Assembly (NCBI RefSeq): GCF_018476525.1
Contig: NZ_JAHCST010000061.1
Location: 1 to 55,033 of the forward strand
Direction: 5' to 3'
From: Acrocarpospora catenulata
Lineage (GTDB): Bacteria > Actinomycetota > Actinomycetes > Streptosporangiales > Streptosporangiaceae
DNA: 55,033 nucleotides
Below, in pieces: positions 1 through 55,033 of the stretch; position 1 is the first letter of the stretch; each line of letters begins with the position of its first letter. A program made the translations under genes and the position numbers. The notes below the pieces were generated by a model, which saw only the letters and a list, made by a program, of their open reading frames with translations, had not been told where the DNA came from and made no database searches.

Positions 1-103
1 TTGGGTGGGTGGGAGTTCCCCGGCAACCATTCCCCCCGGACGCTAGGGGCCCGGATCCGGGGGGCCTGAAGGGTGGGTGGGTCGGGTGGCTTTGAGGGGG
101 CGG

Positions 104-1030
104 TTATACGGGGGTGGGGAGTTCGGGTTCGGGGGTGAACGTGGTGGCTCGGGCGCGGGTGAAGCGTTGGGCGGCCAGGGCGTGCTGGATGCGGCGGGCG
201 GGCCATTCCGCGGCGTCCACGAGGGCTTCTTCGTAGCGGTCGATGACGACGTCGGCGAGGCCCTCGCAGTCGCCGATGACTTCGGCGCAGCGGATGTCGA
301 GGCCTTCGTGGGTGGCGCCGTAGGCCAGGGCCTGGGCCCAGATTCGCTCCAGGGTTCCCCCGGCGAACAGCAGGTACGGGAGCACGATGACCCGTTTGGC
401 ACCGAGTCGTCGACAGCGCTCGAGTCCTCCGGGGACCCCAGGGCGCGCGTGGGCGACATAGGCCGTTTCAACGGTCAGGTAGTCAGAAGCGTGCGTCTCC
501 CAGAAGAGCCGCGAAACCCGGTGCACCTCGGCGTTGACCGTGACATCGGTGGATCCGTGCCCCACGAGCACGATGGCCGTGTCAGCGGGATCGATCCGCT
601 CCGGTTCCTCGTCGGTGACCAGGCGAAGCGGCTCAGGCCGTACCAGATGCGGCATGTCGGCCTGGGCGTCGGCGAGCCGCTCGGCGAGCAGTTCCAGCAC
701 GCGAGGATCCGGGCCGATCGATCGGGCCAGGTCATACCCCAACGTCGGATGACGTTCCTGCTCCAGCGCCAACGTGCCCGGAATATCGCCCAGAGCCCGC
801 CGGTCGTTGGTCAGGCTGAGTGGTAGGGCGATCATGTGATGATGCCCCCTGGCCACCAGCGAGGTGATCGAATCGCTGAGCGGCGGCCGGGCCTTGGTGA
901 TGAAGCCCCCGGTCACGTCGGCGACCACACGATCAAGCCGGCACCGCAGCCGATGGACGAACCGCCCGAATTCGGCTACTCCGGTCTCGTCGTGGGTGCC
1001 GTGCCCGATGAGCAGCAACGGCGGTTTCAT
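104..1030 (-). CDS. CbiX-type sirohydrochlorin chelatase family protein
   Basis: The protein of about 308 aa starts MKPPLLLIGHGTHDETG and carries a second related motif, IVLVGHGSTD, in its second half. This two-lobed arrangement with a metal-binding His in each lobe is typical of the CbiX/SirB chelatases, which insert cobalt or iron into sirohydrochlorin on the way to cobalamin or siroheme. I prefer the ATG at 1030 because GGGAG lies eight bases upstream; an in-frame ATG at 1045 would add five residues. It follows the GNAT gene by about 100 bp on the same strand and may share its transcript. Other cobalamin genes (cobD, cobQ) lie 28 kb away. No cobalamin riboswitch is evident in the short leader. 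The family call is firm; the metal and pathway are inferred. Confidence 0.85.
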   Translation of the reverse strand: MKPPLLLIGHGTHDETGVAEFGRFVHRLRCRLDRVVADVTGGFITKARPPLSDSITSLVARGHHHMIALPLSLTNDRRALGDIPGTLALEQERHPTLGYDLARSIGPDPRVLELLAERLADAQADMPHLVRPEPLRLVTDEEPERIDPADTAIVLVGHGSTDVTVNAEVHRVSRLFWETHASDYLTVETAYVAHARPGVPGGLERCRRLGAKRVIVLPYLLFAGGTLERIWAQALAYGATHEGLDIRCAEVIGDCEGLADVVIDRYEEALVDAAEWPARRIQHALAAQRFTRARATTFTPEPELPTPV

Positions 1031-1129
1031 CAGACGATCTCCCATGTGTTGACCCGCGGCGGGCCGTTCGGCACGCGAGAATAGCCCAGGCTACCTGCTT
1101 GTGGGGGATATTTGACCTGTTATTGAAGG

Positions 1130-2212
1130 TCAGAGGCCCTCGCGCAGGATGCTGTAGAGCACCGCGTCGGCCCGCCCGTGCGGAATCGGCAACCCCTGCC
1201 GGATCATGCCTTCCTCGACGAATCCGGCCTTTCTGGCGACCGCCCGGCTCGCCGTGTTCCCCACCGCGATCATCAGCTGCACCCGGATATAGCCCTGGGC
1301 GATCAACCAGCCCGCCACCCTCCGGGTCGCCTCCACCGCGTACCCCTGCCGACGCGCCCACGGCGAGATCCAGTACCCGATCTCGGCGTCCCCACGCTCC
1401 CGATCGACCCGGTGCACCCCGAGCGCCCCGGCCAGCCGCCCGCCGTCCCGTGGCTCCAGGGCGAAGGTCAGCCCGCTGAGGCTCCCCGGATGCGCCACCC
1501 TGGTGCACCAGTCGAGGGCACGTTCCAGCGTGTACCCCGGCACCCACGGCATCCAGCGAAGCATCTCCGCGTCGTCCTTGACCGCGGCGAGCACGTCGAA
1601 GGCGTCCCGCTTCTGGAACGGACGGAGTAAGAGCCGCTCACTCTGCAGGAATCCATCGAAACCAGGCCCGGCATCCCCGCGCAGCCGTCCGAACACCACC
1701 ACGTCGTGCGGGCCGTCATCCTCGAACCCGGCACCGCGCAACACGCCTTCCCGGGTGAACCCGGCCTTCTCCGCGACCCGCAGCGAAGCGATGTTCTCCA
1801 CCGTCGCCCGCAGTTCCACCCGGCGCAGCCGCGCGGGCCCGAGCGCCCAGTCCGTCAGCCCGCGTACGGCCTCCGGCGCGAACCCCCGTCCCCGGTAGGA
1901 CGGGTGGACGCCGTACCCGACCTCGGTGGTGCCCGCCCCCCAGTGCGTCTTGAACAGGCTGATCGCCCCGACGATGGCCCCGCCCGCCTCGATGGCCAGA
2001 TGCATGCCCTGCCCGGATTTGCGCAACTCGTGGACGCCGTGGGAGAGCCACTGCGCGATCCCGGCCAGATAGCCCGGAGCGCCGGGTGGGAGCGCGGTGG
2101 AGTGCGTTCCCTCTTTGACGATCGCCCGTACCCGCTCGGCGTCTCCCGGCCCGAAGGCCCGCAGGACCAGTCGTTCGGTCTGGATCGTGAGATGTTCGTC
2201 GAACACGCCCAT
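1130..2212 (-). CDS. Tandem GNAT (RimJ/RimL-type) acetyltransferase
   Basis: About 360 aa with two complete GNAT acetyltransferase domains in tandem, roughly residues 5-165 and 185-350. Both open with the RimJ/RimL-like pattern (TERLVLRAF and SERLLLRPF) and both contain the acetyl-CoA loop region (HPSYRGRGFAPEAVRGL and SPWARRQGYAVEATRRV). Such enzymes transfer acetyl from acetyl-CoA to an N-terminus or small amine; the substrate cannot be read from sequence. I chose the ATG at 2212; a TTG at 2224 would add four residues. It begins 17 bases after the lutC stop on the same strand, so it is probably the tail of the lactate operon, though nothing ties it functionally to lactate. Confidence 0.85.
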   Translation of the reverse strand: MGVFDEHLTIQTERLVLRAFGPGDAERVRAIVKEGTHSTALPPGAPGYLAGIAQWLSHGVHELRKSGQGMHLAIEAGGAIVGAISLFKTHWGAGTTEVGYGVHPSYRGRGFAPEAVRGLTDWALGPARLRRVELRATVENIASLRVAEKAGFTREGVLRGAGFEDDGPHDVVVFGRLRGDAGPGFDGFLQSERLLLRPFQKRDAFDVLAAVKDDAEMLRWMPWVPGYTLERALDWCTRVAHPGSLSGLTFALEPRDGGRLAGALGVHRVDRERGDAEIGYWISPWARRQGYAVEATRRVAGWLIAQGYIRVQLMIAVGNTASRAVARKAGFVEEGMIRQGLPIPHGRADAVLYSILREGL

Positions 2213-2229
2213 ACCGTACGGCAATGCCT

Positions 2230-2838
2230 TCAGGTGGCGATGATCACCTCTAGTGTTCGGGGCCCGTGCACCCCTTCGACCCGGTTCAGCTCGATGTCGC
2301 TGGTGGCGGACGGCCCGCTGATCCAGGTCAGCGGCCTGACCGGGTCAAGCCGGGCAACGGCGTCGGGAACCCCGGGGACGATCTGCTCCGCCATCACCAC
2401 GCAAAGGTGGTAGTCCGGCACCAGGGTGAGGGCTCGCCGCCCCATCCCCGGCCCGCCGTCCAGCACGATCGTCCCGGTTTCCGCGACCGCGACCGCGCAG
2501 GTGGTGACCACGCCGTCCATCTCGTCCAGTTGTGCCGGAGTCAGGCTCTCCCCCGCGGTCCCCGGCGGCCACTCGGCGGGCGCGCCCTCGGGGACGATGA
2601 CACGGTCGGCCTGCCGGGCGCTGAGGGCGGCCTGGATGGCGGCGGGGACCTCGTCGGCCGGGACGATGTGCACGGTCGCGCGGTAGTCCCGCACCCGTTC
2701 GGCGAAGTGCTCGATCAGGGAGGCGTCCGCCGGGCCTTCCGGAAATATCGGGCCGTGGTAGTCCCGGGGGATCTCGACGTCCGGCGCTCCGGCCACCGCG
2801 GCACGGATACGGCCGAGGATGGTGTCACGGGAGGTCAT
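2230..2838 (-). CDS. lutC: Lactate utilization protein C (LUD domain)
   Basis: A 202-aa LUD-domain protein, starting MTSRDTILGRIRAAV and containing the family core AVAETGTIVLDGG, with the C-terminal DIELNRVEGVHGP segment that is highly conserved in LutC/YkgG proteins. LutC is one of three subunits of the LutABC L-lactate oxidising complex that allows growth on lactate through pyruvate. Its ATG overlaps the end of lutB by four bases, indicating translational coupling. The length is normal for the family and the reading frame is intact. Confidence 0.93.
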   Translation of the reverse strand: MTSRDTILGRIRAAVAGAPDVEIPRDYHGPIFPEGPADASLIEHFAERVRDYRATVHIVPADEVPAAIQAALSARQADRVIVPEGAPAEWPPGTAGESLTPAQLDEMDGVVTTCAVAVAETGTIVLDGGPGMGRRALTLVPDYHLCVVMAEQIVPGVPDAVARLDPVRPLTWISGPSATSDIELNRVEGVHGPRTLEVIIAT

Positions 2839-4229
2839 CGGGTGCCCCCTTCGGTGCGGTCCCACCAGGCCCGGAAGGATTCTCGGGGAATGTCGGGGAT
2901 GTCGCGGGTGTCGGTCCAGGCGGACATGGGTCCTGGCAGACGTTTCGGGACGAGCCTTCGCATTCGCCCGCCGAACCGCTGTGCACGCGCAAGCCGTACC
3001 GAGCGGGTGAAAACCCATCCGGCCGCCGCCATCCCCAGCCGTTCGGCACGAGGGTGCCGGGCCTTGGCCCGCAGTTCGACCAGAACGGTCGGAATGTCGA
3101 TCGCCACCGGACACACCTCGTAACAGGCCCCGCAGAGCGAGGACGCGAACGGGAGCGAACGGTCCAGCTCCGTCGACATGCCGCGAAGCTGAGGCGTGAG
3201 GATCGCCCCGATCGGGCCGGGATAGACCGATCCGTAGGCATGCCCGCCCGTACGCTCGTACACCGGGCAGACGTTGAGACAGGCCGAGCACCGGATGCAC
3301 CGCAACGCCTGGCGGCCCACCTCGTCGGCGAGCACGCCGGTACGGCCGTTGTCGAGCAGCACCAGATGGAAGTCCTGCCCCTCCGTGGCGCCCGCCCAGG
3401 TGGACGTGTACGGATTCATCCGCTCCCCGGTGGAACTACGGGGCAGCAACTGCAGGAAGACCTCCAGATCCCGCCAGGTCGGCAGGAGCTTCTCGATCCC
3501 CACCACGCTGATGAGCGTTCGCGGCAGGGTCAGGCACATCCGCCCGTTTCCCTCGGATTCGAGCACCACGAGGGTGCCCGTCTCGGCGATCATGAAGTTG
3601 GCGCCGGAGATCGCCACCTTGGCGCGGAGGAACCGTTCCCGCAGGTGCAGCCTGGCCGCTTCGGCGAGCGCCCGGGGCTCGTCCGTGAGGCCCGGCGGCG
3701 CGTCGGGCATCTTGTCCAGGAAGATCTCCCGGATTTCCGCGCGGTTGCGGTGGATGGCCGGAACCAGGATGTGCGACGGCCAGTCATCACCGAGTTGCAC
3801 GATCAACTCGGCGAGATCGGTCTCGTAGGCGGTGATTCCCTCCGCTTCGAGTGCCTCGTTGAGACCGATCTCCTGCGTGGCCATCGACTTGACCTTGACC
3901 ACTTCGGTCTCACCGGTGGCTTTCACCAGATCGGCGACGATCCGGTTGGCCTCGGCCGCGTCCTTCGCCCAGTGGACGTGACCACCGGCGGCCGTGACCG
4001 CCTCCTCCAGCTGGATCAGGTACCTGTCGAGGTTCCGCAGCGTGTGATCCTTGATCGCCTTCCCCGCCTGGCGCAGGCCCGGCCAGTCGGCGAGCTCCCC
4101 CACCACCAGCGCCCGCTTGTTGCGAATGGTCCTGGTCGCCTTACGAAGATTGAACCGCAACTGCGAATCCTGTACGGCTTTCGCGGCATTCTTGGGGAAG
4201 GCAGGCATGCCAACAAAGGTCTTACTCAT
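2835..4229 (-). CDS. lutB: Lactate utilization iron-sulfur protein B
   Basis: A 464-aa LutB protein. The N-terminal two thirds form the LUD domain (ANFMIAETGTLVVLESEGN), and the C-terminal part carries two cysteine clusters, CIRCSACLNVCPVYERTGG and CGACYEVCPVAIDIP, which should hold two [4Fe-4S] centres. It is the electron-transfer core of the LutABC lactate oxidase complex in the cytosol. The ATG at 4229 begins MSKTFVGMPAFPKNA, matching the usual LutB start. It overlaps lutA by four bases upstream and lutC by four downstream, so all three subunits are made from one coupled transcript. Confidence 0.95.
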   Translation of the reverse strand: MSKTFVGMPAFPKNAAKAVQDSQLRFNLRKATRTIRNKRALVVGELADWPGLRQAGKAIKDHTLRNLDRYLIQLEEAVTAAGGHVHWAKDAAEANRIVADLVKATGETEVVKVKSMATQEIGLNEALEAEGITAYETDLAELIVQLGDDWPSHILVPAIHRNRAEIREIFLDKMPDAPPGLTDEPRALAEAARLHLRERFLRAKVAISGANFMIAETGTLVVLESEGNGRMCLTLPRTLISVVGIEKLLPTWRDLEVFLQLLPRSSTGERMNPYTSTWAGATEGQDFHLVLLDNGRTGVLADEVGRQALRCIRCSACLNVCPVYERTGGHAYGSVYPGPIGAILTPQLRGMSTELDRSLPFASSLCGACYEVCPVAIDIPTVLVELRAKARHPRAERLGMAAAGWVFTRSVRLARAQRFGGRMRRLVPKRLPGPMSAWTDTRDIPDIPRESFRAWWDRTEGGTR

Positions 4230-4954
4230 CGGCCACCCTCCGTGGTTGCGAGAATCTCGGCCAGGTGCATTACTCTGATCCCAGATTTCTGCCTGCGCAG
4301 TGTTCCCCCGATATGCATCAGACATGAGTTGTCCGCGGCACAGAGCACCTCGGCCCCCGTACTCAGGACATTCCCCACCTTGTCGGCGCACATGGCCGCC
4401 GAAACATCCTTGTTCTTGACGGCGAAGGTCCCCCCGAACCCGCAACACTCCTCGGCTCCCGGCAGCGGCACCAGTTCCAGTCCTCGCACGTTCTCCAGCA
4501 ACTTCCGCGGCCGATCCCCCAGCCTCAGGCCGCGCAGCGAATGACACGTGGGATGATAAGTCACCCAGTGCGGGAAATAAGCCCCCACATCCACGACTCC
4601 CAGCACGTCCACCAAGAATTCCGACAATTCATAAACCTTCGGATCGCAACTCGTGTCGGGAGCGTTTCCGATTGCCGCGCCGATCAGGCGTGGATATTGC
4701 TCGCGGACCATCGCCGCGCAGGAGCCCGACGGGATCACCACGGCCTCGTAACCGGCGAAGACGTCCATGAACTGGCGGGCGAGGCGGCCGCCCTCCTTCG
4801 GGTAGCCGGTGTTGACGTGCATCTGGCCGCAGCAGGTCTGGGCGGGCGGGAAGTCGACGTCCACGCCGAGGCGGCGCAGGAGGGTGACCACGGCCTGGCC
4901 GGTGCCGGGGAAGAGGGTGTCGTTGACACAGGTGATGAACAGCGCGACCCGCAC
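4226..4954 (-). CDS. lutA: Lactate utilization protein A (CCG-domain Fe-S oxidoreductase)
   Basis: A 242-aa protein with two CCG (cysteine-rich) domains: C-x-n-CCGQ near residues 8-42 and C-x-n-CCGFGG near residues 135-180. This is the LutA/GlcF-like subunit that binds the catalytic Fe-S or heterodisulfide-type centre. The start is a GTG at 4954 (VRVALFITCVND), immediately downstream of the palindromic operator; reading further upstream would place the operator inside the coding region. It is the first gene of the lut operon and diverges from the GntR-family regulator. Confidence 0.92.
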   Translation of the reverse strand: MRVALFITCVNDTLFPGTGQAVVTLLRRLGVDVDFPPAQTCCGQMHVNTGYPKEGGRLARQFMDVFAGYEAVVIPSGSCAAMVREQYPRLIGAAIGNAPDTSCDPKVYELSEFLVDVLGVVDVGAYFPHWVTYHPTCHSLRGLRLGDRPRKLLENVRGLELVPLPGAEECCGFGGTFAVKNKDVSAAMCADKVGNVLSTGAEVLCAADNSCLMHIGGTLRRQKSGIRVMHLAEILATTEGGR

Positions 4955-4968
4955 AGACGCTCCCGCAG

Positions 4969-5000
4969 GTATGGTCAGACCAAATATGGTCTGACCATAC
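4969..5000. promoter_or_regulatory. Double FadR-type operator between lutA and its regulator
   Basis: A perfect 13-bp inverted repeat around a 6-bp AAATAT spacer lies between the divergent lutA and GntR genes. Each arm region contains an 11-bp site of the TGGT-N3-ACCA class: TGGTCAGACCA at 4972-4982 and TGGTCTGACCA at 4987-4997. TNGTNNNACNA-like sites are the known binding pattern of FadR-subfamily GntR regulators, including LldR. The two sites are 15 bp apart centre to centre, so two dimers could bind side by side and block both promoters. Binding by the adjacent regulator is inference. Confidence 0.85.
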
Positions 5001-5024
5001 ACCGCCGAACCAGGAGAAGCCCAG

Positions 5025-5714
5025 GTGCCCACCCAGCGACGTGCCCGCTCCCGCACTTTCGAGGAGGTCCTCGCCCAGATCGAGCACCGGATCGCCACCA
5101 TGGGCCTGACCGTGGGCGACCGCCTCCCCGGCGAACGTCAGCTCGCCGAGCAACTCCAGGTCAGCCGTTCCTCGGTGCGCGAGGCCCTGCGCGTCCTGGA
5201 GACCCTCGGGGTGCTGTCCTCCCAGGTCGGCCGCGGGCCCGACGCCGGCGCCGTCCTGACCTCCCACCCCACCACGCCCCTCACCGACCTCCTCCGCCTC
5301 AACCTCGGCCTCGCCACCCTCACCGAGCAGGAGATCATCGCCACCCGCCTGATGATCGAGCAGTGGTCGGCCGCCCATCACTCCACGGCCGCTTCCCTCC
5401 GCACGATGGGGGAAGCGCTGGCCGCGATGGACACGGCCGCGGCCCCCGAAGAGTTCGTGGACCAGGACATCGCATTCCATGTCGCCTTGGTCGACGCCGC
5501 CGGAAACCGGCTGAACTCGGCGATCATGCGGGCGCTCCGGAACGCCCTGCGCCAGTACGCGGTCGAGGCCGTGACCCGCCTCGGCCACACCCGTGACCTC
5601 CAGGCCGACCATCGCCGGATCTACGAGGCCATCGCCGCGGGCGACACCACGGCCTCCGTCACCGCCGTCACCCAGCATCTGGCCAGGGCGTATCCCTCCA
5701 CCGCGATCGGCTGA
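5025..5714 (+). CDS. FadR-family GntR regulator of the lut operon
   Basis: A 229-aa regulator. Residues about 10-75 form a GntR winged helix with the family signature LPGERQLAEQLQVSRSSVREALRVLETLG, abbreviated here as LPGERQLAEQL and SRSSVREALRVLE. The rest is a helical FCD ligand-binding domain with the acidic/His residues typical of metal-assisted carboxylate binding (DQDIAFHVALVDAAGN, DLQADHRRIYEAI). The GTG start follows an AGGAG at 5012. It is divergent from lutABC with a double palindrome between them, so it is most likely the lactate-responsive repressor (LldR/LutR type). The effector is inferred from context. Confidence 0.88.
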   Translation: MPTQRRARSRTFEEVLAQIEHRIATMGLTVGDRLPGERQLAEQLQVSRSSVREALRVLETLGVLSSQVGRGPDAGAVLTSHPTTPLTDLLRLNLGLATLTEQEIIATRLMIEQWSAAHHSTAASLRTMGEALAAMDTAAAPEEFVDQDIAFHVALVDAAGNRLNSAIMRALRNALRQYAVEAVTRLGHTRDLQADHRRIYEAIAAGDTTASVTAVTQHLARAYPSTAIG

Positions 5715-5734
5715 CCAGCGCTGGCCCAGTTAGC

Positions 5735-5748
5735 TAGAACGTGTTCTA
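5735..5748. promoter_or_regulatory. KstR-like palindrome upstream of the LLM oxidoreductase
   Basis: TAGAAC-GT-GTTCTA, a 6-bp inverted repeat with a two-base spacer, ends eight bases before the ATG at 5757. It fits the published KstR pattern TnnAACnnGTTnnA, described for TetR-family control of sterol and lipid catabolism in mycolic actinobacteria. AACnnGTT cores are also used by other TetR regulators, so the regulator is uncertain. Its position, nearly touching the start codon, suggests a repressor site over the transcription start. Confidence 0.5.
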
Positions 5749-5756
5749 CTACGGAA

Positions 5757-6776
5757 ATGGCGGACGATCTGAAACTGGGGCTGAATCTCGGTTACTGGCA
5801 GCGGGACGCGAACGACGCGACCGAGCTGGTCCTGGCCGCCGAGCGTCTCGGCTACGACTCGGTGTGGACGGCGGAGGCGTACGGGAGCGACGCCTTCACC
5901 CCGCTGGCCTGGTACGGCGCCCGCACCACGCGGATCAAACTGGGCACCAGCGTGGTCCAGATGTCGGCCAGGACCCCCGCCGCCACGGCCATGACCGCGA
6001 TGACCCTGGACCACCTGACCGGCGGCCGCCTCCTCCTGGGCATCGGCGCCTCCGGCCCCCAGGTCGTCGAAGGCTGGTACGGCCAGCCTTTTCCCCAGCC
6101 GCTGGCCCGCACCCGCGAATACCTCGAAATAATGCGCAAAATCTGGCGCCGAGAAGAACCGGTTACCAATGACGGCCCCCATTACCCGCTCCCCTATCCC
6201 GGCGGCGCCGACCTCGGCAAACCCCTGAAACTGATCACCCACCCGCTTCGCCCCGACATCCCCGTCTACTTGGGCGCCGAGGGCCCCAAAAACGTCGCCC
6301 TGGCCACCGAAACAGCCCAGGGCTGGCTCCCCCTTTTCGTCTTCCCCGAAAAAATCGAAGCCATGTACGGCCCCGCACTCAAAACCGCACCCCCCGGTTT
6401 CGACATAGCCGCAATGGTCCTCGTCATAATCACCGACGACCTACGCGCCGCCCTGGACACCGTGAAACTCATGCTGACCCTCTACATCGGCGGCATGGGC
6501 GCCAAGTCCCACAATTTCCACGCCAACATCATCGCCCGAATGGGCTACCCCGAAGCCGCCGAACAAATCCAGTCCCTCTACCTCTCCGGCCACCGCGAAA
6601 AAGCCTTCCAGGCCATCCCCGACTCCCTGGCCGACGGCATAGCCCTCCTCGGCCCCCTCCCCCGAATCAAAGAACGCCTGACCCTCTGGCGCGACAGCCC
6701 GGTAACCACCCTCCTGGTAATGGGCCCCCACAACGAACCCACCCTGAAATCCATCCGCGACCTGATCTACAACTGA
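5757..6776 (+). CDS. LLM-class (F420-dependent type) oxidoreductase
   Basis: A 339-aa luciferase-like TIM-barrel oxidoreductase. The segments LAAERLGYDSVWTAEAYGSDAFTP, split here as LAAERLGYDSVWTAE and YGSDAFTPL, and IKLGTSVVQMSARTPAATAM and RLLLGIGASGPQVVEGWYG are typical of F420-dependent LLM enzymes in actinobacteria. Members reduce or oxidise ketones, alcohols or enones using F420 or flavin; the substrate cannot be assigned. The gene stands alone, with a KstR-like palindrome just before the start, which would fit a role in lipid or sterol breakdown. The last third uses more A-rich codons than its neighbours but the frame is intact. Confidence 0.85.
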   Translation: MADDLKLGLNLGYWQRDANDATELVLAAERLGYDSVWTAEAYGSDAFTPLAWYGARTTRIKLGTSVVQMSARTPAATAMTAMTLDHLTGGRLLLGIGASGPQVVEGWYGQPFPQPLARTREYLEIMRKIWRREEPVTNDGPHYPLPYPGGADLGKPLKLITHPLRPDIPVYLGAEGPKNVALATETAQGWLPLFVFPEKIEAMYGPALKTAPPGFDIAAMVLVIITDDLRAALDTVKLMLTLYIGGMGAKSHNFHANIIARMGYPEAAEQIQSLYLSGHREKAFQAIPDSLADGIALLGPLPRIKERLTLWRDSPVTTLLVMGPHNEPTLKSIRDLIYN

Positions 6777-6897
6777 ACCGGGCTCCCGCGTTCAAAGGCA
6801 GGAGGACGACGCGCGCACCCCCACCGCGGCATCACAGGGGTGAGGTGGTGGATGAGTGGGATGGGGTGGAGTGGGAGGTGCTGGCAGAATCGCTGGG

Positions 6898-7536
6898 GTG
6901 CGGGTGCTTGTGGCTGATGATCAGGAGTTGGTTCGAGCCGGGTTCTCGATGATCCTGGGAGCCCAGCCTGATATCGAAGTGGTCGCGACCGTGGCCGATG
7001 GGTTGACGGCGGTCGCGGAGGCCCGGCGGCTGCGGCCCGATGTCTGCCTGCTGGACATCCGGATGCCGGAGATGGACGGACTGGAGGCGACCCGGCTGCT
7101 GGCGGGGCCGGGGGTCGTGGAGCCCATGCGGGTGGTCATCGTGACCACCTTCGATCTCGACGAGTACGTGTACGGGGCGCTGCGGGCGGGAGCCTGCGGA
7201 TTCCTGCTCAAGGACAGCGGCCCGGCGCTGCTGGTGGAGGCGGTACGGGCGGCGGCGGCCGGGGACGCCCTGGTGTCGCCGTCGGTGACCGTGCGCCTGC
7301 TGGCGCAGTGGGCCAAGGCCGTCTCCGTGCACCCTCCGGGTGAGCCGCTGACCGACCGGGAGCTGGACGTGGTCCGGCTGGTGGCCCGGGGGCGTACCAA
7401 CCAGGAGGTGGCCGCCGAGCTGTTCGTGTCGCTCTCCACGGTCAAAACCCATCTGGGCAGCATCTTCGCCAAACTCAACGCCAGGAACCGGGTCGAGATC
7501 GCGGCCTGGGCCTGGGAGTCAGGCGTGGTCGACTGA
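6898..7536 (+). CDS. NarL/LuxR-family response regulator (orphan)
   Basis: A 212-aa response regulator: receiver domain with the acidic pair (VADDQ), phosphoacceptor Asp in CLLDIRMPEMDG, and Lys in LLKDSGPA, then a LuxR-type helix-turn-helix (LTDRELDVVRLVARGRTNQE and STVKTHLGSIFAKL). The GTG start at 6898 fits the conserved VRVLVADDQ opening; earlier in-frame codons add residues outside the domain. Families of this type normally sit next to a histidine kinase, but neither neighbour encodes one, so it is an orphan here. Its targets are unknown. Confidence 0.9.
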   Translation: MRVLVADDQELVRAGFSMILGAQPDIEVVATVADGLTAVAEARRLRPDVCLLDIRMPEMDGLEATRLLAGPGVVEPMRVVIVTTFDLDEYVYGALRAGACGFLLKDSGPALLVEAVRAAAAGDALVSPSVTVRLLAQWAKAVSVHPPGEPLTDRELDVVRLVARGRTNQEVAAELFVSLSTVKTHLGSIFAKLNARNRVEIAAWAWESGVVD

Positions 7537-7545
7537 ACAGTCGAC
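7528..7545. other. Perfect 18-bp palindrome spanning the regulator stop codon
   Basis: GTCGACTG-AA-CAGTCGAC has 8-bp arms around two bases and contains the TGA stop of the response regulator. A second small hairpin, ACCTG/CAGGT with a 6-base loop, follows at 7551-7566. Together they may end transcription. The two-base loop of the first is too tight for a normal RNA terminator, so a DNA-binding site is also possible. Confidence 0.4.
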
Positions 7546-7681
7546 GGAACACCTGACGGTCCAGGTCAACCCCCTCTTCACACCTGATCGGCTGATTAGC
7601 GGGCGGGCTGCCGGGATAGGAGTGAGGCAGGTGCCTGCTGGGTTGTGGCGGTCGGATGTGCGCAGGCCAGGGGGAGGGGTC

Positions 7682-8323
7682 ATGCGCTCGCTGCAGCGGT
7701 CCGCGACCAGGGTCTACGCCGCGCTGGGCGCGCAGTTCACCGCCCTGACGGCGCTGGTCGTCTTCGAGGAGATTCGCGGGCGCCGGCTGGCGGTGGAGAT
7801 CGCCTCGTTCGGCGGGGATCCGGACGCGCCGGGCGCCAGGGCGGTGGTGGGGGCGGTGACGATCTTCGCGGTGCTGATGATGGTGACCGTGGCGGCGACG
7901 ATCGTCGCGGCGGGGATGTACCTGGCGTGGCTGCACCGGGCCAGGCCGGGCTCCTCGGCGGCGTCGGTGCTGGCGGGCTGCCTGCTGCCGGGCGTGAACC
8001 TGGTGCTGCCGCCGCTGCTGGCCGACTGGGCGTGGCAGGACGCCGAATCGGAGGACCGCGGCCGCTGGTTGCTGCTGCTCTCGGCCTGGTGGGCCAGCTG
8101 GCTGACCGCGCTCTGGCTGGTCCTGTCCGGCCTGACCGGCTCCTCCGGCCTGACCGGCATCGGCCCCACCGAACTCCTGGCCGTCGGCCTGTCCGCCATC
8201 CTCTGCGCCACCACCGTCCGCGAGATAACCGCGAACCACAGCAAACACCCGACCTCCCAGCCCGCCTTCCCGATCGGACGCAGCTTCAGCCCTTCAGGGG
8301 CCCTGGAAGCCCCTATGGAGTAG
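7682..8323 (+). CDS. DUF4328-like multi-pass membrane protein
   Basis: About 213 aa with four or five hydrophobic helices. The segment YLAWLHRARPGS followed by CLLPGVNLVLPPLLADWAWQ resembles the conserved core of DUF4328 membrane proteins, which are common in actinobacteria and have no known function. I chose the ATG at 7682 behind GGGGGAGGGG; an in-frame start at 7622 would add twenty Arg/Gly-rich residues. The 3' end overlaps the end of the convergent dnaE2 gene by 11 bp. The family assignment is by eye. Confidence 0.65.
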   Translation: MRSLQRSATRVYAALGAQFTALTALVVFEEIRGRRLAVEIASFGGDPDAPGARAVVGAVTIFAVLMMVTVAATIVAAGMYLAWLHRARPGSSAASVLAGCLLPGVNLVLPPLLADWAWQDAESEDRGRWLLLLSAWWASWLTALWLVLSGLTGSSGLTGIGPTELLAVGLSAILCATTVREITANHSKHPTSQPAFPIGRSFSPSGALEAPME

Positions 8324-11300
8324 GGCCGGAGCTGCCCATACTGGCGTGCCAGAGCACCCGCGGGGGTTCCTTCACGCCCGGCGTGGGACCGATGTCCGCG
8401 TACGGCGAGAGGCGGAAGCCGTTCTCGTACGTGATCTGTCGGCCGCCGACGCCGGACGCGTCGAGGGGCCGGTCCACGAGCAGGGCGCGGACGGCGCCGA
8501 GGCCCTGGTCGCGCCAGACGCGGTCGAGCCGGGACAGGTCCCAGCAGTGCAGGGCGCGCAGGGTGACGGCCCGGCGGCCGGTGCGCCGGACGACCCCGCG
8601 GCAGAGCAGCAGCCAGGACCCGAAGACGGTGGCGGCGGTGTGCGCCTGGACCGACTCGAAGAAGGTGAGGTCGACCGGCCCGGTGGAGTCGTCCAGGGTG
8701 GTGAAGATGACCCGCTGCCCGGACCGGACCGCGGGCGTCTGGGTGGCCACCTTGACCCCCGCGACCAGGATCTCGGCCCCGTTCCGCTGCCGCAGCAGAT
8801 CCCGCGACCGCACCACCCCCAGCGCATCAAGCAACTCATCATGAAATTTCATGACATGTCGGCTTACGTCCATGCCCAGCACGGCAAGCTCCGCCTCCAC
8901 CGCCTCAGCCTCGGTCATCTCCGGCAGTTCCCCGGGCGTGACCTGCTCGGTGAACCCCATCGGCAGCTGAACCGCCGCGCCCCCCATCCCGCTGGCCCCC
9001 GTTCTGCTGACTCCCGTCCGGGAGGCCCGCTCCAACGCCCCCACCTGGGCCACCAGATCCCGCCGCGTCAACCGCCCCGGCCGCCACCGCGGCTCCCCCG
9101 GCCGCAGCCGGTGCAGCGCGTCGAACCCGCCGACCTCGACGATCCGCTCCGCCACCGGCCGCGACGGCCGCGCCCGCGCCCAGAAATCCGCCATCGAGGT
9201 GTACGGCTGCCCGGCCACCATCCGATCGACCTCGGCCTCGCTCACCCCCTTGATCGCCGAGAACGGCACCCGCAGCCCGTACCCCCGCCCGAACTCCGCC
9301 ACCCGGGCCTGGCTGATCCTGGCGTCATCGGACCGAGACGCCCCCAGATCCGCCGGATCCACCTCAAGGACCAGCTTCTCCACCCGCCACTCCCGATCGG
9401 AGCGGTTGACGTCCAGCGGAAGGATGTCCACCCCGCACTGCCGCGCCTCATCGAGGATCACCCGGTTGGGGTACATCCCCGGCTCATGCGTCAGCAGCCC
9501 CGCGAAGAACGCCGCCGTATGGTGCCGTTTGAGCCAGGCCGACTGGTAGGTGGGCACCGCGAACGCCGCCGCGTGCGCCTTGCAGAACCCGAACGCGCCG
9601 AACGCGTCCAGCACCTGCCACACCTTCTCCACCGTCTCGGCGTCGAACTCGGGCCGAACGCGCAGTTCCCACCAGGTGCGCACCCGGCGCCGCCCGTCCG
9701 GAGTGGCCAGGGTGCGCCGGACCTTCTCCGCCTCCGACAGCCCGAGCCCGGTCATCGCGTCCACCACCCGGAGCACCTGCTCGTGGAAGACCACCACGCC
9801 GTGCGTCTCGCGCAGCGCCTCCCGCAGGGCCGGATGCGGAAAGTACGCCTCCCGGAACCCGTGCCGGGACTCCAGGAACGGCGTGACCATGTCCGAATTG
9901 ACCGGCCCCGGCCGGAACAGCGAGATGTCCACGATCAGGTCGTGCATGGTCCGCGGTTCCAGCTTGGCGACCAGCTCCCGCTGCCCCGGCGACTCGATCT
10001 GGAAGCACCCCAGCGTACGGCTGGCGCAGATCATGTCGTAGGTGGCCGGATCATCCCTGGGCACCTCGTCGAGCGCGACCTTCTCCCCGTCCACCCGCGC
10101 CACCTCGGCCAGCGCGTACGCCATGGCGGACTGCATGCGCACGCCCAGCACGTCCAGCTTGAGCAGCCCGGCCTCCTCCACGTCGTCCTTGTCGAACTGG
10201 GACATCGGGAACTCCAGCAGGCTGCGCTCGATCGGCGTGCGGTCGCCCAGGCCGCTGTTGCCGATCAGCACCCCGCACGGGTGCAGCGCGATGTGCCTGG
10301 GCAGCCCGTCCAGCCGCTCGGCCAGCCGGAACACCGTCTCCAGGGCGCGGTCGCCCAGGCCGCTGCCGCGCAGTTCCGGCAGATCGTCCAGGGCGGCCCG
10401 GATCTGCCGGGCCCGCACGTGCGGGAACGCCTTGGCGATGGCGTCGATCTCGTGCGGCGGCAGGCCCAGCGCGGCGCCCACGTCCCGGATCGCGCTGCGG
10501 GCCCGGTAGGTCTCCATCATGGAGACGCAGGCCACCCGGGCCGCACCGTACCGATCCAGAATGAGGCGGTAGCACTCCAGGCGGCGGGCGGACTCCACGT
10601 CCACGTCGATGTCGGGCAGGCCGCGGCGGCCCTCGGAGAGGAAGCGCTCCATCAGCAGCCCGTGCTCCAGCGGGTTCACCTCGCCGATCCTGATCAGGTA
10701 GTTGACCAGGCTCCCGGCGCCGGAGCCGCGGATCGCGCAGCGGATGCCGTTGGCGCGGATCATGTCGGTGATCCCGGCCACCGCGACGAAATACCCGGAG
10801 AGGTTCTTGGCCTCGATGATCCGCAGTTCGTCGGCCAGCCGGCGGCGGGCCGCCGCGGAGTGGCGCAGGCCGCGCTCGTGCAGCCCGTCCTCACAGCGGT
10901 GCCGGAGCAGCGGCACGGGGTCGCGGCCGACCTCCGGCAGGTGCAGGGTCGGATGCCGCTCGTCCAGCAGGGGCGCCACCTCGTATGGGTCGAGTGCGCA
11001 GGACTCGGCGATCTCCCGGGTGGTCCGGAGCAGCTGGATCGCCCGGCCCTGGTCGCCGCCGCAGATCCTGGCGGCCACCCGGGCCATGTCCGCACCGTCC
11101 TTGAGGAATGCGTGTGAGGACGGCTCGACGTGGCGGCCGTGCAGGGGGACCAGCTTTCGGGCCGCGTCCAGCACGTTGCCGATCTGGTAGTCGGCCGGGT
11201 CGAGGTGGCGGACCGCGTTGCTCAGCACGGCCGGCACACCGCTGGTGCCGGCCAGCGCGAGCATGCGGGCGGCGGTGGTGGTGTCGAGGTAGCCGTACCG

Positions 11301-11813
11301 ATCGACGAGTTCGACGGCCAGGTGGGGGGCGAGCGAGCGCCAGGTGGCGAGCAGGGTTCTGGCCCGCTCGTCGTGGCGGGCGGCCATCGCCCGGCCGACG
11401 TCGGAGGCGGGGCCGAGCAGCACGGTCAGCCGGTCGGCGTGCTCGGCCACCAGGGCGGGGGTGACGAACGGCTCGCCGCGCTCGCCCGCGTGGTGGGCGG
11501 CGGTGATCAGGCGGCACAGGGCGCCCCAGCCGTCGGTGCGGGCCAGCACCACGATCCGGGTCTCCGAATCGGGGGCGTTCAGGGCCAGGTCGACGCCCAC
11601 GACGGGGGTGAGACCCGCCCGGTAGCAGGCCTGGACGTGCTTGACCGCACCGTACAGCCCGTCCCGGTCGGTCAGCGCGAGCATGTCCATGCCGTGCTCC
11701 GCGGCCCTGGCGACCAGGGCGTCGGGGAAGGCCGTGCCGTAGCGCAGCGAGTACGCCGAGGCGACGTGCAGGTGGCAGAAGCTCTTCAGGGACACCTGCT
11801 GGAACGTTCCCAT
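8313..11813 (-). CDS. dnaE2: Error-prone DNA polymerase III alpha subunit DnaE2
   Basis: A 1166-aa C-family polymerase. It begins with a PHP domain (FCHLHVASAYSLRYG), followed by the polymerase core with catalytic aspartates in GLPDIDVDVESARR, the RGSGAGSLVNYLIRIG motif, thumb and fingers, and an OB-fold near the C-terminus. Its length and lack of a long C-terminal tau-binding tail fit DnaE2 rather than replicative DnaE1. DnaE2 performs SOS-induced translesion synthesis with ImuA'/ImuB. The ATG shares one base with the stop of the upstream DUF6504 gene (TGATG), so the two are coupled. Two LexA-like boxes lie upstream of that gene. No imuA' or imuB is adjacent. Confidence 0.93.
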   Translation of the reverse strand: MGTFQQVSLKSFCHLHVASAYSLRYGTAFPDALVARAAEHGMDMLALTDRDGLYGAVKHVQACYRAGLTPVVGVDLALNAPDSETRIVVLARTDGWGALCRLITAAHHAGERGEPFVTPALVAEHADRLTVLLGPASDVGRAMAARHDERARTLLATWRSLAPHLAVELVDRYGYLDTTTAARMLALAGTSGVPAVLSNAVRHLDPADYQIGNVLDAARKLVPLHGRHVEPSSHAFLKDGADMARVAARICGGDQGRAIQLLRTTREIAESCALDPYEVAPLLDERHPTLHLPEVGRDPVPLLRHRCEDGLHERGLRHSAAARRRLADELRIIEAKNLSGYFVAVAGITDMIRANGIRCAIRGSGAGSLVNYLIRIGEVNPLEHGLLMERFLSEGRRGLPDIDVDVESARRLECYRLILDRYGAARVACVSMMETYRARSAIRDVGAALGLPPHEIDAIAKAFPHVRARQIRAALDDLPELRGSGLGDRALETVFRLAERLDGLPRHIALHPCGVLIGNSGLGDRTPIERSLLEFPMSQFDKDDVEEAGLLKLDVLGVRMQSAMAYALAEVARVDGEKVALDEVPRDDPATYDMICASRTLGCFQIESPGQRELVAKLEPRTMHDLIVDISLFRPGPVNSDMVTPFLESRHGFREAYFPHPALREALRETHGVVVFHEQVLRVVDAMTGLGLSEAEKVRRTLATPDGRRRVRTWWELRVRPEFDAETVEKVWQVLDAFGAFGFCKAHAAAFAVPTYQSAWLKRHHTAAFFAGLLTHEPGMYPNRVILDEARQCGVDILPLDVNRSDREWRVEKLVLEVDPADLGASRSDDARISQARVAEFGRGYGLRVPFSAIKGVSEAEVDRMVAGQPYTSMADFWARARPSRPVAERIVEVGGFDALHRLRPGEPRWRPGRLTRRDLVAQVGALERASRTGVSRTGASGMGGAAVQLPMGFTEQVTPGELPEMTEAEAVEAELAVLGMDVSRHVMKFHDELLDALGVVRSRDLLRQRNGAEILVAGVKVATQTPAVRSGQRVIFTTLDDSTGPVDLTFFESVQAHTAATVFGSWLLLCRGVVRRTGRRAVTLRALHCWDLSRLDRVWRDQGLGAVRALLVDRPLDASGVGGRQITYENGFRLSPYADIGPTPGVKEPPRVLWHASMGSSGPTP

Positions 11814-12085
11814 CAATCCCACGCCCTGATCAGGAGCCAGCCGTCGCTGGCGGTGTCGAACCTGAGCTCGTAGGTGCCGGTCTCCCGGCCGGTGACGGCC
11901 TCGACCCGCCAGAACCGGCGCTCGCCGGGGTCGGTTTCCGAGGTTTTCCACCATTCCCGGGCGACCACCCAGTGGTCGAGAACCTGGCGTACGACATACA
12001 GCCGGTCACGCCAGACGAATCGGGCGGGCTGCCCATCCCGCACCCATACCTCGATCGGATCGCCATAGAGTCGGCTCACGGTCAT
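11813..12085 (-). CDS. DUF6504 protein coupled to dnaE2
   Basis: About 90 aa, beginning MTVSRLYGDPIEVWVRDGQ, with a compact beta-rich pattern (RFVWRDRLYVVRQVLDHWV and YELRFDTASDGWLLIRAWD). This matches the small DUF6504 proteins usually encoded between the Y-family polymerase gene imuB and dnaE2 in actinobacteria; function is unknown. GGGAGG lies immediately before the ATG at 12085, giving better spacing to a GTG two codons later (12079). Starting further upstream would run through the SOS boxes. It is the first gene of the two-gene SOS transcript. Confidence 0.75.
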   Translation of the reverse strand: MTVSRLYGDPIEVWVRDGQPARFVWRDRLYVVRQVLDHWVVAREWWKTSETDPGERRFWRVEAVTGRETGTYELRFDTASDGWLLIRAWD

Positions 12086-12135
12086 CCTCCCTGTGGCTGG
12101 AACTGCCACCCGGGGGAAGACGGGCGGTGCTGTAT

Positions 12136-12172
12136 CGAACATACGTTCTCCAGTGCCTCGAACGCAAGTTCG
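12136..12172. promoter_or_regulatory. Two LexA-like SOS boxes upstream of DUF6504-dnaE2
   Basis: CGAACATACGTTCT at 12136-12149 matches the actinobacterial SOS box CGAACRNRYGTTYC at all but the last base. CGAACGCAAGTTCG at 12159-12172 is a second, weaker copy whose outer GAAC/GTTC halves are perfect. They are 23 bp apart, about two helical turns, and lie between the divergent DUF6504-dnaE2 pair and the quinone oxidoreductase. LexA repression of dnaE2 is established in mycobacteria; here it is inferred from the sites. Confidence 0.8.
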
Positions 12173-12207
12173 GGTACGCTGAGAGCGCGCGACTGTGGGG
12201 AGAAGTC

Positions 12208-13167
12208 ATGCACGCGATCGTGGTGTCGGCTTACGGGGGCTCGGAGGTGCTGGAATACACCGAGGTGCCCGATCCGGTCCCCGGGCCGGGGCAGGTGCTG
12301 GTCGACGTCGCCGCGGCGGGGGTCAACTTCATCGACGTCTACCACCGGGAGGGGCGCTATCCGCTGCCGCTGCCCCTGGTGCCCGGTTCGGAGGGCGCTG
12401 GCACGGTGGCCGCGGTCGGCCCCGGGGTGACCGAGGTGGCCGTCGGCGACCCGGTCGGCTGGGTGAACGCGCCGGGGGCGTACGCGGAGAAGGCCGTCAT
12501 CCCCGCCGAGCAGGCCATCCCGCTGCCGCCGGGAGTCGATCCCGTCGACGCCGCCGCCATCCTGCTCCAGGGCCTCACCGCCCACTACCTGACCACCTCC
12601 ACCCATCCGGTGCGGCCGGGGGAGGACGTCCTGGTGCACGCCGCCGCCGGTGGCATGGGTCTGCTCCTGGTGCAGCTGGCCAAGCTCCGGAGGGCCCGGG
12701 TGATCGGCACGGTCTCCACCGCCGAGAAGGAAAAACTGGCCCGCGATGCGGGCGCCGACGCGGTGCTCCGCTACGAGGGCTTCCCCGCCGCGGTCCGCGA
12801 GCTGGCGCCGGAGGGGGTGCACGTGGTCTACGACGGGGTGGGCGCCGCCACCTTCGACGGCTCGCTGGCCTCGGTCCGTCCTCGCGGCCTGCTCGCCCTG
12901 TACGGCGCGGCCAGCGGCCCGGTGCCGCCGTTCGACATCCAGCGGCTCAACCAGGCCGGCTCGGTCTTCCTGACCCGGCCGTCACTGGGGGCCTACACGG
13001 CCACCCGGGAGGAGTTGCTCGGCCGGGCGCGTGACGTGCTGGGCTGGGTGGCCTCCGGGGAGCTGAAGGTGCACGTGTCCGCCCGGCGGCCACTGGCCGA
13101 GGCCCGGCAGGCCCACGACGACCTGGAAGGCCGCCGCACGGTGGGCAAACTCCTGCTGATCCCGTAA
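12208..13167 (+). CDS. NADPH:quinone oxidoreductase (zinc-free MDR family)
   Basis: A 319-aa medium-chain dehydrogenase/reductase of the quinone oxidoreductase type. It has the N-terminal catalytic fold (VNFIDVYHREGRYPLPLP), the Rossmann dinucleotide region (VLVHAAAGGMGLLLVQLAK) and the YDGVGAATFDGSL segment of Qor enzymes. It lacks the cysteine-rich structural zinc loop of alcohol dehydrogenases. The expected reaction is NADPH-dependent one-electron or two-electron quinone reduction. The ATG at 12208 follows GGGGAGA. It diverges from the SOS boxes, so SOS control is possible but untested. Confidence 0.88.
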   Translation: MHAIVVSAYGGSEVLEYTEVPDPVPGPGQVLVDVAAAGVNFIDVYHREGRYPLPLPLVPGSEGAGTVAAVGPGVTEVAVGDPVGWVNAPGAYAEKAVIPAEQAIPLPPGVDPVDAAAILLQGLTAHYLTTSTHPVRPGEDVLVHAAAGGMGLLLVQLAKLRRARVIGTVSTAEKEKLARDAGADAVLRYEGFPAAVRELAPEGVHVVYDGVGAATFDGSLASVRPRGLLALYGAASGPVPPFDIQRLNQAGSVFLTRPSLGAYTATREELLGRARDVLGWVASGELKVHVSARRPLAEARQAHDDLEGRRTVGKLLLIP

Positions 13168-13341
13168 AGAGCTGGTTGGGCCAAGCAGCTAGTAATAATC
13201 CGAGGCCGAAACCATATCGTTGTGCTCGTGTGCCAGAGGGTCAGGCGGTCCGAAAGCTCAGGGGGCGCGACGGCTTGTCGGGGTGCCTGTTCACGTCGGA
13301 TCTAGACGAACCATGTGGACGTTCTTGAGGAAGGAAAACAG

Positions 13342-13431
13342 GTGACCACGGACAGCTCAGTCCAGTCGGAGGGCATCGACCCCTCCGTCCCCACCGCTGC
13401 GGGCATGTACGACTACTACTTGGGCGGGTAG
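13342..13431 (+). pseudogene. N-terminal fragment of a Methyltransf_19 (DUF574) methyltransferase
   Basis: A GTG start behind AGGAAGG opens a frame encoding MTTDSSVQSEGIDP and ending in MYDYYLGG, then TAG. AGMYDYYLGGKDNFAADR is the conserved N-terminal motif of the actinobacterial SAM-dependent methyltransferases of PF04672 (Methyltransf_19, formerly DUF574). The gene is cut exactly inside that motif by the integrated element, whose attP arm supplies the TAG. The rest of the gene resumes in the matching codon at 23451. The 29-aa product should be inactive. Confidence 0.9.
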
Positions 13432-13448
13432 AACATTCCTAAAACGAG
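13411..13448. other. attL of the serine-integrase element
   Basis: The host half is GACTACTACTTGGG, then the CGG core at 13425-13427, then the attP half GTAGAACATTCC and the arm TAAAACGAG (13440-13448). The arm is the exact reverse complement of the CTCGTTTTA arm in attR at 23431. The TAG stop in the attP half terminates the interrupted methyltransferase frame. The site lies 22 bp before the integrase start codon, the usual close placement of attP and int. Confidence 0.88.
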
Positions 13449-13469
13449 CGTTTCGTTCTAGGAGCCCCC

Positions 13470-15026
13470 ATGACCGTCGCGACCGCCCCCGGACAGCCCG
13501 TCTCACCTGCGCTTATCCCGGTCTTCTCCTACGCTCGGGCGTCCAGTGACAAGCGGAAGAAGGATCAGCACAGCGTCAAGGAACAGCACCGGATCAACCG
13601 GCGCACGGCCAAGCGGCACGGCTGGGTCGTGGTTGCCGAACTGACCGACAACGATAAGTCGGCCGCCGACCCGAACGTCTACCGGGACGACTTCGAGGAG
13701 ATGCTGATCTTGCTCAAGGCGGGTCGGCTGCGGGTCGGTTCCCCGGTGCGGGGCGTGGTCGTGGTCCACAGTGACCGGCTGGTGCGTCGTCCGGGTGACT
13801 ACGAACGGTTCGTTGAGGCGTTCACCTACAACGACGAGTTCGTGTTCGCCGACGAGAAGATCACCCACAACCTTTACAGCGAAGACGTGGAGAGCATGGG
13901 GCTTCTCGGCGCGGTGGTCGCCAAGATCGAGGTCCGGAAGATGCAGCGCCGGATGCGTAACACCCATCGGCGTCTGGCCGAGAACGGAGAGCCCGCGCTG
14001 GGTCGTCGCGCGTTCGGCTGGAAGGCCGACAAGGTCAACCTTGAGCCGGTGGAAGCGGATTTGCTGCGGGACGCGGTGAGAGACGTTCTCGCCGGTCGGT
14101 CGATCAACTCGGTTGCCACCGAATGGAACGCGAAAGGCATCCTGACGGCGAACGGGAAGACCTTCCGCCCCACGACGGTGCGGGCGATGCTCCTCGCGCC
14201 TCGCCTGTGCGGGTGGAGCACCCTCAAGAAAGAGATCGTCCTAGGCGCGGACGGTAACCCGGTCGTCGGCCGGTGGGTGCCGATCATCAAGCCAGAGCAG
14301 CATCTCGCGCTCACAGAGCTGTTGAGCCAGAACAAGCGATCGGGGTTCGACTATAGCCAGGTGAAGCCGTTCCGGCTTCCCGGCGACAAGCGCGAGGTCA
14401 AATATCTCCTGGTCGGCTTCCTGCGGTGCGGGCGGCTGAAAGAGGACGGCACCATGTGCAACGCGCGCCTGATTACCACTCCGGGCCGTAAACGGCACAA
14501 CTACATGTGCCCACGGCCGAACATGGGCGGCTGCGCGGGCATTTCCCGGAACGGGCCTGCTCTGGACGAGCACATTTCAGAGCTGGTGCTAGCCGCTCTG
14601 GAAGATGCCACGATCGGAGCGGCCATTACGCCGGTCACCGACACAAGCGGCCTTGAGAACGCGCTCCGGGAAGCGCAAGAAGCCTATGACGAGCATTTCC
14701 GCCAATACCGCGCCAAGAAGATAAACAAGACGTCGTTCTATCGGCTGCTGCCGGATCTGGAAGAGGATCTGAACCAGGCTCGGGCGGCGGTGAACAGGCA
14801 TGAGGCGGCCTCGGCCGTGCGGGATGCTCGGGCGCGTACCGATGTCGCCGATATCCGCCGCCGCTGGTACACCCCCGAGCAGGACGGCGGGTTGCCGTTG
14901 TCGATGAAGCGGACCTACATCCGTGAGGCGCTGCACACGGTGGTCGTGCTTCCGGTCCCGATCAACCGGCGTGGGCGCTTCCCGTTCAACCCTGACCTGG
15001 TGGAACCGGTGTGGCGGGAGGACTAG
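13470..15026 (+). CDS. int: Large serine recombinase (integrase)
   Basis: A 518-aa large serine recombinase. The N-terminal resolvase domain has the catalytic region FSYARASSDK with the nucleophile Ser25, and RGVVVVHSDRLVRRPGDYE later in the fold. A Recombinase domain follows (ALGRRAFGWK, LCGWSTLKK). A zinc ribbon spans residues about 317-357, with Cys pairs in CGRLKEDGTMC and CPRPNMGGC, then a coiled-coil stretch (LREAQEAYDEHFRQYRAKK). These are the parts needed for attP x attB recombination; directionality would need a partner RDF. The ATG at 13470 follows AGGAG at 13460. A short inverted repeat, AACGA/TCGTT, at about 13442-13456 lies between attL and the start and could be an operator. Confidence 0.95.
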   Translation: MTVATAPGQPVSPALIPVFSYARASSDKRKKDQHSVKEQHRINRRTAKRHGWVVVAELTDNDKSAADPNVYRDDFEEMLILLKAGRLRVGSPVRGVVVVHSDRLVRRPGDYERFVEAFTYNDEFVFADEKITHNLYSEDVESMGLLGAVVAKIEVRKMQRRMRNTHRRLAENGEPALGRRAFGWKADKVNLEPVEADLLRDAVRDVLAGRSINSVATEWNAKGILTANGKTFRPTTVRAMLLAPRLCGWSTLKKEIVLGADGNPVVGRWVPIIKPEQHLALTELLSQNKRSGFDYSQVKPFRLPGDKREVKYLLVGFLRCGRLKEDGTMCNARLITTPGRKRHNYMCPRPNMGGCAGISRNGPALDEHISELVLAALEDATIGAAITPVTDTSGLENALREAQEAYDEHFRQYRAKKINKTSFYRLLPDLEEDLNQARAAVNRHEAASAVRDARARTDVADIRRRWYTPEQDGGLPLSMKRTYIREALHTVVVLPVPINRRGRFPFNPDLVEPVWRED

Positions 15027-15049
15027 GCCGGTCGCTGCCATACCGATGT

Positions 15050-15079
15050 CGGGCGGGCTCGAACTTTCGGGCTCGCCCG
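15050..15079 (+). terminator. Stem-loop after the integrase gene
   Basis: CGGGCGGGC and GCTCGCCCG form a 9-bp stem with one mismatch around a 12-base loop, followed by the pyrimidine-rich TTCGTCTT. It starts 24 bases after the integrase stop, so a rho-independent type terminator is likely. Confidence 0.6.
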
Positions 15080-15140
15080 TTCGTCTTGACGGGTGGAGAC
15101 ATGCGAGTGTCCTCCGGAGATCAGCAGGCCGCACGGTCGG

Positions 15141-15340
15141 GGTAGGCTCCCGGCCACCGGGTAGCGCCAGGCGGGGAATGTTCCCGCCAATAGCTTAAAA
15201 ACGAAAGCCTCACAAAACAAAAACAAAAAAGTTCGCTGGGGTAGGCTCCTGGCACCGGGTCGCGCCAGTGGTGATGCGTCGCCACATGATAGCGAAAAAC
15301 GAATAGCCTCCAAAAAACTCTCTCAAAAACGAAGAAGCGG
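15141..15340. repeat. ~100-bp tandem repeat with conserved hairpins, upstream of rep
   Basis: Two tandem units, about 15141-15239 and 15240-15340. Each opens with GGTAGGCTCC, then a CCGG-type hairpin and GCGCCAG. Each continues with a second hairpin and ends with an A-rich tail containing AAAAACGAA and AGCCT. The second hairpins differ in sequence but keep their pairing: GGCGGG/CCCGCC at 15170-15188 and GTGGTGA/TCGCCAC at 15268-15285. The A-rich tails are striking in DNA this GC-rich. No gene of ours covers the block; it sits between int and the rep operon. A replication origin, an Rep- or regulator-binding region, or structured RNA are all possible. Confidence 0.75.
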
Positions 15341-15448
15341 CCTGAACGAGGTTCCGGAGATCGGGCGTACGTGCGCCCGGTTTCCGGTTCCTCTATTCGG
15401 TGGGTCTGCTTTCTCGCGTCTCCCTTCGTTTGCGAGAGAGGAGACGAT

Positions 15449-15646
15449 TTGGAGCATCGCCCTAGTAACGAAGCGCGTGAATGGGCAAGAAAGAAAGCGG
15501 CCGAACGGCCTCGCTGGTCGGAGGAGAAATGGCGTCGAATCGGCGTCATCTTCGGCGTTGAAATCGACGGCGAGAGGCCACGCACCACCGCCCCCGACCC
15601 TGTCCCCGGCTCTGTCGCCGACTCCGGGAACGGGATGGCGGCATGA
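15449..15646 (+). CDS. Small charged protein coupled to rep
   Basis: A 65-aa protein starting with TTG at 15449 behind GAGAGGAG, which gives ideal spacing. It contains EAREWARKKAAERPRWSEEKW and RRIGVIFGV, a basic amphipathic N-terminal half, then a Pro-rich tail. Similar short proteins with a PxWSEEKWRRI motif occur beside rep or integrase genes in streptomycete-type elements, from memory of the family; I know of no proven function. Its stop overlaps the repSA ATG (ATGA), so the two are translationally coupled. An excisionase-like or rep accessory role is only a guess. Confidence 0.75.
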   Translation: MEHRPSNEAREWARKKAAERPRWSEEKWRRIGVIFGVEIDGERPRTTAPDPVPGSVADSGNGMAA

Positions 15647-17049
15647 TCGACGGCATCTCTCCGGAAACGCTGGCCGCTCTGGAACGGGCGGCCCTGCCGG
15701 ACTTCCCCCGCTGGCAACAGATGATCACGGCAACCGGTGGGTGTGCTCACCCGATCCGCCTCGTGGGACGCCGGTTGACCTTCACCAACAGCCTGGACGT
15801 GATCGACTCCTACCGGACGGCCGACGAGCCGACCGGATACCTGCTGACGGCCTGCGGCAACCGGCGTGCCTCGCGCTGTCCGGCCTGCTCGGCCACCTAC
15901 CGGGACGACACCTATCACCTGATCCTGTCCGGCCTGCGGGGCGGCAAGGGCGTACCTGACGACATCACCGCTCACCCCCGGGTGTTCGCCACCTTCACCG
16001 CCCCGTCCTTCGGCCCGGTCCATCGCCGACGTGAGGCGGGCGGCAAGACCCTGCCGTGCCGACCTCGACGAGATCACCCCCTGTGCCCCCACGGTCGGCC
16101 GCTGTGGTGCCGTGTCCCTCACTCGGCCGATGACTCCCAAGTCGGGCAACCCCTGTGCGGGGACTGCTACGACTACTTCGGCGCGGTCCTGTGGAACGCT
16201 CACGCTGGCCTGCTATGGCGGACCTTCACCCGAACCCTTCCCGTGGCTCTGGCGGGCCTTGCCGGGCTCTCACGGGCTGCTCTGCGGGCCTGCCTTCGTC
16301 CCTCCTTCGCCAAGGTCGCCGAGTACCAAGCGCGGGGCCTGGTCCACTTCCACGCCGTGATACGCCTCGACGGCCCGGACGGTCCCACCTCGCCTCCTCC
16401 GGCCTGGGCCACTACCGGCCTGCTGGCCGATGCGATCCGGATCGCGGCCGGTGCCGTCCAACTGCCCATCGATGACCCCAACCCCGACGATCCGCCTCGC
16501 CTGCTGCGCTGGGGCGGTCAGCTCGACGTGGCACCGGTCCACCTGGGGGCGGGCCTGGACGGCGTCTCCGATCAGCGGGTTGCCTCCTACGTCGCCAAGT
16601 ACGCCACCAAGGGCGCGGAAGCCTCCGGGACGGTGGACCGCCCGATCCGGACCCTGCGCGATGTCGCCTACCTCGACGTAACCGAACACGCCCGACGCAT
16701 GATCTACACCTGCTTCCTCCTCGGCGACCTGGCGGCCTACCGGGCGGTACCGCTGCGGCGCTGGGCTCACATGCTCGGCTACGGGGGCCACTTCTCGACC
16801 AAGAGCCGTCACTACTCCACCACCCTGGCCAGCCTCCGCCACGCTCGCGCTGCCTACCGGGCCGAACAGTCCGGCCACCGTCGAACCACGCATGATCCGG
16901 ATTCCGGCACCTACATCACGGTGCAGGAATGGCGATTCGCCGGAAGCGGCCTCCGCCGTGGCGAAGCGCATTGGGCAGAGATCGCGCGGGAACGGATCGC
17001 CACTGCCCGCCACATTCAACGAGAGCGCCTAAAGAACAACCGCCCCTAA
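15643..17049 (+). CDS. RepSA-like rolling-circle replication initiator
   Basis: A 468-aa initiator related to RepSA of pSAM2-type elements. An N-terminal cysteine cluster (CGNRRASRCPACSATYRDD) and further Cys/His pairs are followed by the HUH metal motif in LVHFHAVIRLDG near residue 235, and by the Tyr motif YVAKYATKGAE near residue 315, which should make the covalent DNA link at the nick. These motifs define HUH endonucleases that start rolling-circle replication of the excised circle. The length is typical for the family and all motifs are present. It is coupled to the 65-aa gene upstream; the tandem structured repeat lies just before that pair. Confidence 0.92.
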   Translation: MIDGISPETLAALERAALPDFPRWQQMITATGGCAHPIRLVGRRLTFTNSLDVIDSYRTADEPTGYLLTACGNRRASRCPACSATYRDDTYHLILSGLRGGKGVPDDITAHPRVFATFTAPSFGPVHRRREAGGKTLPCRPRRDHPLCPHGRPLWCRVPHSADDSQVGQPLCGDCYDYFGAVLWNAHAGLLWRTFTRTLPVALAGLAGLSRAALRACLRPSFAKVAEYQARGLVHFHAVIRLDGPDGPTSPPPAWATTGLLADAIRIAAGAVQLPIDDPNPDDPPRLLRWGGQLDVAPVHLGAGLDGVSDQRVASYVAKYATKGAEASGTVDRPIRTLRDVAYLDVTEHARRMIYTCFLLGDLAAYRAVPLRRWAHMLGYGGHFSTKSRHYSTTLASLRHARAAYRAEQSGHRRTTHDPDSGTYITVQEWRFAGSGLRRGEAHWAEIARERIATARHIQRERLKNNRP

Positions 17050-17187
17050 ACCGTCACCCTTTAATCTCAGATCACCCATTACCCGCCTCGCCGACGAGTA
17101 GATCAGCCTCGGACTCTGCCGCGCATTCTTTCAGAGCGCCCGGAAACGACCGGAGCTTGATATCGGCGCTCGGCCTGTTTTTCCGGT

Positions 17188-17214
17188 GCAATTGGGTGCT
17201 CTTTGCCCAATTGC
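17188..17214. terminator. Stem-loop between convergent rep and XRE genes
   Basis: GCAATTGGG and CCCAATTGC form a perfect 9-bp stem around a 9-base loop (TGCTCTTTG). It lies in the 262-bp gap between the ends of repSA and the XRE regulator and may terminate one or both. The rest of that gap shows no gene. Confidence 0.55.
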
Positions 17215-17311
17215 GTCGATCGCCCCCGACCATGGACGGCGGCCAGCCACCGCAAGGCGATCGTAAGGGCTGCATTCGAGCGGTGCAGAGAACCGGACGA
17301 AAAACGGTGAT

Positions 17312-18487
17312 TCAGTTATTCGACAGGGCCTCGTGAATATCCCGTGCGCTGGCAACGTGCATTTGGTCGAGCGTTTCGGCGACAGTGTGCAATTCCTTGA
17401 CCGCATATGCGTTAACGGCTACTGCGTCCGGTGCCGTTGCTATCGCGATGTCCGCCGCCGCTTCTGCCTCGCCGCTAGCCAAATAAGCGCGAGCCAGGCA
17501 TGAATTAAACCATGCACGGTCTCGTCGGTAATTCTCGGGCAGATCGGATAGTCCGCGTTCTAGAAACGAAGCCGCGCGGTTACCTTCTCCAAGTTCCAAT
17601 TCGGCCATGCCGCGCTGCATTGTGAACCAACCGTCGTCGTAGAAGTACATCCACGACGGTTCCTCTTCGGGGCTTTCCGCTGATCGCCGGATGAGTTCTT
17701 CGGCTTCTCCGAGAAGTCCTCTCGCTGGTCCAGCCTCTCCGCTTTGGGCATGACCTCGTGCAGCCATTTGGGCCGCCATGCCTTGTACACCAAGGGTCGT
17801 ACGGCCCTCGTGCCAACGTGAGGCTTCGGCTAGGCGGATACACCGCTGTGCGTCTCCCATACTCCAAGCGAGATGAGCGCGCATATTCAGCGTTGTTGCC
17901 GCTAAATTGGGATCTCCTGCTTCTAGTGCCCAACCATGGGAGCGGTCATACCACGCCAGCGCCGCACCCAATTCGAGGGAGTCTTGGCATAACCAAGCGA
18001 TGAATTGGGCATATTGTGCAGCTACGCTTACTATTCGATCCCCTAATGCCCCTGACGCTCCATGAATTAAGTCAGTGACGATAGCGAGCTGGGAACTAAT
18101 AACGGGTAATAGTGGGGCACTGCCTAGTGTGTCCTCGATGCGCCGATGTTCGGCAAGGCAGCGTTCTAGCCATTCAATAGTGGCGAAATCGACACGCCGT
18201 GGATTGTCGATAACTTTTGTGATCCGCTGGTATAGGTCGGCGTCGGGCAAGAGGGAGGATGTCGGCAGGATGGGGATCGGTGTTGTGCTCGATTTGTGGA
18301 TATTGATTAACTCGCCATCGGCGTTTAATGCCTTGTCGAGTGCTGCCACGACTTGAGCGCTGGGTTTAATGGCGGGGTTGTTCTCCAGGATGGAGACGTA
18401 GCTCTTGGAACAGTTGGCGCGGAGTGCGAGGTTGCGCGTGGACATGTCGCCACGCAAGCGGCGTAGTGCTTCGCCGAACGTCTCCAT
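17312..18487 (-). CDS. XRE-family regulator with TPR-like C-terminal part
   Basis: A 391-aa regulator with an N-terminal Cro/C1 helix-turn-helix (FGEALRRLRGDMSTRNLALR, then CSKSYVSILEN) and a long helical repeat region resembling TPRs (AAQYAQFIAWLCQDSLELGA; GMAELELGEGNRAASFLERG). XRE-TPR proteins of this design pair with small ATP-binding or DUF397 proteins in the WhiJ-like systems of actinomycetes. The ATG at 18487 follows GGGAG. Codon use is clearly unlike the flanks: AT-rich third positions and at least three TTA leucine codons (for example in GELI, TDLIHG and PLLPV). This suggests acquisition from another source and possible bldA-dependent translation. It diverges from the HATPase gene. 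Confidence 0.85.
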   Translation of the reverse strand: METFGEALRRLRGDMSTRNLALRANCSKSYVSILENNPAIKPSAQVVAALDKALNADGELINIHKSSTTPIPILPTSSLLPDADLYQRITKVIDNPRRVDFATIEWLERCLAEHRRIEDTLGSAPLLPVISSQLAIVTDLIHGASGALGDRIVSVAAQYAQFIAWLCQDSLELGAALAWYDRSHGWALEAGDPNLAATTLNMRAHLAWSMGDAQRCIRLAEASRWHEGRTTLGVQGMAAQMAARGHAQSGEAGPARGLLGEAEELIRRSAESPEEEPSWMYFYDDGWFTMQRGMAELELGEGNRAASFLERGLSDLPENYRRDRAWFNSCLARAYLASGEAEAAADIAIATAPDAVAVNAYAVKELHTVAETLDQMHVASARDIHEALSNN

Positions 18488-18594
18488 GTGGGGCTCCCTC
18501 GAATCGCGGGGGGTGGGGCCTGGCCGCTGTCCACTGGGTTCGCTGGGCACCGTTGGGCGGGTCACCTCTGGCACCTGACTACGAGTGTAGAGAG

Positions 18595-18619
18595 GCTTAC
18601 GACCAGAACCTAAGTAAGC
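18595..18619. promoter_or_regulatory. Inverted repeat between the XRE and HATPase genes
   Basis: GCTTAC and GTAAGC are perfect 6-bp arms 13 bases apart in the 283-bp divergent gap. A second inverted repeat, TCAGGA/TCCTGA with a 9-base spacer, lies at 18747-18767, ending four bases before the HATPase ATG. Either could be the operator of the XRE regulator. Confidence 0.4.
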
Positions 18620-18770
18620 GGCGGATTGTGATTATCGCCGGAAATGTCGGAACTGCCTGGGGGGCGTGAACGGCCGTTCGGGCTCGTGATCGCCACAGCA
18701 GTAGGCGGGTCCGGCTGGCGCTGCGAACGACCAGCCGAACCCTTGATCAGGAAGGGATAGATCCTGACCC

Positions 18771-19400
18771 ATGGCACACGATAGGGCCACTCACACAGTG
18801 GGGCGACAAGATCGGGTTCTAGAGCAACCCTCTAGTGACGAGAACGGCAACCAGAGCGACTACCGGGGCGTTCACCGCGATTCGGGCACAGTGCGGACGG
18901 TGGTCGTGCGGCGGATCTATCAGCACTTGGTCACTCACCCTGTCTCGGTCGCGCTGGCTCGGGAACAGGTGCGGGCCAAGCTCATGGAGTGGGGACGGCG
19001 TGACCTGATCGACTCCGCTGAGCTGATCGTGACCGAGCTGGTCACCAACGGTATCCGGGCCACCCTCGACGATCTCAAGGTCAAGCACGGGGTCGATGAC
19101 GAGAGCGACGGCGGAACCGACGAGAGCGACGAGATCGACGACGGTATGCGGGTCATCGACCCTGAGACCGGTGAGCCGCTGATGGGGATGGTGGGGGTCA
19201 CCATCTACCGCGTTCCGGATGGGGCGGTGATTGAGGTCTGGGACCCTTCCCGCCAGCCTCCACGGCTCGTCGAGCCGAGGGCCGATGCCATCAGCGGGCG
19301 GGGGCTCCTGCTGGTCGATGCGGTGTCGCAGGACTGGGGCTACCGGCGTCCGGCAAGCGGCGGAAAGGTCGTTTACGCCAGGATCGGGGCGGCCTCGTGA
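18771..19400 (+). CDS. HATPase_c_2 (anti-sigma-type) ATP-binding protein
   Basis: A 209-aa protein with a GHKL/HATPase_c_2 fold: N-box in SAELIVTELVTNGIRA (residues about 80-95), G1-like VIEVWDPSRQPP, and G2 in SGRGLLLVDAVSQDWGYR. An acidic insertion (DDESDGGTDESDEIDDG) lies between N-box and G1. Such proteins bind ATP and act like RsbW-type anti-sigma or partner proteins; in WhiJ-like loci they sit beside an XRE-TPR regulator, as here. The target is unknown. The final TGA overlaps the GTG of the next gene. Confidence 0.82.
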   Translation: MAHDRATHTVGRQDRVLEQPSSDENGNQSDYRGVHRDSGTVRTVVVRRIYQHLVTHPVSVALAREQVRAKLMEWGRRDLIDSAELIVTELVTNGIRATLDDLKVKHGVDDESDGGTDESDEIDDGMRVIDPETGEPLMGMVGVTIYRVPDGAVIEVWDPSRQPPRLVEPRADAISGRGLLLVDAVSQDWGYRRPASGGKVVYARIGAAS

Positions 19401-19738
19401 GCGGAGGGCATCACGTCGGGCCTGCGGTCGAGAGCGACGAAGCCCTGTTGAGGTCGCTGGAGACGCTGGTGAGCGAGCGAGGCATGAGCGCGGCCTACTT
19501 CCCCGGAACTGCGGGCCTGGACGACGACGGGGCCTCGTGTCCGGCGCTGATGGTCTTCGACTCCGGAGGGGCGGAAGTGGCTCGGGTGACCGTCGCTCGG
19601 CGGGGCCGGACGTTCCTGGTCTCGCTGTTCAAGGGGGAATCGGCGCGCCTGCTGCCGTTCCGGACTGCCTCGGATGCGGCGGGGATGATCTGCGGCTACC
19701 AGAGTCCTGCCGGTCCGGGGATGGCACCGGGCGGGTAG
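19397..19738 (+). CDS. Unknown 113-aa protein coupled to the HATPase gene
   Basis: The GTG start overlaps the stop of the HATPase gene (GTGA), so it is translated with it. The product has an acidic N-terminal half and a compact beta-rich middle (ALMVFDSGGAEVARVTVARR, FLVSLFKGE). No family is recognised. Coupling suggests it works with the HATPase or regulator pair. Confidence 0.65.
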   Translation: MSGGHHVGPAVESDEALLRSLETLVSERGMSAAYFPGTAGLDDDGASCPALMVFDSGGAEVARVTVARRGRTFLVSLFKGESARLLPFRTASDAAGMICGYQSPAGPGMAPGG

Positions 19739-19971
19739 GCGGTGAGGCTCCTTCGGCTGGGCCTTGGCTCTCGGGGTCGGGTGGCTCGTCCTGATGAGCG
19801 CCATCCCGCGTGAATGCCCCCGTAGCGCGGGATGCGGGTCTGCCGGAGTGAGGTGGCGGGGCGGGTGAGTGGGTGTGGGGCCTGGCTCTTCCCGCTCCGC
19901 CACGTGGGTTGGTGTGTTCGGCAATGCCGTCGCTGGGACGGCGGACTTCGGCGCGTGAGGAAGGTCGGGCG

Positions 19972-20832
19972 ATGAGTGGCGGGGGTGTGATGGCGGGGGA
20001 TGTCGCTGAGGCTCCCGGGGGGCTGTGGGAGTTTGAAGAGCTCGCGGTCCATATCTCCGAGCAAGTTCGGTCGGGGGTCATTCTGGTCGGCGAACGGCTG
20101 GCTCCTCATGGGGAGGCCGGCGCGGTCTATGGGGTGTCGGGGTGGGTGGTGCGGTGGGCCTACGGCAGGCTCGCCGATCACGGGTGGGTCACTCCGCTGC
20201 GTGGTAAGGGCACCGTGGTTGTGAGCGCGGCGGGCGGGTGGCCGGGGGCGCTGCCGTGGATTCCTCCTCGGGGTGATTGGGCCGCGCATGTGCGGGTGCG
20301 GGGCCGTGTGGTGCATGAGCGGGTGGCCGATGTGATGGGGGGCTGGATCGAGGGGAGGGTGCTGCCTGCGGGGCTGCCGTTGAGGGATCGGGACGTGGCC
20401 AGGATCTTTGCGGTCTGTGCGGCAACGGCGGATCGGGCGGTGAATGCGCTGGTGGAGCGCGAGCTTGCCTGTCGTCGGGGCCAGAATCGGGGGACGGTGG
20501 CGGGTCGGCCGGACAGGTCGGTACCGGCTGGGGACGTGCCGCGCTGGCAAGAGATCGCTGATGACCTGGTCGTGCGGATCTGCCGTGAGGAGTGGCCCAA
20601 GGGCGGGCGGGTGCCCAGCATAGATCGGCTGCTCAAGGTGTACGGGGCGGGCAGGTCCACGATCAGTCAGGCGTTTGTCGCGCTGGCCGATCTCGGGCTG
20701 GTGGTGGTGCGGCGGGCACAGTACACGCGGGTGGCGCGCGAGTGGCCCACTGACGGCGACCAGTTGGAGGCGCGGTTGGCTGCCATCAGCCGGGCCGTGG
20801 TGGCCTACGAGCGTGCCGGGGGCGGGCCGTGA
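19972..20832 (+). CDS. Protein with three GntR-type winged-helix domains
   Basis: About 286 aa from the ATG at 19972 (GAGGAAGG upstream). Three successive segments each look like a GntR winged helix: residues about 19-85 (FEELAVHISEQVRSGVILVG to GWVTPLRGKGTVVV), about 113-178 (VVHERVADVMGGWIEGRVLP to GQNRGTVAGR) and about 190-258 (RWQEIADDLVVRICREEW to GLVVVRRAQYTRVA). The third retains the best recognition helix (YGAGRSTISQAFVALADLG). GntR regulators normally have one such domain plus a ligand domain, so a triple array with no effector domain is unusual. The stop overlaps the next start. A role as element repressor or partition/segregation DNA-binding protein is speculation. Confidence 0.75.
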   Translation: MSGGGVMAGDVAEAPGGLWEFEELAVHISEQVRSGVILVGERLAPHGEAGAVYGVSGWVVRWAYGRLADHGWVTPLRGKGTVVVSAAGGWPGALPWIPPRGDWAAHVRVRGRVVHERVADVMGGWIEGRVLPAGLPLRDRDVARIFAVCAATADRAVNALVERELACRRGQNRGTVAGRPDRSVPAGDVPRWQEIADDLVVRICREEWPKGGRVPSIDRLLKVYGAGRSTISQAFVALADLGLVVVRRAQYTRVAREWPTDGDQLEARLAAISRAVVAYERAGGGP

Positions 20833-21170
20833 TCGGGGAAGCGGCGGAGAACCCCGTTCGAGAGCTGGGGGAGCTGCGGGCTTTGGCGGGAATCCGGTCA
20901 GGGCTGCGTGATCGCGGGATCGCAACCCGGGGCGTGCGGGCGGAAACGGTGCCCGACGCGGTGGGCCTGTCCGGTGATGGCGGGGGCAAGCCGGTGCGGC
21001 TGCAAGTGCTCGGCGGCGGTGGGGTGGTCGCGGTGGTGTCGGTGGACGGTGAGGGTTTCCAGGTCGAGCGCGATGGGCGGGCGCGGCGGCTCGGGCGGTC
21101 GGCCGATGAGGTGGTGCGGGTGGTGGCTGGGCTGGTGGCCGGTCAGAGCTGGGGTGTCGTCGATGGGTGA
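20829..21170 (+). CDS. Unknown 113-aa protein in the element operon
   Basis: The GTG at 20829 overlaps the upstream stop (GTGA). The product begins with a charged helical part (NPVRELGELRALAGIRSGLR) followed by a beta-rich segment (VRLQVLGGGGVVAVVSVDGE) and a short helix. No family is recognised. Coupling to both neighbours makes it a real gene. Confidence 0.65.
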   Translation: MIGEAAENPVRELGELRALAGIRSGLRDRGIATRGVRAETVPDAVGLSGDGGGKPVRLQVLGGGGVVAVVSVDGEGFQVERDGRARRLGRSADEVVRVVAGLVAGQSWGVVDG

Positions 21171-21789
21171 TCCGGATGAGGCGATAGAGGAGATGAGCGG
21201 TCGGCTGGCGCTGGTCCGGGAGCGGCTGAGGGCGGCGGGGTTGACCGGCAAGGTTGTCATGCGCCTGGGGGGTGATGGTCCGGACGCGCTGGTGCTGCTG
21301 GCGTGTGAAGCGGTGGTGCGGGGTCCGTCGCGGGTGGTGGCAGAGGTGGAGTGGAACCCCTTTTGGGCTCACTTCCAGGTGTGCGGCACCTTCTTCGGCA
21401 GAGGGCTGGATTACGGCGGTGAGCGTGGGTTGCCGTGGCGGACGCCGGATCTGGATTCGGTGGTGACGCTGGTGCGGCAGAGCGTGAAGCGTCGGTCTTT
21501 GGCGCCGCGTGAAGTGGGTGAGGTGGTTCGGCTCTCCCGGGTGCGGGCTCGTCTGGAGGCGGCGGGGGTGGAGAGCTTCCTCGGCGTGGGGGTGGGCCTG
21601 GAGTTGACGGCGATGGCTTCCGACTGGCGCAGGGTGTTCACGGTCAGCTCGGAGTCGGCGGGTGGCTACCTGCTCTTGTGGACCTGGGTGCGGGACGGCA
21701 TGAAGATCTGGTGCCGACACGAGGTGAGGTCACCGGCTGGGGTGGTTGAGCTGGTGTGCAGTCCTGACCTGTCGGGGGTGGACCGGTGA
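21163..21789 (+). CDS. Unknown 208-aa protein in the element operon
   Basis: The ATG at 21163 lies inside the end of the preceding gene (8-bp overlap). The protein has an N-terminal helical part (EEMSGRLALVRERLRAAGLTG), a mixed middle (VVAEVEWNPFWAHFQVCGTF) and a C-terminal beta segment (MKIWCRHEVRSPAGVVELVC). No motif is recognised. A Trp/Phe-rich beta core suggests a soluble globular protein. Its stop overlaps the next GTG. Confidence 0.65.
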   Translation: MGDPDEAIEEMSGRLALVRERLRAAGLTGKVVMRLGGDGPDALVLLACEAVVRGPSRVVAEVEWNPFWAHFQVCGTFFGRGLDYGGERGLPWRTPDLDSVVTLVRQSVKRRSLAPREVGEVVRLSRVRARLEAAGVESFLGVGVGLELTAMASDWRRVFTVSSESAGGYLLLWTWVRDGMKIWCRHEVRSPAGVVELVCSPDLSGVDR

Positions 21790-22592
21790 GGGCATCGGGT
21801 GCGGCGTCGTCGGGGGCGTCGTCGGGGGCGTCGTCGGGGGCGGGGCCGGGCTTGCGGGCCGGGGTGATTCCGCTGGCCGCCTTCGGGGATGGCGGGGAGA
21901 TCCCCGTTCCTTACGTGATCGCCCGTTCGGGTGAGCTGGTGAACGATCCGCTGCTGTTCGCGATGGACTGGTCTCGGCGTCGGGAAGTGCTGTACCTGAC
22001 CTATGCCAGCAGGCGGGCGGCTGACTGGGTGGGCGGGATTCTGCGGGCGCGCGTGCTGGATTCGGGCGTCGGTGATCCGCTGTGGCGGCAGGTCAACACC
22101 GTTCGGCAATGGCGGTGCATGAGCGAGCTGCTGTGTCAGGTGTGCGGGCTGCCTGCGGCGGAGCCGGGTGAGCCGATTCCCTGGATCTTGACCGAGACGG
22201 CGTTTCACGGGCTGGCGGGGGTGCCCGATGCGGATGGCGGGGCCGGTAACGGCGATGCCGGGGACACCAACCAACCGCCCACGTGCCGGAGGTGTATCCC
22301 GTCCGCGCTGGCCTTCTGCCCTCGGCTGGGGGTCAGTGCGGAGGTGGTGACGGCAGGCAGCGCTGAGCCGGTGGCGGTGCTGGGCGAGCTGTTCCAACCG
22401 GGTGAGGGTGCGGGCTGGAGGTGGCCGGTCAGCGTCGGCCACAACGTCTATATCGGGCTTGACGAGTTCGCTCGGCATCCTCGGGTGCTGGCCACCCAAC
22501 TGGTCATGCGTCTGCATGACATCAGGCGGGAGGGCGGCGGGGCGGGGGCCGGTGAAGTGGCAGGGGCGGGGAGTTCAGCGGGGGTGAGCTGA
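21786..22592 (+). CDS. Unknown 268-aa protein with a putative zinc ribbon
   Basis: The GTG start overlaps the previous stop. The N-terminus has a low-complexity ASSGASSGASSGAG stretch encoded by three tandem 12-bp repeats (21806-21841). The centre has two Cys pairs, LLCQVCGLP and PPTCRRCIPS, plus a further Cys, separated by about 50 residues, which could form a zinc-binding site. The segment EIPVPYVIARSGELVNDPLLF precedes it. No family is recognised. The pattern resembles hypothetical proteins of actinobacterial mobile elements, without known function. Confidence 0.65.
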   Translation: MRASGAASSGASSGASSGAGPGLRAGVIPLAAFGDGGEIPVPYVIARSGELVNDPLLFAMDWSRRREVLYLTYASRRAADWVGGILRARVLDSGVGDPLWRQVNTVRQWRCMSELLCQVCGLPAAEPGEPIPWILTETAFHGLAGVPDADGGAGNGDAGDTNQPPTCRRCIPSALAFCPRLGVSAEVVTAGSAEPVAVLGELFQPGEGAGWRWPVSVGHNVYIGLDEFARHPRVLATQLVMRLHDIRREGGGAGAGEVAGAGSSAGVS

Positions 22593-22723
22593 TCGCCCTG
22601 GGGGCGGGTCTGGCTGCTCGTCAGAGTTCCGGGGCGGGATCACCGTGGGTGGTCTGGTCTCGGGCGTTCGCAAGTCCGGCCGTTGGGCTGGGCTTCCCTT
22701 CTAGCAAGGAAAGGAGTCGAGAG

Positions 22724-23077
22724 GTGGCGTTCCTCTACCTGTACCTAAAGATCGCTTTAGCGGTCCTGGTCGGGCTGGCGCTGCTGCGGCTGGTGCGTCC
22801 GGCCGTGTACGACCGCGTGATGGTCCGGTACTCGGGCGATCCGATACGCGGATGGCGGCAGGTACGGGCCATCGTCGAATACGCCGTTGGCTGGCCGATT
22901 CTGGCCTTACATCTGGTGCAGTGGCTACTGATTCGAGCTGCTGAGGGCGGCACGCGGTTGGTGTTCATCGTGCGGGGCCTGTGGCGTACCTCGGCAGCGC
23001 GGGGGGCTGAGGTGCGCGAAAACCTGGAGGCGCGTCAGGCGCGTCAGGTCGCGGGGATGGCCGCTCGCACGATCTGA
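22724..23077 (+). CDS. Small membrane protein of the element
   Basis: 117 aa from the GTG at 22724, eight bases after AAGGAG. It has an N-terminal transmembrane helix (YLYLKIALAVLVGLALLRLV), a second hydrophobic stretch (AVGWPILALHLVQWLLI) and a basic cytosolic tail (RGAEVRENLEARQARQ). It contains two TTA leucine codons, in IALAV and ILALH. Small membrane proteins near the end of AICE-like elements often aid transfer (Spd type), but nothing here proves that. The 131-bp gap before it has no gene. Confidence 0.7.
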   Translation: MAFLYLYLKIALAVLVGLALLRLVRPAVYDRVMVRYSGDPIRGWRQVRAIVEYAVGWPILALHLVQWLLIRAAEGGTRLVFIVRGLWRTSAARGAEVRENLEARQARQVAGMAARTI

Positions 23078-23106
23078 GCGAGTGTCGTCGGCAGGGCCGT
23101 AGGCGG

Positions 23107-23138
23107 GGGCGGGTTCGTTTCGAGGGGCGAACCCGCCC
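23107..23138 (+). terminator. Strong stem-loop after the element's last gene
   Basis: GGGCGGGTTCG and CGAACCCGCCC form a perfect 11-bp stem around a 10-base loop, 30 bases after the stop of the small membrane protein. No U-tract follows, as is common in high-GC actinobacteria. Confidence 0.7.
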
Positions 23139-23219
23139 GTGCATGTCGGGGTAGGGCTGGCTGGGGCTGGTGATGACGTCCGTACTGTCATGGTCTTAGA
23201 GCGCGGAGGGCTGGCCGCT

Positions 23220-23294
23220 CCCGCCGGGACCGGCCGAAGGCCGCATGCCCGGCGGGGAGGGCGGCCGGTAGCCCCCCGCGTGGCGCGAAGCGCC
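23220..23294. other. Dense hairpin block next to attR
   Basis: A 9-bp inverted repeat, CCCGCCGGG (23220-23228) and CCCGGCGGG (23248-23256), encloses a smaller hairpin GGCC-GAA-GGCC (23232-23242). A third hairpin, GGCGC-GAA-GCGCC, lies at 23282-23294. The last includes GCGAAGC, a sequence known to form exceptionally stable DNA mini-hairpins. The whole 23078-23397 stretch holds no convincing gene. For an element with a rolling-circle Rep, a single-strand origin or transfer locus is a reasonable guess. Confidence 0.55.
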
Positions 23295-23397
23295 CTTGAC
23301 CTTGTAGTGAAAGTTGGAGCCGTCCGACCGCCCCCGGGCCGTCGATCCGGGCTCGCGCGGAGATCGCAGAGCAGCAAAGCCGCTGGTGAGAGGGCAG

Positions 23398-24186
23398 ATG
23401 GACACGGTAACGCAACGATCGGCGAAAAGACTCGTTTTACGCATGTCCTACGGCAAGGACAATTTCGCCGCCGATCGCCGAGCCGCGAACAAGGTGATCG
23501 CAGCGGCTCCCGAGGTCATTCTCATGGCACGGGAGAACCGTGGGTTCATCCAACGTGCGGTGCGATTCTTGGCCCGCGAGGCGGGCATCCGCCAATTCCT
23601 CGACATCGGCAGTGGCCTGCCCACCCAGGGCAACGTCCACGAGATCGCCCAAGCTGAGGCGCCGGACGCACGCGTGGTCTACGTCGACAATGATCCGAAG
23701 GTGCTGGCCCGCTCGCGCGCCTTGAAGACCACCGAAGCCAAGAACACAAGCGTGATCACGGCGGACCTGCGCGAGCCGGATGTCATCCTCAACCATCCCG
23801 ACACCCGGGCGCAGATCGACTTCGACCAGCCGATGGCCATCCTGCTGGTGGCCGTCCTGCACTTCATCGACGACGAAACCGACCCGTACGGGATCGTCGC
23901 CCACCTCCGCGACGCCATGGCCCCGGGTAGCTACCTCGTCATTAATCACGCCACCGCCGACCCCAGGCCGGACAACGCCGGTGGCGCCCGCGAGGTCTAC
24001 AAGAACACCAAATATCCAGCCACACACCGCACGCACCATCAAGTCGAACGCTTCTTTGACGGCGTAGACCTCATCGATCCCGGCGTGGTGTGCATTTCCG
24101 AATGGCGGCCCGACACCGAAACCGACATCACTCCGGAGGAGGTCTGGATAATCGGCGGCGTAGGCCGGAAGCCGACTGTGGATTAA
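23398..24186 (+). CDS. Methyltransf_19 (DUF574) methyltransferase with element-derived N-terminus
   Basis: From the junction onward (YGKDNFAADRRAANKV) this is the remainder of a PF04672 SAM-dependent methyltransferase. The SAM-binding motif FLDIGSGLPTQGNVHEIAQ is intact, as are RVVYVDNDPKVLARSR and LLVAVLHFIDD. Only the first ~27 residues were lost to the insertion. The element supplies two in-frame starts: ATG 23398 (behind GAGAGGG), giving a 262-aa protein with 17 new residues, and ATG 23443 inside the attP half-site. The gene may therefore still be expressed and fold, unless the missing N-terminal helix is essential. The substrate of this family is largely unknown. Confidence 0.8.
   Translation: MDTVTQRSAKRLVLRMSYGKDNFAADRRAANKVIAAAPEVILMARENRGFIQRAVRFLAREAGIRQFLDIGSGLPTQGNVHEIAQAEAPDARVVYVDNDPKVLARSRALKTTEAKNTSVITADLREPDVILNHPDTRAQIDFDQPMAILLVAVLHFIDDETDPYGIVAHLRDAMAPGSYLVINHATADPRPDNAGGAREVYKNTKYPATHRTHHQVERFFDGVDLIDPGVVCISEWRPDTETDITPEEVWIIGGVGRKPTVD
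23431..23460. other. attR of the serine-integrase element
   Basis: The attP half is CTCGTTTTA (arm, 23431-23439) plus CGCATGTCCTA, then the CGG core at 23451-23453, then the host half CAAGGAC. Host codons from 23451 resume exactly where those at attL stopped. In attP the segment CTAC-GG-GTAG is symmetric around the same GG as the outer arms, marking the likely crossover dinucleotide. Confidence 0.88.
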
Positions 24187-24275
24187 CACAGTGGACAGAG
24201 AGCGCGCTCCTCGCGGGCTGTCGAACGGCCAAGAATGCGCTCTCGTGACGTCGCGGTACGAGTCACCTCTGGCGG

Positions 24276-24305
24276 GGGCTCCTGCGTCTGGGATGGCAGG
24301 AGCCC
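24276..24305 (+). terminator. Stem-loop after the methyltransferase gene
   Basis: GGGCTCCTGC and GCAGGAGCCC form a perfect 10-bp stem with a 10-base loop. A larger, looser pair GAGAGCGC (24198) and GCGCTCTC (24237) lies just upstream. The remaining bases to 24439 show no gene. Confidence 0.7.
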
Positions 24306-24439
24306 GCGCATAAGTACGGGTCTCGTGGTGGCGTGGCTGGGGAGCCGGGGTGTCGTCCCGTCCGCCATCACCTGGACGGTTGGTCGCTCGTCGCTTTCCC
24401 GGTTCCGGCAACATGCCTATGTTGGGAGGCGGAGGATCA

Positions 24440-25282
24440 GTGGAATCTGTGAACAAACCGCACACCGCCTTTGTGCTCGGCGGGGGTGGGGTGCTCGGCG
24501 CGCACGAGGTCGGCATGTTGCGCGCGCTCGCCGAGGCCGGGATCGCGCCGGACCTGGTGGTCGGCACCTCCGTGGGCGCCCTCAACGGGGTCCTGCTGGC
24601 CGCGGCGCCGGACACCGCCGTCGACCGGCTCAGCGAGCTGTGGGGCTCCGCCATTGTCCGTACGGCTTTCGCCGGATCCTGGGTGACGCGGTTGTCCACG
24701 CTGGCCCGCACGGGAACCCATCTGCACTCCATCGAACCCCTGCGGGGCATGCTCAGCCGGGTCATTCCCGGCACCTTTGACGAGCTCCAGGTGCCGTTCC
24801 AGTGTGTCGCGGCGTCGATCGAGCGGGCCTGCGCGCGGTGGTTCGACAGCGGGCCGCTGGCCGAGGCGGTGCTGGCCTCCTGTGCGGTGCCGGGGTTGCT
24901 GCCCGCCGTACGGATCGACGGGGAGCACTACCTGGACGGCGGGCTGGTGCACAGCATCCCGGTGGGGCGGGCCGTGCAGCTGGGGGCCCGGCGGATCTTC
25001 GTGCTGCACGTCGGGCGGATCGAACGGCCGCTCGCCGTGCCCAGCAAACCCTGGGAGGTGGGCCTGGTGGCCTTCGAGATCGCCCGGCGGCACCGTTTCG
25101 CCGAGGAGATGGCCACCCTGCCCGGCGACATCGAGGTGCACATCATGCCGGCCGCGTTCAACGGCAAGCCGGGCCTGTCCGATCTGCGCTACCGCGACGC
25201 GTCCCGGATCACCGACAACATCACCCGCGCCTACCAGGCGTCGTCGGAGTATCTGGCGTCAATCACCACCCCCCTTCGGTAA
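24440..25282 (+). CDS. Patatin-like phospholipase
   Basis: About 280 aa of the RssA/patatin family. The oxyanion loop GGGGVLGAHE, the nucleophile elbow GTSVGAL (Ser in GxSxG) and the Asp of the DGG motif (YLDGGLVHSIPV) are all present, giving a complete Ser-Asp dyad. Such enzymes hydrolyse acyl esters of phospholipids. The GTG at 24440 follows GGAGG by four bases; GTG 24449 is an alternative. The next gene, an acyltransferase, starts 10 bases after the stop, so the two probably act together in membrane lipid turnover or remodelling. Confidence 0.88.
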   Translation: MESVNKPHTAFVLGGGGVLGAHEVGMLRALAEAGIAPDLVVGTSVGALNGVLLAAAPDTAVDRLSELWGSAIVRTAFAGSWVTRLSTLARTGTHLHSIEPLRGMLSRVIPGTFDELQVPFQCVAASIERACARWFDSGPLAEAVLASCAVPGLLPAVRIDGEHYLDGGLVHSIPVGRAVQLGARRIFVLHVGRIERPLAVPSKPWEVGLVAFEIARRHRFAEEMATLPGDIEVHIMPAAFNGKPGLSDLRYRDASRITDNITRAYQASSEYLASITTPLR

Positions 25283-25292
25283 GGAGCCGACG

Positions 25293-26339
25293 ATGGTGCC
25301 GCCCCGGATCGTCAGGCGCCTGATCCTCGCGCCGCTGGTGATCGCGCTGACCCTGGCGGTCATCCTGACCCTGCCGATCTGGTTGCTCGTCGCCTTCCTG
25401 GCCTCGCTCCGGCTGCCGCCCCCGCAGCGCAGGGCCATGCGCCTGCTCACCTTCACCGTCACCTGGCTGGCCCTGGAATCGGCCGCCCTGGTCGCCTGCC
25501 TCGGACTCTGGATCGCCAGCGGCTTCGGCGGACGGCTGCACGTGGACACCCACCAGAACCGCCACTACGCGCTGATCCGCTGGCTCCTCTCCCGGGTGTA
25601 CGGCGCCGCCGTCCGCATCTTCGGCCTCAGCGTGCACATCGACGAACCCGAACTCACCGCCGAGGAGATCGCGCGGCGGCTCACCCGCCCGGTCATCGTG
25701 CTCTCCCGGCACGCCGGCCCCGGCGACTCCTTCCTCCTCGTCTACCACCTACTGGCCCGGTACGGCAGGCGCCCCCGCATCGTCATGAAAGCCGCACTGC
25801 AACTCGATCCGTCCCTCGACGTGGTCATCAACCGGTTGCCCAACGCCTTCGTCCCACGCAAGACGGCCGAGAGCGGGATCACCGCCGAGATCCGGCGCCT
25901 GTCGGCGGGCATGGACGCCACCGACGCGCTGGTCATCTTCCCTGAGGGTGGCAACTTCACCCCCTCCCGGCGCCGCCGCGCCATCGGCCGCCTCCGTGAG
26001 AAGGGCCTGCGCGAGGAGGCCGCCCGCGCCGAGTCCCTCGACCATCTCCTCCCGCCCCGCCCCAACGGCGCCATCGCCGCCATCGAGTCCTGCCCCACCG
26101 CGGACGTCATCTTCGTCGCCCACACCGGCCTGGACCACCTCATCACCCTCGGCGACATCTGGCGCAAACTCCCCGCCAACGCCCAAATCCAAGCCAAGTG
26201 GTGGCGCTATCCCGCCGACCAGGTCCCCCGCACCCGCGACACCCAGATCACCTGGCTCTTCGACCAGTGGACCACCATCGACCAGTGGATCACCGACAAC
26301 CGCCCCACCCACCTGACCTCGCAAAAGGAGGCTTCTTAG
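25293..26339 (+). CDS. PlsC-type 1-acylglycerol-3-phosphate acyltransferase family protein
   Basis: 348 aa. Two N-terminal hydrophobic helices (LILAPLVIALTLAVILTLPI and the stretch around LALESAALVACLGLWIA) precede an acyltransferase domain with the catalytic HX4D motif in LSRHAGPGDSF and the glycerophosphate-binding motif in LVIFPEGGNFTP. The C-terminal half has the extended arrangement of actinobacterial relatives. It should transfer an acyl chain to a lysophospholipid or related lipid at the membrane. The ATG follows AAGGAG. It is in tandem with the patatin gene, a coherent deacylation/reacylation pair. Confidence 0.85.
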   Translation: MVPPRIVRRLILAPLVIALTLAVILTLPIWLLVAFLASLRLPPPQRRAMRLLTFTVTWLALESAALVACLGLWIASGFGGRLHVDTHQNRHYALIRWLLSRVYGAAVRIFGLSVHIDEPELTAEEIARRLTRPVIVLSRHAGPGDSFLLVYHLLARYGRRPRIVMKAALQLDPSLDVVINRLPNAFVPRKTAESGITAEIRRLSAGMDATDALVIFPEGGNFTPSRRRRAIGRLREKGLREEAARAESLDHLLPPRPNGAIAAIESCPTADVIFVAHTGLDHLITLGDIWRKLPANAQIQAKWWRYPADQVPRTRDTQITWLFDQWTTIDQWITDNRPTHLTSQKEAS

Positions 26340-26367
26340 CTGCCAAATTTGGCGTTAGCAGGTGATC

Positions 26368-26550
26368 ATGGAGCATCCGCTACGACCGCCGTCCTGGCGG
26401 GGGCAGCTTCGGCCGGAAGCCGCAGTGGAAAGGCCGGCGAGCGACCTGCGTGATCTGGTGAATCGCGGGTTGTCGTTCCGGGTCGCGCAGGGACGTGGGC
26501 ATGCGTGGGTAGCCGCCGACAACCTCGCCCGCCTGGCGGCAGACCCCTGA
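26368..26550 (+). CDS. Possible 60-aa protein (doubtful)
   Basis: An ATG at 26368 opens a short frame (MEHPLRPPSWRGQLRPEA, then DLRDLVNRGLSFRVAQGRG). Only a weak AGG precedes it and no family is recognised. It is listed because it fills most of the gap between the acyltransferase and the next gene; it may be chance. Confidence 0.25.
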   Translation: MEHPLRPPSWRGQLRPEAAVERPASDLRDLVNRGLSFRVAQGRGHAWVAADNLARLAADP

Positions 26551-26613
26551 CGACCCTTACGCCCGTCTTAGGCAAGTGGTCGTTGAATTGGCCCTTGATG
26601 GGAGGAGCTATCG

Positions 26614-27339
26614 ATGAGCAATCCTGAGTTCGGGTCGCCGTTCGGGTCGGCGGAGGTCTTAGCGAGTGAGCCGGTTCGGCGGGGGTCGAAGCGGTGGGTG
26701 ATCGCTGGGGTGGTGGCGGCCGCGGTCGCGGCCGGTGGGGTTGGGGTGGCGGCCGCCGCTTCGTCGCCGACGCCCAGTGCGGGGCAGAGCGGGGCGGCCA
26801 GTCCGTCCGCGTCGCCGTCGGAGGGGCAGAAGGTCGGGCCGGGGAAGATCGGTCATATGCGCGGGGGCATGTTCGGGGCGCTGCACGGGGAGTTCGTGGT
26901 GCCCAAGGAGGAGGGCGGGTTCCAGACTCTCGCCACGCAGCAGGGTACGGTCACTGCGGTCGACGGGTCCTCGATCACGGTCAAGAGCGAGGACGACTAC
27001 TCGCGCACGTACGCCATCAACGACAGCACCCGTGTCAACGGCGGGCGCGAAGGAGTCGGCTCGATCCAGGTCAACGACCAGGTGAGCGTCATGGCGACGG
27101 TCGAGGGCCAGAACGCCACGGCAACCATGATCGTCGACCTGACCCGTCCCGCGGAGGGCCCCTGGTCCGGTCGCCACTTCAAGGGCTCGGCCCCCGGCTT
27201 CGGCGAACGCTTCGAAAAGCGCTTCGGCCCAGACGGCGAAAAATTCCCCGGCCACAAGTCAATCGACCCGTCCCAGCCCCCAACCTCGGAAACCCCCGAA
27301 ACCCCGGCAACCCCGGAAACCCCCACACCTACCGCCTGA
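26614..27339 (+). CDS. Membrane-anchored or secreted DUF5666-like protein
   Basis: 241 aa. A short cytosolic N-terminus is followed by one hydrophobic helix (WVIAGVVAAAVAAGGVGVAA, residues about 28-48), a Ser/Pro-rich linker and a small beta domain (QQGTVTAVDGSSITVKSEDD, then YAINDSTRV), which resembles the OB-like DUF5666 domain found in secreted actinobacterial proteins. The C-terminus is Pro/Thr-rich (ETPETPATPETPTPTA), as in surface-exposed tails. Start ATG behind GGGAGGAG. Function unknown. Confidence 0.75.
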   Translation: MSNPEFGSPFGSAEVLASEPVRRGSKRWVIAGVVAAAVAAGGVGVAAAASSPTPSAGQSGAASPSASPSEGQKVGPGKIGHMRGGMFGALHGEFVVPKEEGGFQTLATQQGTVTAVDGSSITVKSEDDYSRTYAINDSTRVNGGREGVGSIQVNDQVSVMATVEGQNATATMIVDLTRPAEGPWSGRHFKGSAPGFGERFEKRFGPDGEKFPGHKSIDPSQPPTSETPETPATPETPTPTA

Positions 27340-27401
27340 CAAGCCCAACCGCGTCCCCAGAGTTCTTCCGCACTCACCCCGATCCCCTTTTCGTTTCCTC
27401 G

Positions 27402-27640
27402 CACGACAGTGGATGGCTGTTCCCACCCACCTTTCGACTTCAGTCGGACCCAGCTCTACTCGATTTTTGGTCGGACCGGATTTGCGCACGACAGTTGGTA
27501 CCCATCTTTTGACTTCGGTTGGACCCGGCTCCGCTCGATTTTCGGTCGGACCCGGCTCCGCGCACGACAGTCGGTGGCTGTTTCCACCGCCTTTTGACTT
27601 CGGTCGGGCCGGGCTCAGCTTGACCTTTGGTCGGACACGG
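27402..27640. repeat. Intergenic tandem repeat, three degenerate units
   Basis: CACGACAGT recurs at 27402, 27487 and 27563, opening units of 85, 76 and about 78 bp. Each unit contains a TTTTGACTTCGGT-like segment and two copies of a submotif close to GGTCGGACCCGGCTCC. The 415-bp gap 27340-27754 holds no convincing gene otherwise. Frames on the minus strand read a repeated GPTE/AEPGPTEVK peptide, but lack a start site or family. Confidence 0.75.
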
Positions 27641-27754
27641 CTCCACGAAACAGGGCGGAGCCCCGGAAGGTGAACGGGCGGGTGGGCGGGAGGCAAACGG
27701 CAATCATGCGACTGAGATCTTGGGGACTTCTGTCGCCCGCTCTAGACTTTCACC

Positions 27755-28297
27755 GTGCCACTACTGGACATCCTGGTCCGCTTCGCTACGACAGGCGTCG
27801 TCGGCCCTTTTTGCTGCGGCATCTCGATGACCGAACTCAACGACGTACTCGGCTATCCACGGAACTCGGTTCTAGTGCCTTCAGATGGAAGGTACTCATG
27901 GGTGCGCTCTTTCGACAGCGTCGATGTCTGGACCTGCAACTGCCCGCGCCGCCTCGTCGAGGCGATCGAGATTCGGACCTGGTCGGAACGCGTGGACATT
28001 CCCTACACCGGTTCGATCTACTCCGCCGAGTTGTCCCCTGCCGAGGTGACCGAAGCCCTGAGCATCGCGAATTTGAGTTGGACCTGGGATCCTGAGTCCA
28101 ACTCGATGCAAGTGGAACCCACGAACGTGTATTTCGGGTTCGACGGGAACAACTACCTGGCAGTCGTGGGCAGGCGGATAAACAATCACGAGTGCCCCGT
28201 CCCCACGATCCCGGAGAGATGGCGCCAACGCCACAAGCAACGACTGGAAGCAGCTGCCGCCGAAGGTGACGCTGGATCCCGATCCGGTGAAGGTTGA
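27755..28297 (+). CDS. Unknown 180-aa soluble protein
   Basis: Starts with GTG at 27755. The product is acidic and rich in aromatic residues (YTGSIYSAELSPAEVTEAL, NLSWTWDPESN, NVYFGFDGNNYLAVVG), with four or five Cys. Base composition is lower in GC than the neighbours. The style resembles small immunity-type or DUF proteins scattered in actinobacterial genomes, but no family is recognised and there is no toxin gene beside it. Confidence 0.6.
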   Translation: MPLLDILVRFATTGVVGPFCCGISMTELNDVLGYPRNSVLVPSDGRYSWVRSFDSVDVWTCNCPRRLVEAIEIRTWSERVDIPYTGSIYSAELSPAEVTEALSIANLSWTWDPESNSMQVEPTNVYFGFDGNNYLAVVGRRINNHECPVPTIPERWRQRHKQRLEAAAAEGDAGSRSGEG

Positions 28298-28460
28298 CAG
28301 AGAAAGTTGCGGGTTCAGTTGGACGCCCAGGTGATGCCGCACCACCGCGGATACGGTTGAGCATCGCGGTGGGGCGACGGTGTTCGCCCCGCGAGAGGCT
28401 GTGGCCCCTGCTGATACCCCTCCATGTGGGCCCTTGGCCGGCCGAAGGCGGCTGGGGTAA

Positions 28461-28679
28461 TCAGGAGTTCTCTGAAAGGAAAGAAAGGCGATGCTGGTAT
28501 TCGGCTTCGTCTATTTCTCCGGCGGCGTAGCGGCGGCGGAGGATTTCTCGGGGGTCGGTGGCGAGGGGTGGGTAGGGGTGGCGGCGGCGGGTGGAGAGGA
28601 CGACCACGGTGACTATGCCGATGATGACGGACAGGAGGAAGAGGAAGGCGGCGCCGAGGAACAGGGCGGTTGATGTCAT
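28461..28679 (-). CDS. Small membrane protein with SHOCT motif
   Basis: 72 aa: one N-terminal transmembrane helix ([20 protein letters not shown]) and a C-terminal SHOCT motif ([20 protein letters not shown]), a short oligomerisation-type motif common at the ends of small actinobacterial proteins. The ATG follows GGAGG by seven bases and overlaps the cobQ stop by four bases, so it is coupled to cobQ. No role in cobalamin synthesis is known. Confidence 0.8.
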
Positions 28680-30250
28680 CGGGCGCCTCCTGGGGGGATG
28701 AGAGGGAGGTTCGGGGGGGTGCCGGATTCGATCAGGTGGAGTAGGGCCTCGGTATTCATATGCTGGCCGATCAGGTCGCCGAGTGCGTCGAGGCGGGATT
28801 CGCGCATGCCGGAGAAGGAGATGCCGGGGATGGGCGTGTAGGGGCGGCCCGCGATGGTGGCGACGTCGGTCAGGAAGGCTTGGCGGAAGGCGTCGTTTTC
28901 GAAGGCTCCGTGCCAGGTTGTTCCCCAGACGGCACCGACACGGCAGCCGTCCAGGAAGGGCTCGACGAACCTCTGGAGGCCGGACGCGTCGCCGACAGGG
29001 CCCTTCGCCTCTCCAGCAGGGCCGTTCTGAGGTGAGACCACGTCGAGGGCGAGGGCAGGGTCGATGGCGACGATTCCGTGGTGGATTTCGTAGGCGGCTA
29101 CGGGGTGGCCGTAGGCGTGGCCGGTTGGTCTGGTGAGGGTTTTCTCGGGGGCGAAGGTCACGGTGGCGGGGAGGAGACCTAAGCCCTGGACCTGGCCTTC
29201 ACGGGATTCGATGGTGTCGTGGATGGTGTGGGTGAGCATCTGGTAGCCGCCGCAGATGCCGAGGATGGGGCGGCCGGCGGCGGCGCGGGCGTGGAGGGCG
29301 GTGGCCAGGCCGGTCTGGCGGAGCCAGTGGAGGTCGGCGACGGTGGCACGGGAGCCGGGGAGGATGACCAGGTCGGCGTCGTCGAGTTCGGCCGGGGTGC
29401 GGACGAAGCGGACGAGCACGCCAGGCTCGGCGGATAAGGCGTCGATGTCGGTGAAGTTGGAGATGCGGGGGAAGCGGATGACGGCGACCCGGAGCGCGTG
29501 CGGCTGGTAGGGCTGGCCGGGGCGGTTGTCCAGGGCGAGGGAGTCCTCGACGTCGAGCCAGAGGCCGTCCAGCCAGGGCAGGACCCCGTAGGTCGGGCGG
29601 CCGGTGAGCCCAAGGAGCATGTCCAACCCCGGCGCGAGCAACTCAGCAGCCCCACGGAACTTGTTGATCACGAATCCGGCGATCAGGGCCTGGTCGGCGG
29701 CGTCCAGCAGGGCCAGGGTGCCGAAGAGCGAGGCGAACACTCCCCCGCGGTCGATGTCGCCCACCACGAGCACGGGCAGCCGGGCAGCCTGGGCCAGCCC
29801 CATGTTGGCGATGTCCCCCGCCCGCAGGTTGATCTCCGCCGGGCTCCCCGCCCCCTCACAGATCACCACGTCGTACGCCTCCCGGAGCCGCGCCAGCGAC
29901 TCCACCGCCACCTCCCGGAGCCGGGCCTTGAACGCCCCGTACTCCATGGCGTCCACGTCCGCGATCGGCCGTCCGAGGACCACGACCTGACTGCGGCGGT
30001 CGCTGCCCGGTTTGAGGAGGATCGGGTTCATGTCGGCCGTGGGTTCGATGCCGCAGGCGGCGGCCTGGGTGGCCTGGGCGCGCCCGATCTCGGCCCCGTC
30101 GGGGGTGACGAACGAGTTGAGCGACATGTTCTGCGCCTTGAACGGCGCGACCCGGACCCCTTGCCGGGCCAGCCAGCGGCAGATCCCCGCGGTGACCACA
30201 CTCTTTCCGGCGTCGGAAGTGGTCCCTGCGACCAGCAGCGCCCCTCTCAC
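28676..30250 (-). CDS. cobQ: Cobyric acid synthase
   Basis: 524 aa, full length for CobQ/CbiP. The N-terminal ATPase domain ([54 protein letters not shown]) and the C-terminal glutamine amidotransferase domain ([13 protein letters not shown] with the nucleophilic Cys; [12 protein letters not shown]) are complete. It amidates four side chains of adenosyl-cobyrinate a,c-diamide using glutamine and ATP. The start is GTG (VRGALLVAG). It follows cobD by 46 bp on the same strand. Confidence 0.96.
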
Positions 30251-30296
30251 CAGGCCCCCTTCGTGGTGACGACGAGTCCGGCTGACCGTCCCTGCC

Positions 30297-31232
30297 TCAT
30301 CGGGTCCCCCGCGCGGCGACGGCGAGTGCGGCGGCGGTCCACGAGACGGCGCGGGCGAGCCTTACCGAGCGGCGGATGTCGCGCCGGACCGGGCGCGGGC
30401 CGTCGCCCAGCTCGGGACGGTGTTCGACCCGCCCCCCGTACGCGTTGACCCCGCCCAGCCGGACCCCGAGGGCGCCCGCGAACGCCGCCTCGCACTGCCC
30501 GGCGTTGGGGCTCGGGTGCCGGCGTCCGTCCCGCGCCCACACCCGCAGCGCCGTACGGGACGAGCCGCCGGCCGTGCCCGCCAGCGCGGCGGTGAGCAGG
30601 CCGGTGAGGCGGGCGGGCAGGTAGTTGGCCGCGTCGTCGAGGCGGGCTGCAGCCCAGCCGAACCGGGCGTACCGGGGCGAGCGGTGGCCGACCATGGCGT
30701 CCAGCGTGTTGATCGCGCGGTAGGCGAGCAGACCGGGGACCCCCGCGACCGCGCCCCAGAAGAGCGGCGCGACGACCGCGTCAGAGGTGTTCTCGGCGAC
30801 GGATTCGACGGTGGCCCTGGCCAGCTCGTCCGCGTCCAGCCGGGCGGGATCACGCCCGCAGAGGTGCGGTAACCGGGCCCGAGCGGCGGTGAGATCGTCC
30901 CGGTCCAGGGCGTCGGCCATCGCGGCGCCCTCCCGGCCGAGCGTGGTGCCACCCAGCACCGCCCAGGTGGCCGCCGCCGTCACCAGCGTACGGGCGACCG
31001 GATGGCGCCGGGTCAGCCGCGAAGCCACCACACCGAGACCGGTCGCGGCTCCGACGCAGATCCCGGTGAACGCCACCCCCCGAAGCCGTGAATCCCGATA
31101 AATCCGCTTCTCCAGCGCCGCTGCCCGGCCCCCGAACACCGCGACCGGATGTCCCCTTCGAGGATCCCCGGCAACGGCGTCAACCCCGACCCCCAACGCC
31201 ATACCGGCCGCGACCGCCCCAAAACTGATCAC
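30297..31232 (-). CDS. cobD: Adenosylcobinamide-phosphate synthase (CobD/CbiB)
   Basis: 311-aa integral membrane protein of the CobD/CbiB family, with conserved [35 protein letters not shown] and [23 protein letters not shown] (given here as [16 protein letters not shown]). It attaches the aminopropanol (phosphate) arm to adenosylcobyric acid at the membrane. It starts 27 bp after the histidine kinase stop on the same strand, so the kinase, cobD, cobQ and the SHOCT gene may share a transcript. Confidence 0.93.
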
Positions 31233-31259
31233 TCACGAATTCTCCCCCACACAGGGACA

Positions 31260-32546
31260 TCAGTGGGCGGCGGGGAAGGTCGCGGTGAAGCCTCCGTCCA
31301 CCGCCGTCAGGGTGCCGCTGTGGAGGGTGGCGATGTCGCGGGCGATCGGCAGCCCGAGACCCGCCCCGCCGCTGTCCCTCGCCCGCGCCTCGTCCAGCCG
31401 GGTGAACCGGTCGAACACCGCCTCCCGATGCTCCGGCGGCACCCCGGGCCCGTCGTCGAACACCTCCAGCACGGCCACGCCCCGCTCCCGGCGCACCCGG
31501 ACCTCGACCGTGGCGGTCGCATGCCGTACGGCGTTGTCCGCGAGGTTGGTCACCAGCCGGGCCAGGTGGCCGCGCGACCCCAGGATCACCACGTCCGGCT
31601 CGACGTCCAGCTTCAGGCGCACCTCCGGGCGGCGGCCCACGCGCAGCGACTCCTCGGCGGCGATCTGGCCGAGGTCGAGTTCCGCGGTGCGCGGCGGCTC
31701 GCCGGCGTCCAGCCTGGCCAGCAGGAGCAGGTCGCCCGCCAGCGACTGGAGGCGTTCCACGTCGGCCAGCGCCTCCCGGGTCAGCTCGCTCGGCGGGGCC
31801 AGCTCCAGCCGGGCCCGCAGGGTGGCGATCGGGCTGCGCAGCTCGTGCGCGGCGTCGGCCACGAACCTCTTGTGCCGGTCCACGGCCGTCTCCAGCCGGT
31901 CGAGCGTGCCGTTCACGGTCCTGGCCAGCGCGGCGATCTCGTCCCGGGAGCGCGGCACGGGCACGCGCTGGTGCAGGTCGCGGGCGGTGATGTCGGCGAC
32001 CTTGGCCCGGATCGCGGCGACCGGCCGCAGCGCCCGGCCCACCGCGAACCAGGTCATCCCCGCCACCACCAGCAGCAGCGCGGGCACGCCCGGCAGCAAC
32101 GTGCTGTTGAGGGTCTGCAACGCCAGGTCGGCGCCGGCCAGCGAGGCCCTGGCCACCAGGGTGGTCGGTCCTGATTCGGTGGCGATGTCCAGCGTGGCCG
32201 TGGCGTACTTGCCGGGTTCCGCCCAGATGGAGATGGCGTCCAATGGACCGGCGACCGGACCGACGACGCGGACGTCGGGATCCGTCGGCGTGACCTCGGT
32301 GACGACCGACCAGTCAGTGATCTTCGTGCTGTTCAGGGCAACCATTGGTGCCGCCGCCACCGCCCGCCGGGTGGCCTCGGCCAGCGTGCTCGACTCCAGG
32401 CTGCCGCGGAGCGTCACCACCAGCACGGCGGCGACGGCGCCCAGCGCCAGCGCCACGACCAGCGTCGCCGCGGCCGTGGCGCGCAGCCGTACCGACGCCA
32501 ACCGGGCTGGCATCCGGCGGGGACGCCAGGCGAGCCGTAGCCTCAC
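31260..32546 (-). CDS. Sensor histidine kinase (OmpR/EnvZ type)
   Basis: 428 aa. Two transmembrane helices (AAATLVVALALGAVAAVLVV and VPALLLVVAGMTWFAVGRAL) flank an extracellular sensor of about 110 residues, followed by HAMP, the HisKA box with phosphoacceptor His (RFVADAAHELRSPIATLRAR), N-box (LVTNLADNAVRHA) and G-boxes (DDGPGVP, GGAGLGLPIAR). The GTG start overlaps the stop of the response regulator (GTGA), so kinase and regulator are made together. The signal is unknown; the adjacent divergent ABC operon suggests an envelope-stress or antimicrobial-peptide cue. Confidence 0.92.
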   Translation of the reverse strand: MRLRLAWRPRRMPARLASVRLRATAAATLVVALALGAVAAVLVVTLRGSLESSTLAEATRRAVAAAPMVALNSTKITDWSVVTEVTPTDPDVRVVGPVAGPLDAISIWAEPGKYATATLDIATESGPTTLVARASLAGADLALQTLNSTLLPGVPALLLVVAGMTWFAVGRALRPVAAIRAKVADITARDLHQRVPVPRSRDEIAALARTVNGTLDRLETAVDRHKRFVADAAHELRSPIATLRARLELAPPSELTREALADVERLQSLAGDLLLLARLDAGEPPRTAELDLGQIAAEESLRVGRRPEVRLKLDVEPDVVILGSRGHLARLVTNLADNAVRHATATVEVRVRRERGVAVLEVFDDGPGVPPEHREAVFDRFTRLDEARARDSGGAGLGLPIARDIATLHSGTLTAVDGGFTATFPAAH

Positions 32547-33214
32547 GACGCCTCCAGGCGATAGCCGGCGCCGCGCACGGTGACCAGCGTCGACCGGCCG
32601 AACGGCTGATCGATCTTGCGGCGCAGGGCGCTGACGTAGACCTCGACGATGTTCGGATCGCCGTCGTAGCCGAAGTCCCACGCCTGCGCCAGCAGCTCGC
32701 TCTTGGACACCACCTCGCCCGGCCGCCGCGCCAGCCCGTGTAACACCGCGAACTCCTTGGGGGTCAGCGAGATCTCCACCGCGCCCCGCCGGCAGCGCAG
32801 CCCCGCCGGGTCGATGACCAGGTCGCCCACCGTGAGGGTGACCGGCCGCTCCCGACCGCCCCGCCGCACCAGGGCGCGCAGCCTCGCCAGCAGCACCACG
32901 TACGAGAAGGGCTTGGCCAGATAGTCGTCCGCGCCCGTGTCCAGCGCCTCCGCCTCGTCGTGGATGCCGTCCTTGGCGGTCAGCATCATGATCGGCGTCC
33001 AGTTGCCCGCCTCGCGCAGCCGCGCGCACACCTTGTAGCCGTTCAGGCGCGGCAGCATCACGTCCAGGACGATCACGTCGTACGGGTTCTCCATGGCCAT
33101 CCAGAGGCCATCACGCCCGTCGTGGGCCAGATCGACGGCGAACCCCTCGCCCGCCAGGCCGCCTTTGACCAGCTCGGCCAGCCGCTTCTCATCCTCTACC
33201 AGCAACAATCGCAC
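32543..33214 (-). CDS. OmpR-family response regulator
   Basis: 223 aa. Receiver with the acidic pair in LLLVEDEKRL, phosphoacceptor Asp in IVLDVMLPRLNG and Lys in LAKPFSY, then a winged helix (LTPKEFAVLHGLARRPGEVV, VYVSALRRKID, TVRGAGYRLEAS). The GTG at 33214 matches the standard VRLLLVEDE start; an ATG four codons upstream is possible. It is divergent from the lipoprotein-MFP-ABC operon with tandem CTTCAGG repeats between them, so it probably controls that operon. Confidence 0.93.
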   Translation of the reverse strand: MRLLLVEDEKRLAELVKGGLAGEGFAVDLAHDGRDGLWMAMENPYDVIVLDVMLPRLNGYKVCARLREAGNWTPIMMLTAKDGIHDEAEALDTGADDYLAKPFSYVVLLARLRALVRRGGRERPVTLTVGDLVIDPAGLRCRRGAVEISLTPKEFAVLHGLARRPGEVVSKSELLAQAWDFGYDGDPNIVEVYVSALRRKIDQPFGRSTLVTVRGAGYRLEAS

Positions 33215-33248
33215 GCCGCACAGCATCCCGTACGCCACCTAAAGCCAA

Positions 33249-33287
33249 CCTGAAGATGATTTCGGCTGCCTTCAGGGTCGCTTCAGG
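33249..33287. promoter_or_regulatory. Tandem CTTCAGG repeats, candidate response-regulator sites
   Basis: CTTCAGG occurs at 33270-33276 and 33281-33287, an 11-bp period that places both on one DNA face, and an inverted copy CCTGAAG lies at 33249-33255. OmpR-family regulators bind direct repeats with about one helical turn spacing. The block sits between the divergent regulator and lipoprotein genes. Confidence 0.6.
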
Positions 33288-33342
33288 TACGGCCCGCGAA
33301 CCTTGGGCCCGTTCACGCCGGGCTTCCGCAAAAGGGGACTCC

Positions 33343-34224
33343 ATGTTCAGACTGGGCACGACCAGTGTGTTGTCGTTCGTGACCGTACTGGCCGTTCTGA
33401 CCGGTTGCGGTTCGGGCGGCGGCGGGGCGGAGTCGGCGGCGGCTCCCTCCGCGGATTCCCAGAACCAGCAGCGCCAGCGCCAGGCCGGGCTCGCCACCTG
33501 CATGAAGGGCAAGGGATTCACCTACCACCCGATCGTCTCCCAGCCGGAGCTCCCGGAGGAGATGAAACAGGAGAGTTCCGGCGACTACGAGGCGATGAAG
33601 AAGTACCGCGGCAAGTACGGCTTCGGCTTCGCCGCCTCCTTCGTCTATCCGAATGAAACGGGCGGGCGGGTAGCCGTCCGGGCGGTTGCCGGCGGCGGTT
33701 CGAACAGCGGCGACCCGAACGACAAGGTCATCGCCGGGCTGTCGGAGACGCAGCGGGAGGCGTACTTCGACGCGATGAGCGCCTGCATGCTGGAGCAGAT
33801 CAACAAGGCCACCGGCCGGAAGCTGACCTCCATGGAGGAGCTGGGGAAGGCCCAGAGCGAGATGCTGAAGCAGGCGATCAACCGCGAACTGGACGGCGAC
33901 GCCCAGCTGGTGGAACTGGCCGGCGCGTTCGGCGACTGCCTGAAGGGCAAGGGCTACCAGGTGACCTCCCAGCGCCCCTCCGAGATCTCCCGCAGCACCG
34001 AGCAGCCGTTCATGGAAGAGCTGGGGAAATTCGGTGCGAAGACGCCCACGCCCGATGAGGCCCGGCCCATGCTGACGCGCGAGATCAAGGCGGCGCTGGA
34101 CGATCTGGAGTGCGGCAAGAACTTCTATCCCGTCTACCGGCCCAAGGCGAACACGGTCCACCAGCAGGTGGCCGATCTCTACGGGGGCATGGGCCTCATC
34201 GTCACGACGGCGACCAAGGGATAG
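33343..34224 (+). CDS. Putative lipoprotein heading the ABC export operon
   Basis: 293 aa with a lipoprotein signal (FVTVLAVLTGC, lipobox Cys at about 24) and a Gly/Ser linker. The mature part has two similar Cys-centred motifs, TCMKGKGFTYHP and DCLKGKGYQVTS, suggesting an internal duplication of about 140 residues, and more Cys at AMSACMLEQ and LECGKNF. It is predicted to be anchored outside the membrane. The ATG follows GGGGA. It is the first gene before the membrane-fusion protein; I know no function, but position suggests an accessory or substrate sensor of the exporter. Confidence 0.82.
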   Translation: MFRLGTTSVLSFVTVLAVLTGCGSGGGGAESAAAPSADSQNQQRQRQAGLATCMKGKGFTYHPIVSQPELPEEMKQESSGDYEAMKKYRGKYGFGFAASFVYPNETGGRVAVRAVAGGGSNSGDPNDKVIAGLSETQREAYFDAMSACMLEQINKATGRKLTSMEELGKAQSEMLKQAINRELDGDAQLVELAGAFGDCLKGKGYQVTSQRPSEISRSTEQPFMEELGKFGAKTPTPDEARPMLTREIKAALDDLECGKNFYPVYRPKANTVHQQVADLYGGMGLIVTTATKG

Positions 34225-34283
34225 CGCCGGCGCGCGGCCTTCCTTTCTCCGCGGCCTTCTTCTCTCATCGAAGCGAGTTCAGC

Positions 34284-36077
34284 ATGCGCGAGTTCAGGGC
34301 GTCCGGCGGCGCCCGTGGTCAATCCACCTCCGGGGGCTCCAGGAACGGGCTCTCCAGGAACAAGGTGCTCGCCGGTGTCCTGGCCGGGGTGCTGGTGATC
34401 GCCGGCGTCGGCTGGGCGGTGGGCACGAACCTGCGTTCCCCGGCCGACGAGGCGGCCGCGCGCCGGCCGCCGAACCCGTCCCTGGTCACGGCGCCGGTCG
34501 AGTTGCGCAAGCTCACCAGCACGGTCACCGTCAGCGGCACGCTCACCTACGGCTCCTCGCTGCCGGTCACGCTGGGCGGGCCGGTCGGCGGCGGTGCCAC
34601 CGGCGCAGGCGCGCCCCAGCGCGTCACGAAGGCGCCCGAACCCGGTCCGATCAAGGAGGGCGAGGTGATGATGCAGGCCAACGGCCGACCGGTGTTCGCC
34701 TTTCGCGGGCGGCTGCCGATGTACCGCCCGCTGGTGCCCGGTACGGAAGGCGAGGACGTGCGGCAGTTGCAACGCGCGCTCCGCCGTCTGGGCTCGCGGG
34801 TGTCCGTCTCGGGCGTCTTCGACCAGGCCACCGTCACCGCGGTCGAAGCCTGGTACCGCAAGCGTGGCTACCGGGTCCAGGAGCCCGACCTGGAGACCCG
34901 CAGGACCCTGCAGCAGTTGCGCCAGGCCGTACAGACCGCTGAGGAGGCCCGGGCGGCCGACCGCAAGGCGCTGGAGGAGGGGCTGGACGTGAAACCGGTC
35001 AAGATGCGCCACGACAACGCCCGCCGCGATGTCGCCACGGCCGAGAAGGCGCTCCGGGAGGCTCTGCGGCAGGAGATGACCCCCGAGCAGACCACCCAGC
35101 TGGCGGGCCTGCGGCGTGCGGTACGCACCGCCGAGGAGATGGTGCTCGCGGCCCAGCAGGCATTGGACGAGGCCAGAACGCCGCCCTCGCCGTCGCCCTC
35201 CGCGCCCCCGGTGGACACCCGGCTGCTGGAGCTGAAGCTCGCCAACGCCCAGCAGGACCTGGACGACGCCCGCCAGGCCGTGGCGGACTACGAGCAGCAG
35301 ATCAGCACCGACCGGGAGAAACGGCTGGAGGAGCTGCGCAAGGCCGTACGCCTCGCGAAGGAGGCCGAGGCCACGGCCGAGCAGGCGCTCCGCCGGGCCA
35401 AGGAGGTCTCCCCGCTGCGGATGAAACTCACCCACAGCACCGCCAACCTGGCCGACGCCCGGAGCATCCTGGCCGAATACCTCAAGACGTACGGGGCGAG
35501 CGTGCCGGCCGGCGAGATCGTCTTTCTCCCGACGCTGCCGGCCCGCATCGACCAGGTCGAGGTCAAGCCCGGCGACCTCATCGAGGCCAAGGTCGCCACC
35601 GTGACCAGCTCCGCCTTCGCGGTCGCCGGGTCGGTGGAGGCCAGGGAGGCCAAGCTGCTGCGCCCGAACCAGAAGGCCACCATGGAAACTCTCGACGGCA
35701 CCCTCCTGCCGGCCACGCTGACCGCCTTCGGCGAGGGGGCGCGGATCGCCTCGGACAAGGAGAACTCGCAGGAGGACTCCTCGGTGCCGGTGCTGCTCAC
35801 GCCCGACCACAACAAGGGGCTCAAGGACCTGGTCGGGTCGTCGCTGACGGTACGGATCTCCGTCGGGTCCACCGACGGGGAGGTGCTGAGCGTTCCGGTC
35901 ACCGCCATCGTCACCTCGGCCGACGGCCGCCCCCGGGTGCGGGTGGCGCTGGACGGCGACCAGACCCGCGAGGTCGAGGTACGCACCGGGCTGACCGCCG
36001 ACGGCAACGTGGAGATCACTCCCGTGCCGGAGGGCGCGATCAAGGAAGGCGACCGGGTCGTGGTGAACGATGCCTGA
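34284..36077 (+). CDS. Membrane-fusion protein with peptidoglycan-binding domain
   Basis: 597 aa. One N-terminal transmembrane helix (VLAGVLAGVLVIAGVGWAVG), a beta region (LTSTVTVSGTLTYG), a PG_binding_1 domain at about 150-200 (PGTEGEDVRQLQRALRRLG), a long coiled coil of two Ala/Glu/Arg-rich blocks (about 210-400), then a barrel and membrane-proximal domain with the family's SLTVRISVGSTDGEVLSVPV. This is the periplasmic-adaptor-like subunit of MacAB-type exporters in Gram-positive bacteria, here able to touch the cell wall. Its end overlaps the ATPase start by 8 bp. Confidence 0.87.
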   Translation: MREFRASGGARGQSTSGGSRNGLSRNKVLAGVLAGVLVIAGVGWAVGTNLRSPADEAAARRPPNPSLVTAPVELRKLTSTVTVSGTLTYGSSLPVTLGGPVGGGATGAGAPQRVTKAPEPGPIKEGEVMMQANGRPVFAFRGRLPMYRPLVPGTEGEDVRQLQRALRRLGSRVSVSGVFDQATVTAVEAWYRKRGYRVQEPDLETRRTLQQLRQAVQTAEEARAADRKALEEGLDVKPVKMRHDNARRDVATAEKALREALRQEMTPEQTTQLAGLRRAVRTAEEMVLAAQQALDEARTPPSPSPSAPPVDTRLLELKLANAQQDLDDARQAVADYEQQISTDREKRLEELRKAVRLAKEAEATAEQALRRAKEVSPLRMKLTHSTANLADARSILAEYLKTYGASVPAGEIVFLPTLPARIDQVEVKPGDLIEAKVATVTSSAFAVAGSVEAREAKLLRPNQKATMETLDGTLLPATLTAFGEGARIASDKENSQEDSSVPVLLTPDHNKGLKDLVGSSLTVRISVGSTDGEVLSVPVTAIVTSADGRPRVRVALDGDQTREVEVRTGLTADGNVEITPVPEGAIKEGDRVVVNDA

Positions 36078-36747
36078 GCCCGTCATCGAGCTGACCGGTG
36101 TCTGCCGGGAGTTCCCCTCCGATCCCCCGGTGCGCGCGCTGAGCGACGTCGACCTGCGGGTGGAGCCCGGCGACTATCTGGCCATCGTCGGCCCGTCCGG
36201 GTCGGGGAAGTCCACGCTGCTCAACATTCTCGGGCTACTGGATCGACCGAGCTCGGGGTCGTACCGGCTGGACGGCGTGGAGACCACCGAGCTGCGCGAC
36301 GGCGCGCGGACCCGACTGCGCGGGGCGCGGATCGGGTTCGTCTTCCAGTCCTTCCACCTGCTCCCGCATCGCACGGTGGTGGAGAACGTCATGCTGGCCG
36401 AGGTCTACGGGCCGCATCCCCGCCGGGGACGGCGGGCCCGCGCCGAACAGGCGCTGGAGCAGGTCGGCATGGGGCACCGCACCGGGTTCGCGCCTGGCCG
36501 GTTGTCCGGCGGGGAGCGGCAGCGGGTGGCCATCGCCCGTGCCCTGATGGCGCGGCCCGCCCTGCTGCTCTGTGACGAGCCCACGGGCAACCTCGACAGC
36601 CGCAACACGGAGGCCATCCTGGACCTGTTCGACGGGCTGCGCGCCCAGGGCCTGACCATCCTGGTGATCACTCACGAGGACGGGGTGAGCGCCCGGGCCG
36701 GACGCCGGGTGCGCATCGGCGACGGCCTCCTCACCGAGCAGGGGTGA
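36070..36747 (+). CDS. MacB/LolD-type ABC transporter ATPase
   Basis: 225 aa with Walker A (GPSGSGKST), Q-loop ([12 protein letters not shown]), signature ([15 protein letters not shown]), Walker B ([12 protein letters not shown]) and the H-loop (ITHEDG). The NLD after Walker B is typical of the LolD/MacB group that powers FtsX-type permeases. It is coupled to the adaptor gene upstream (8-bp overlap) and to the permease downstream. Confidence 0.95.
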
Positions 36748-36749
36748 CC

Positions 36750-37928
36750 ATGGACCTTCGCGATCTGTGGGCCGAATCCCTGGCGGGCATGCTCGCCCGT
36801 CCCGTGCGGTCGGCGCTGACCACGCTGGGCACCGTACTGGGGATCACCACGCTGGTGGTCACCCTGGGCATCGCGGCGACCGCCGGGAACCAGATCGTCG
36901 GGCGCTTCGACGAACTGCTGGCCACCAGCGTCACCGTCGACGTCCCGCCGAGCAGCCGCGGGCCGCTGGTCTCCTGGGACGCGCCCGGAGAACTGCGGCG
37001 GCTGCGCGGCGTGGTGTCGGCCACAGCGCTGGCACAGAACGAGGAGAGCTCGAACCTGGTGGTGACCGCCAACAATCTCCTTGACCCCACCCGGGTCTTC
37101 GGGCAGACCCTCGCCGTCGTCGCGGCCGGCCCCAACCTGCCGGAGACCACCCATGGCCGGCTGCTGGCCGGGCGCTTCTACGACGCCGGCCACGTCGCCC
37201 GGCACGACCGTGTGGTCGTCCTGGGCGAGCAGGCCGCCGCCATGCTCGGCATCACCCGGCTGGACCACGCTCCGGCGGTGTTCATCAACGACCGCGCCTA
37301 CACCGTCATCGGGATCATCGGCGATCTCCGGCGGGAGCGGGTCCTGGCCAGCGCGGTCCTGGTGCCGCCCACGCTCGGTCCCGACTTCGGCCTGAAGGAC
37401 GTCACCCGGGTCCTGGTGGCCACCCAGCTCGGCGCCGCCGAGCTGATCGCCCGTCAGGCTCCCCTCGCCCTCAGCCCCAGCAACGTCGGGGAACTGCAGG
37501 TGATCGCTCCGGCCGGCCCCAGGCGCGCCCGCGACGGGGCCCAGGACGACGTCAACGGCATGTTCCTCATTCTCGGCCTGGTCTCCCTGGTCGTCGGGGC
37601 GGTCGGCATCGCCAACGTCACCCTGGTCACCGTCATGGAGCGCGTCGCCGAGATCGGGCTGCGCCGGGCGCTGGGGGCCGGGCGGCGGCACATAGCCGGC
37701 CAGTTCCTGCTGGAGTCCAGCCTGATCGGGCTCACGGGCGGGGTGATCGGGGCCAGCCTGGGGATGGCCGCGGTCGTCGGGGTGGCGGCCGTCCGTCAGT
37801 GGACGCCGGTGCTGGACATCCGGCTGGCCCTGGCCGCTCCCGTGGCCGGGGCGCTGGTCGGGCTGCTGGCCGGGCTCTATCCGGCCCTGCGCGCGGCCCG
37901 CATGGAACCCGTCGACGCCCTCAGATGA
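36750..37928 (+). CDS. FtsX/MacB-type ABC permease
   Basis: About 392 aa. An N-terminal transmembrane helix (ALTTLGTVLGITTLVVTLGI) is followed by a MacB-like extracellular domain of about 220 residues and three C-terminal helices with the FtsX core (VGIANVTLVTVMERVAEIGL, RRALGAG, LYPALRAARMEPVDALR). ATG 36750 is preferred with GGGG five bases upstream; GTG 36744 overlaps the ATPase stop. With the ATPase and adaptor it should form a tripartite-like exporter. The end overlaps the convergent phosphotransferase by 8 bp. Confidence 0.92.
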   Translation: MDLRDLWAESLAGMLARPVRSALTTLGTVLGITTLVVTLGIAATAGNQIVGRFDELLATSVTVDVPPSSRGPLVSWDAPGELRRLRGVVSATALAQNEESSNLVVTANNLLDPTRVFGQTLAVVAAGPNLPETTHGRLLAGRFYDAGHVARHDRVVVLGEQAAAMLGITRLDHAPAVFINDRAYTVIGIIGDLRRERVLASAVLVPPTLGPDFGLKDVTRVLVATQLGAAELIARQAPLALSPSNVGELQVIAPAGPRRARDGAQDDVNGMFLILGLVSLVVGAVGIANVTLVTVMERVAEIGLRRALGAGRRHIAGQFLLESSLIGLTGGVIGASLGMAAVVGVAAVRQWTPVLDIRLALAAPVAGALVGLLAGLYPALRAARMEPVDALR

Positions 37929-38715
37929 GGTGCTCGTGCAGGAGGTCCTCGTTGGCGTCCAGCCAGGCCGCCGCCCGGCGGATCCGCTGGCCCACGCCGT
38001 TCGCCCAGAGGGTCGCCCATCCGCCGCCGAGGGTCTCGGCCTTGTGCCGCGTGGAGAGGTACGACTGGTCGAAGCGCGTCCGGGCCATCGGCAGGAGGCG
38101 GAGACGGTCGGCCGGGCTCAGCCCGTACGCGTCGCAGAAGAGCCGCAGCCGGGGGCCGACCTTCACCGTTCGCTGGAGGGGGTCGCGGTCGAGCGGATCC
38201 GCGATGGGCGCCCAGTGCCTGAGCGTGGTGACGATGTCGAAGAGCCGCGAGGTGGGACGCGCCAGGTCGAAGTCGATGAAGGCGACCGGCACGCCGGAGC
38301 GGAAGATGACGTTCTCAGGGGTGATGTCGCAGTGGCCGATGACTTCTACGGGGCCGCAGTTGGAGCCGTCCTCCCAGATCGCGCCCACCGGCCGGAAATC
38401 CGCCACCGCGTCGTGGTAGTCCCGGAGCAGCCGGGCGAGCGCCACCAGGGCGGCATCGGTGACCGCGTACGCCGGTAAGGGCCGGACCGCGGCTTCACCC
38501 TCGATGTAGCTGAGAATCTCCCGCCCCGACTCGTCGATGCCGAGCGCCCGGGGCGCCCCGTCGAACCCCGCGGCCTCCAGGTGGCGCAGCAGCGCGTGCA
38601 CCGACGGCGTGGACGGCCGGGTGGGACGGCGGACGGTCCTGCCCACCCGCACCACACCGTCGGTGACATCGCCACCGGTCAGCGGAATCTCCGCGGCCTC
38701 CGTCCAGATCGACAT
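37921..38715 (-). CDS. APH-family phosphotransferase
   Basis: 264 aa with the aminoglycoside phosphotransferase/choline kinase catalytic loop IGHCDITPENVIF (Brenner-like HxDxxxxN) and the Mg-binding VAFIDFDLARP. The N-terminal lobe is short and starts around GRTVRRPTRPST. The family phosphorylates small hydroxyl compounds, including antibiotics, amino sugars and thiamine; the substrate cannot be assigned. It is a single gene with no obvious pathway neighbours. Confidence 0.85.
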   Translation of the reverse strand: MSIWTEAAEIPLTGGDVTDGVVRVGRTVRRPTRPSTPSVHALLRHLEAAGFDGAPRALGIDESGREILSYIEGEAAVRPLPAYAVTDAALVALARLLRDYHDAVADFRPVGAIWEDGSNCGPVEVIGHCDITPENVIFRSGVPVAFIDFDLARPTSRLFDIVTTLRHWAPIADPLDRDPLQRTVKVGPRLRLFCDAYGLSPADRLRLLPMARTRFDQSYLSTRHKAETLGGGWATLWANGVGQRIRRAAAWLDANEDLLHEHLI

Positions 38716-38967
38716 GGGACAGCAGCGTAGCCCGATACGAACCTGATTCGGTCTCAGATTCTGAAATCCCCGAGGCGAACCCGGTCATCGGGACCACTTT
38801 TTCTGCGTCTGCGGGTGCAGCCGACGGCCAGGGACGGTCGGTGCCGGGCGGTACGCGGGACCGCCGGGACCTGGCGGGCGGACGTGGCCGCGTCGCGAAC
38901 CGGATTGGTGATGATTCTGATCAACGACATCGTGGTCCTCCCGCCCCCTAGACTCGGATCGAGTATT

Positions 38968-38983
38968 TCGAGATATATCGCGA
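38968..38983. promoter_or_regulatory. AT-rich near-palindrome in a 363-bp gap
   Basis: TCGAGATATATCGCGA is a 16-bp palindrome with one mismatched pair, centred in unusually AT-rich sequence 96 bp before the DUF4352 gene. It may be a repressor operator. The rest of the gap 38716-39078 shows nothing I can name. Confidence 0.4.
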
Positions 38984-39078
38984 GTGTCAAGAAGTGGCAT
39001 CTGCGGCAAATCTCGTCGGAATCCGTGCGGCGCGGGATGATTACGCGAACTCGATCGCATGAGCCCCTGGAGACCACC

Positions 39079-39777
39079 ATGTCGCAGTATGGGCCGCCGG
39101 GTCCGCCGCAGTACGGGCCCTCCGGGTACTACTACCCGCCGCCTCCCCCACCCCGGCGGAGCAACACGGCCCTGATCCTGCTGGTCGTGGTGATGGTCCT
39201 CGCCATCGTGGGCGCCAGCTTCGGGGTGATCTACGCGATCCGAAAAACCGACGAGAGCAGCAGCGGTACGGCGACCAGACCGAACGTCACCGAGTCGGCC
39301 CCCGAGACGACGGAGCCGGTGGAAACGGAACTCGCGGTCAAGCCGTCCGACCCGCCAGGACCCCGCCGCCTCGGCGACATCATCCGGCTCCACGGCATCG
39401 AGGACGATCTCCTGATGGCCGTAAAGGTCACCAAAGTGATCAACGCGACACCGGCGAACCAGTACATCCAGCCCAAACAGGGCTACCAGTACGTCGCCGT
39501 GGAACTCATCATCAAGAACATCGGCAAGGCCACCTACAGCGATGCCCCCAGCAACAGCGGCCTTCTGATCGACGCCGACGACCAGCAGCACCGCTCCACC
39601 TACGGCGAGGTCCTCGAAGGCGCCGCCCTCAACGGCCTGGTCAAGGTCTCCCCCGGCGACACCCGCAAGGGCGTGCTCGTCTTCGAGATCCCCCGCAGGA
39701 CCAAGCTGACCACCTTCCAGTTCACCCTGAACAGCGGCTTCGCCAAGGAACAGGGCGAGTGGTCGATTAGGTCCTGA
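39079..39777 (+). CDS. Membrane-anchored DUF4352 protein
   Basis: 232 aa. A Pro/Gly/Tyr-rich cytosolic N-terminus (GPPQYGPSGYYYPPPPPP) precedes one transmembrane helix (ALILLVVVMVLAIVGASFGV), a Thr/Glu linker and a DUF4352-like immunoglobulin-fold domain (YQYVAVELIIKNIGKATYSD, DTRKGVLVFEIPR). Such proteins are displayed outside the membrane; function is unknown. The ATG at 39079 is chosen because the upstream frame lacks protein character. Confidence 0.82.
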   Translation: MSQYGPPGPPQYGPSGYYYPPPPPPRRSNTALILLVVVMVLAIVGASFGVIYAIRKTDESSSGTATRPNVTESAPETTEPVETELAVKPSDPPGPRRLGDIIRLHGIEDDLLMAVKVTKVINATPANQYIQPKQGYQYVAVELIIKNIGKATYSDAPSNSGLLIDADDQQHRSTYGEVLEGAALNGLVKVSPGDTRKGVLVFEIPRRTKLTTFQFTLNSGFAKEQGEWSIRS

Positions 39778-39894
39778 CGTCAGTGGCGCGTCAGGGTTTA
39801 GAGGCGGGCCGTCGGGATCGCGTATTGATCCGGTCTGGAGAACGCCGCCCGGCCTAGCGTCGGTGCCGTGTGGTACTTCGGAAAGGACCAGATC

Positions 39895-40155
39895 ATGAGC
39901 GATCAACCGCTCTTCGTGCCAGTCAAGCAGGGTACGGTCAGCGCCTCGCTGCGGATATTCCGCACCCCTTCCGGCGCCAGGACGGCGGTGGCGTTCTCCT
40001 CGCCGATGCGCCTGGCCACGGTGCTCGGGGCCGACCAGCATTCGGTACGCCTGAGCGAGGCGGCCCTGCGCGGCATGCTCCGCGAGCTGGGCATCACCGG
40101 CATCGTCGTCGACCCCGCCGGCACCATGACGGCCACCACCGTGGGAGCGGCGTGA
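39895..40155 (+). CDS. Small SAV_915-like protein
   Basis: 86 aa, MSDQPLFVPVKQG, with SLRIFRTPSGARTAVAFSSP and RLATVLGADQHSVRLSEAAL. This resembles the small SAV_915 family proteins of streptomycetes, assignment from memory. The ATG follows AAAGGA. Its TGA shares one base with the ATG of the decarboxylase gene, so the two are coupled. Confidence 0.7.
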   Translation: MSDQPLFVPVKQGTVSASLRIFRTPSGARTAVAFSSPMRLATVLGADQHSVRLSEAALRGMLRELGITGIVVDPAGTMTATTVGAA

Positions 40156-41483
40156 TGTGCGTTCTCCTCCAGGATCTGACCCGCCAGCCGACCGCGGCCT
40201 CCCCCGACCCGTGGCCGACCACGACCCTCTTCGCCGAGGGACAGGCCACCTGCGGCGGCGTGCCCCTCCACGAGATCGCCGAGCGTTTCGGCACCCCCGC
40301 GTACGTCGTGGACGAGGCCGACATCCGCCTCCGCTGCCGCGACTACCGTACGGCCCTGCCGGACGCCACCATCGCGTACGCGGCCAAGGCGTTCCTCTGC
40401 CGGGGCATGGCCGACTGGATCCGCCGCGAAGGGCTCGCCCTGGACGTCTGCTCGGCCGGGGAACTCGCCATCGCCCGCTCCACCGGCTTCCCCACCGAGC
40501 GCATGATCTTCCACGGCAACGCCAAGACCCCGGCCGAGCTTCGGGAGGCCATCGGCGTCGGCCGGATCGTGATCGACAACCTCGCCGAGATCCACCGGTT
40601 GGCGGCGCTGGTCCCGCCCGGCAGGCGGCAACGGGTGCTGATCCGGGTGATCCCGGACATCGAGGCCGGTGGGCACCCCAAGATCCGTACCGGCGCCGAG
40701 GGCCAGAAGTTCGGCCTGTCGATCGCGGACGGAGAGGCGGACGCCGCCGTCGACCGGGTGCTCGGTCAGCCGGAGCTCGAACTCGTGGGCCTGCACTGCC
40801 ATCTCGGCTCGCAGATCGCCTCGGCGGAGCCGTACCGGCGGGCGGCCCGGATCATGGTCGAGCAGCTGGCCCGGATCCGGGACCGGCACGGCGTGGTCCT
40901 GCCTGAGCTCGACCTTGGCGGCGGGCAGGCCATCGCCTACCTGGAGGGGGAGCACGGGCTCGACCTCCGCGAGTACGCCGCGACCGTACCGACGGAGATC
41001 AGCCGCGCGTGCCGTGAATACGGCCTGCCGATACCGCATCTAATCGTGGAGCCCGGCCGGTCCATCAGCGGGCCGTCCGGGGTGACCCTGTACCGGGTGA
41101 TCGCCATCAAGTCCGGCCCCGGCGGCGTCTTCGTCGCGGTCGACGGCGGGATGAGCGACAATCCCCGCCCCGGCCTGTACGACGCCCGCTACACCGTCCG
41201 CATGATCGGCCGCCGTTCCCAGTCCGGTTCGCGGACGGTCACCGTGGTCGGACGCCACTGCGAGAGCGGCGACGTCATCGCCCGGGACGTGGCCCTCCCG
41301 GCGGACCTGCGCCCTGGCGACCTGCTGGGGGTGGCCGCCACCGGTGCCTACCACCACTCCATGGCCTCCACCTACAACGCGACCGGCCGCGCGCCCGTGG
41401 TGGCCGTGGCCGACGGGCAGGCCCGGCTCCTGGTCCGCCGCGAGGAACCGGACGACCTGCTCCGGCGCGACGTGGGCTTGTGA
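40155..41483 (+). CDS. lysA: Diaminopimelate decarboxylase family (fold-III PLP enzyme)
   Basis: 442 aa with all landmarks of LysA: PLP Lys in IAYAAKAFLCRG, the HCHLGSQ motif, the phosphate-binding GGGQAIAY, VEPGRSISG, the catalytic Cys in RHCESGDVI, and GAYHHSMASTYN. It should decarboxylate meso-diaminopimelate to lysine. Coupling to a SAV_915-like protein rather than to thrA/argS-type neighbours suggests a second, specialised copy; the main lysA cannot be checked here. The gene ends 57 bp before the convergent kdpD stop. Confidence 0.88.
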   Translation: MCVLLQDLTRQPTAASPDPWPTTTLFAEGQATCGGVPLHEIAERFGTPAYVVDEADIRLRCRDYRTALPDATIAYAAKAFLCRGMADWIRREGLALDVCSAGELAIARSTGFPTERMIFHGNAKTPAELREAIGVGRIVIDNLAEIHRLAALVPPGRRQRVLIRVIPDIEAGGHPKIRTGAEGQKFGLSIADGEADAAVDRVLGQPELELVGLHCHLGSQIASAEPYRRAARIMVEQLARIRDRHGVVLPELDLGGGQAIAYLEGEHGLDLREYAATVPTEISRACREYGLPIPHLIVEPGRSISGPSGVTLYRVIAIKSGPGGVFVAVDGGMSDNPRPGLYDARYTVRMIGRRSQSGSRTVTVVGRHCESGDVIARDVALPADLRPGDLLGVAATGAYHHSMASTYNATGRAPVVAVADGQARLLVRREEPDDLLRRDVGL

Positions 41484-41540
41484 TCCAGGCCAAGCCCCAG
41501 AGCGCTGCCAAGGACTGAATTAGAGACCAGGGCCCGCGGG

Positions 41541-44078
41541 TCAGGGCCGATCCTCCATCGGCAAGCTAATGATCATGGTGAGGCCGCCACCCGGCGTATC
41601 ATCGGGAACCAGGGTGCCGCCCATAGCCTCGACCAGCCCCCGGGAGAGGGCCAGCCCGAGCCCCACCCCCGTGTGGTTGTCCCGGTCGCCCAGCCGCTGA
41701 AAGGGCAGAAACACCCGCTCATGCGAGTCAGCCGGAATACCGGGCCCCCGGTCGATCACCCGGATCTCCACCTGACTGCCGTGACCGCTGGCCGTGATCA
41801 GAACCCGCTCCCGATCCGGGCTGTACCGAACCGCATTGGAGATCAGGTTGGCCAGCACCCGCTCCAACAGCACCGGATCGGCGACGACCTCCGGCAGGTC
41901 AAGGCCGATGTCGGCGTCCACCCGCCCCCCGAACGGCCCGAGATCGTCGATGGCCCGCGGCAACACCTCGTGGATCGCCACCGGTTCGAGGGCCACACCG
42001 AGCACCCCGGCCTGCAGGCGGCTCATGTCGAGCAGGTTGGCCACCAGTCCGTCCAGCCGGATCAGCGACTCGTCGGCGGTGGCCAGCAACTCCCGGCGGT
42101 CCCGCGCGCTCCACTCGATCTCCTCGTTGCGCAGGCTCTCCACGGCCGCCTTGGCGGAGGCCAGCGGCGTACGCAAATCGTGGCTGACCGCCGCGAGCAG
42201 GGCGGTGCGCATGCGGTCGGCCTCGGCCAGCGGTTTGGCCCGTTCGGCCTGCTCCTGGAGCCGCCGGTGGCGGAGCGCGACGGCGATCTCGGCGGCGAAC
42301 GCCTCCAGCAGACGCCGGTCGGCGGCGGGCAGCAGCGCGCCCCTGGCGGTGAGCACCAGGTCCTCGTCGATCACCACGTCCATGTCGGCCGCGGCCGGCG
42401 TGGTGCAGGGCGCGCCCCCGGCGGTGGCCACGATGCGCCAGGCCGCCGGGTCGCCGTGGTCGTCGGGCGCTCGGCCGGTGTCCGGTTGCCGCTCCAGCAG
42501 CGTCACCGAGCTCAGCCCGAAGGTCTCGCGCAGGCGGGTGAGCAGGGAGGGCAGCGCGGCCTCGCCGCGTAGCACGTGACCGGCGAGCGTGGCGAGCACC
42601 TCGGCCTCGGCCCCGGCCCTGGCGGCCTCCCTGCTGCGCCGCGCCGACCTGTCCACGATCAGGCTGACCGCGGCGGCGACCAGCACGAACACGACGAGCG
42701 CGAACAGGTTCTCCGGGTCGTGGATGGTGAACTCGTACAGGGGCGGGGTGAAGAAGTAGTTGAGCAGCAGCGATCCGGTGACCGCCGCCGTGACGGCCGG
42801 CCACATGCCGCCGATGAGCGCGACGCCGACCGTCATGACCAGGAAGAGCAGGATCTCGCTCGGCAGCGAGAGATCCTCCCGGAAGGGCGCCAGAACGGCG
42901 GAGAGCGCGGGTAGACCGGCCAGGGCGGCGGCCCAGCCGGTCAGCCGCCGTCGGCGGGTCAGCGCCGCCCGGGCCCGCTCGGGACGCCGCCGTCCCAGGC
43001 TGACCTCCTCGTGGGTGATCATGTGTACGTCGATGGACCCGGATCGCGCCGCGGTCTCCATCCCCACGCTCCGCCAGAGCAGCTGCGCCAACCGGCCCCG
43101 CCGGGACGCGCCGACCACCAGCTGGGTGGCGTTGACCCCCCGCGCGAAGTCCAGCAGCGCCCCCGCCACGTCGTCGCCCACGACCTGGTGGTAGGTCCCG
43201 CCCAGGTTCTCCGCCAGCGAGCGCTGCCGGGACAGGTTGGCCGGATCGCCGCCCGCCAGGCCGTCGGCGCTGGTCACATGGACGGCCAGCAGGTCGGCGC
43301 CCTTGGTGCGCGCGGCGATTCTGGCGGCCCGCCGGATGAGCGTGTCCCCTTCCGGGCCGCCGGTCAGCGCCACCACGACCCGCTCCCGAGCCTCCCAGGT
43401 GGTGGCGATGCCGTGTTCTGCCCGGTAGCGGTCGAGTTGCTCGTCGACCTTGTCGGCCACCCAGAGCAGGGCCAGTTCGCGGAGCGCGGTCAGGTTGCCG
43501 ATCCGGAAGTAGTTGGCGAGGGCGGCGTCCACCTTCTCGGGGGCGTAGATGTTGCCGTGGGCCATCCGGCGGCGGAGCGCGTCGGGCGACATGTCCACCA
43601 GCTCGATCTGGTCGGCCCGCCGTACCACCTCGTCCGGTACGGTCTCCCGTTGCGGAACGCCGGTGATCTCCTCCACCACGTCGTTGAGCGATTCCAGGTG
43701 CTGGACGTTGACCGTGGTGAGCACATGGATGCCGGCGTCCAGGACCTCCTCGATGTCCTGCCAGCGTTTCTCGTTCCGCGAGCCCGGCACGTTGCTGTGG
43801 GCGAGCTCGTCGATGAGCGCCAGCCTTGGCGCCCGCTCAATGACGGCCGCCACGTCCAGTTCGCCGAAGACGGCGTCCCGGTAGCTCACCTCCTTCCTGG
43901 GCAGCACCTCCAGGCCGTCCAGGAGGTCGGCGGTGTGCGGGCGGCCGTGGGTCTCGATCAGGCCCACGACCACGTCCCGGCCCCGTTCCTGGGCCCTGCG
44001 CCCCTCGCCCAGCATGGCGAAGGTCTTGCCGACCCCGGGCGCCGCGCCCAGGTAGACCCTCAGCCGCCCGCGTGGCAT
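41541..44078 (-). CDS. kdpD: Potassium sensor kinase KdpD
   Basis: 845 aa. The cytosolic KdpD domain has Walker A (LGAAPGVGKTFAMLGEG) and the DELAHSN motif, then a UspA-like domain, four transmembrane helices (about 385-490), a GAF-like region, HisKA with phosphoacceptor His (AVSHDLRTPLASAKAA) and an HATPase (LISNAVRYSPD, DRGPGIP, GVGLGLALSRG). It senses potassium limitation or turgor. It starts two bases after the kdpC stop. Its usual partner kdpE is missing: downstream lies only the convergent lysA-type gene. Confidence 0.95.
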   Translation of the reverse strand: MPRGRLRVYLGAAPGVGKTFAMLGEGRRAQERGRDVVVGLIETHGRPHTADLLDGLEVLPRKEVSYRDAVFGELDVAAVIERAPRLALIDELAHSNVPGSRNEKRWQDIEEVLDAGIHVLTTVNVQHLESLNDVVEEITGVPQRETVPDEVVRRADQIELVDMSPDALRRRMAHGNIYAPEKVDAALANYFRIGNLTALRELALLWVADKVDEQLDRYRAEHGIATTWEARERVVVALTGGPEGDTLIRRAARIAARTKGADLLAVHVTSADGLAGGDPANLSRQRSLAENLGGTYHQVVGDDVAGALLDFARGVNATQLVVGASRRGRLAQLLWRSVGMETAARSGSIDVHMITHEEVSLGRRRPERARAALTRRRRLTGWAAALAGLPALSAVLAPFREDLSLPSEILLFLVMTVGVALIGGMWPAVTAAVTGSLLLNYFFTPPLYEFTIHDPENLFALVVFVLVAAAVSLIVDRSARRSREAARAGAEAEVLATLAGHVLRGEAALPSLLTRLRETFGLSSVTLLERQPDTGRAPDDHGDPAAWRIVATAGGAPCTTPAAADMDVVIDEDLVLTARGALLPAADRRLLEAFAAEIAVALRHRRLQEQAERAKPLAEADRMRTALLAAVSHDLRTPLASAKAAVESLRNEEIEWSARDRRELLATADESLIRLDGLVANLLDMSRLQAGVLGVALEPVAIHEVLPRAIDDLGPFGGRVDADIGLDLPEVVADPVLLERVLANLISNAVRYSPDRERVLITASGHGSQVEIRVIDRGPGIPADSHERVFLPFQRLGDRDNHTGVGLGLALSRGLVEAMGGTLVPDDTPGGGLTMIISLPMEDRP

Positions 44079-44080
44079 GG

Positions 44081-44896
44081 TTACCCCCCGTCGAGCGCGA
44101 GGTTGAGTTCCAGTACGTTGACCGCCGGTGCGCCCATGAACCCGAGCGCCCGGCCGGTGGTGTGCTCGCCGATCAGCTGCCGCACCCGGGCCAGGTCGAG
44201 ACCTCGCTCCCGGGCGACTCTGGGCGCCTGGAGTTCGGCGTACGCGACGGAGATGTGCGGGTCGAGCCCGGAACCGCCGGCGGTGACGGCATCAGCGGGC
44301 ACCACCGCCGCCGTGTTCCCCCTGACCGGGACGGTACGGCCTGCGGCGTAGTCCTCGCCCGGGGTGGCGCACGTCACCGTCTTCCCCTCGTACGCGGCGA
44401 CGAAGGGCACCGCGGGACACGCCTGGTTGACGCTGACCACCCGGTCGCGGAAGACCTTCAGAACCGCCCCGACGCCGTCGGCCGTGCAGTACGGCCGGGC
44501 CCCGGAGACGCCCTCCCGTTCCCCGATCGCTTTGGAGCGCGCGCAGACCTGGGTGAGCAGGGACTGGCGGTCCCGGCTGTCGATGACGTCCTCGGGTCCG
44601 AGGTTGCTGGCGGCGGTGGACAGCATGTCGTAGCCGGCCGCCGAGGGACGGCTCTGGAAGTACCGCGCGACCGCGTTGCCGCCGGCGTCGGTGAAGTTCT
44701 GGCCGATGATCGCGCTGCCGACGGTTCGCCCGTCCTTCTCGATCAGTGAGCCGTTGGCCTTGCCGTGGAAGACGGCCTGGGCGACCCCGGTGACGGCCAG
44801 CGGGTAGAGCCCGCCGAGGATCACGGTGAGCACGACCACCGCGCGGATGGCCGCCAGGTGCTGGCGGAGCCAGCTGGGCAGACGTTCCATGGTCAT
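44081..44896 (-). CDS. kdpC: Potassium-transporting ATPase subunit KdpC (extended)
   Basis: 271 aa, longer than the ~190-aa E. coli KdpC. The N-terminal helix and the conserved [52 protein letters not shown] and [19 protein letters not shown] are all present. An extra segment of roughly 80 residues with three Cys ([24 protein letters not shown] and VTCATPG) sits between ASNLGPED and the DPHIS motif. KdpC is the chaperone-like subunit of KdpFABC. ATG overlaps the kdpB stop by four bases. Confidence 0.93.
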
Positions 44897-46980
44897 GACA
44901 TCCCTGGGAGGAACTGGATGAGGAGGTCGATGAGCTTGATCCCGGCGAAGGGGGCGATGATGCCGCCCAGGCCGTAGATGTAGAGGTTGCGGCTGAGCAG
45001 TTGGGAGGCGCTGGACGGCCGGTAGCGTACGCCGCGCAGGGCCAGCGGGATGAGCGCGATGATGATGAGGGCGTTGAAGACGACGGCGGACAGGATGGCC
45101 GACTGCGGGCTCGCCAGGCGCATGATGTTGAGCGCGTCCAGGCCGGGATAGACCGCCGCGAACATGGCCGGGATGATCGCGAAGTACTTGGCGATGTCGT
45201 TGGCGATCGAGAAAGTGGTCAGCGCGCCCCGGGTGATCAGCAGTTGCTTGCCGATCTCCACGATCTCGATGAGCTTGGTCGGGTTGGAGTCCAGGTCGAC
45301 CATGTTCCCGGCCTCTTTGGCGGCCGAGGTGCCCGTGTTCATGGCCACGCCGACGTCGGCCTGAGCCAGGGCGGGGGCGTCGTTGGTGCCGTCACCGGTC
45401 ATCGCCACCAACCGGCCGCCTTCCTGTTCGCGCCGGATCAGGGCCAGTTTGTCCTCGGGAGTGGCTTCGGCCAAGAAGTCGTCCACTCCGGCCTCGTCGG
45501 CGATGGCCTTGGCGGTTCGCGGGTTGTCACCGGTGATCATGACGGTCCGGATGCCCATCCGCCGCATCTCGTCGAAACGCTCCCGCATGCCCTTCTTGAC
45601 CACATCCTTGAGATGGATGACGCCGAGCACCCGTCCCTGGTCGGCGACCACGAGCGGGGTGCCGCCGCTGGCCGAGATGCCGTCCACGATGGGGCCGACT
45701 TTCTCGGACGGGTGACCGCCGCCGTCGCGGACCCACTTCATGACGGCGGTCGCCGCGCCCTTGCGGATCTGGCGGCCGTCCACGTCCACGCCCGACATGC
45801 GGGTCTGGGCGGTGAACGGCACCCAACTGGCGCCGTACAGCTCGCGTTCGCGCAGGCCGTACCGTTCCTTGGCGAAGATCACGATGGAGCGGCCCTCGGG
45901 GGTTTCGTCGGCGAGGCTGGACAGCTGGGCGGCCTCGGCCAGTTCCTGCTCGGTGACGCCTTCCACCGGAACGAAGTCGGCGGCCTGGCGGTTGCCCAGG
46001 GTGATGGTGCCGGTCTTGTCCAGCAGGAGGGTGCTGACGTCGCCGGCGGCCTCCACGGCCCTGCCCGACATGGCCAGGACGTTCCGCTGGACCAGGCGGT
46101 CCATGCCGGCGATGCCGATGGCCGACAGCAGCGCGCCGATGGTGGTGGGGATGAGACAGACCAGCAGGGAGATCAGCACCACGCCGGTGACGCCGTCCCC
46201 GGTCAGCGCGAGCGAGTCGGCGATGCCGGGGTTCTCCGCTTTGGCGTAGACGGCCATCGGCTGCATGGTCACCGTGGCCACCAGGAAGATGATCGTCAGC
46301 GCGGCCAGCAGGATGTTGAGCGCGATCTCGTTGGGGGTCTTCTGCCGGTTGGCGCCCTCCACCAGGGCGATCATCCGGTCGATGAAGCTCTCCCCCGGCT
46401 TCTGGGTGATCCGTACCACGATGCGGTCCGACAGCACCTTCGTGCCGCCGGTCACGGCCGAGCGGTCGCCGCCCGACTCGCGGATCACGGGCGCGGACTC
46501 GCCGGTGATCGCGGACTCGTCCACGCTGGCGATGCCCTCGATGACGTCGCCGTCCCCGGGGATGATCTCACCGGCTTCGACGATCACGGTGTCGCCCTGC
46601 CGGAGCTCGGCGGCTCCAACGATCTTCCCGTCGGCCAGGCGGGCCGTGGTGTCGCGCTTGGCCGAGCGCAGCGTCGCCGCCTGGGCCTTGCCGCGCCCCT
46701 CGGCGACCGCCTCGGCCAGGTTGGCGAACAGTACGGTCAGCCAGAGCCAGACCACGATGGCCCAGGCGAAGAAACTCGGGTCGAGGATCGCGAGCACGGT
46801 GGTGAAGACCGCGCCCACCTCGACGATCAGCATGACGGGGTTGCGCCAGAGGGTGACGGGGTTGAGCTTCCGTACGGCAGCCGGCAACGACCTGACCATC
46901 TGACCGGGGTCGAGCAGGCCGCCCGCGACCCTGCCGTTCCGCTGTGGCGGCGCGGGGGGCCGGACCAGTTCGGTGACCAT
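44893..46980 (-). CDS. kdpB: Potassium-transporting P-type ATPase KdpB
   Basis: 695 aa P-type ATPase. The phosphorylation motif [15 protein letters not shown], the TGES actuator motif in ITGESAPV, nucleotide-binding region and the hinge [20 protein letters not shown] are intact, with transmembrane helices typical of the Kdp group. It energises K+ uptake through KdpA. The ATG at 46980 ([12 protein letters not shown]) lies two bases after the kdpA stop. Confidence 0.97.
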
Positions 46981-46982
46981 GG

Positions 46983-48629
46983 TTACAGGAGTCCTTCTGC
47001 GATCGGCCCCAGGGCGAGGGCGGGGAGGAAGGTCAGGGCGACCAGGACGACCGTCACGCCGACGACCATGCCGACGAAGAGCGGCCGGTGGGTGGGGAGC
47101 GTGCCCGCGCTCTCCGGTACGGGCTTCTGCGCGGCGAGCGAGCCCGCCAGCGCGAGCACGAAGACGATCGGCAGGAACCGGCCGAGGACCATGCAGAGGC
47201 CGAGGGCCACGTCGTACCAGGGGGTGTTGACGGTGACGCCGCCGAAGGCGGAGCCGTTGTTGTTGGAGGCGCTGGTGAAGGCGTACAGGATCTCGGAGAA
47301 GCCGTGCGAGCCGGTGTTGAGCATGGCCGCCAGGCCGGCCTCGTTGCCCATCGCCACGGCGGTGCCGGTGAGCACCAGGACGGGGGTGACCAGGAAGTAG
47401 AGCGAGGCCAGTTTGATCTCGCGGGAGCCGATCTTCTTGCCCAGGTACTCGGGAGTGCGGCCGACCATCAGGCCGGCCACGAAGACCGTGATCACGGCGA
47501 GCACGAGCATGCCGTACAGGCCCGCGCCGGCGCCGCCCGGGGCGACCTCGCCCAGCATCATGTTGAAGAGGGTCATCATGCCGCCGAACGGCGTGAACGA
47601 GTCGTGGAAGGAGTTCACCGCGCCCGTGCTGGTGAGCGTGGTGGCCGCGGCGAAGGTCGCCGAGTTGGCCACGCCGAACCGGACCTCCTTGCCCTCCATG
47701 GCCGCGCCGACCGCCTGGGGCACGGTGGCGTCGCCGGCCAGCTCGAAGACGTTGGTGAGCACGACACTGATCACCGCGATCGAGGCCATCACGGCGAGGA
47801 TGGCGTAACCCTGGCGGACCTGGCCGACCATGCGGCCGAAGGTGCGGGTCAGCGCGAACGGGATGGCCAGGATCAGCAAGATTTCGAACCAGTTGGTCCA
47901 GGCGGTGGCGTTCTCGTACGGATGGGCGGAGTTGGTGTTGAAGAAGCCGCCGCCGTTGTTGCCCAGTTCCTTGATGACCTCCTGGGAGGCCACCGGGCCG
48001 CCGGTCAGGTTCTGTGTGCCGCCGGTCAGGGTGGTGATCTCGTACGGGCCGGTGAAGTTCTGCACCACGCCCCCGGCGACCAGCACGAGGGCGCCGACGA
48101 AGGCGATCGGCAGCAGGATGCGCAGGGTGCCGCGGACCAGGTCGGTCCAGAAGTTGCCGATGGTGTCGGAACCGTGGCGGGTGAACCCCCGCACCAGCGT
48201 GATCGCCACCGCCATGCCGACCGCGGCCGAGACGAAGTTCTGCACGGCCAGGGCGGCCATCTGGACCAGGTGGCCCATGGTGGACTCGCCCGAGTACGCC
48301 TGCCAGTTGGTGTTGGTCACGAAGCTGATCGCCGTGTTCCAGGCGATGTGGTCGGGGACGGCGTCGAAGCCCAGGGACAGGAAAAGCCGGTCCTGGAGGC
48401 GCTGCATGCCGTACACGACCAGGATGGAGACCAGGGAGAAGGCCAGCAGGCCGCGCGCGTAGGCGCTCCAGCGCTGCTCGGCGTCGGGCCGGACGCCGAG
48501 CAGGCGGTAGACGAGCCGCTCCGGGCGGGAGTGGGTGGTGCCGGTGTAGACCCGGTACATGTAGTCGCCGAACGGGCGGTAGATCACGGCCAGTACGGCG
48601 ACGAGCGAGACGATGAAGATCCACCCCAT
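46983..48629 (-). CDS. kdpA: Potassium-transporting ATPase channel subunit KdpA
   Basis: 548 aa with about ten transmembrane helices and the four selectivity-filter-like loops of KdpA, for example [35 protein letters not shown], and [11 protein letters not shown]. It is the K+-binding channel-like subunit. The ATG shares one base with the kdpF stop (TGATG). Confidence 0.97.
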
Positions 48630-48718
48630 CAGAAGCGCTCCGGGAAGAGCAGGGCCGCGACCATGAAGATCACCAGTCCGGCGGCCACCACGAGACCGGC
48701 GGCGTTGCTCGCGCTCAC
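48629..48718 (-). CDS. kdpF: KdpF small subunit
   Basis: A 29-aa single-helix peptide ([20 protein letters not shown], ending FPERF), the typical KdpF that stabilises the KdpABC complex. GTG start, overlapping the upstream 27-aa gene by four bases (GTGA) and kdpA by one base. Confidence 0.9.
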
Positions 48719-48798
48719 AGGCGCTCCACCGCCTTCACAACCAGCCCGAAGATCGCGAAGACCGCGATCGTCAGGGCGACGAAGATGACGTCGGTCAT
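48715..48798 (-). CDS. 27-aa membrane peptide heading the kdp operon
   Basis: ATG at 48798 behind GAGGAG encodes [20 protein letters not shown] followed by VKAVERL. It is a single transmembrane helix with a basic end, resembling the short peptides that precede kdpF in streptomycetes. It is coupled to kdpF by a GTGA overlap. No function is established. The 163 bp upstream to the ROK gene contain the divergent promoters; a GCCGCC/GGCGGC hairpin lies near 48823-48845. Confidence 0.8.
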
Positions 48799-48961
48799 CC
48801 CCACTCCTCACGTTTCGGTACGTGCCGCCGGTACTTGACGGCGGCGCTTTAGCAGCAAAGCTGGGCGTGTGGGGGTTTTGGTCGCTCTTTACGGGTTCAA
48901 TACGGCTGTGCCAGGTTTCTTCACGCGATCCCTACGAAACGGCAAGGCTTAAGGTGGGGTG

Positions 48962-50170
48962 ATGGCGAGCGGGATGGCCGAGGGGGCACGGATCCGGCAG
49001 CGGAATCTCGGTGAGGTCCTGCGGCACGTGCACGCGGACGGGGCGGTCTCGCGGGCCGTGCTCGCGCGGCGCATGGGGCTGAACCGAAGCACGATCATGG
49101 GCCTGACCGCGGAACTGGCGGCGGCCGGCCTGGTGCGGGAGAACATCCCCCGGGAAACCGGCCGGGCCGGACGCCCGTCCCTCGTCGTCATGCCAGAGCC
49201 CGAGCGTGTGTACGGCCTGGCCTTCGACGTCGCGGTGGACCGCCTGGTCGGGGCCCGGGTCGGGCTCGGCGGGCGGGTGCTGGAACGCCGCGAGGCGGTA
49301 CGCGCCCGGGCCGGGGTCGACCTCGAGGACGTCGTCGAGGTGCTGGCCCGTTTCGGCCGGGAACTGGCCGCCTCAGCGGCGCCCGACACGGTCTGCGTCG
49401 GGGTCGGGGCCTCCTACTGCGGAATGATCCGGCGAGCCGACGGTATGGTCCGGTACGGCCCGCAACTCGGCTGGGTCGACCAGGCGTTCGGAGCGGAACT
49501 CGGGGCCGGGCTGGGGTTGGGATTGCCCGTGGAGGTCGGCAACGAGGCCCATCTCGGGGCGATCGCCGAGTACGTACGCGGGGCGGGCCCCGGCGTGCGG
49601 AACCTGATCTACCTGCACGGTGACGTTGGGGTGGGCGGCGGGATCATCGTCGGGGGCAAACTGCTGGACGGTGACGGCGGTTACGGCTGCGAGGTCGGCC
49701 ACATGCTGGTCAACCCGTTCGACGGCCGGCCGTGCCTGTGCGGCTCGCGGGGCTGCCTGGAGGCGGAGGTCGGGGAGGAGGCGCTGCTCGACTACGCCGG
49801 GCGTGCCGACGAACTGGTCGGCAGGGACGGCATCCGGGCCGTGGTGGCGCTCGCCGAGAGCGGGGACGTACGGGCCCGGGAGGCGCTCGACCGCATCGGC
49901 GACTGGCTCGGGGTCGGCGTGGTCAATCTGATCAACCTCTTCAACCCCGCTCTGGTGATCTTCGGCGGCATGCTCCGCGACCTCTTCCACGGGGTGGCGC
50001 CCCGCGTCCACGCCCGCATCGACACCCACGTCCTCCCGGTCTCCCGCAAAGGCGTACGCCTGGCCGTCTCCGCCCTAGCCGACGACACCACCCTGGCCGG
50101 CGCCGCCGAACTGGCCTTCTCCGCCCTCCTGACCAGCCCACTCGACACGCTCGCCGCCCGCAGCACGTGA
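48962..50170 (+). CDS. ROK-family transcriptional regulator
   Basis: About 402 aa. An N-terminal winged helix (AVSRAVLARRMGLNRSTIMG) is followed by a ROK sugar-kinase-like domain with DVGVGGGIIVGGKLLDGDGG and the zinc signature GHMLVNPFDGRPCLCGSRGC followed by LEAE. NagC/XylR-type ROK proteins repress sugar-use genes and respond to sugars. No sugar genes are adjacent, so targets are unknown. GTG 48959 and ATG 48974 are alternative starts. It diverges from the kdp operon. Confidence 0.9.
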   Translation: MASGMAEGARIRQRNLGEVLRHVHADGAVSRAVLARRMGLNRSTIMGLTAELAAAGLVRENIPRETGRAGRPSLVVMPEPERVYGLAFDVAVDRLVGARVGLGGRVLERREAVRARAGVDLEDVVEVLARFGRELAASAAPDTVCVGVGASYCGMIRRADGMVRYGPQLGWVDQAFGAELGAGLGLGLPVEVGNEAHLGAIAEYVRGAGPGVRNLIYLHGDVGVGGGIIVGGKLLDGDGGYGCEVGHMLVNPFDGRPCLCGSRGCLEAEVGEEALLDYAGRADELVGRDGIRAVVALAESGDVRAREALDRIGDWLGVGVVNLINLFNPALVIFGGMLRDLFHGVAPRVHARIDTHVLPVSRKGVRLAVSALADDTTLAGAAELAFSALLTSPLDTLAARST

Positions 50171-50267
50171 CTTGCGACGGCGCCTCTGATAATCCGCCGC
50201 TGTCACTGCCGCACCCAGCTATGCTAGCTTCGCACAAGACCGGCAAATAGGCTGGTCAACGGCTCCG

Positions 50268-50341
50268 GCGCCCTTAGCTCAGCCGGATAGAGCATCGGAC
50301 TTCTAATCCGACGGTCGGGGGTTCGAATCCCTCAGGGCGCG
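50268..50341 (+). tRNA. tRNA-Arg (anticodon TCT)
   Basis: A 74-base cloverleaf: acceptor GCGCCCT paired with AGGGCGC, D arm AGCTCAGCCGGATAGAGC, anticodon stem TCGGA/TCCGA with loop CTTCTAA (anticodon TCT, reading AGA), and T arm GGGGGTTCGAATCCCTC (split by the stem). No CCA is encoded. The decayed tyrosine integrase just downstream points to its 3' end, the usual attB for such integrases. Confidence 0.95.
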
Positions 50342-50541
50342 CTCAGATCATGACGTTGACCTGCGAAAATGTGCGCCACAATCACGCTTAGAATATTGTT
50401 CTAGCCGGGTCGTGCTCGCCCCGTGCTCGCCCGCACCTACCCCGCACCCACCATGATCATCATGGGCTGCTGATCACGACAGCGGGCAAGGCAAACGGCC
50501 CGCTCCACCACGAGGGATACGAGGCCGTTCTCCAACGCTTG

Positions 50542-50838
50542 TCAGGCGCGTAGTGGCAGCACCTCGCCTCGCCCTTCCTGATCGTCTCCCAGCAACAGTG
50601 CTGCGGTCTTCTCCGCCGCCGCCATCGCCACCTGCGGGAAGACCGAGGTATAGGTGTCGGCGGTGAAAGCGCTGGAGGTGTGCCCCAGCGTTTCCTGGAC
50701 CACTTTGATCTCCACCCCCGCCGCCAGCATCAGCGAGGCCGCGCCATGCCGCAGGTCGTGGAGGCGGATCGGCGCCAACCCCGCCAGGTAGGCCAGCCAG
50801 AGAAACTGGTCGGACACGTGCTGGGGGTGCAGCCGATC
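50542..50838 (-). pseudogene. C-terminal fragment of a tyrosine integrase
   Basis: About 98 codons in frame (RLHPQHVSDQFLW through HDLRHGAASLMLAAGVEI, LGHTSSAFTADTYTSVF). It has the HxxR, the second His and the catalytic Tyr of phage-type integrases, but the first catalytic Arg is missing. It is cut at 50838 by the IS. An AACGGCC/GGCCGTT inverted repeat (50494-50529) after the stop may be its old terminator. It points at the tRNA-Arg gene. Confidence 0.88.
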
Positions 50839-50888
50839 TGGGCTTCCCCTCATAGCGTGGAGACCTGAACCTGGGAGAAGGTTGGGTC

Positions 50889-51218
50889 GTGGCAAGCAAG
50901 AGACGCCGGTTTGATCCAGAATTCCGGGCGGGCGCGGTGCGCATCGTCAAGGAGACCGGCAAGCCCGTCGCGCAGGTGGCGCGGGATCTGGGTATCAACC
51001 CCTACACGTTGAACAACTGGGTGCACATGGACCGGCTCGCCCAGGAGCAGGACACCGATAACGGCAGTGCGGTACTGGAGGAGTCCGAGCGGGAGGAACT
51101 GGCTCGGCTGCGCCGGGAGAAGGTGGCCTGGGAGAAGGAAAGGGCCGAGCTGGCAGATGAGCGTGATGTGCTCAAGCGCTCGGTGGTCTTGTGGGTGAAA
51201 GAGGCGATGGGCCGGTGA
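50889..51218 (+). CDS. IS3-family transposase OrfA
   Basis: 109 aa. An N-terminal helix-turn-helix (RRFDPEFRAGAVRIVKETGK, VAQVARDLGINPYTLNNWV) binds the IS ends; a leucine-zipper-like coiled coil follows (LARLRREKVAWEKERAELAD). The GTG start follows GGGAGAAGG. OrfB begins in the -1 frame and overlaps its end. Confidence 0.93.
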   Translation: MASKRRRFDPEFRAGAVRIVKETGKPVAQVARDLGINPYTLNNWVHMDRLAQEQDTDNGSAVLEESEREELARLRREKVAWEKERAELADERDVLKRSVVLWVKEAMGR

Positions 51219-52126
51219 GCGTGGCGGCCTTCATCAGCTCCCAGAAGACCGATTTCGGTATCGGCCACGCGACCTCCTGCCGGGCGCTGGGGGTCTCGCA
51301 GTCGTGGTTCTACAAGTGGAAAGACCGCGCGCCCACACCTCGGCAGCGGCGGCGTGCCGATCTGGACGCGGAGATCACCATGGTGTTCACCGCCTCCGGC
51401 GGTACCTATGGCTCCCCGCGCATCACCGATGACCTGCGGGAGAAGGGCTGGCGGGTCTCGGAGAACACGGTCGCGGCGCGGATGGCCGAGCTCGGCCTGG
51501 CCGCCCGGGCGCGTCCCAAGCCGCGTTCACTGACCCGCCCGAGCAGGCGGCCGGCGGCGCCGGACCTGGTGCGGCGGAAATTCACCGCGGTCGCCGCGGA
51601 TGTGCTGTGGTGCGGCGATGTCACCGAGATCGTCACCGCGGAGGGGAAGCTGTATCTGGCCACGGTGGAGGACCTGTTCTCCCGCCGGCTGCTGGGTTAT
51701 GCGATGGGCGAGCGTCACGACGCCGCGCTGACGACTGCCTCGTTACGGATGGCGGTGACTACCCGGGGCGGTGACGTCGAAGGGGTGATCTTCCACAGCG
51801 ACAGGGGCAGCGAGTACACCGCTGCCGCCTACCAGGCCGTCTGCCGCGGCAACGGCGTGGTGCAGTCGATGGGACGGGTCGGCTGCGCGCTGGACAACGC
51901 CGCCGCCGAGGCCTTCAACTCCACGCTGAAGGTCGAGTTCGTCCACCGAAACGAGTTCCGCACCCGGGCCGAGGCCCGCCTGAAGATCGCGACCTGGATC
52001 ACCGATTTCTACAACACGCGCAGACGGCACAGCGCCAACGACGGGATCCCGCCGATCGCATTCGAGCATCAGATGACCGCGAAGAGGCAAGCGTCATCGG
52101 CCCTGTTCAGAGCCGAGGTGGCATAA
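51215..52126 (+). CDS. IS3-family transposase OrfB (DDE integrase)
   Basis: About 303 aa with HTH_21-type region (GGTYGSPRITDDLREKGWRV) and an rve integrase core with the DDE triad: Asp in LWCGDVTEIV, Asp in IFHSDRGSEYTA, Glu in AAAEAFNSTLKVEF, and the YNTRRRHSANDG end motif. All are intact, so the IS could be active. It may be expressed from GTG 51215 (GTGA overlap with the orfA stop) or as an OrfAB fusion by -1 frameshifting; I see no clear A6G slippery run. Confidence 0.93.
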   Translation: MSVAAFISSQKTDFGIGHATSCRALGVSQSWFYKWKDRAPTPRQRRRADLDAEITMVFTASGGTYGSPRITDDLREKGWRVSENTVAARMAELGLAARARPKPRSLTRPSRRPAAPDLVRRKFTAVAADVLWCGDVTEIVTAEGKLYLATVEDLFSRRLLGYAMGERHDAALTTASLRMAVTTRGGDVEGVIFHSDRGSEYTAAAYQAVCRGNGVVQSMGRVGCALDNAAAEAFNSTLKVEFVHRNEFRTRAEARLKIATWITDFYNTRRRHSANDGIPPIAFEHQMTAKRQASSALFRAEVA

Positions 52127-52156
52127 GACCGTCTCCACGCTTTGAGGGGATTGACA

Positions 52157-52641
52157 CACAGATACAACCTGATGTGGCCTTCATAGGAGCGGCGGGTGGT
52201 CTCCTCGATCTTCCGCTTGCGCTTCAGGAACTCCTCCAGCCACTGCGCGACCGTCACCTGCTGGGTCAGGTCCTGCCGGGTGCGCACTTTACGGCGGACC
52301 ACATCGACATTGGGCAGGACACGGGTCTCGGCCAGCGTTCTCTTGATCAGGTCCGCGATCTGGCTCCGGAGGGCCGTCTCCCCCGGATCGGCCAACGCCA
52401 GCAACTCCCGTACCTGCCCAAGTTCGGCCTCCGCGGCCTCCTGGGAGGCGAACCCGCTGCGCCGCAGCGGACCACGACGCCTACCCTCCACCGTGGAAGG
52501 CAACTCAATCTGGTAGTTCCACACTCCGTGCCGGTGGCTCCAGCCCCCGCCGGGACGCCGCAGCTTGGGACATTTCTGCCCCAGCGCCTTGCTGTCGGCT
52601 CCCGTACAGGAGCAGCGCTTGAACGTGGTGCCCTCAGCCAT
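52157..52641 (-). pseudogene. N-terminal fragment of the same tyrosine integrase
   Basis: ATG 52641 opens MAEGTTFKRCSCTGADSKAL, the Cys-containing N-terminus typical of actinobacterial AICE/phage integrases, continuing to the start of the SAM-like DNA-binding domain (VAQWLEEFLKRKRKIEETT, RRSYEGHIRLYL), where the IS cuts it. Together with the C-terminal piece only about 260 codons remain of an expected 400-450, so roughly 150 or more central codons are gone, including the first catalytic Arg. Confidence 0.88.
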
Positions 52642-53399
52642 CGCTCTTCTCCCCTCGCCCTGCTGACGGCCTGGCCCACCAAACAGCGGAACCCCGCGCA
52701 CAACATGTCGTTGCTCGAACTCGCGAACGCCAATCCGTCCCTCGCCACAGACCCTTCGGGCGTGCAGCGCGGACAACCGCCGTACGCACCGGCACAACCA
52801 GCCATGGGTCGCGATCATGGGTCGCGATCAGACGAGCACGACCCCGACCATCACCCGACTGATGCACGGCCACGTAGGACGGGGCGTATCAACGCTCACC
52901 TGGACGGCATCGGTCAAGCGAAATCCGACGGCCGCCCCGGAATTCGACGACCACCAAACCTCCCGGCGAACTACACAAATGCGCGGGCCCCCAGCTCAAC
53001 GGCAGATCCTCTGTCACCTGCTCAAATACCTGCCGCCAAGCAGCAAATCGAACGGGACCACAGTCAAAGACTTGGTCATTTCCACCGAAGTCCGCGCCGA
53101 CGCACAAGGATCCAGATCAGGCATCTGAGCAACGTGATACGACGCAGTTTGCGACACGACCTGGTGTTATCCGTCGCCCGGCATGAGCACGAGACGTCAC
53201 TGGAGTTGAGCAAGTAGGGGACCGAAACTATCCAAGGTCCAGCGACACGATCGTGAATACGTTGTCTCGCGAATCTTGGTTGCCCGCAGCCCGCTTAATG
53301 ACCGATCGTGCAGGGGCCAGCCGGCGCTGTAGCCCTCTTCTGCCGATGAGCGTGCGACGTACGACACTCTCCGCGAGCTGCGTGCCCTAGCCTAAAGCT
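52642..53399. other. Non-coding, decayed stretch
   Basis: No frame here looks like a real protein. Base composition varies and part of 52930-53220 is less GC-rich. A 13-bp direct duplication (ATGGGTCGCGATC, twice in tandem) lies at 52804-52829. It probably represents remains of the element that once used the tRNA-Arg site; I cannot name any gene in it. Confidence 0.5.
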
Positions 53400-53916
53400 G
53401 TGTCGGGATTAACGGATCTGGAGCGGCGGTGCGTTTCGCCGTTCTACTTGAAGATGATGGGCCTGAATGCACTAAGGCATGACGTCCTGTTCGATACTCT
53501 GCGCAAAGTGGCGCGAGGGACGACCGACGACGAAGTCGCTGAACTGCTGGCTTCGCACTGGCGGCCGCGCGTCATGGGCGCTTGACTCGCGTCTGGCCGG
53601 ACCCAGCGCCTGGAGGCTGCGCTGCTGGAAAGCCTGGAGACCTCGCTGGGGACGCTGACAGCGCCGCCTCTGGCGACCGTCGCCCTGCATGGTCTGGGAG
53701 CGAAGGCCGTGCCCTCGCTCAAGACCTACCTGCGACTGGACCTCGCGCATCAATGGGGCTCAGCCTCGTTCGTAGCCGCCGTACGAACGACTGGACGCCA
53801 CCCCGACCGGCGTTGCCATCGATGACCACGACCGCAGGGCCGTAGACGGAATGCTGATCGTCGCGCGTTGCCTAGCCGAGGCAGAACCAGAAATCCCTCC
53901 GGACGCTGCTAACTGA
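53400..53916 (+). pseudogene. DUF6000 gene broken by a nonsense codon and a frameshift
   Basis: The first frame (YLKMMGLNALRHDVLFDTL, then LLASHWRPRVMGA) stops at a TGA (53583-53585) where relatives have Trp after MGA. The same frame continues beyond with LEAALLESLETSLGTLTAPP and LDLAHQWGSASFVAA. Near 53783 the protein character moves to the +1 frame (ERLDATPTGVAIDDHDRRAV, DGMLIVARCLAE) to the TGA at 53914. One nonsense change and one single-base indel therefore disable it. The DUF6000 assignment is from memory of the family; function is unknown. Confidence 0.8.
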
Positions 53917-54226
53917 AGCAATACACCGCCCCCCGCTGGTTGTGCTGCGCTTGACGTTGACCAGATTGGTAGGGGCGCCCGTGGGGACAGGGGCGACGAC
54001 CCCCCTTTGCTGTTCCACCGCTACCGACCGCACGTCCTCACAACGAACTCAGCCGACGACAGCGTCGATCAAGTCGCTGCAGCCCGACATCCTCAACTGC
54101 CGCGAGCCGCGCGCTACGCAACGTCATGCCCACGGATGCGCAGTCGCCCCGCTCCGTTCCTGCCGATGACCTGGATGCGAGGCCGTTGCAAGACCGTGAG
54201 CGCGGCTTGTGCGAGACTCGTCGATC
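53917..54226. other. Non-coding gap
   Basis: 310 bp between the DUF6000 pseudogene and the DUF4240 gene. I see no convincing gene, RNA or repeat. Confidence 0.5.
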
Positions 54227-54778
54227 GTGGACACCGGTGATGTGTGGCGTTTGGTTGAACAGGCGCGACGTGAGCTGGACGAGGCAGTGGTGCGCGCGGA
54301 CGAGGTCGCACAACGCATGGTCGAGTTGCTGGCCCGACGTGAACCAGCCGAGATCGTCGCCTTCGCGCAGCCGCTGTGGGATCTGCTCGCTGAGTCGTAC
54401 CGGGCCAACCTCTGGGCGGCCGCGTACGTGATCAACGGTGGCGCATCCGACGACGGCTTCGACTACTTCCGTGGCTGGCTGATCGCTCAGGGACAAACCG
54501 TGTTTCACCAAGCGCTCGCCGACCCAGACAGCCTTGCCAGCAACCTCATCGTCGTCCAAGCCGCCGCAGATGGCGAGGACCTGTGGGGCGAAGACATCCT
54601 CGGCGTCGCCTGGAACGCGCACCTGGCAGCAACCGGGGAACAGCTACCGCCCAAGGCCTTCACCATTCGATATCCGCAACTCGACCCCGACTGGGACTTT
54701 GACTTCGACGACGAGGCCGAGATGCGCCGACGCCTGCCGCGCCTCGCCGACCTCTACTACCAGTCGGCCGAGGCATAG
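54227..54778 (+). CDS. DUF4240 protein
   Basis: About 183 aa. DVWRLVEQARRELDEAV, PAEIVAFAQPLWDLLAESYR, YVINGGASDDGFDYFRGWLI and ALADPDSLASN are the conserved core of DUF4240, a soluble actinobacterial family of unknown function. The C-terminal part is acidic (LDPDWDFDFDDEAEMRRRLP). GTG 54227 (VDTGDVWR) is preferred; GTG 54209 is an in-frame alternative. Confidence 0.85.
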   Translation: MDTGDVWRLVEQARRELDEAVVRADEVAQRMVELLARREPAEIVAFAQPLWDLLAESYRANLWAAAYVINGGASDDGFDYFRGWLIAQGQTVFHQALADPDSLASNLIVVQAAADGEDLWGEDILGVAWNAHLAATGEQLPPKAFTIRYPQLDPDWDFDFDDEAEMRRRLPRLADLYYQSAEA

Positions 54779-54918
54779 CAGAAGCCGCCGGAACAACCGA
54801 TCGGCCTGACCCTTCGCAGGACGCTGCGGCATTGAGACGTCTCGGGGTCCGATCAGCATCGACACGCCAAGTCTGTCAACGGACATGCCGTTGTGGCTCT
54901 GGCACAAATTCCGTGATC

Positions 54919-55033
54919 TTAATCGGCGAGGAGGATCCGGCGACGGAGCAGGTCGGGGTTGGCGCGGCCATACATCTGGCGTTTGAGCATCTTGATCCGG
55001 TTGACGGCGCCTTCGACCGCGCCGGAACTCCAC
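54919..55033 (-). pseudogene. C-terminal end of an ISL3-type transposase, cut by the window edge
   Basis: On the minus strand the frame reads SSGAVEGAVNRIKMLKRQMY, then GRANPDLLRRRILLAD and a TAA at 54919. This is the usual C-terminus of ISL3-family transposases (SGxVEGxVNRIKxLKRQMYGRA). The rest lies beyond the window, so completeness cannot be judged. GGCTCTGGCACAAATTCCGT at 54895 may be its terminal repeat. Confidence 0.8.

Follow-up and report, generated by a model that had tools for sequence, protein, structure and literature searches.

What kind of element divides a Methyltransf_19 gene of Acrocarpospora catenulata, and how exactly its ends can be placed, are the questions raised by the window, the whole stretch of 55,033 nucleotides (contig NZ_JAHCST010000061.1) that was analysed. 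A GTG at position 13342 starts a frame that reads to the motif YDYYLGG and is ended by TAG (13429-13431), and a frame reading GKDNFAADR picks up at 23452; these frames confirm the two junctions claimed in the initial annotation, as does the CGG common to both (13425-13427 and 23451-23453). The 5' fragment of the host gene (13342..13427, + strand), recognized from orthologues L042 and L044, comprises 28 codons and the GG of codon 29, within which the insertion point lies; the 3' fragment (23454..24186, + strand), recognized from its frame and PF04672, has a frame that continues open back into the element, where an ATG lies at 23399. The rejoined gene matches PF04672 (1.9e-104), and together with the domain matches given below this bears out the proposal of a serine-integrase element with a RepSA initiator in a Methyltransf_19 gene. 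Delimited by the junction frames, the uninterrupted orthologues and the symmetry of attP, the integrated element is 10,026 bp long (13428..23453, + strand); the range first proposed, 13411-23460, contains the insertion but takes in a few host bases. Integration takes away the YDYYLGG segment, and for as long as the element stays in place the gene probably yields no active methyltransferase.

The gene is uninterrupted in two genomes of the same genus, G127 (contig C39, L042) and G106 (contig C38, L044), with 91% protein identity over residues 1-272 and 90% over residues 2-272, respectively; both are collinear through the join that had been predicted, and 40 of the 42 attB bases are identical in both. 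In the remaining two genomes of the genus, matches to the target reached 54% at most. In G127 and G106 the gene and the orthologues of its neighbours in the window are on separate contigs; what is compared is, by sequence, the same gene and not the same chromosomal position. Neither relatives carrying the two fragments without an element nor homologues failing to join at the predicted codon were encountered.

The sites attL (13406..13447, + strand) and attR (23432..23473, + strand), each shown as 42 bp, have their predicted crossover at GG 13426-13427 and GG 23452-23453. Rejoining the element ends gives an attP consisting of CTCGTTTTA, 12 bp, GG, 12 bp and TAAAACGAG, with the equidistant arms and inner CTAC-GG-GTAG described initially. 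Arms of 21 bp around GG match at 18 of 21 positions, as compared to 8 at most when the centre is moved by 1-6 bases, and of 2,000,000 arm pairs drawn at random within the element one reached 17 and none 18, so that the symmetry is far above chance and confined to this centre. Symmetric attP arms, and a 2-bp core common to a different attB, are features of large serine integrase sites; we infer that GG is the exchanged crossover dinucleotide, and from the sequence the insertion is judged to be real and exact to the base. A small dyad (CCTAAAACGA / TCGTTCTAGG; 13437..13463, + strand) separates the attP arm from the start of the integrase, whose likely ribosome-binding site it overlaps (DNA fold z -2.56, with 5 of 200 shuffles as good).

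The element begins with a large serine integrase of 518 aa (13470..15026, + strand; Pfam, NCBIfam, PHROGs) in which a YARAS motif is visible. Large serine integrases combine Resolvase, Recombinase and zinc-ribbon domains in 400-650 aa; here Resolvase (PF00239, 3.9e-14) and Recombinase (PF07508, 6.7e-14) are above the Pfam cut-off and the zinc ribbon (PF13408) is below it (16.4 versus 25.3 bits). The protein also matches the phage integrase family phrog_95 (4.8e-65). Next is a small ORF of 65 aa (15449..15646, + strand, TTG start) that overlaps rep; 5 of 32 relative loci have short stretches homologous to it, in each case directly upstream of rep. The rep gene (15643..17049, + strand) encodes a RepSA-type rolling-circle replication initiator of 468 aa, with a match of 6.9e-155 to PF20199 and of 493 bits, below the cut-off of 700, to the NCBIfam RepSA equivalog. 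RepSA initiators are known both on plasmids and in actinomycete integrative and conjugative elements (AICEs). Family searches identified an HTH regulator of the NsdA TPR-like family (17312..18574, - strand), an anti-sigma-like HATPase_c_2 protein (18771..19400, + strand; Pfam) and a regulator with repeated GntR domains (19873..20832, + strand; Pfam, NCBIfam), of a family that pSAM2-like elements also have. Five element proteins, all on the + strand, have no Pfam or NCBIfam family: two of 113 aa (19397..19738, and 20829..21170 with a homologue after a Methyltransf_19 paralogue on contig C29), one of 208 aa (21163..21789), one of 268 aa (21786..22592) with three more copies in the genome (61-66% identical), and one of 117 aa (22724..23077) with an N-terminus hydrophobic by eye. 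No directionality factor was identified in the element, only weak repeats turned up when a clt-like array was sought, and promoter and terminator scans found nothing.

The integrase was placed on a tree of 39 integrases, its own included, taken from 43 rows after L040 (identical to L038), L121 (identical to L116), and L041 and L122 (both from a single genome, with a break at the start of the frame) were left out. Targets were named by motif labels, with L016 relabelled by hand as msrA on YYQQY; naming them by the longest upstream frame failed, long spurious frames being common in high-GC DNA. Pfam agreed with the labels for msrA (L102), rtcB (L116), 5'-nucleotidase (L097, L101) and HNH (L106), the symporter label (L013) fell under the cut-off (18.8 versus 22.8 bits), and the L011-type target gene (L087) has no Pfam family; motifs recognized by eye underlie the aldo/keto reductase and GH18 labels. 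Six targets are unassigned, and the assigned targets of the other integrases include msrA, aldo/keto reductase, symporter, rtcB and 5'-nucleotidase genes. Targets track the tree, with 12 label changes versus an average of 23.2 after shuffling, where none of 200 trials had so few. Most of the other integrases (36 of 38) are 44-54% identical to that of the window, which has a long terminal branch (1.26), and its nearest relatives may therefore be poor guides. The initial annotation had singled out a serine rather than a tyrosine integrase on this target: the serine integrase is confirmed and is the only one of the 39 in Methyltransf_19, but the enzyme type is not unusual for an AICE-like element, as 19 of 144 AICEs in the available text of a published survey use serine recombinases (PMC3218068).

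A RepSA match is found downstream of the integrase in 29 of the 32 relative loci, which include one element twice (L041 and L118). With 22-bp arms, an initial att search gave a convincing result only in the window, L097 and L101, and the latter two have attP arms and both halves of a split target gene. Scanning genome contigs with the integrase alone yielded one locus (Thermomonospora echinospora, 45%), and viral contigs yielded no match. Plasmid and phage records contain distant relatives only, except for a 48% match in a Nonomuraea gerenzanensis record.

The suggestion that shared motifs among paralogues might give this element several attB sites per genome was not supported. GG is kept in all 18 paralogues read, which match attB at only 23-37 of 42 bases; a further occupied attB site was not seen. 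A single copy of the integrase was found in the genome (the sole other match is 31% identical), and the same left junction, sought in overlapping samples of 341 family and 394 class genomes, gave no other hit reading as an insertion, as judged from the matched letters.

Near attR there is a conserved element of two hairpins with a CCTTGACCTTGTAGTGAAA tail (23201..23325, + strand). Among the 13 elements with a known distal end, 9, including that of the window, have such a structure with a CCTTGACC-like tail about 227-294 bp inside that end; the exceptions are L099 (647 bp), L094 (2906 bp), L110 (a copy without the tail) and L093 (none). By the pattern used for the 32 relative loci a copy is present in 24 and absent from 8, and a stricter pattern gave 36 copies, 23 with the tail. 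In an alignment of 19 tailed copies, 7 from other places of other genomes and 1 from contig C100, 10 of 19 pairs have changes on both sides, and the covariation score is 0.330 versus 0.116 on average after shuffling (none of 500 reached it), for a structure that came from the same alignment, which favours it. The plasmid collection has only three weak matches (E 8e-3). We infer that the structure is the RepSA replication (double-strand) origin, and take its CTTG tail to be comparable to the nick sites of phiX174 and pC194.

The locus is thus very probably occupied by a RepSA-type (pSAM2-like) integrative replicating element with a large serine integrase. Excision with a directionality factor would re-form the circle and the intact gene, and RepSA would start rolling-circle replication of the circle at the two-hairpin element, some 227 bp inside attR, with a nick at CTTG. 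Movement between cells would require a co-resident helper, because the element has no TraB: no PF01580 was found in the ten element proteins and the FtsK search gave no match on the window's contig (C140; 135 of 160 genome candidates scored), the absence resting on Pfam, NCBIfam, PHROGs and one FtsK search. Two loci with RepSA and FtsK elsewhere in the genome (contigs C100 and C179) could act as transfer helpers.

AICEs have a replication protein of the RepSA, RepAM or Prim-Pol type and a tyrosine or serine integrase with attL and attR. The element has the RepSA type and a serine integrase with both att sites; no FtsK/SpoIIIE-type translocase was found, and therefore it is not a complete AICE. 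On a less likely reading it is a decayed AICE, immobile or inherited passively since the loss of its TraB gene; this would suit the GntR regulator, and also the missing match to the FtsK/SpoIIIE translocase that surveyed AICEs have (available text of PMC3218068). However, neither the integrase nor the rep frame is interrupted, the att sites are intact, and seven relatives sharing the integrase-RepSA module likewise gave no FtsK match in the regions fetched; the absence therefore looks like a lineage trait and not one accident. A regulated gene switch, in which the element's start (ATG 23399, preceded by GAGAGG) expresses a methyltransferase altered at its N-terminus until excision brings back the original form, is improbable. 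An open frame runs from 23314 across attR as far as the stop of the gene, and the fused product scores 315.9 bits against PF04672 (profile 25-268) as compared to 349.3 (4-268) for the rejoined gene, but the new N-terminus is unlike the one replaced, no promoter-like match was found at 23050-23500 in a scan covering sigma-70-type promoters, and this is a single case, open frames this long being no rarity in high-GC DNA. Still more doubtful is a phage satellite or defective prophage: the phrog_95 match and integrase relatives in 130 phage records point that way, but those relatives are only 23.8-26.5% identical among the 20 of 130 listed, much less than the element relatives, the ten proteins include none of a structural or packaging family, and the known carriers of RepSA are plasmids and AICEs. 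An assembly chimera, conceivable in a draft genome of 181 contigs, is hardly credible, as junctions that agree to the base with uninterrupted orthologues and joined ends that give a symmetric attP are not expected of one.

The preferred reading, an integrative replicating element, provides a predicted attP/attB pair, resolved to the base, for a new serine integrase. Genetic tools are scarce in this actinobacterial family, and the target lies in a gene family with many paralogues. With 39 integrases on one tree and at least 8 different coding targets, target change becomes traceable on real pairs, and the conserved structure beside attP is a testable candidate replication origin for RepSA elements. 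More tentatively, there may be a lineage of non-conjugative integrative elements in Streptosporangiaceae and their kin that keeps a fixed module and spreads by integrase retargeting while hitchhiking on co-resident TraB elements. The fixed circle module would consist of the two-hairpin origin, attP, serine integrase and RepSA, and the new conserved-gene target would here be Methyltransf_19; the TraB elements would have the same origin structure, as on contig C100.

The target looks new, and the kind of element largely known. Among the matches listed in a literature search, with subscription literature mostly outside it, there was no report of Methyltransf_19 or msrA as a serine-integrase site. 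The conserved coding site, central dinucleotide and target that follows integrase phylogeny resemble the site-specific large serine recombinases in the available text of PMC10083194; the Methyltransf_19 target differs, 'methyltransferase' being absent from that paper's main text, although the target may stand in its supplementary tables. Like AICEs (pSAM2, RepSA group), the window element has a RepSA initiator, a site-specific integrase adjoining att and a GntR-family regulator; unlike them, it has no FtsK/TraB found, a serine integrase in a protein gene, and the integrase at one end followed by rep. Serine-integrase integrative mobilizable elements (IMEs) of Firmicutes are mobilized by single-strand conjugation with a relaxase or oriT. 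Like them (for example in rumA; available text of PMC5704250), the window element has no conjugation machinery of its own and disrupts a gene by a serine integrase; unlike them, it has a RepSA initiator in an actinobacterium, and its transfer would, by analogy, be of the TraB type.

The element lies in a draft genome of 10.3 Mb, of which the window represents the entire 55,033-bp contig C140. It interrupts a Methyltransf_19 gene, the 5' part of which begins with a GTG at 13342 and reads through YDYYLGG to a TAG stop codon at 13429, and the 3' part of which resumes as GKDNFAADR from 23452; the two parts are separated by 10,026 bp, and the integrase gene starts 42 bp in from the left end of the element. 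The base-exact junctions proposed in the initial annotation are corroborated by uninterrupted copies of the gene in related genomes. A protein search of the genus (five genomes) found intact orthologues in G127 (91%) and G106 (90%), the best matches in G027 and G079 being at most 54%; by DNA alignment both orthologues are collinear and unbroken through the predicted join, with 40 of 42 attB bases identical. Rejoining the ends of the element gives the attP CTCGTTTTACGCATGTCCTAC-GG-GTAGAACATTCCTAAAACGAG. From this sequence, the probable crossover is placed at the GG of 13426-13427 and 23452-23453, because the 21-bp arms around it are identical at 18 of 21 positions, match at no more than 8 when the centre is shifted by 1 to 6 bases, and were equalled by none of 2,000,000 random arm pairs. 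The GG would be the exchanged dinucleotide. The original observation is thus correct and precise. A dyad at 13437-13463, which follows the attP arm and precedes the start codon of the integrase gene, covers the likely ribosome-binding site, and similar dyads are visible by eye in some relatives.

The element is flanked on the left by an alcohol dehydrogenase-like gene, whose end is at approximately 13,183, and on the right by a gene that starts at approximately 24,463 and reads as patatin-like. All four other genomes of the genus have these two flanking genes side by side on a single contig, separated by about 2.8 kb; in G106 and G127 the methyltransferase orthologue lies on another contig. 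The methyltransferase gene of the window's genome thus occupies a different place and is not syntenic with its orthologues. The non-synteny leaves the join unaffected, but the empty sites observed are those of the same gene in another location. Outside the element, a repeat at 24266-24373 has copies elsewhere in the genome, on contigs C150 (93% identity) and C29 (87%).

As to the suggestion that several attB sites might exist per genome, the GG is at the same place in 18 of 18 Methyltransf_19 paralogues, with only 23 to 37 of 42 attB bases matched, and the genome was found to contain one element and one closely similar integrase. A left-junction pattern (at most one mismatch) was searched in 341 family and 394 class genomes and read as a true insertion in the window alone; the pattern assumes an attP arm shared with the window's element, and other integrases in Methyltransf_19 would escape it. 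The other matches read GGGAAG, GGGGAG or GGGTCG and, from the matched letters, were taken as probable uninterrupted gene copies. Methyltransf_19 was not found as a target family in the literature searched.

Matches to the integrase were present in 137 of 297 family genomes (E <=0.001) and in 16 of 394 class genomes (E <=1e-60), these samples overlapping. Thirty regions surrounding relatives, each at most 19 kb long, made up 32 relative loci (31 distinct) together with L040 and L041. A RepSA match lies downstream of the integrase in 29 of these (in pieces in L040 and L117) and is absent from L100, L116 and L113, the last of which extends past the end of its contig; the relatives have few other cargo genes in common. 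In a tree of 39 integrases, including that of the window, the targets were labelled as msrA (14), aldo/keto reductase (7), sodium:solute symporter (3), rtcB (2), 5'-nucleotidase (2), GH18 (2), an HNH-type gene (1), an unknown gene (1), Methyltransf_19 (1, the window) and unassigned (6). The labels change 12 times on the tree versus 23.2 times when shuffled (0 of 200 shuffles as low); the integrase target therefore tracks the phylogeny, interrupted by switches. On a long branch, the window's integrase clusters with L011 and the integrases of the symporter type (100/99). Together with the conserved origin-like structure described below, this retargeting series is one of the two strongest new leads.

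Two further target types provide comparisons. The integrases of L097 and L101, from two genera, are identical at 496 of 510 residues, and their elements are inserted in one and the same 5'-nucleotidase gene but point in opposite directions, and in each case the two arms and the two halves of the gene were identified; their common core is AT, a palindrome that would permit either orientation. In 10 of 11 msrA-type loci (L090, L092, L093, L094, L099, L100, L102, L103, L105 and L110; the eleventh runs off its contig), a whole MsrA frame occupies the distal end, and the integrase end has a separate piece that starts with the MsrA codons for YHQQY, so that insertion there leaves the target gene whole. 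In L102, a third C-terminal fragment of MsrA (approximately 293-493) lies upstream of the element, suggesting two successive insertions.

Near attR, at 23201-23325, a long branched hairpin is followed by a second hairpin and then by CCTTGACCTTGTAGTGAAA. The DNA fold of 23195-23300 has a z of -4.19 (0 of 200 shuffles as good), and the RNA fold of 23195-23345 a z of -2.29 (6 of 200). Copies with differing stem sequences were found in 24 of the 32 relative loci, each on the integrase strand; in one locus an additional copy lies on the opposite strand, and two loci have two copies. In an alignment of 19 copies, 94.2% of cells pair versus 81.6 shuffled, both sides have changed in 10 of 19 pairs, and the covariation score of 0.330 compares with 0.116 shuffled (0 of 500 as high) and with no more than 0.127 on sliding, with the proviso that the structure tested was predicted on the same alignment of related rows, which favours it. 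Among the 13 elements whose distal end is known, 11 have one tailed copy, which in 9 lies 227-294 bp from the end, measured to the MsrA YHQQY codons (msrA type) or otherwise to the arm end; the exceptions are L099 (647 bp), L094 (2906 bp), L110 (an untailed copy) and L093 (no copy). The tail is variable (CCTTGACC, CCTTGAACC, CCTTTAACC). In most integrase-RepSA elements measured, the covarying pair of hairpins with its CCTTGACC...TGTAGTGAAA-like tail stands at a nearly constant distance from the distal att end. This two-hairpin element also occurs in L162 and on C100, an FtsK-bearing RepSA contig, and has no match in Rfam at gathering score. Close copies of the hairpin core lie approximately 50-220 bp from the ends of contigs C150, C143 and C26 (L182, L190, L194), which would fit a break of the assembly at a repeated sequence. 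The structure is more likely than not a double-strand origin; alternatively, it could be a transfer locus, a single-strand origin or an integrase control region. The CTTG of the tail resembles the nick sites of the phiX174/pC194 initiator group. RepSA is described in PMC3218068 as nicking a double-strand origin and as similar to the phiX174 group.

Besides the serine integrase (PF00239, PF07508), a small ORF and RepSA, the element encodes an NsdA-type HTH regulator on the opposite strand, a HATPase_c_2 protein, a GntR regulator and five proteins that belong to no Pfam or NCBIfam family, one of which (268 aa) matches PHROGs of unknown function. Homologues of two cargo genes (20829-22592) lie directly 3' of a Methyltransf_19 paralogue on contig C29 (L159, 1425-3278), and a second cargo pair, the HATPase and 268-aa proteins, has a twin on C150. 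The integrase and replication parts are of an ordinary kind, and no conjugation gene was found in the element. Because no FtsK/SpoIIIE match was found on contig C140 (135 of 160 candidates of the genome scored), the element falls outside the definition of an AICE used in PMC3218068, which includes such a translocase. Nor was FtsK matched in the fetched region of seven relatives, or on the whole contig in G178, G215, G108, G044 and G095, the distal end not being located in the first three. RepSA and FtsK occur together on two contigs of the same genome, C100 (FtsK confirmed by Pfam) and C179, and these loci are therefore possible helpers. SCCmec is an exception to the disruption of target genes by serine-integrase elements. 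Serine-integrase IMEs are described in PMC5704250 as disrupting their target, whereas the msrA-type elements keep theirs whole; the element in the window does not do so in any obvious way, but leaves a methyltransferase with an element-derived start (ATG at 23399), minus YDYYLGG.
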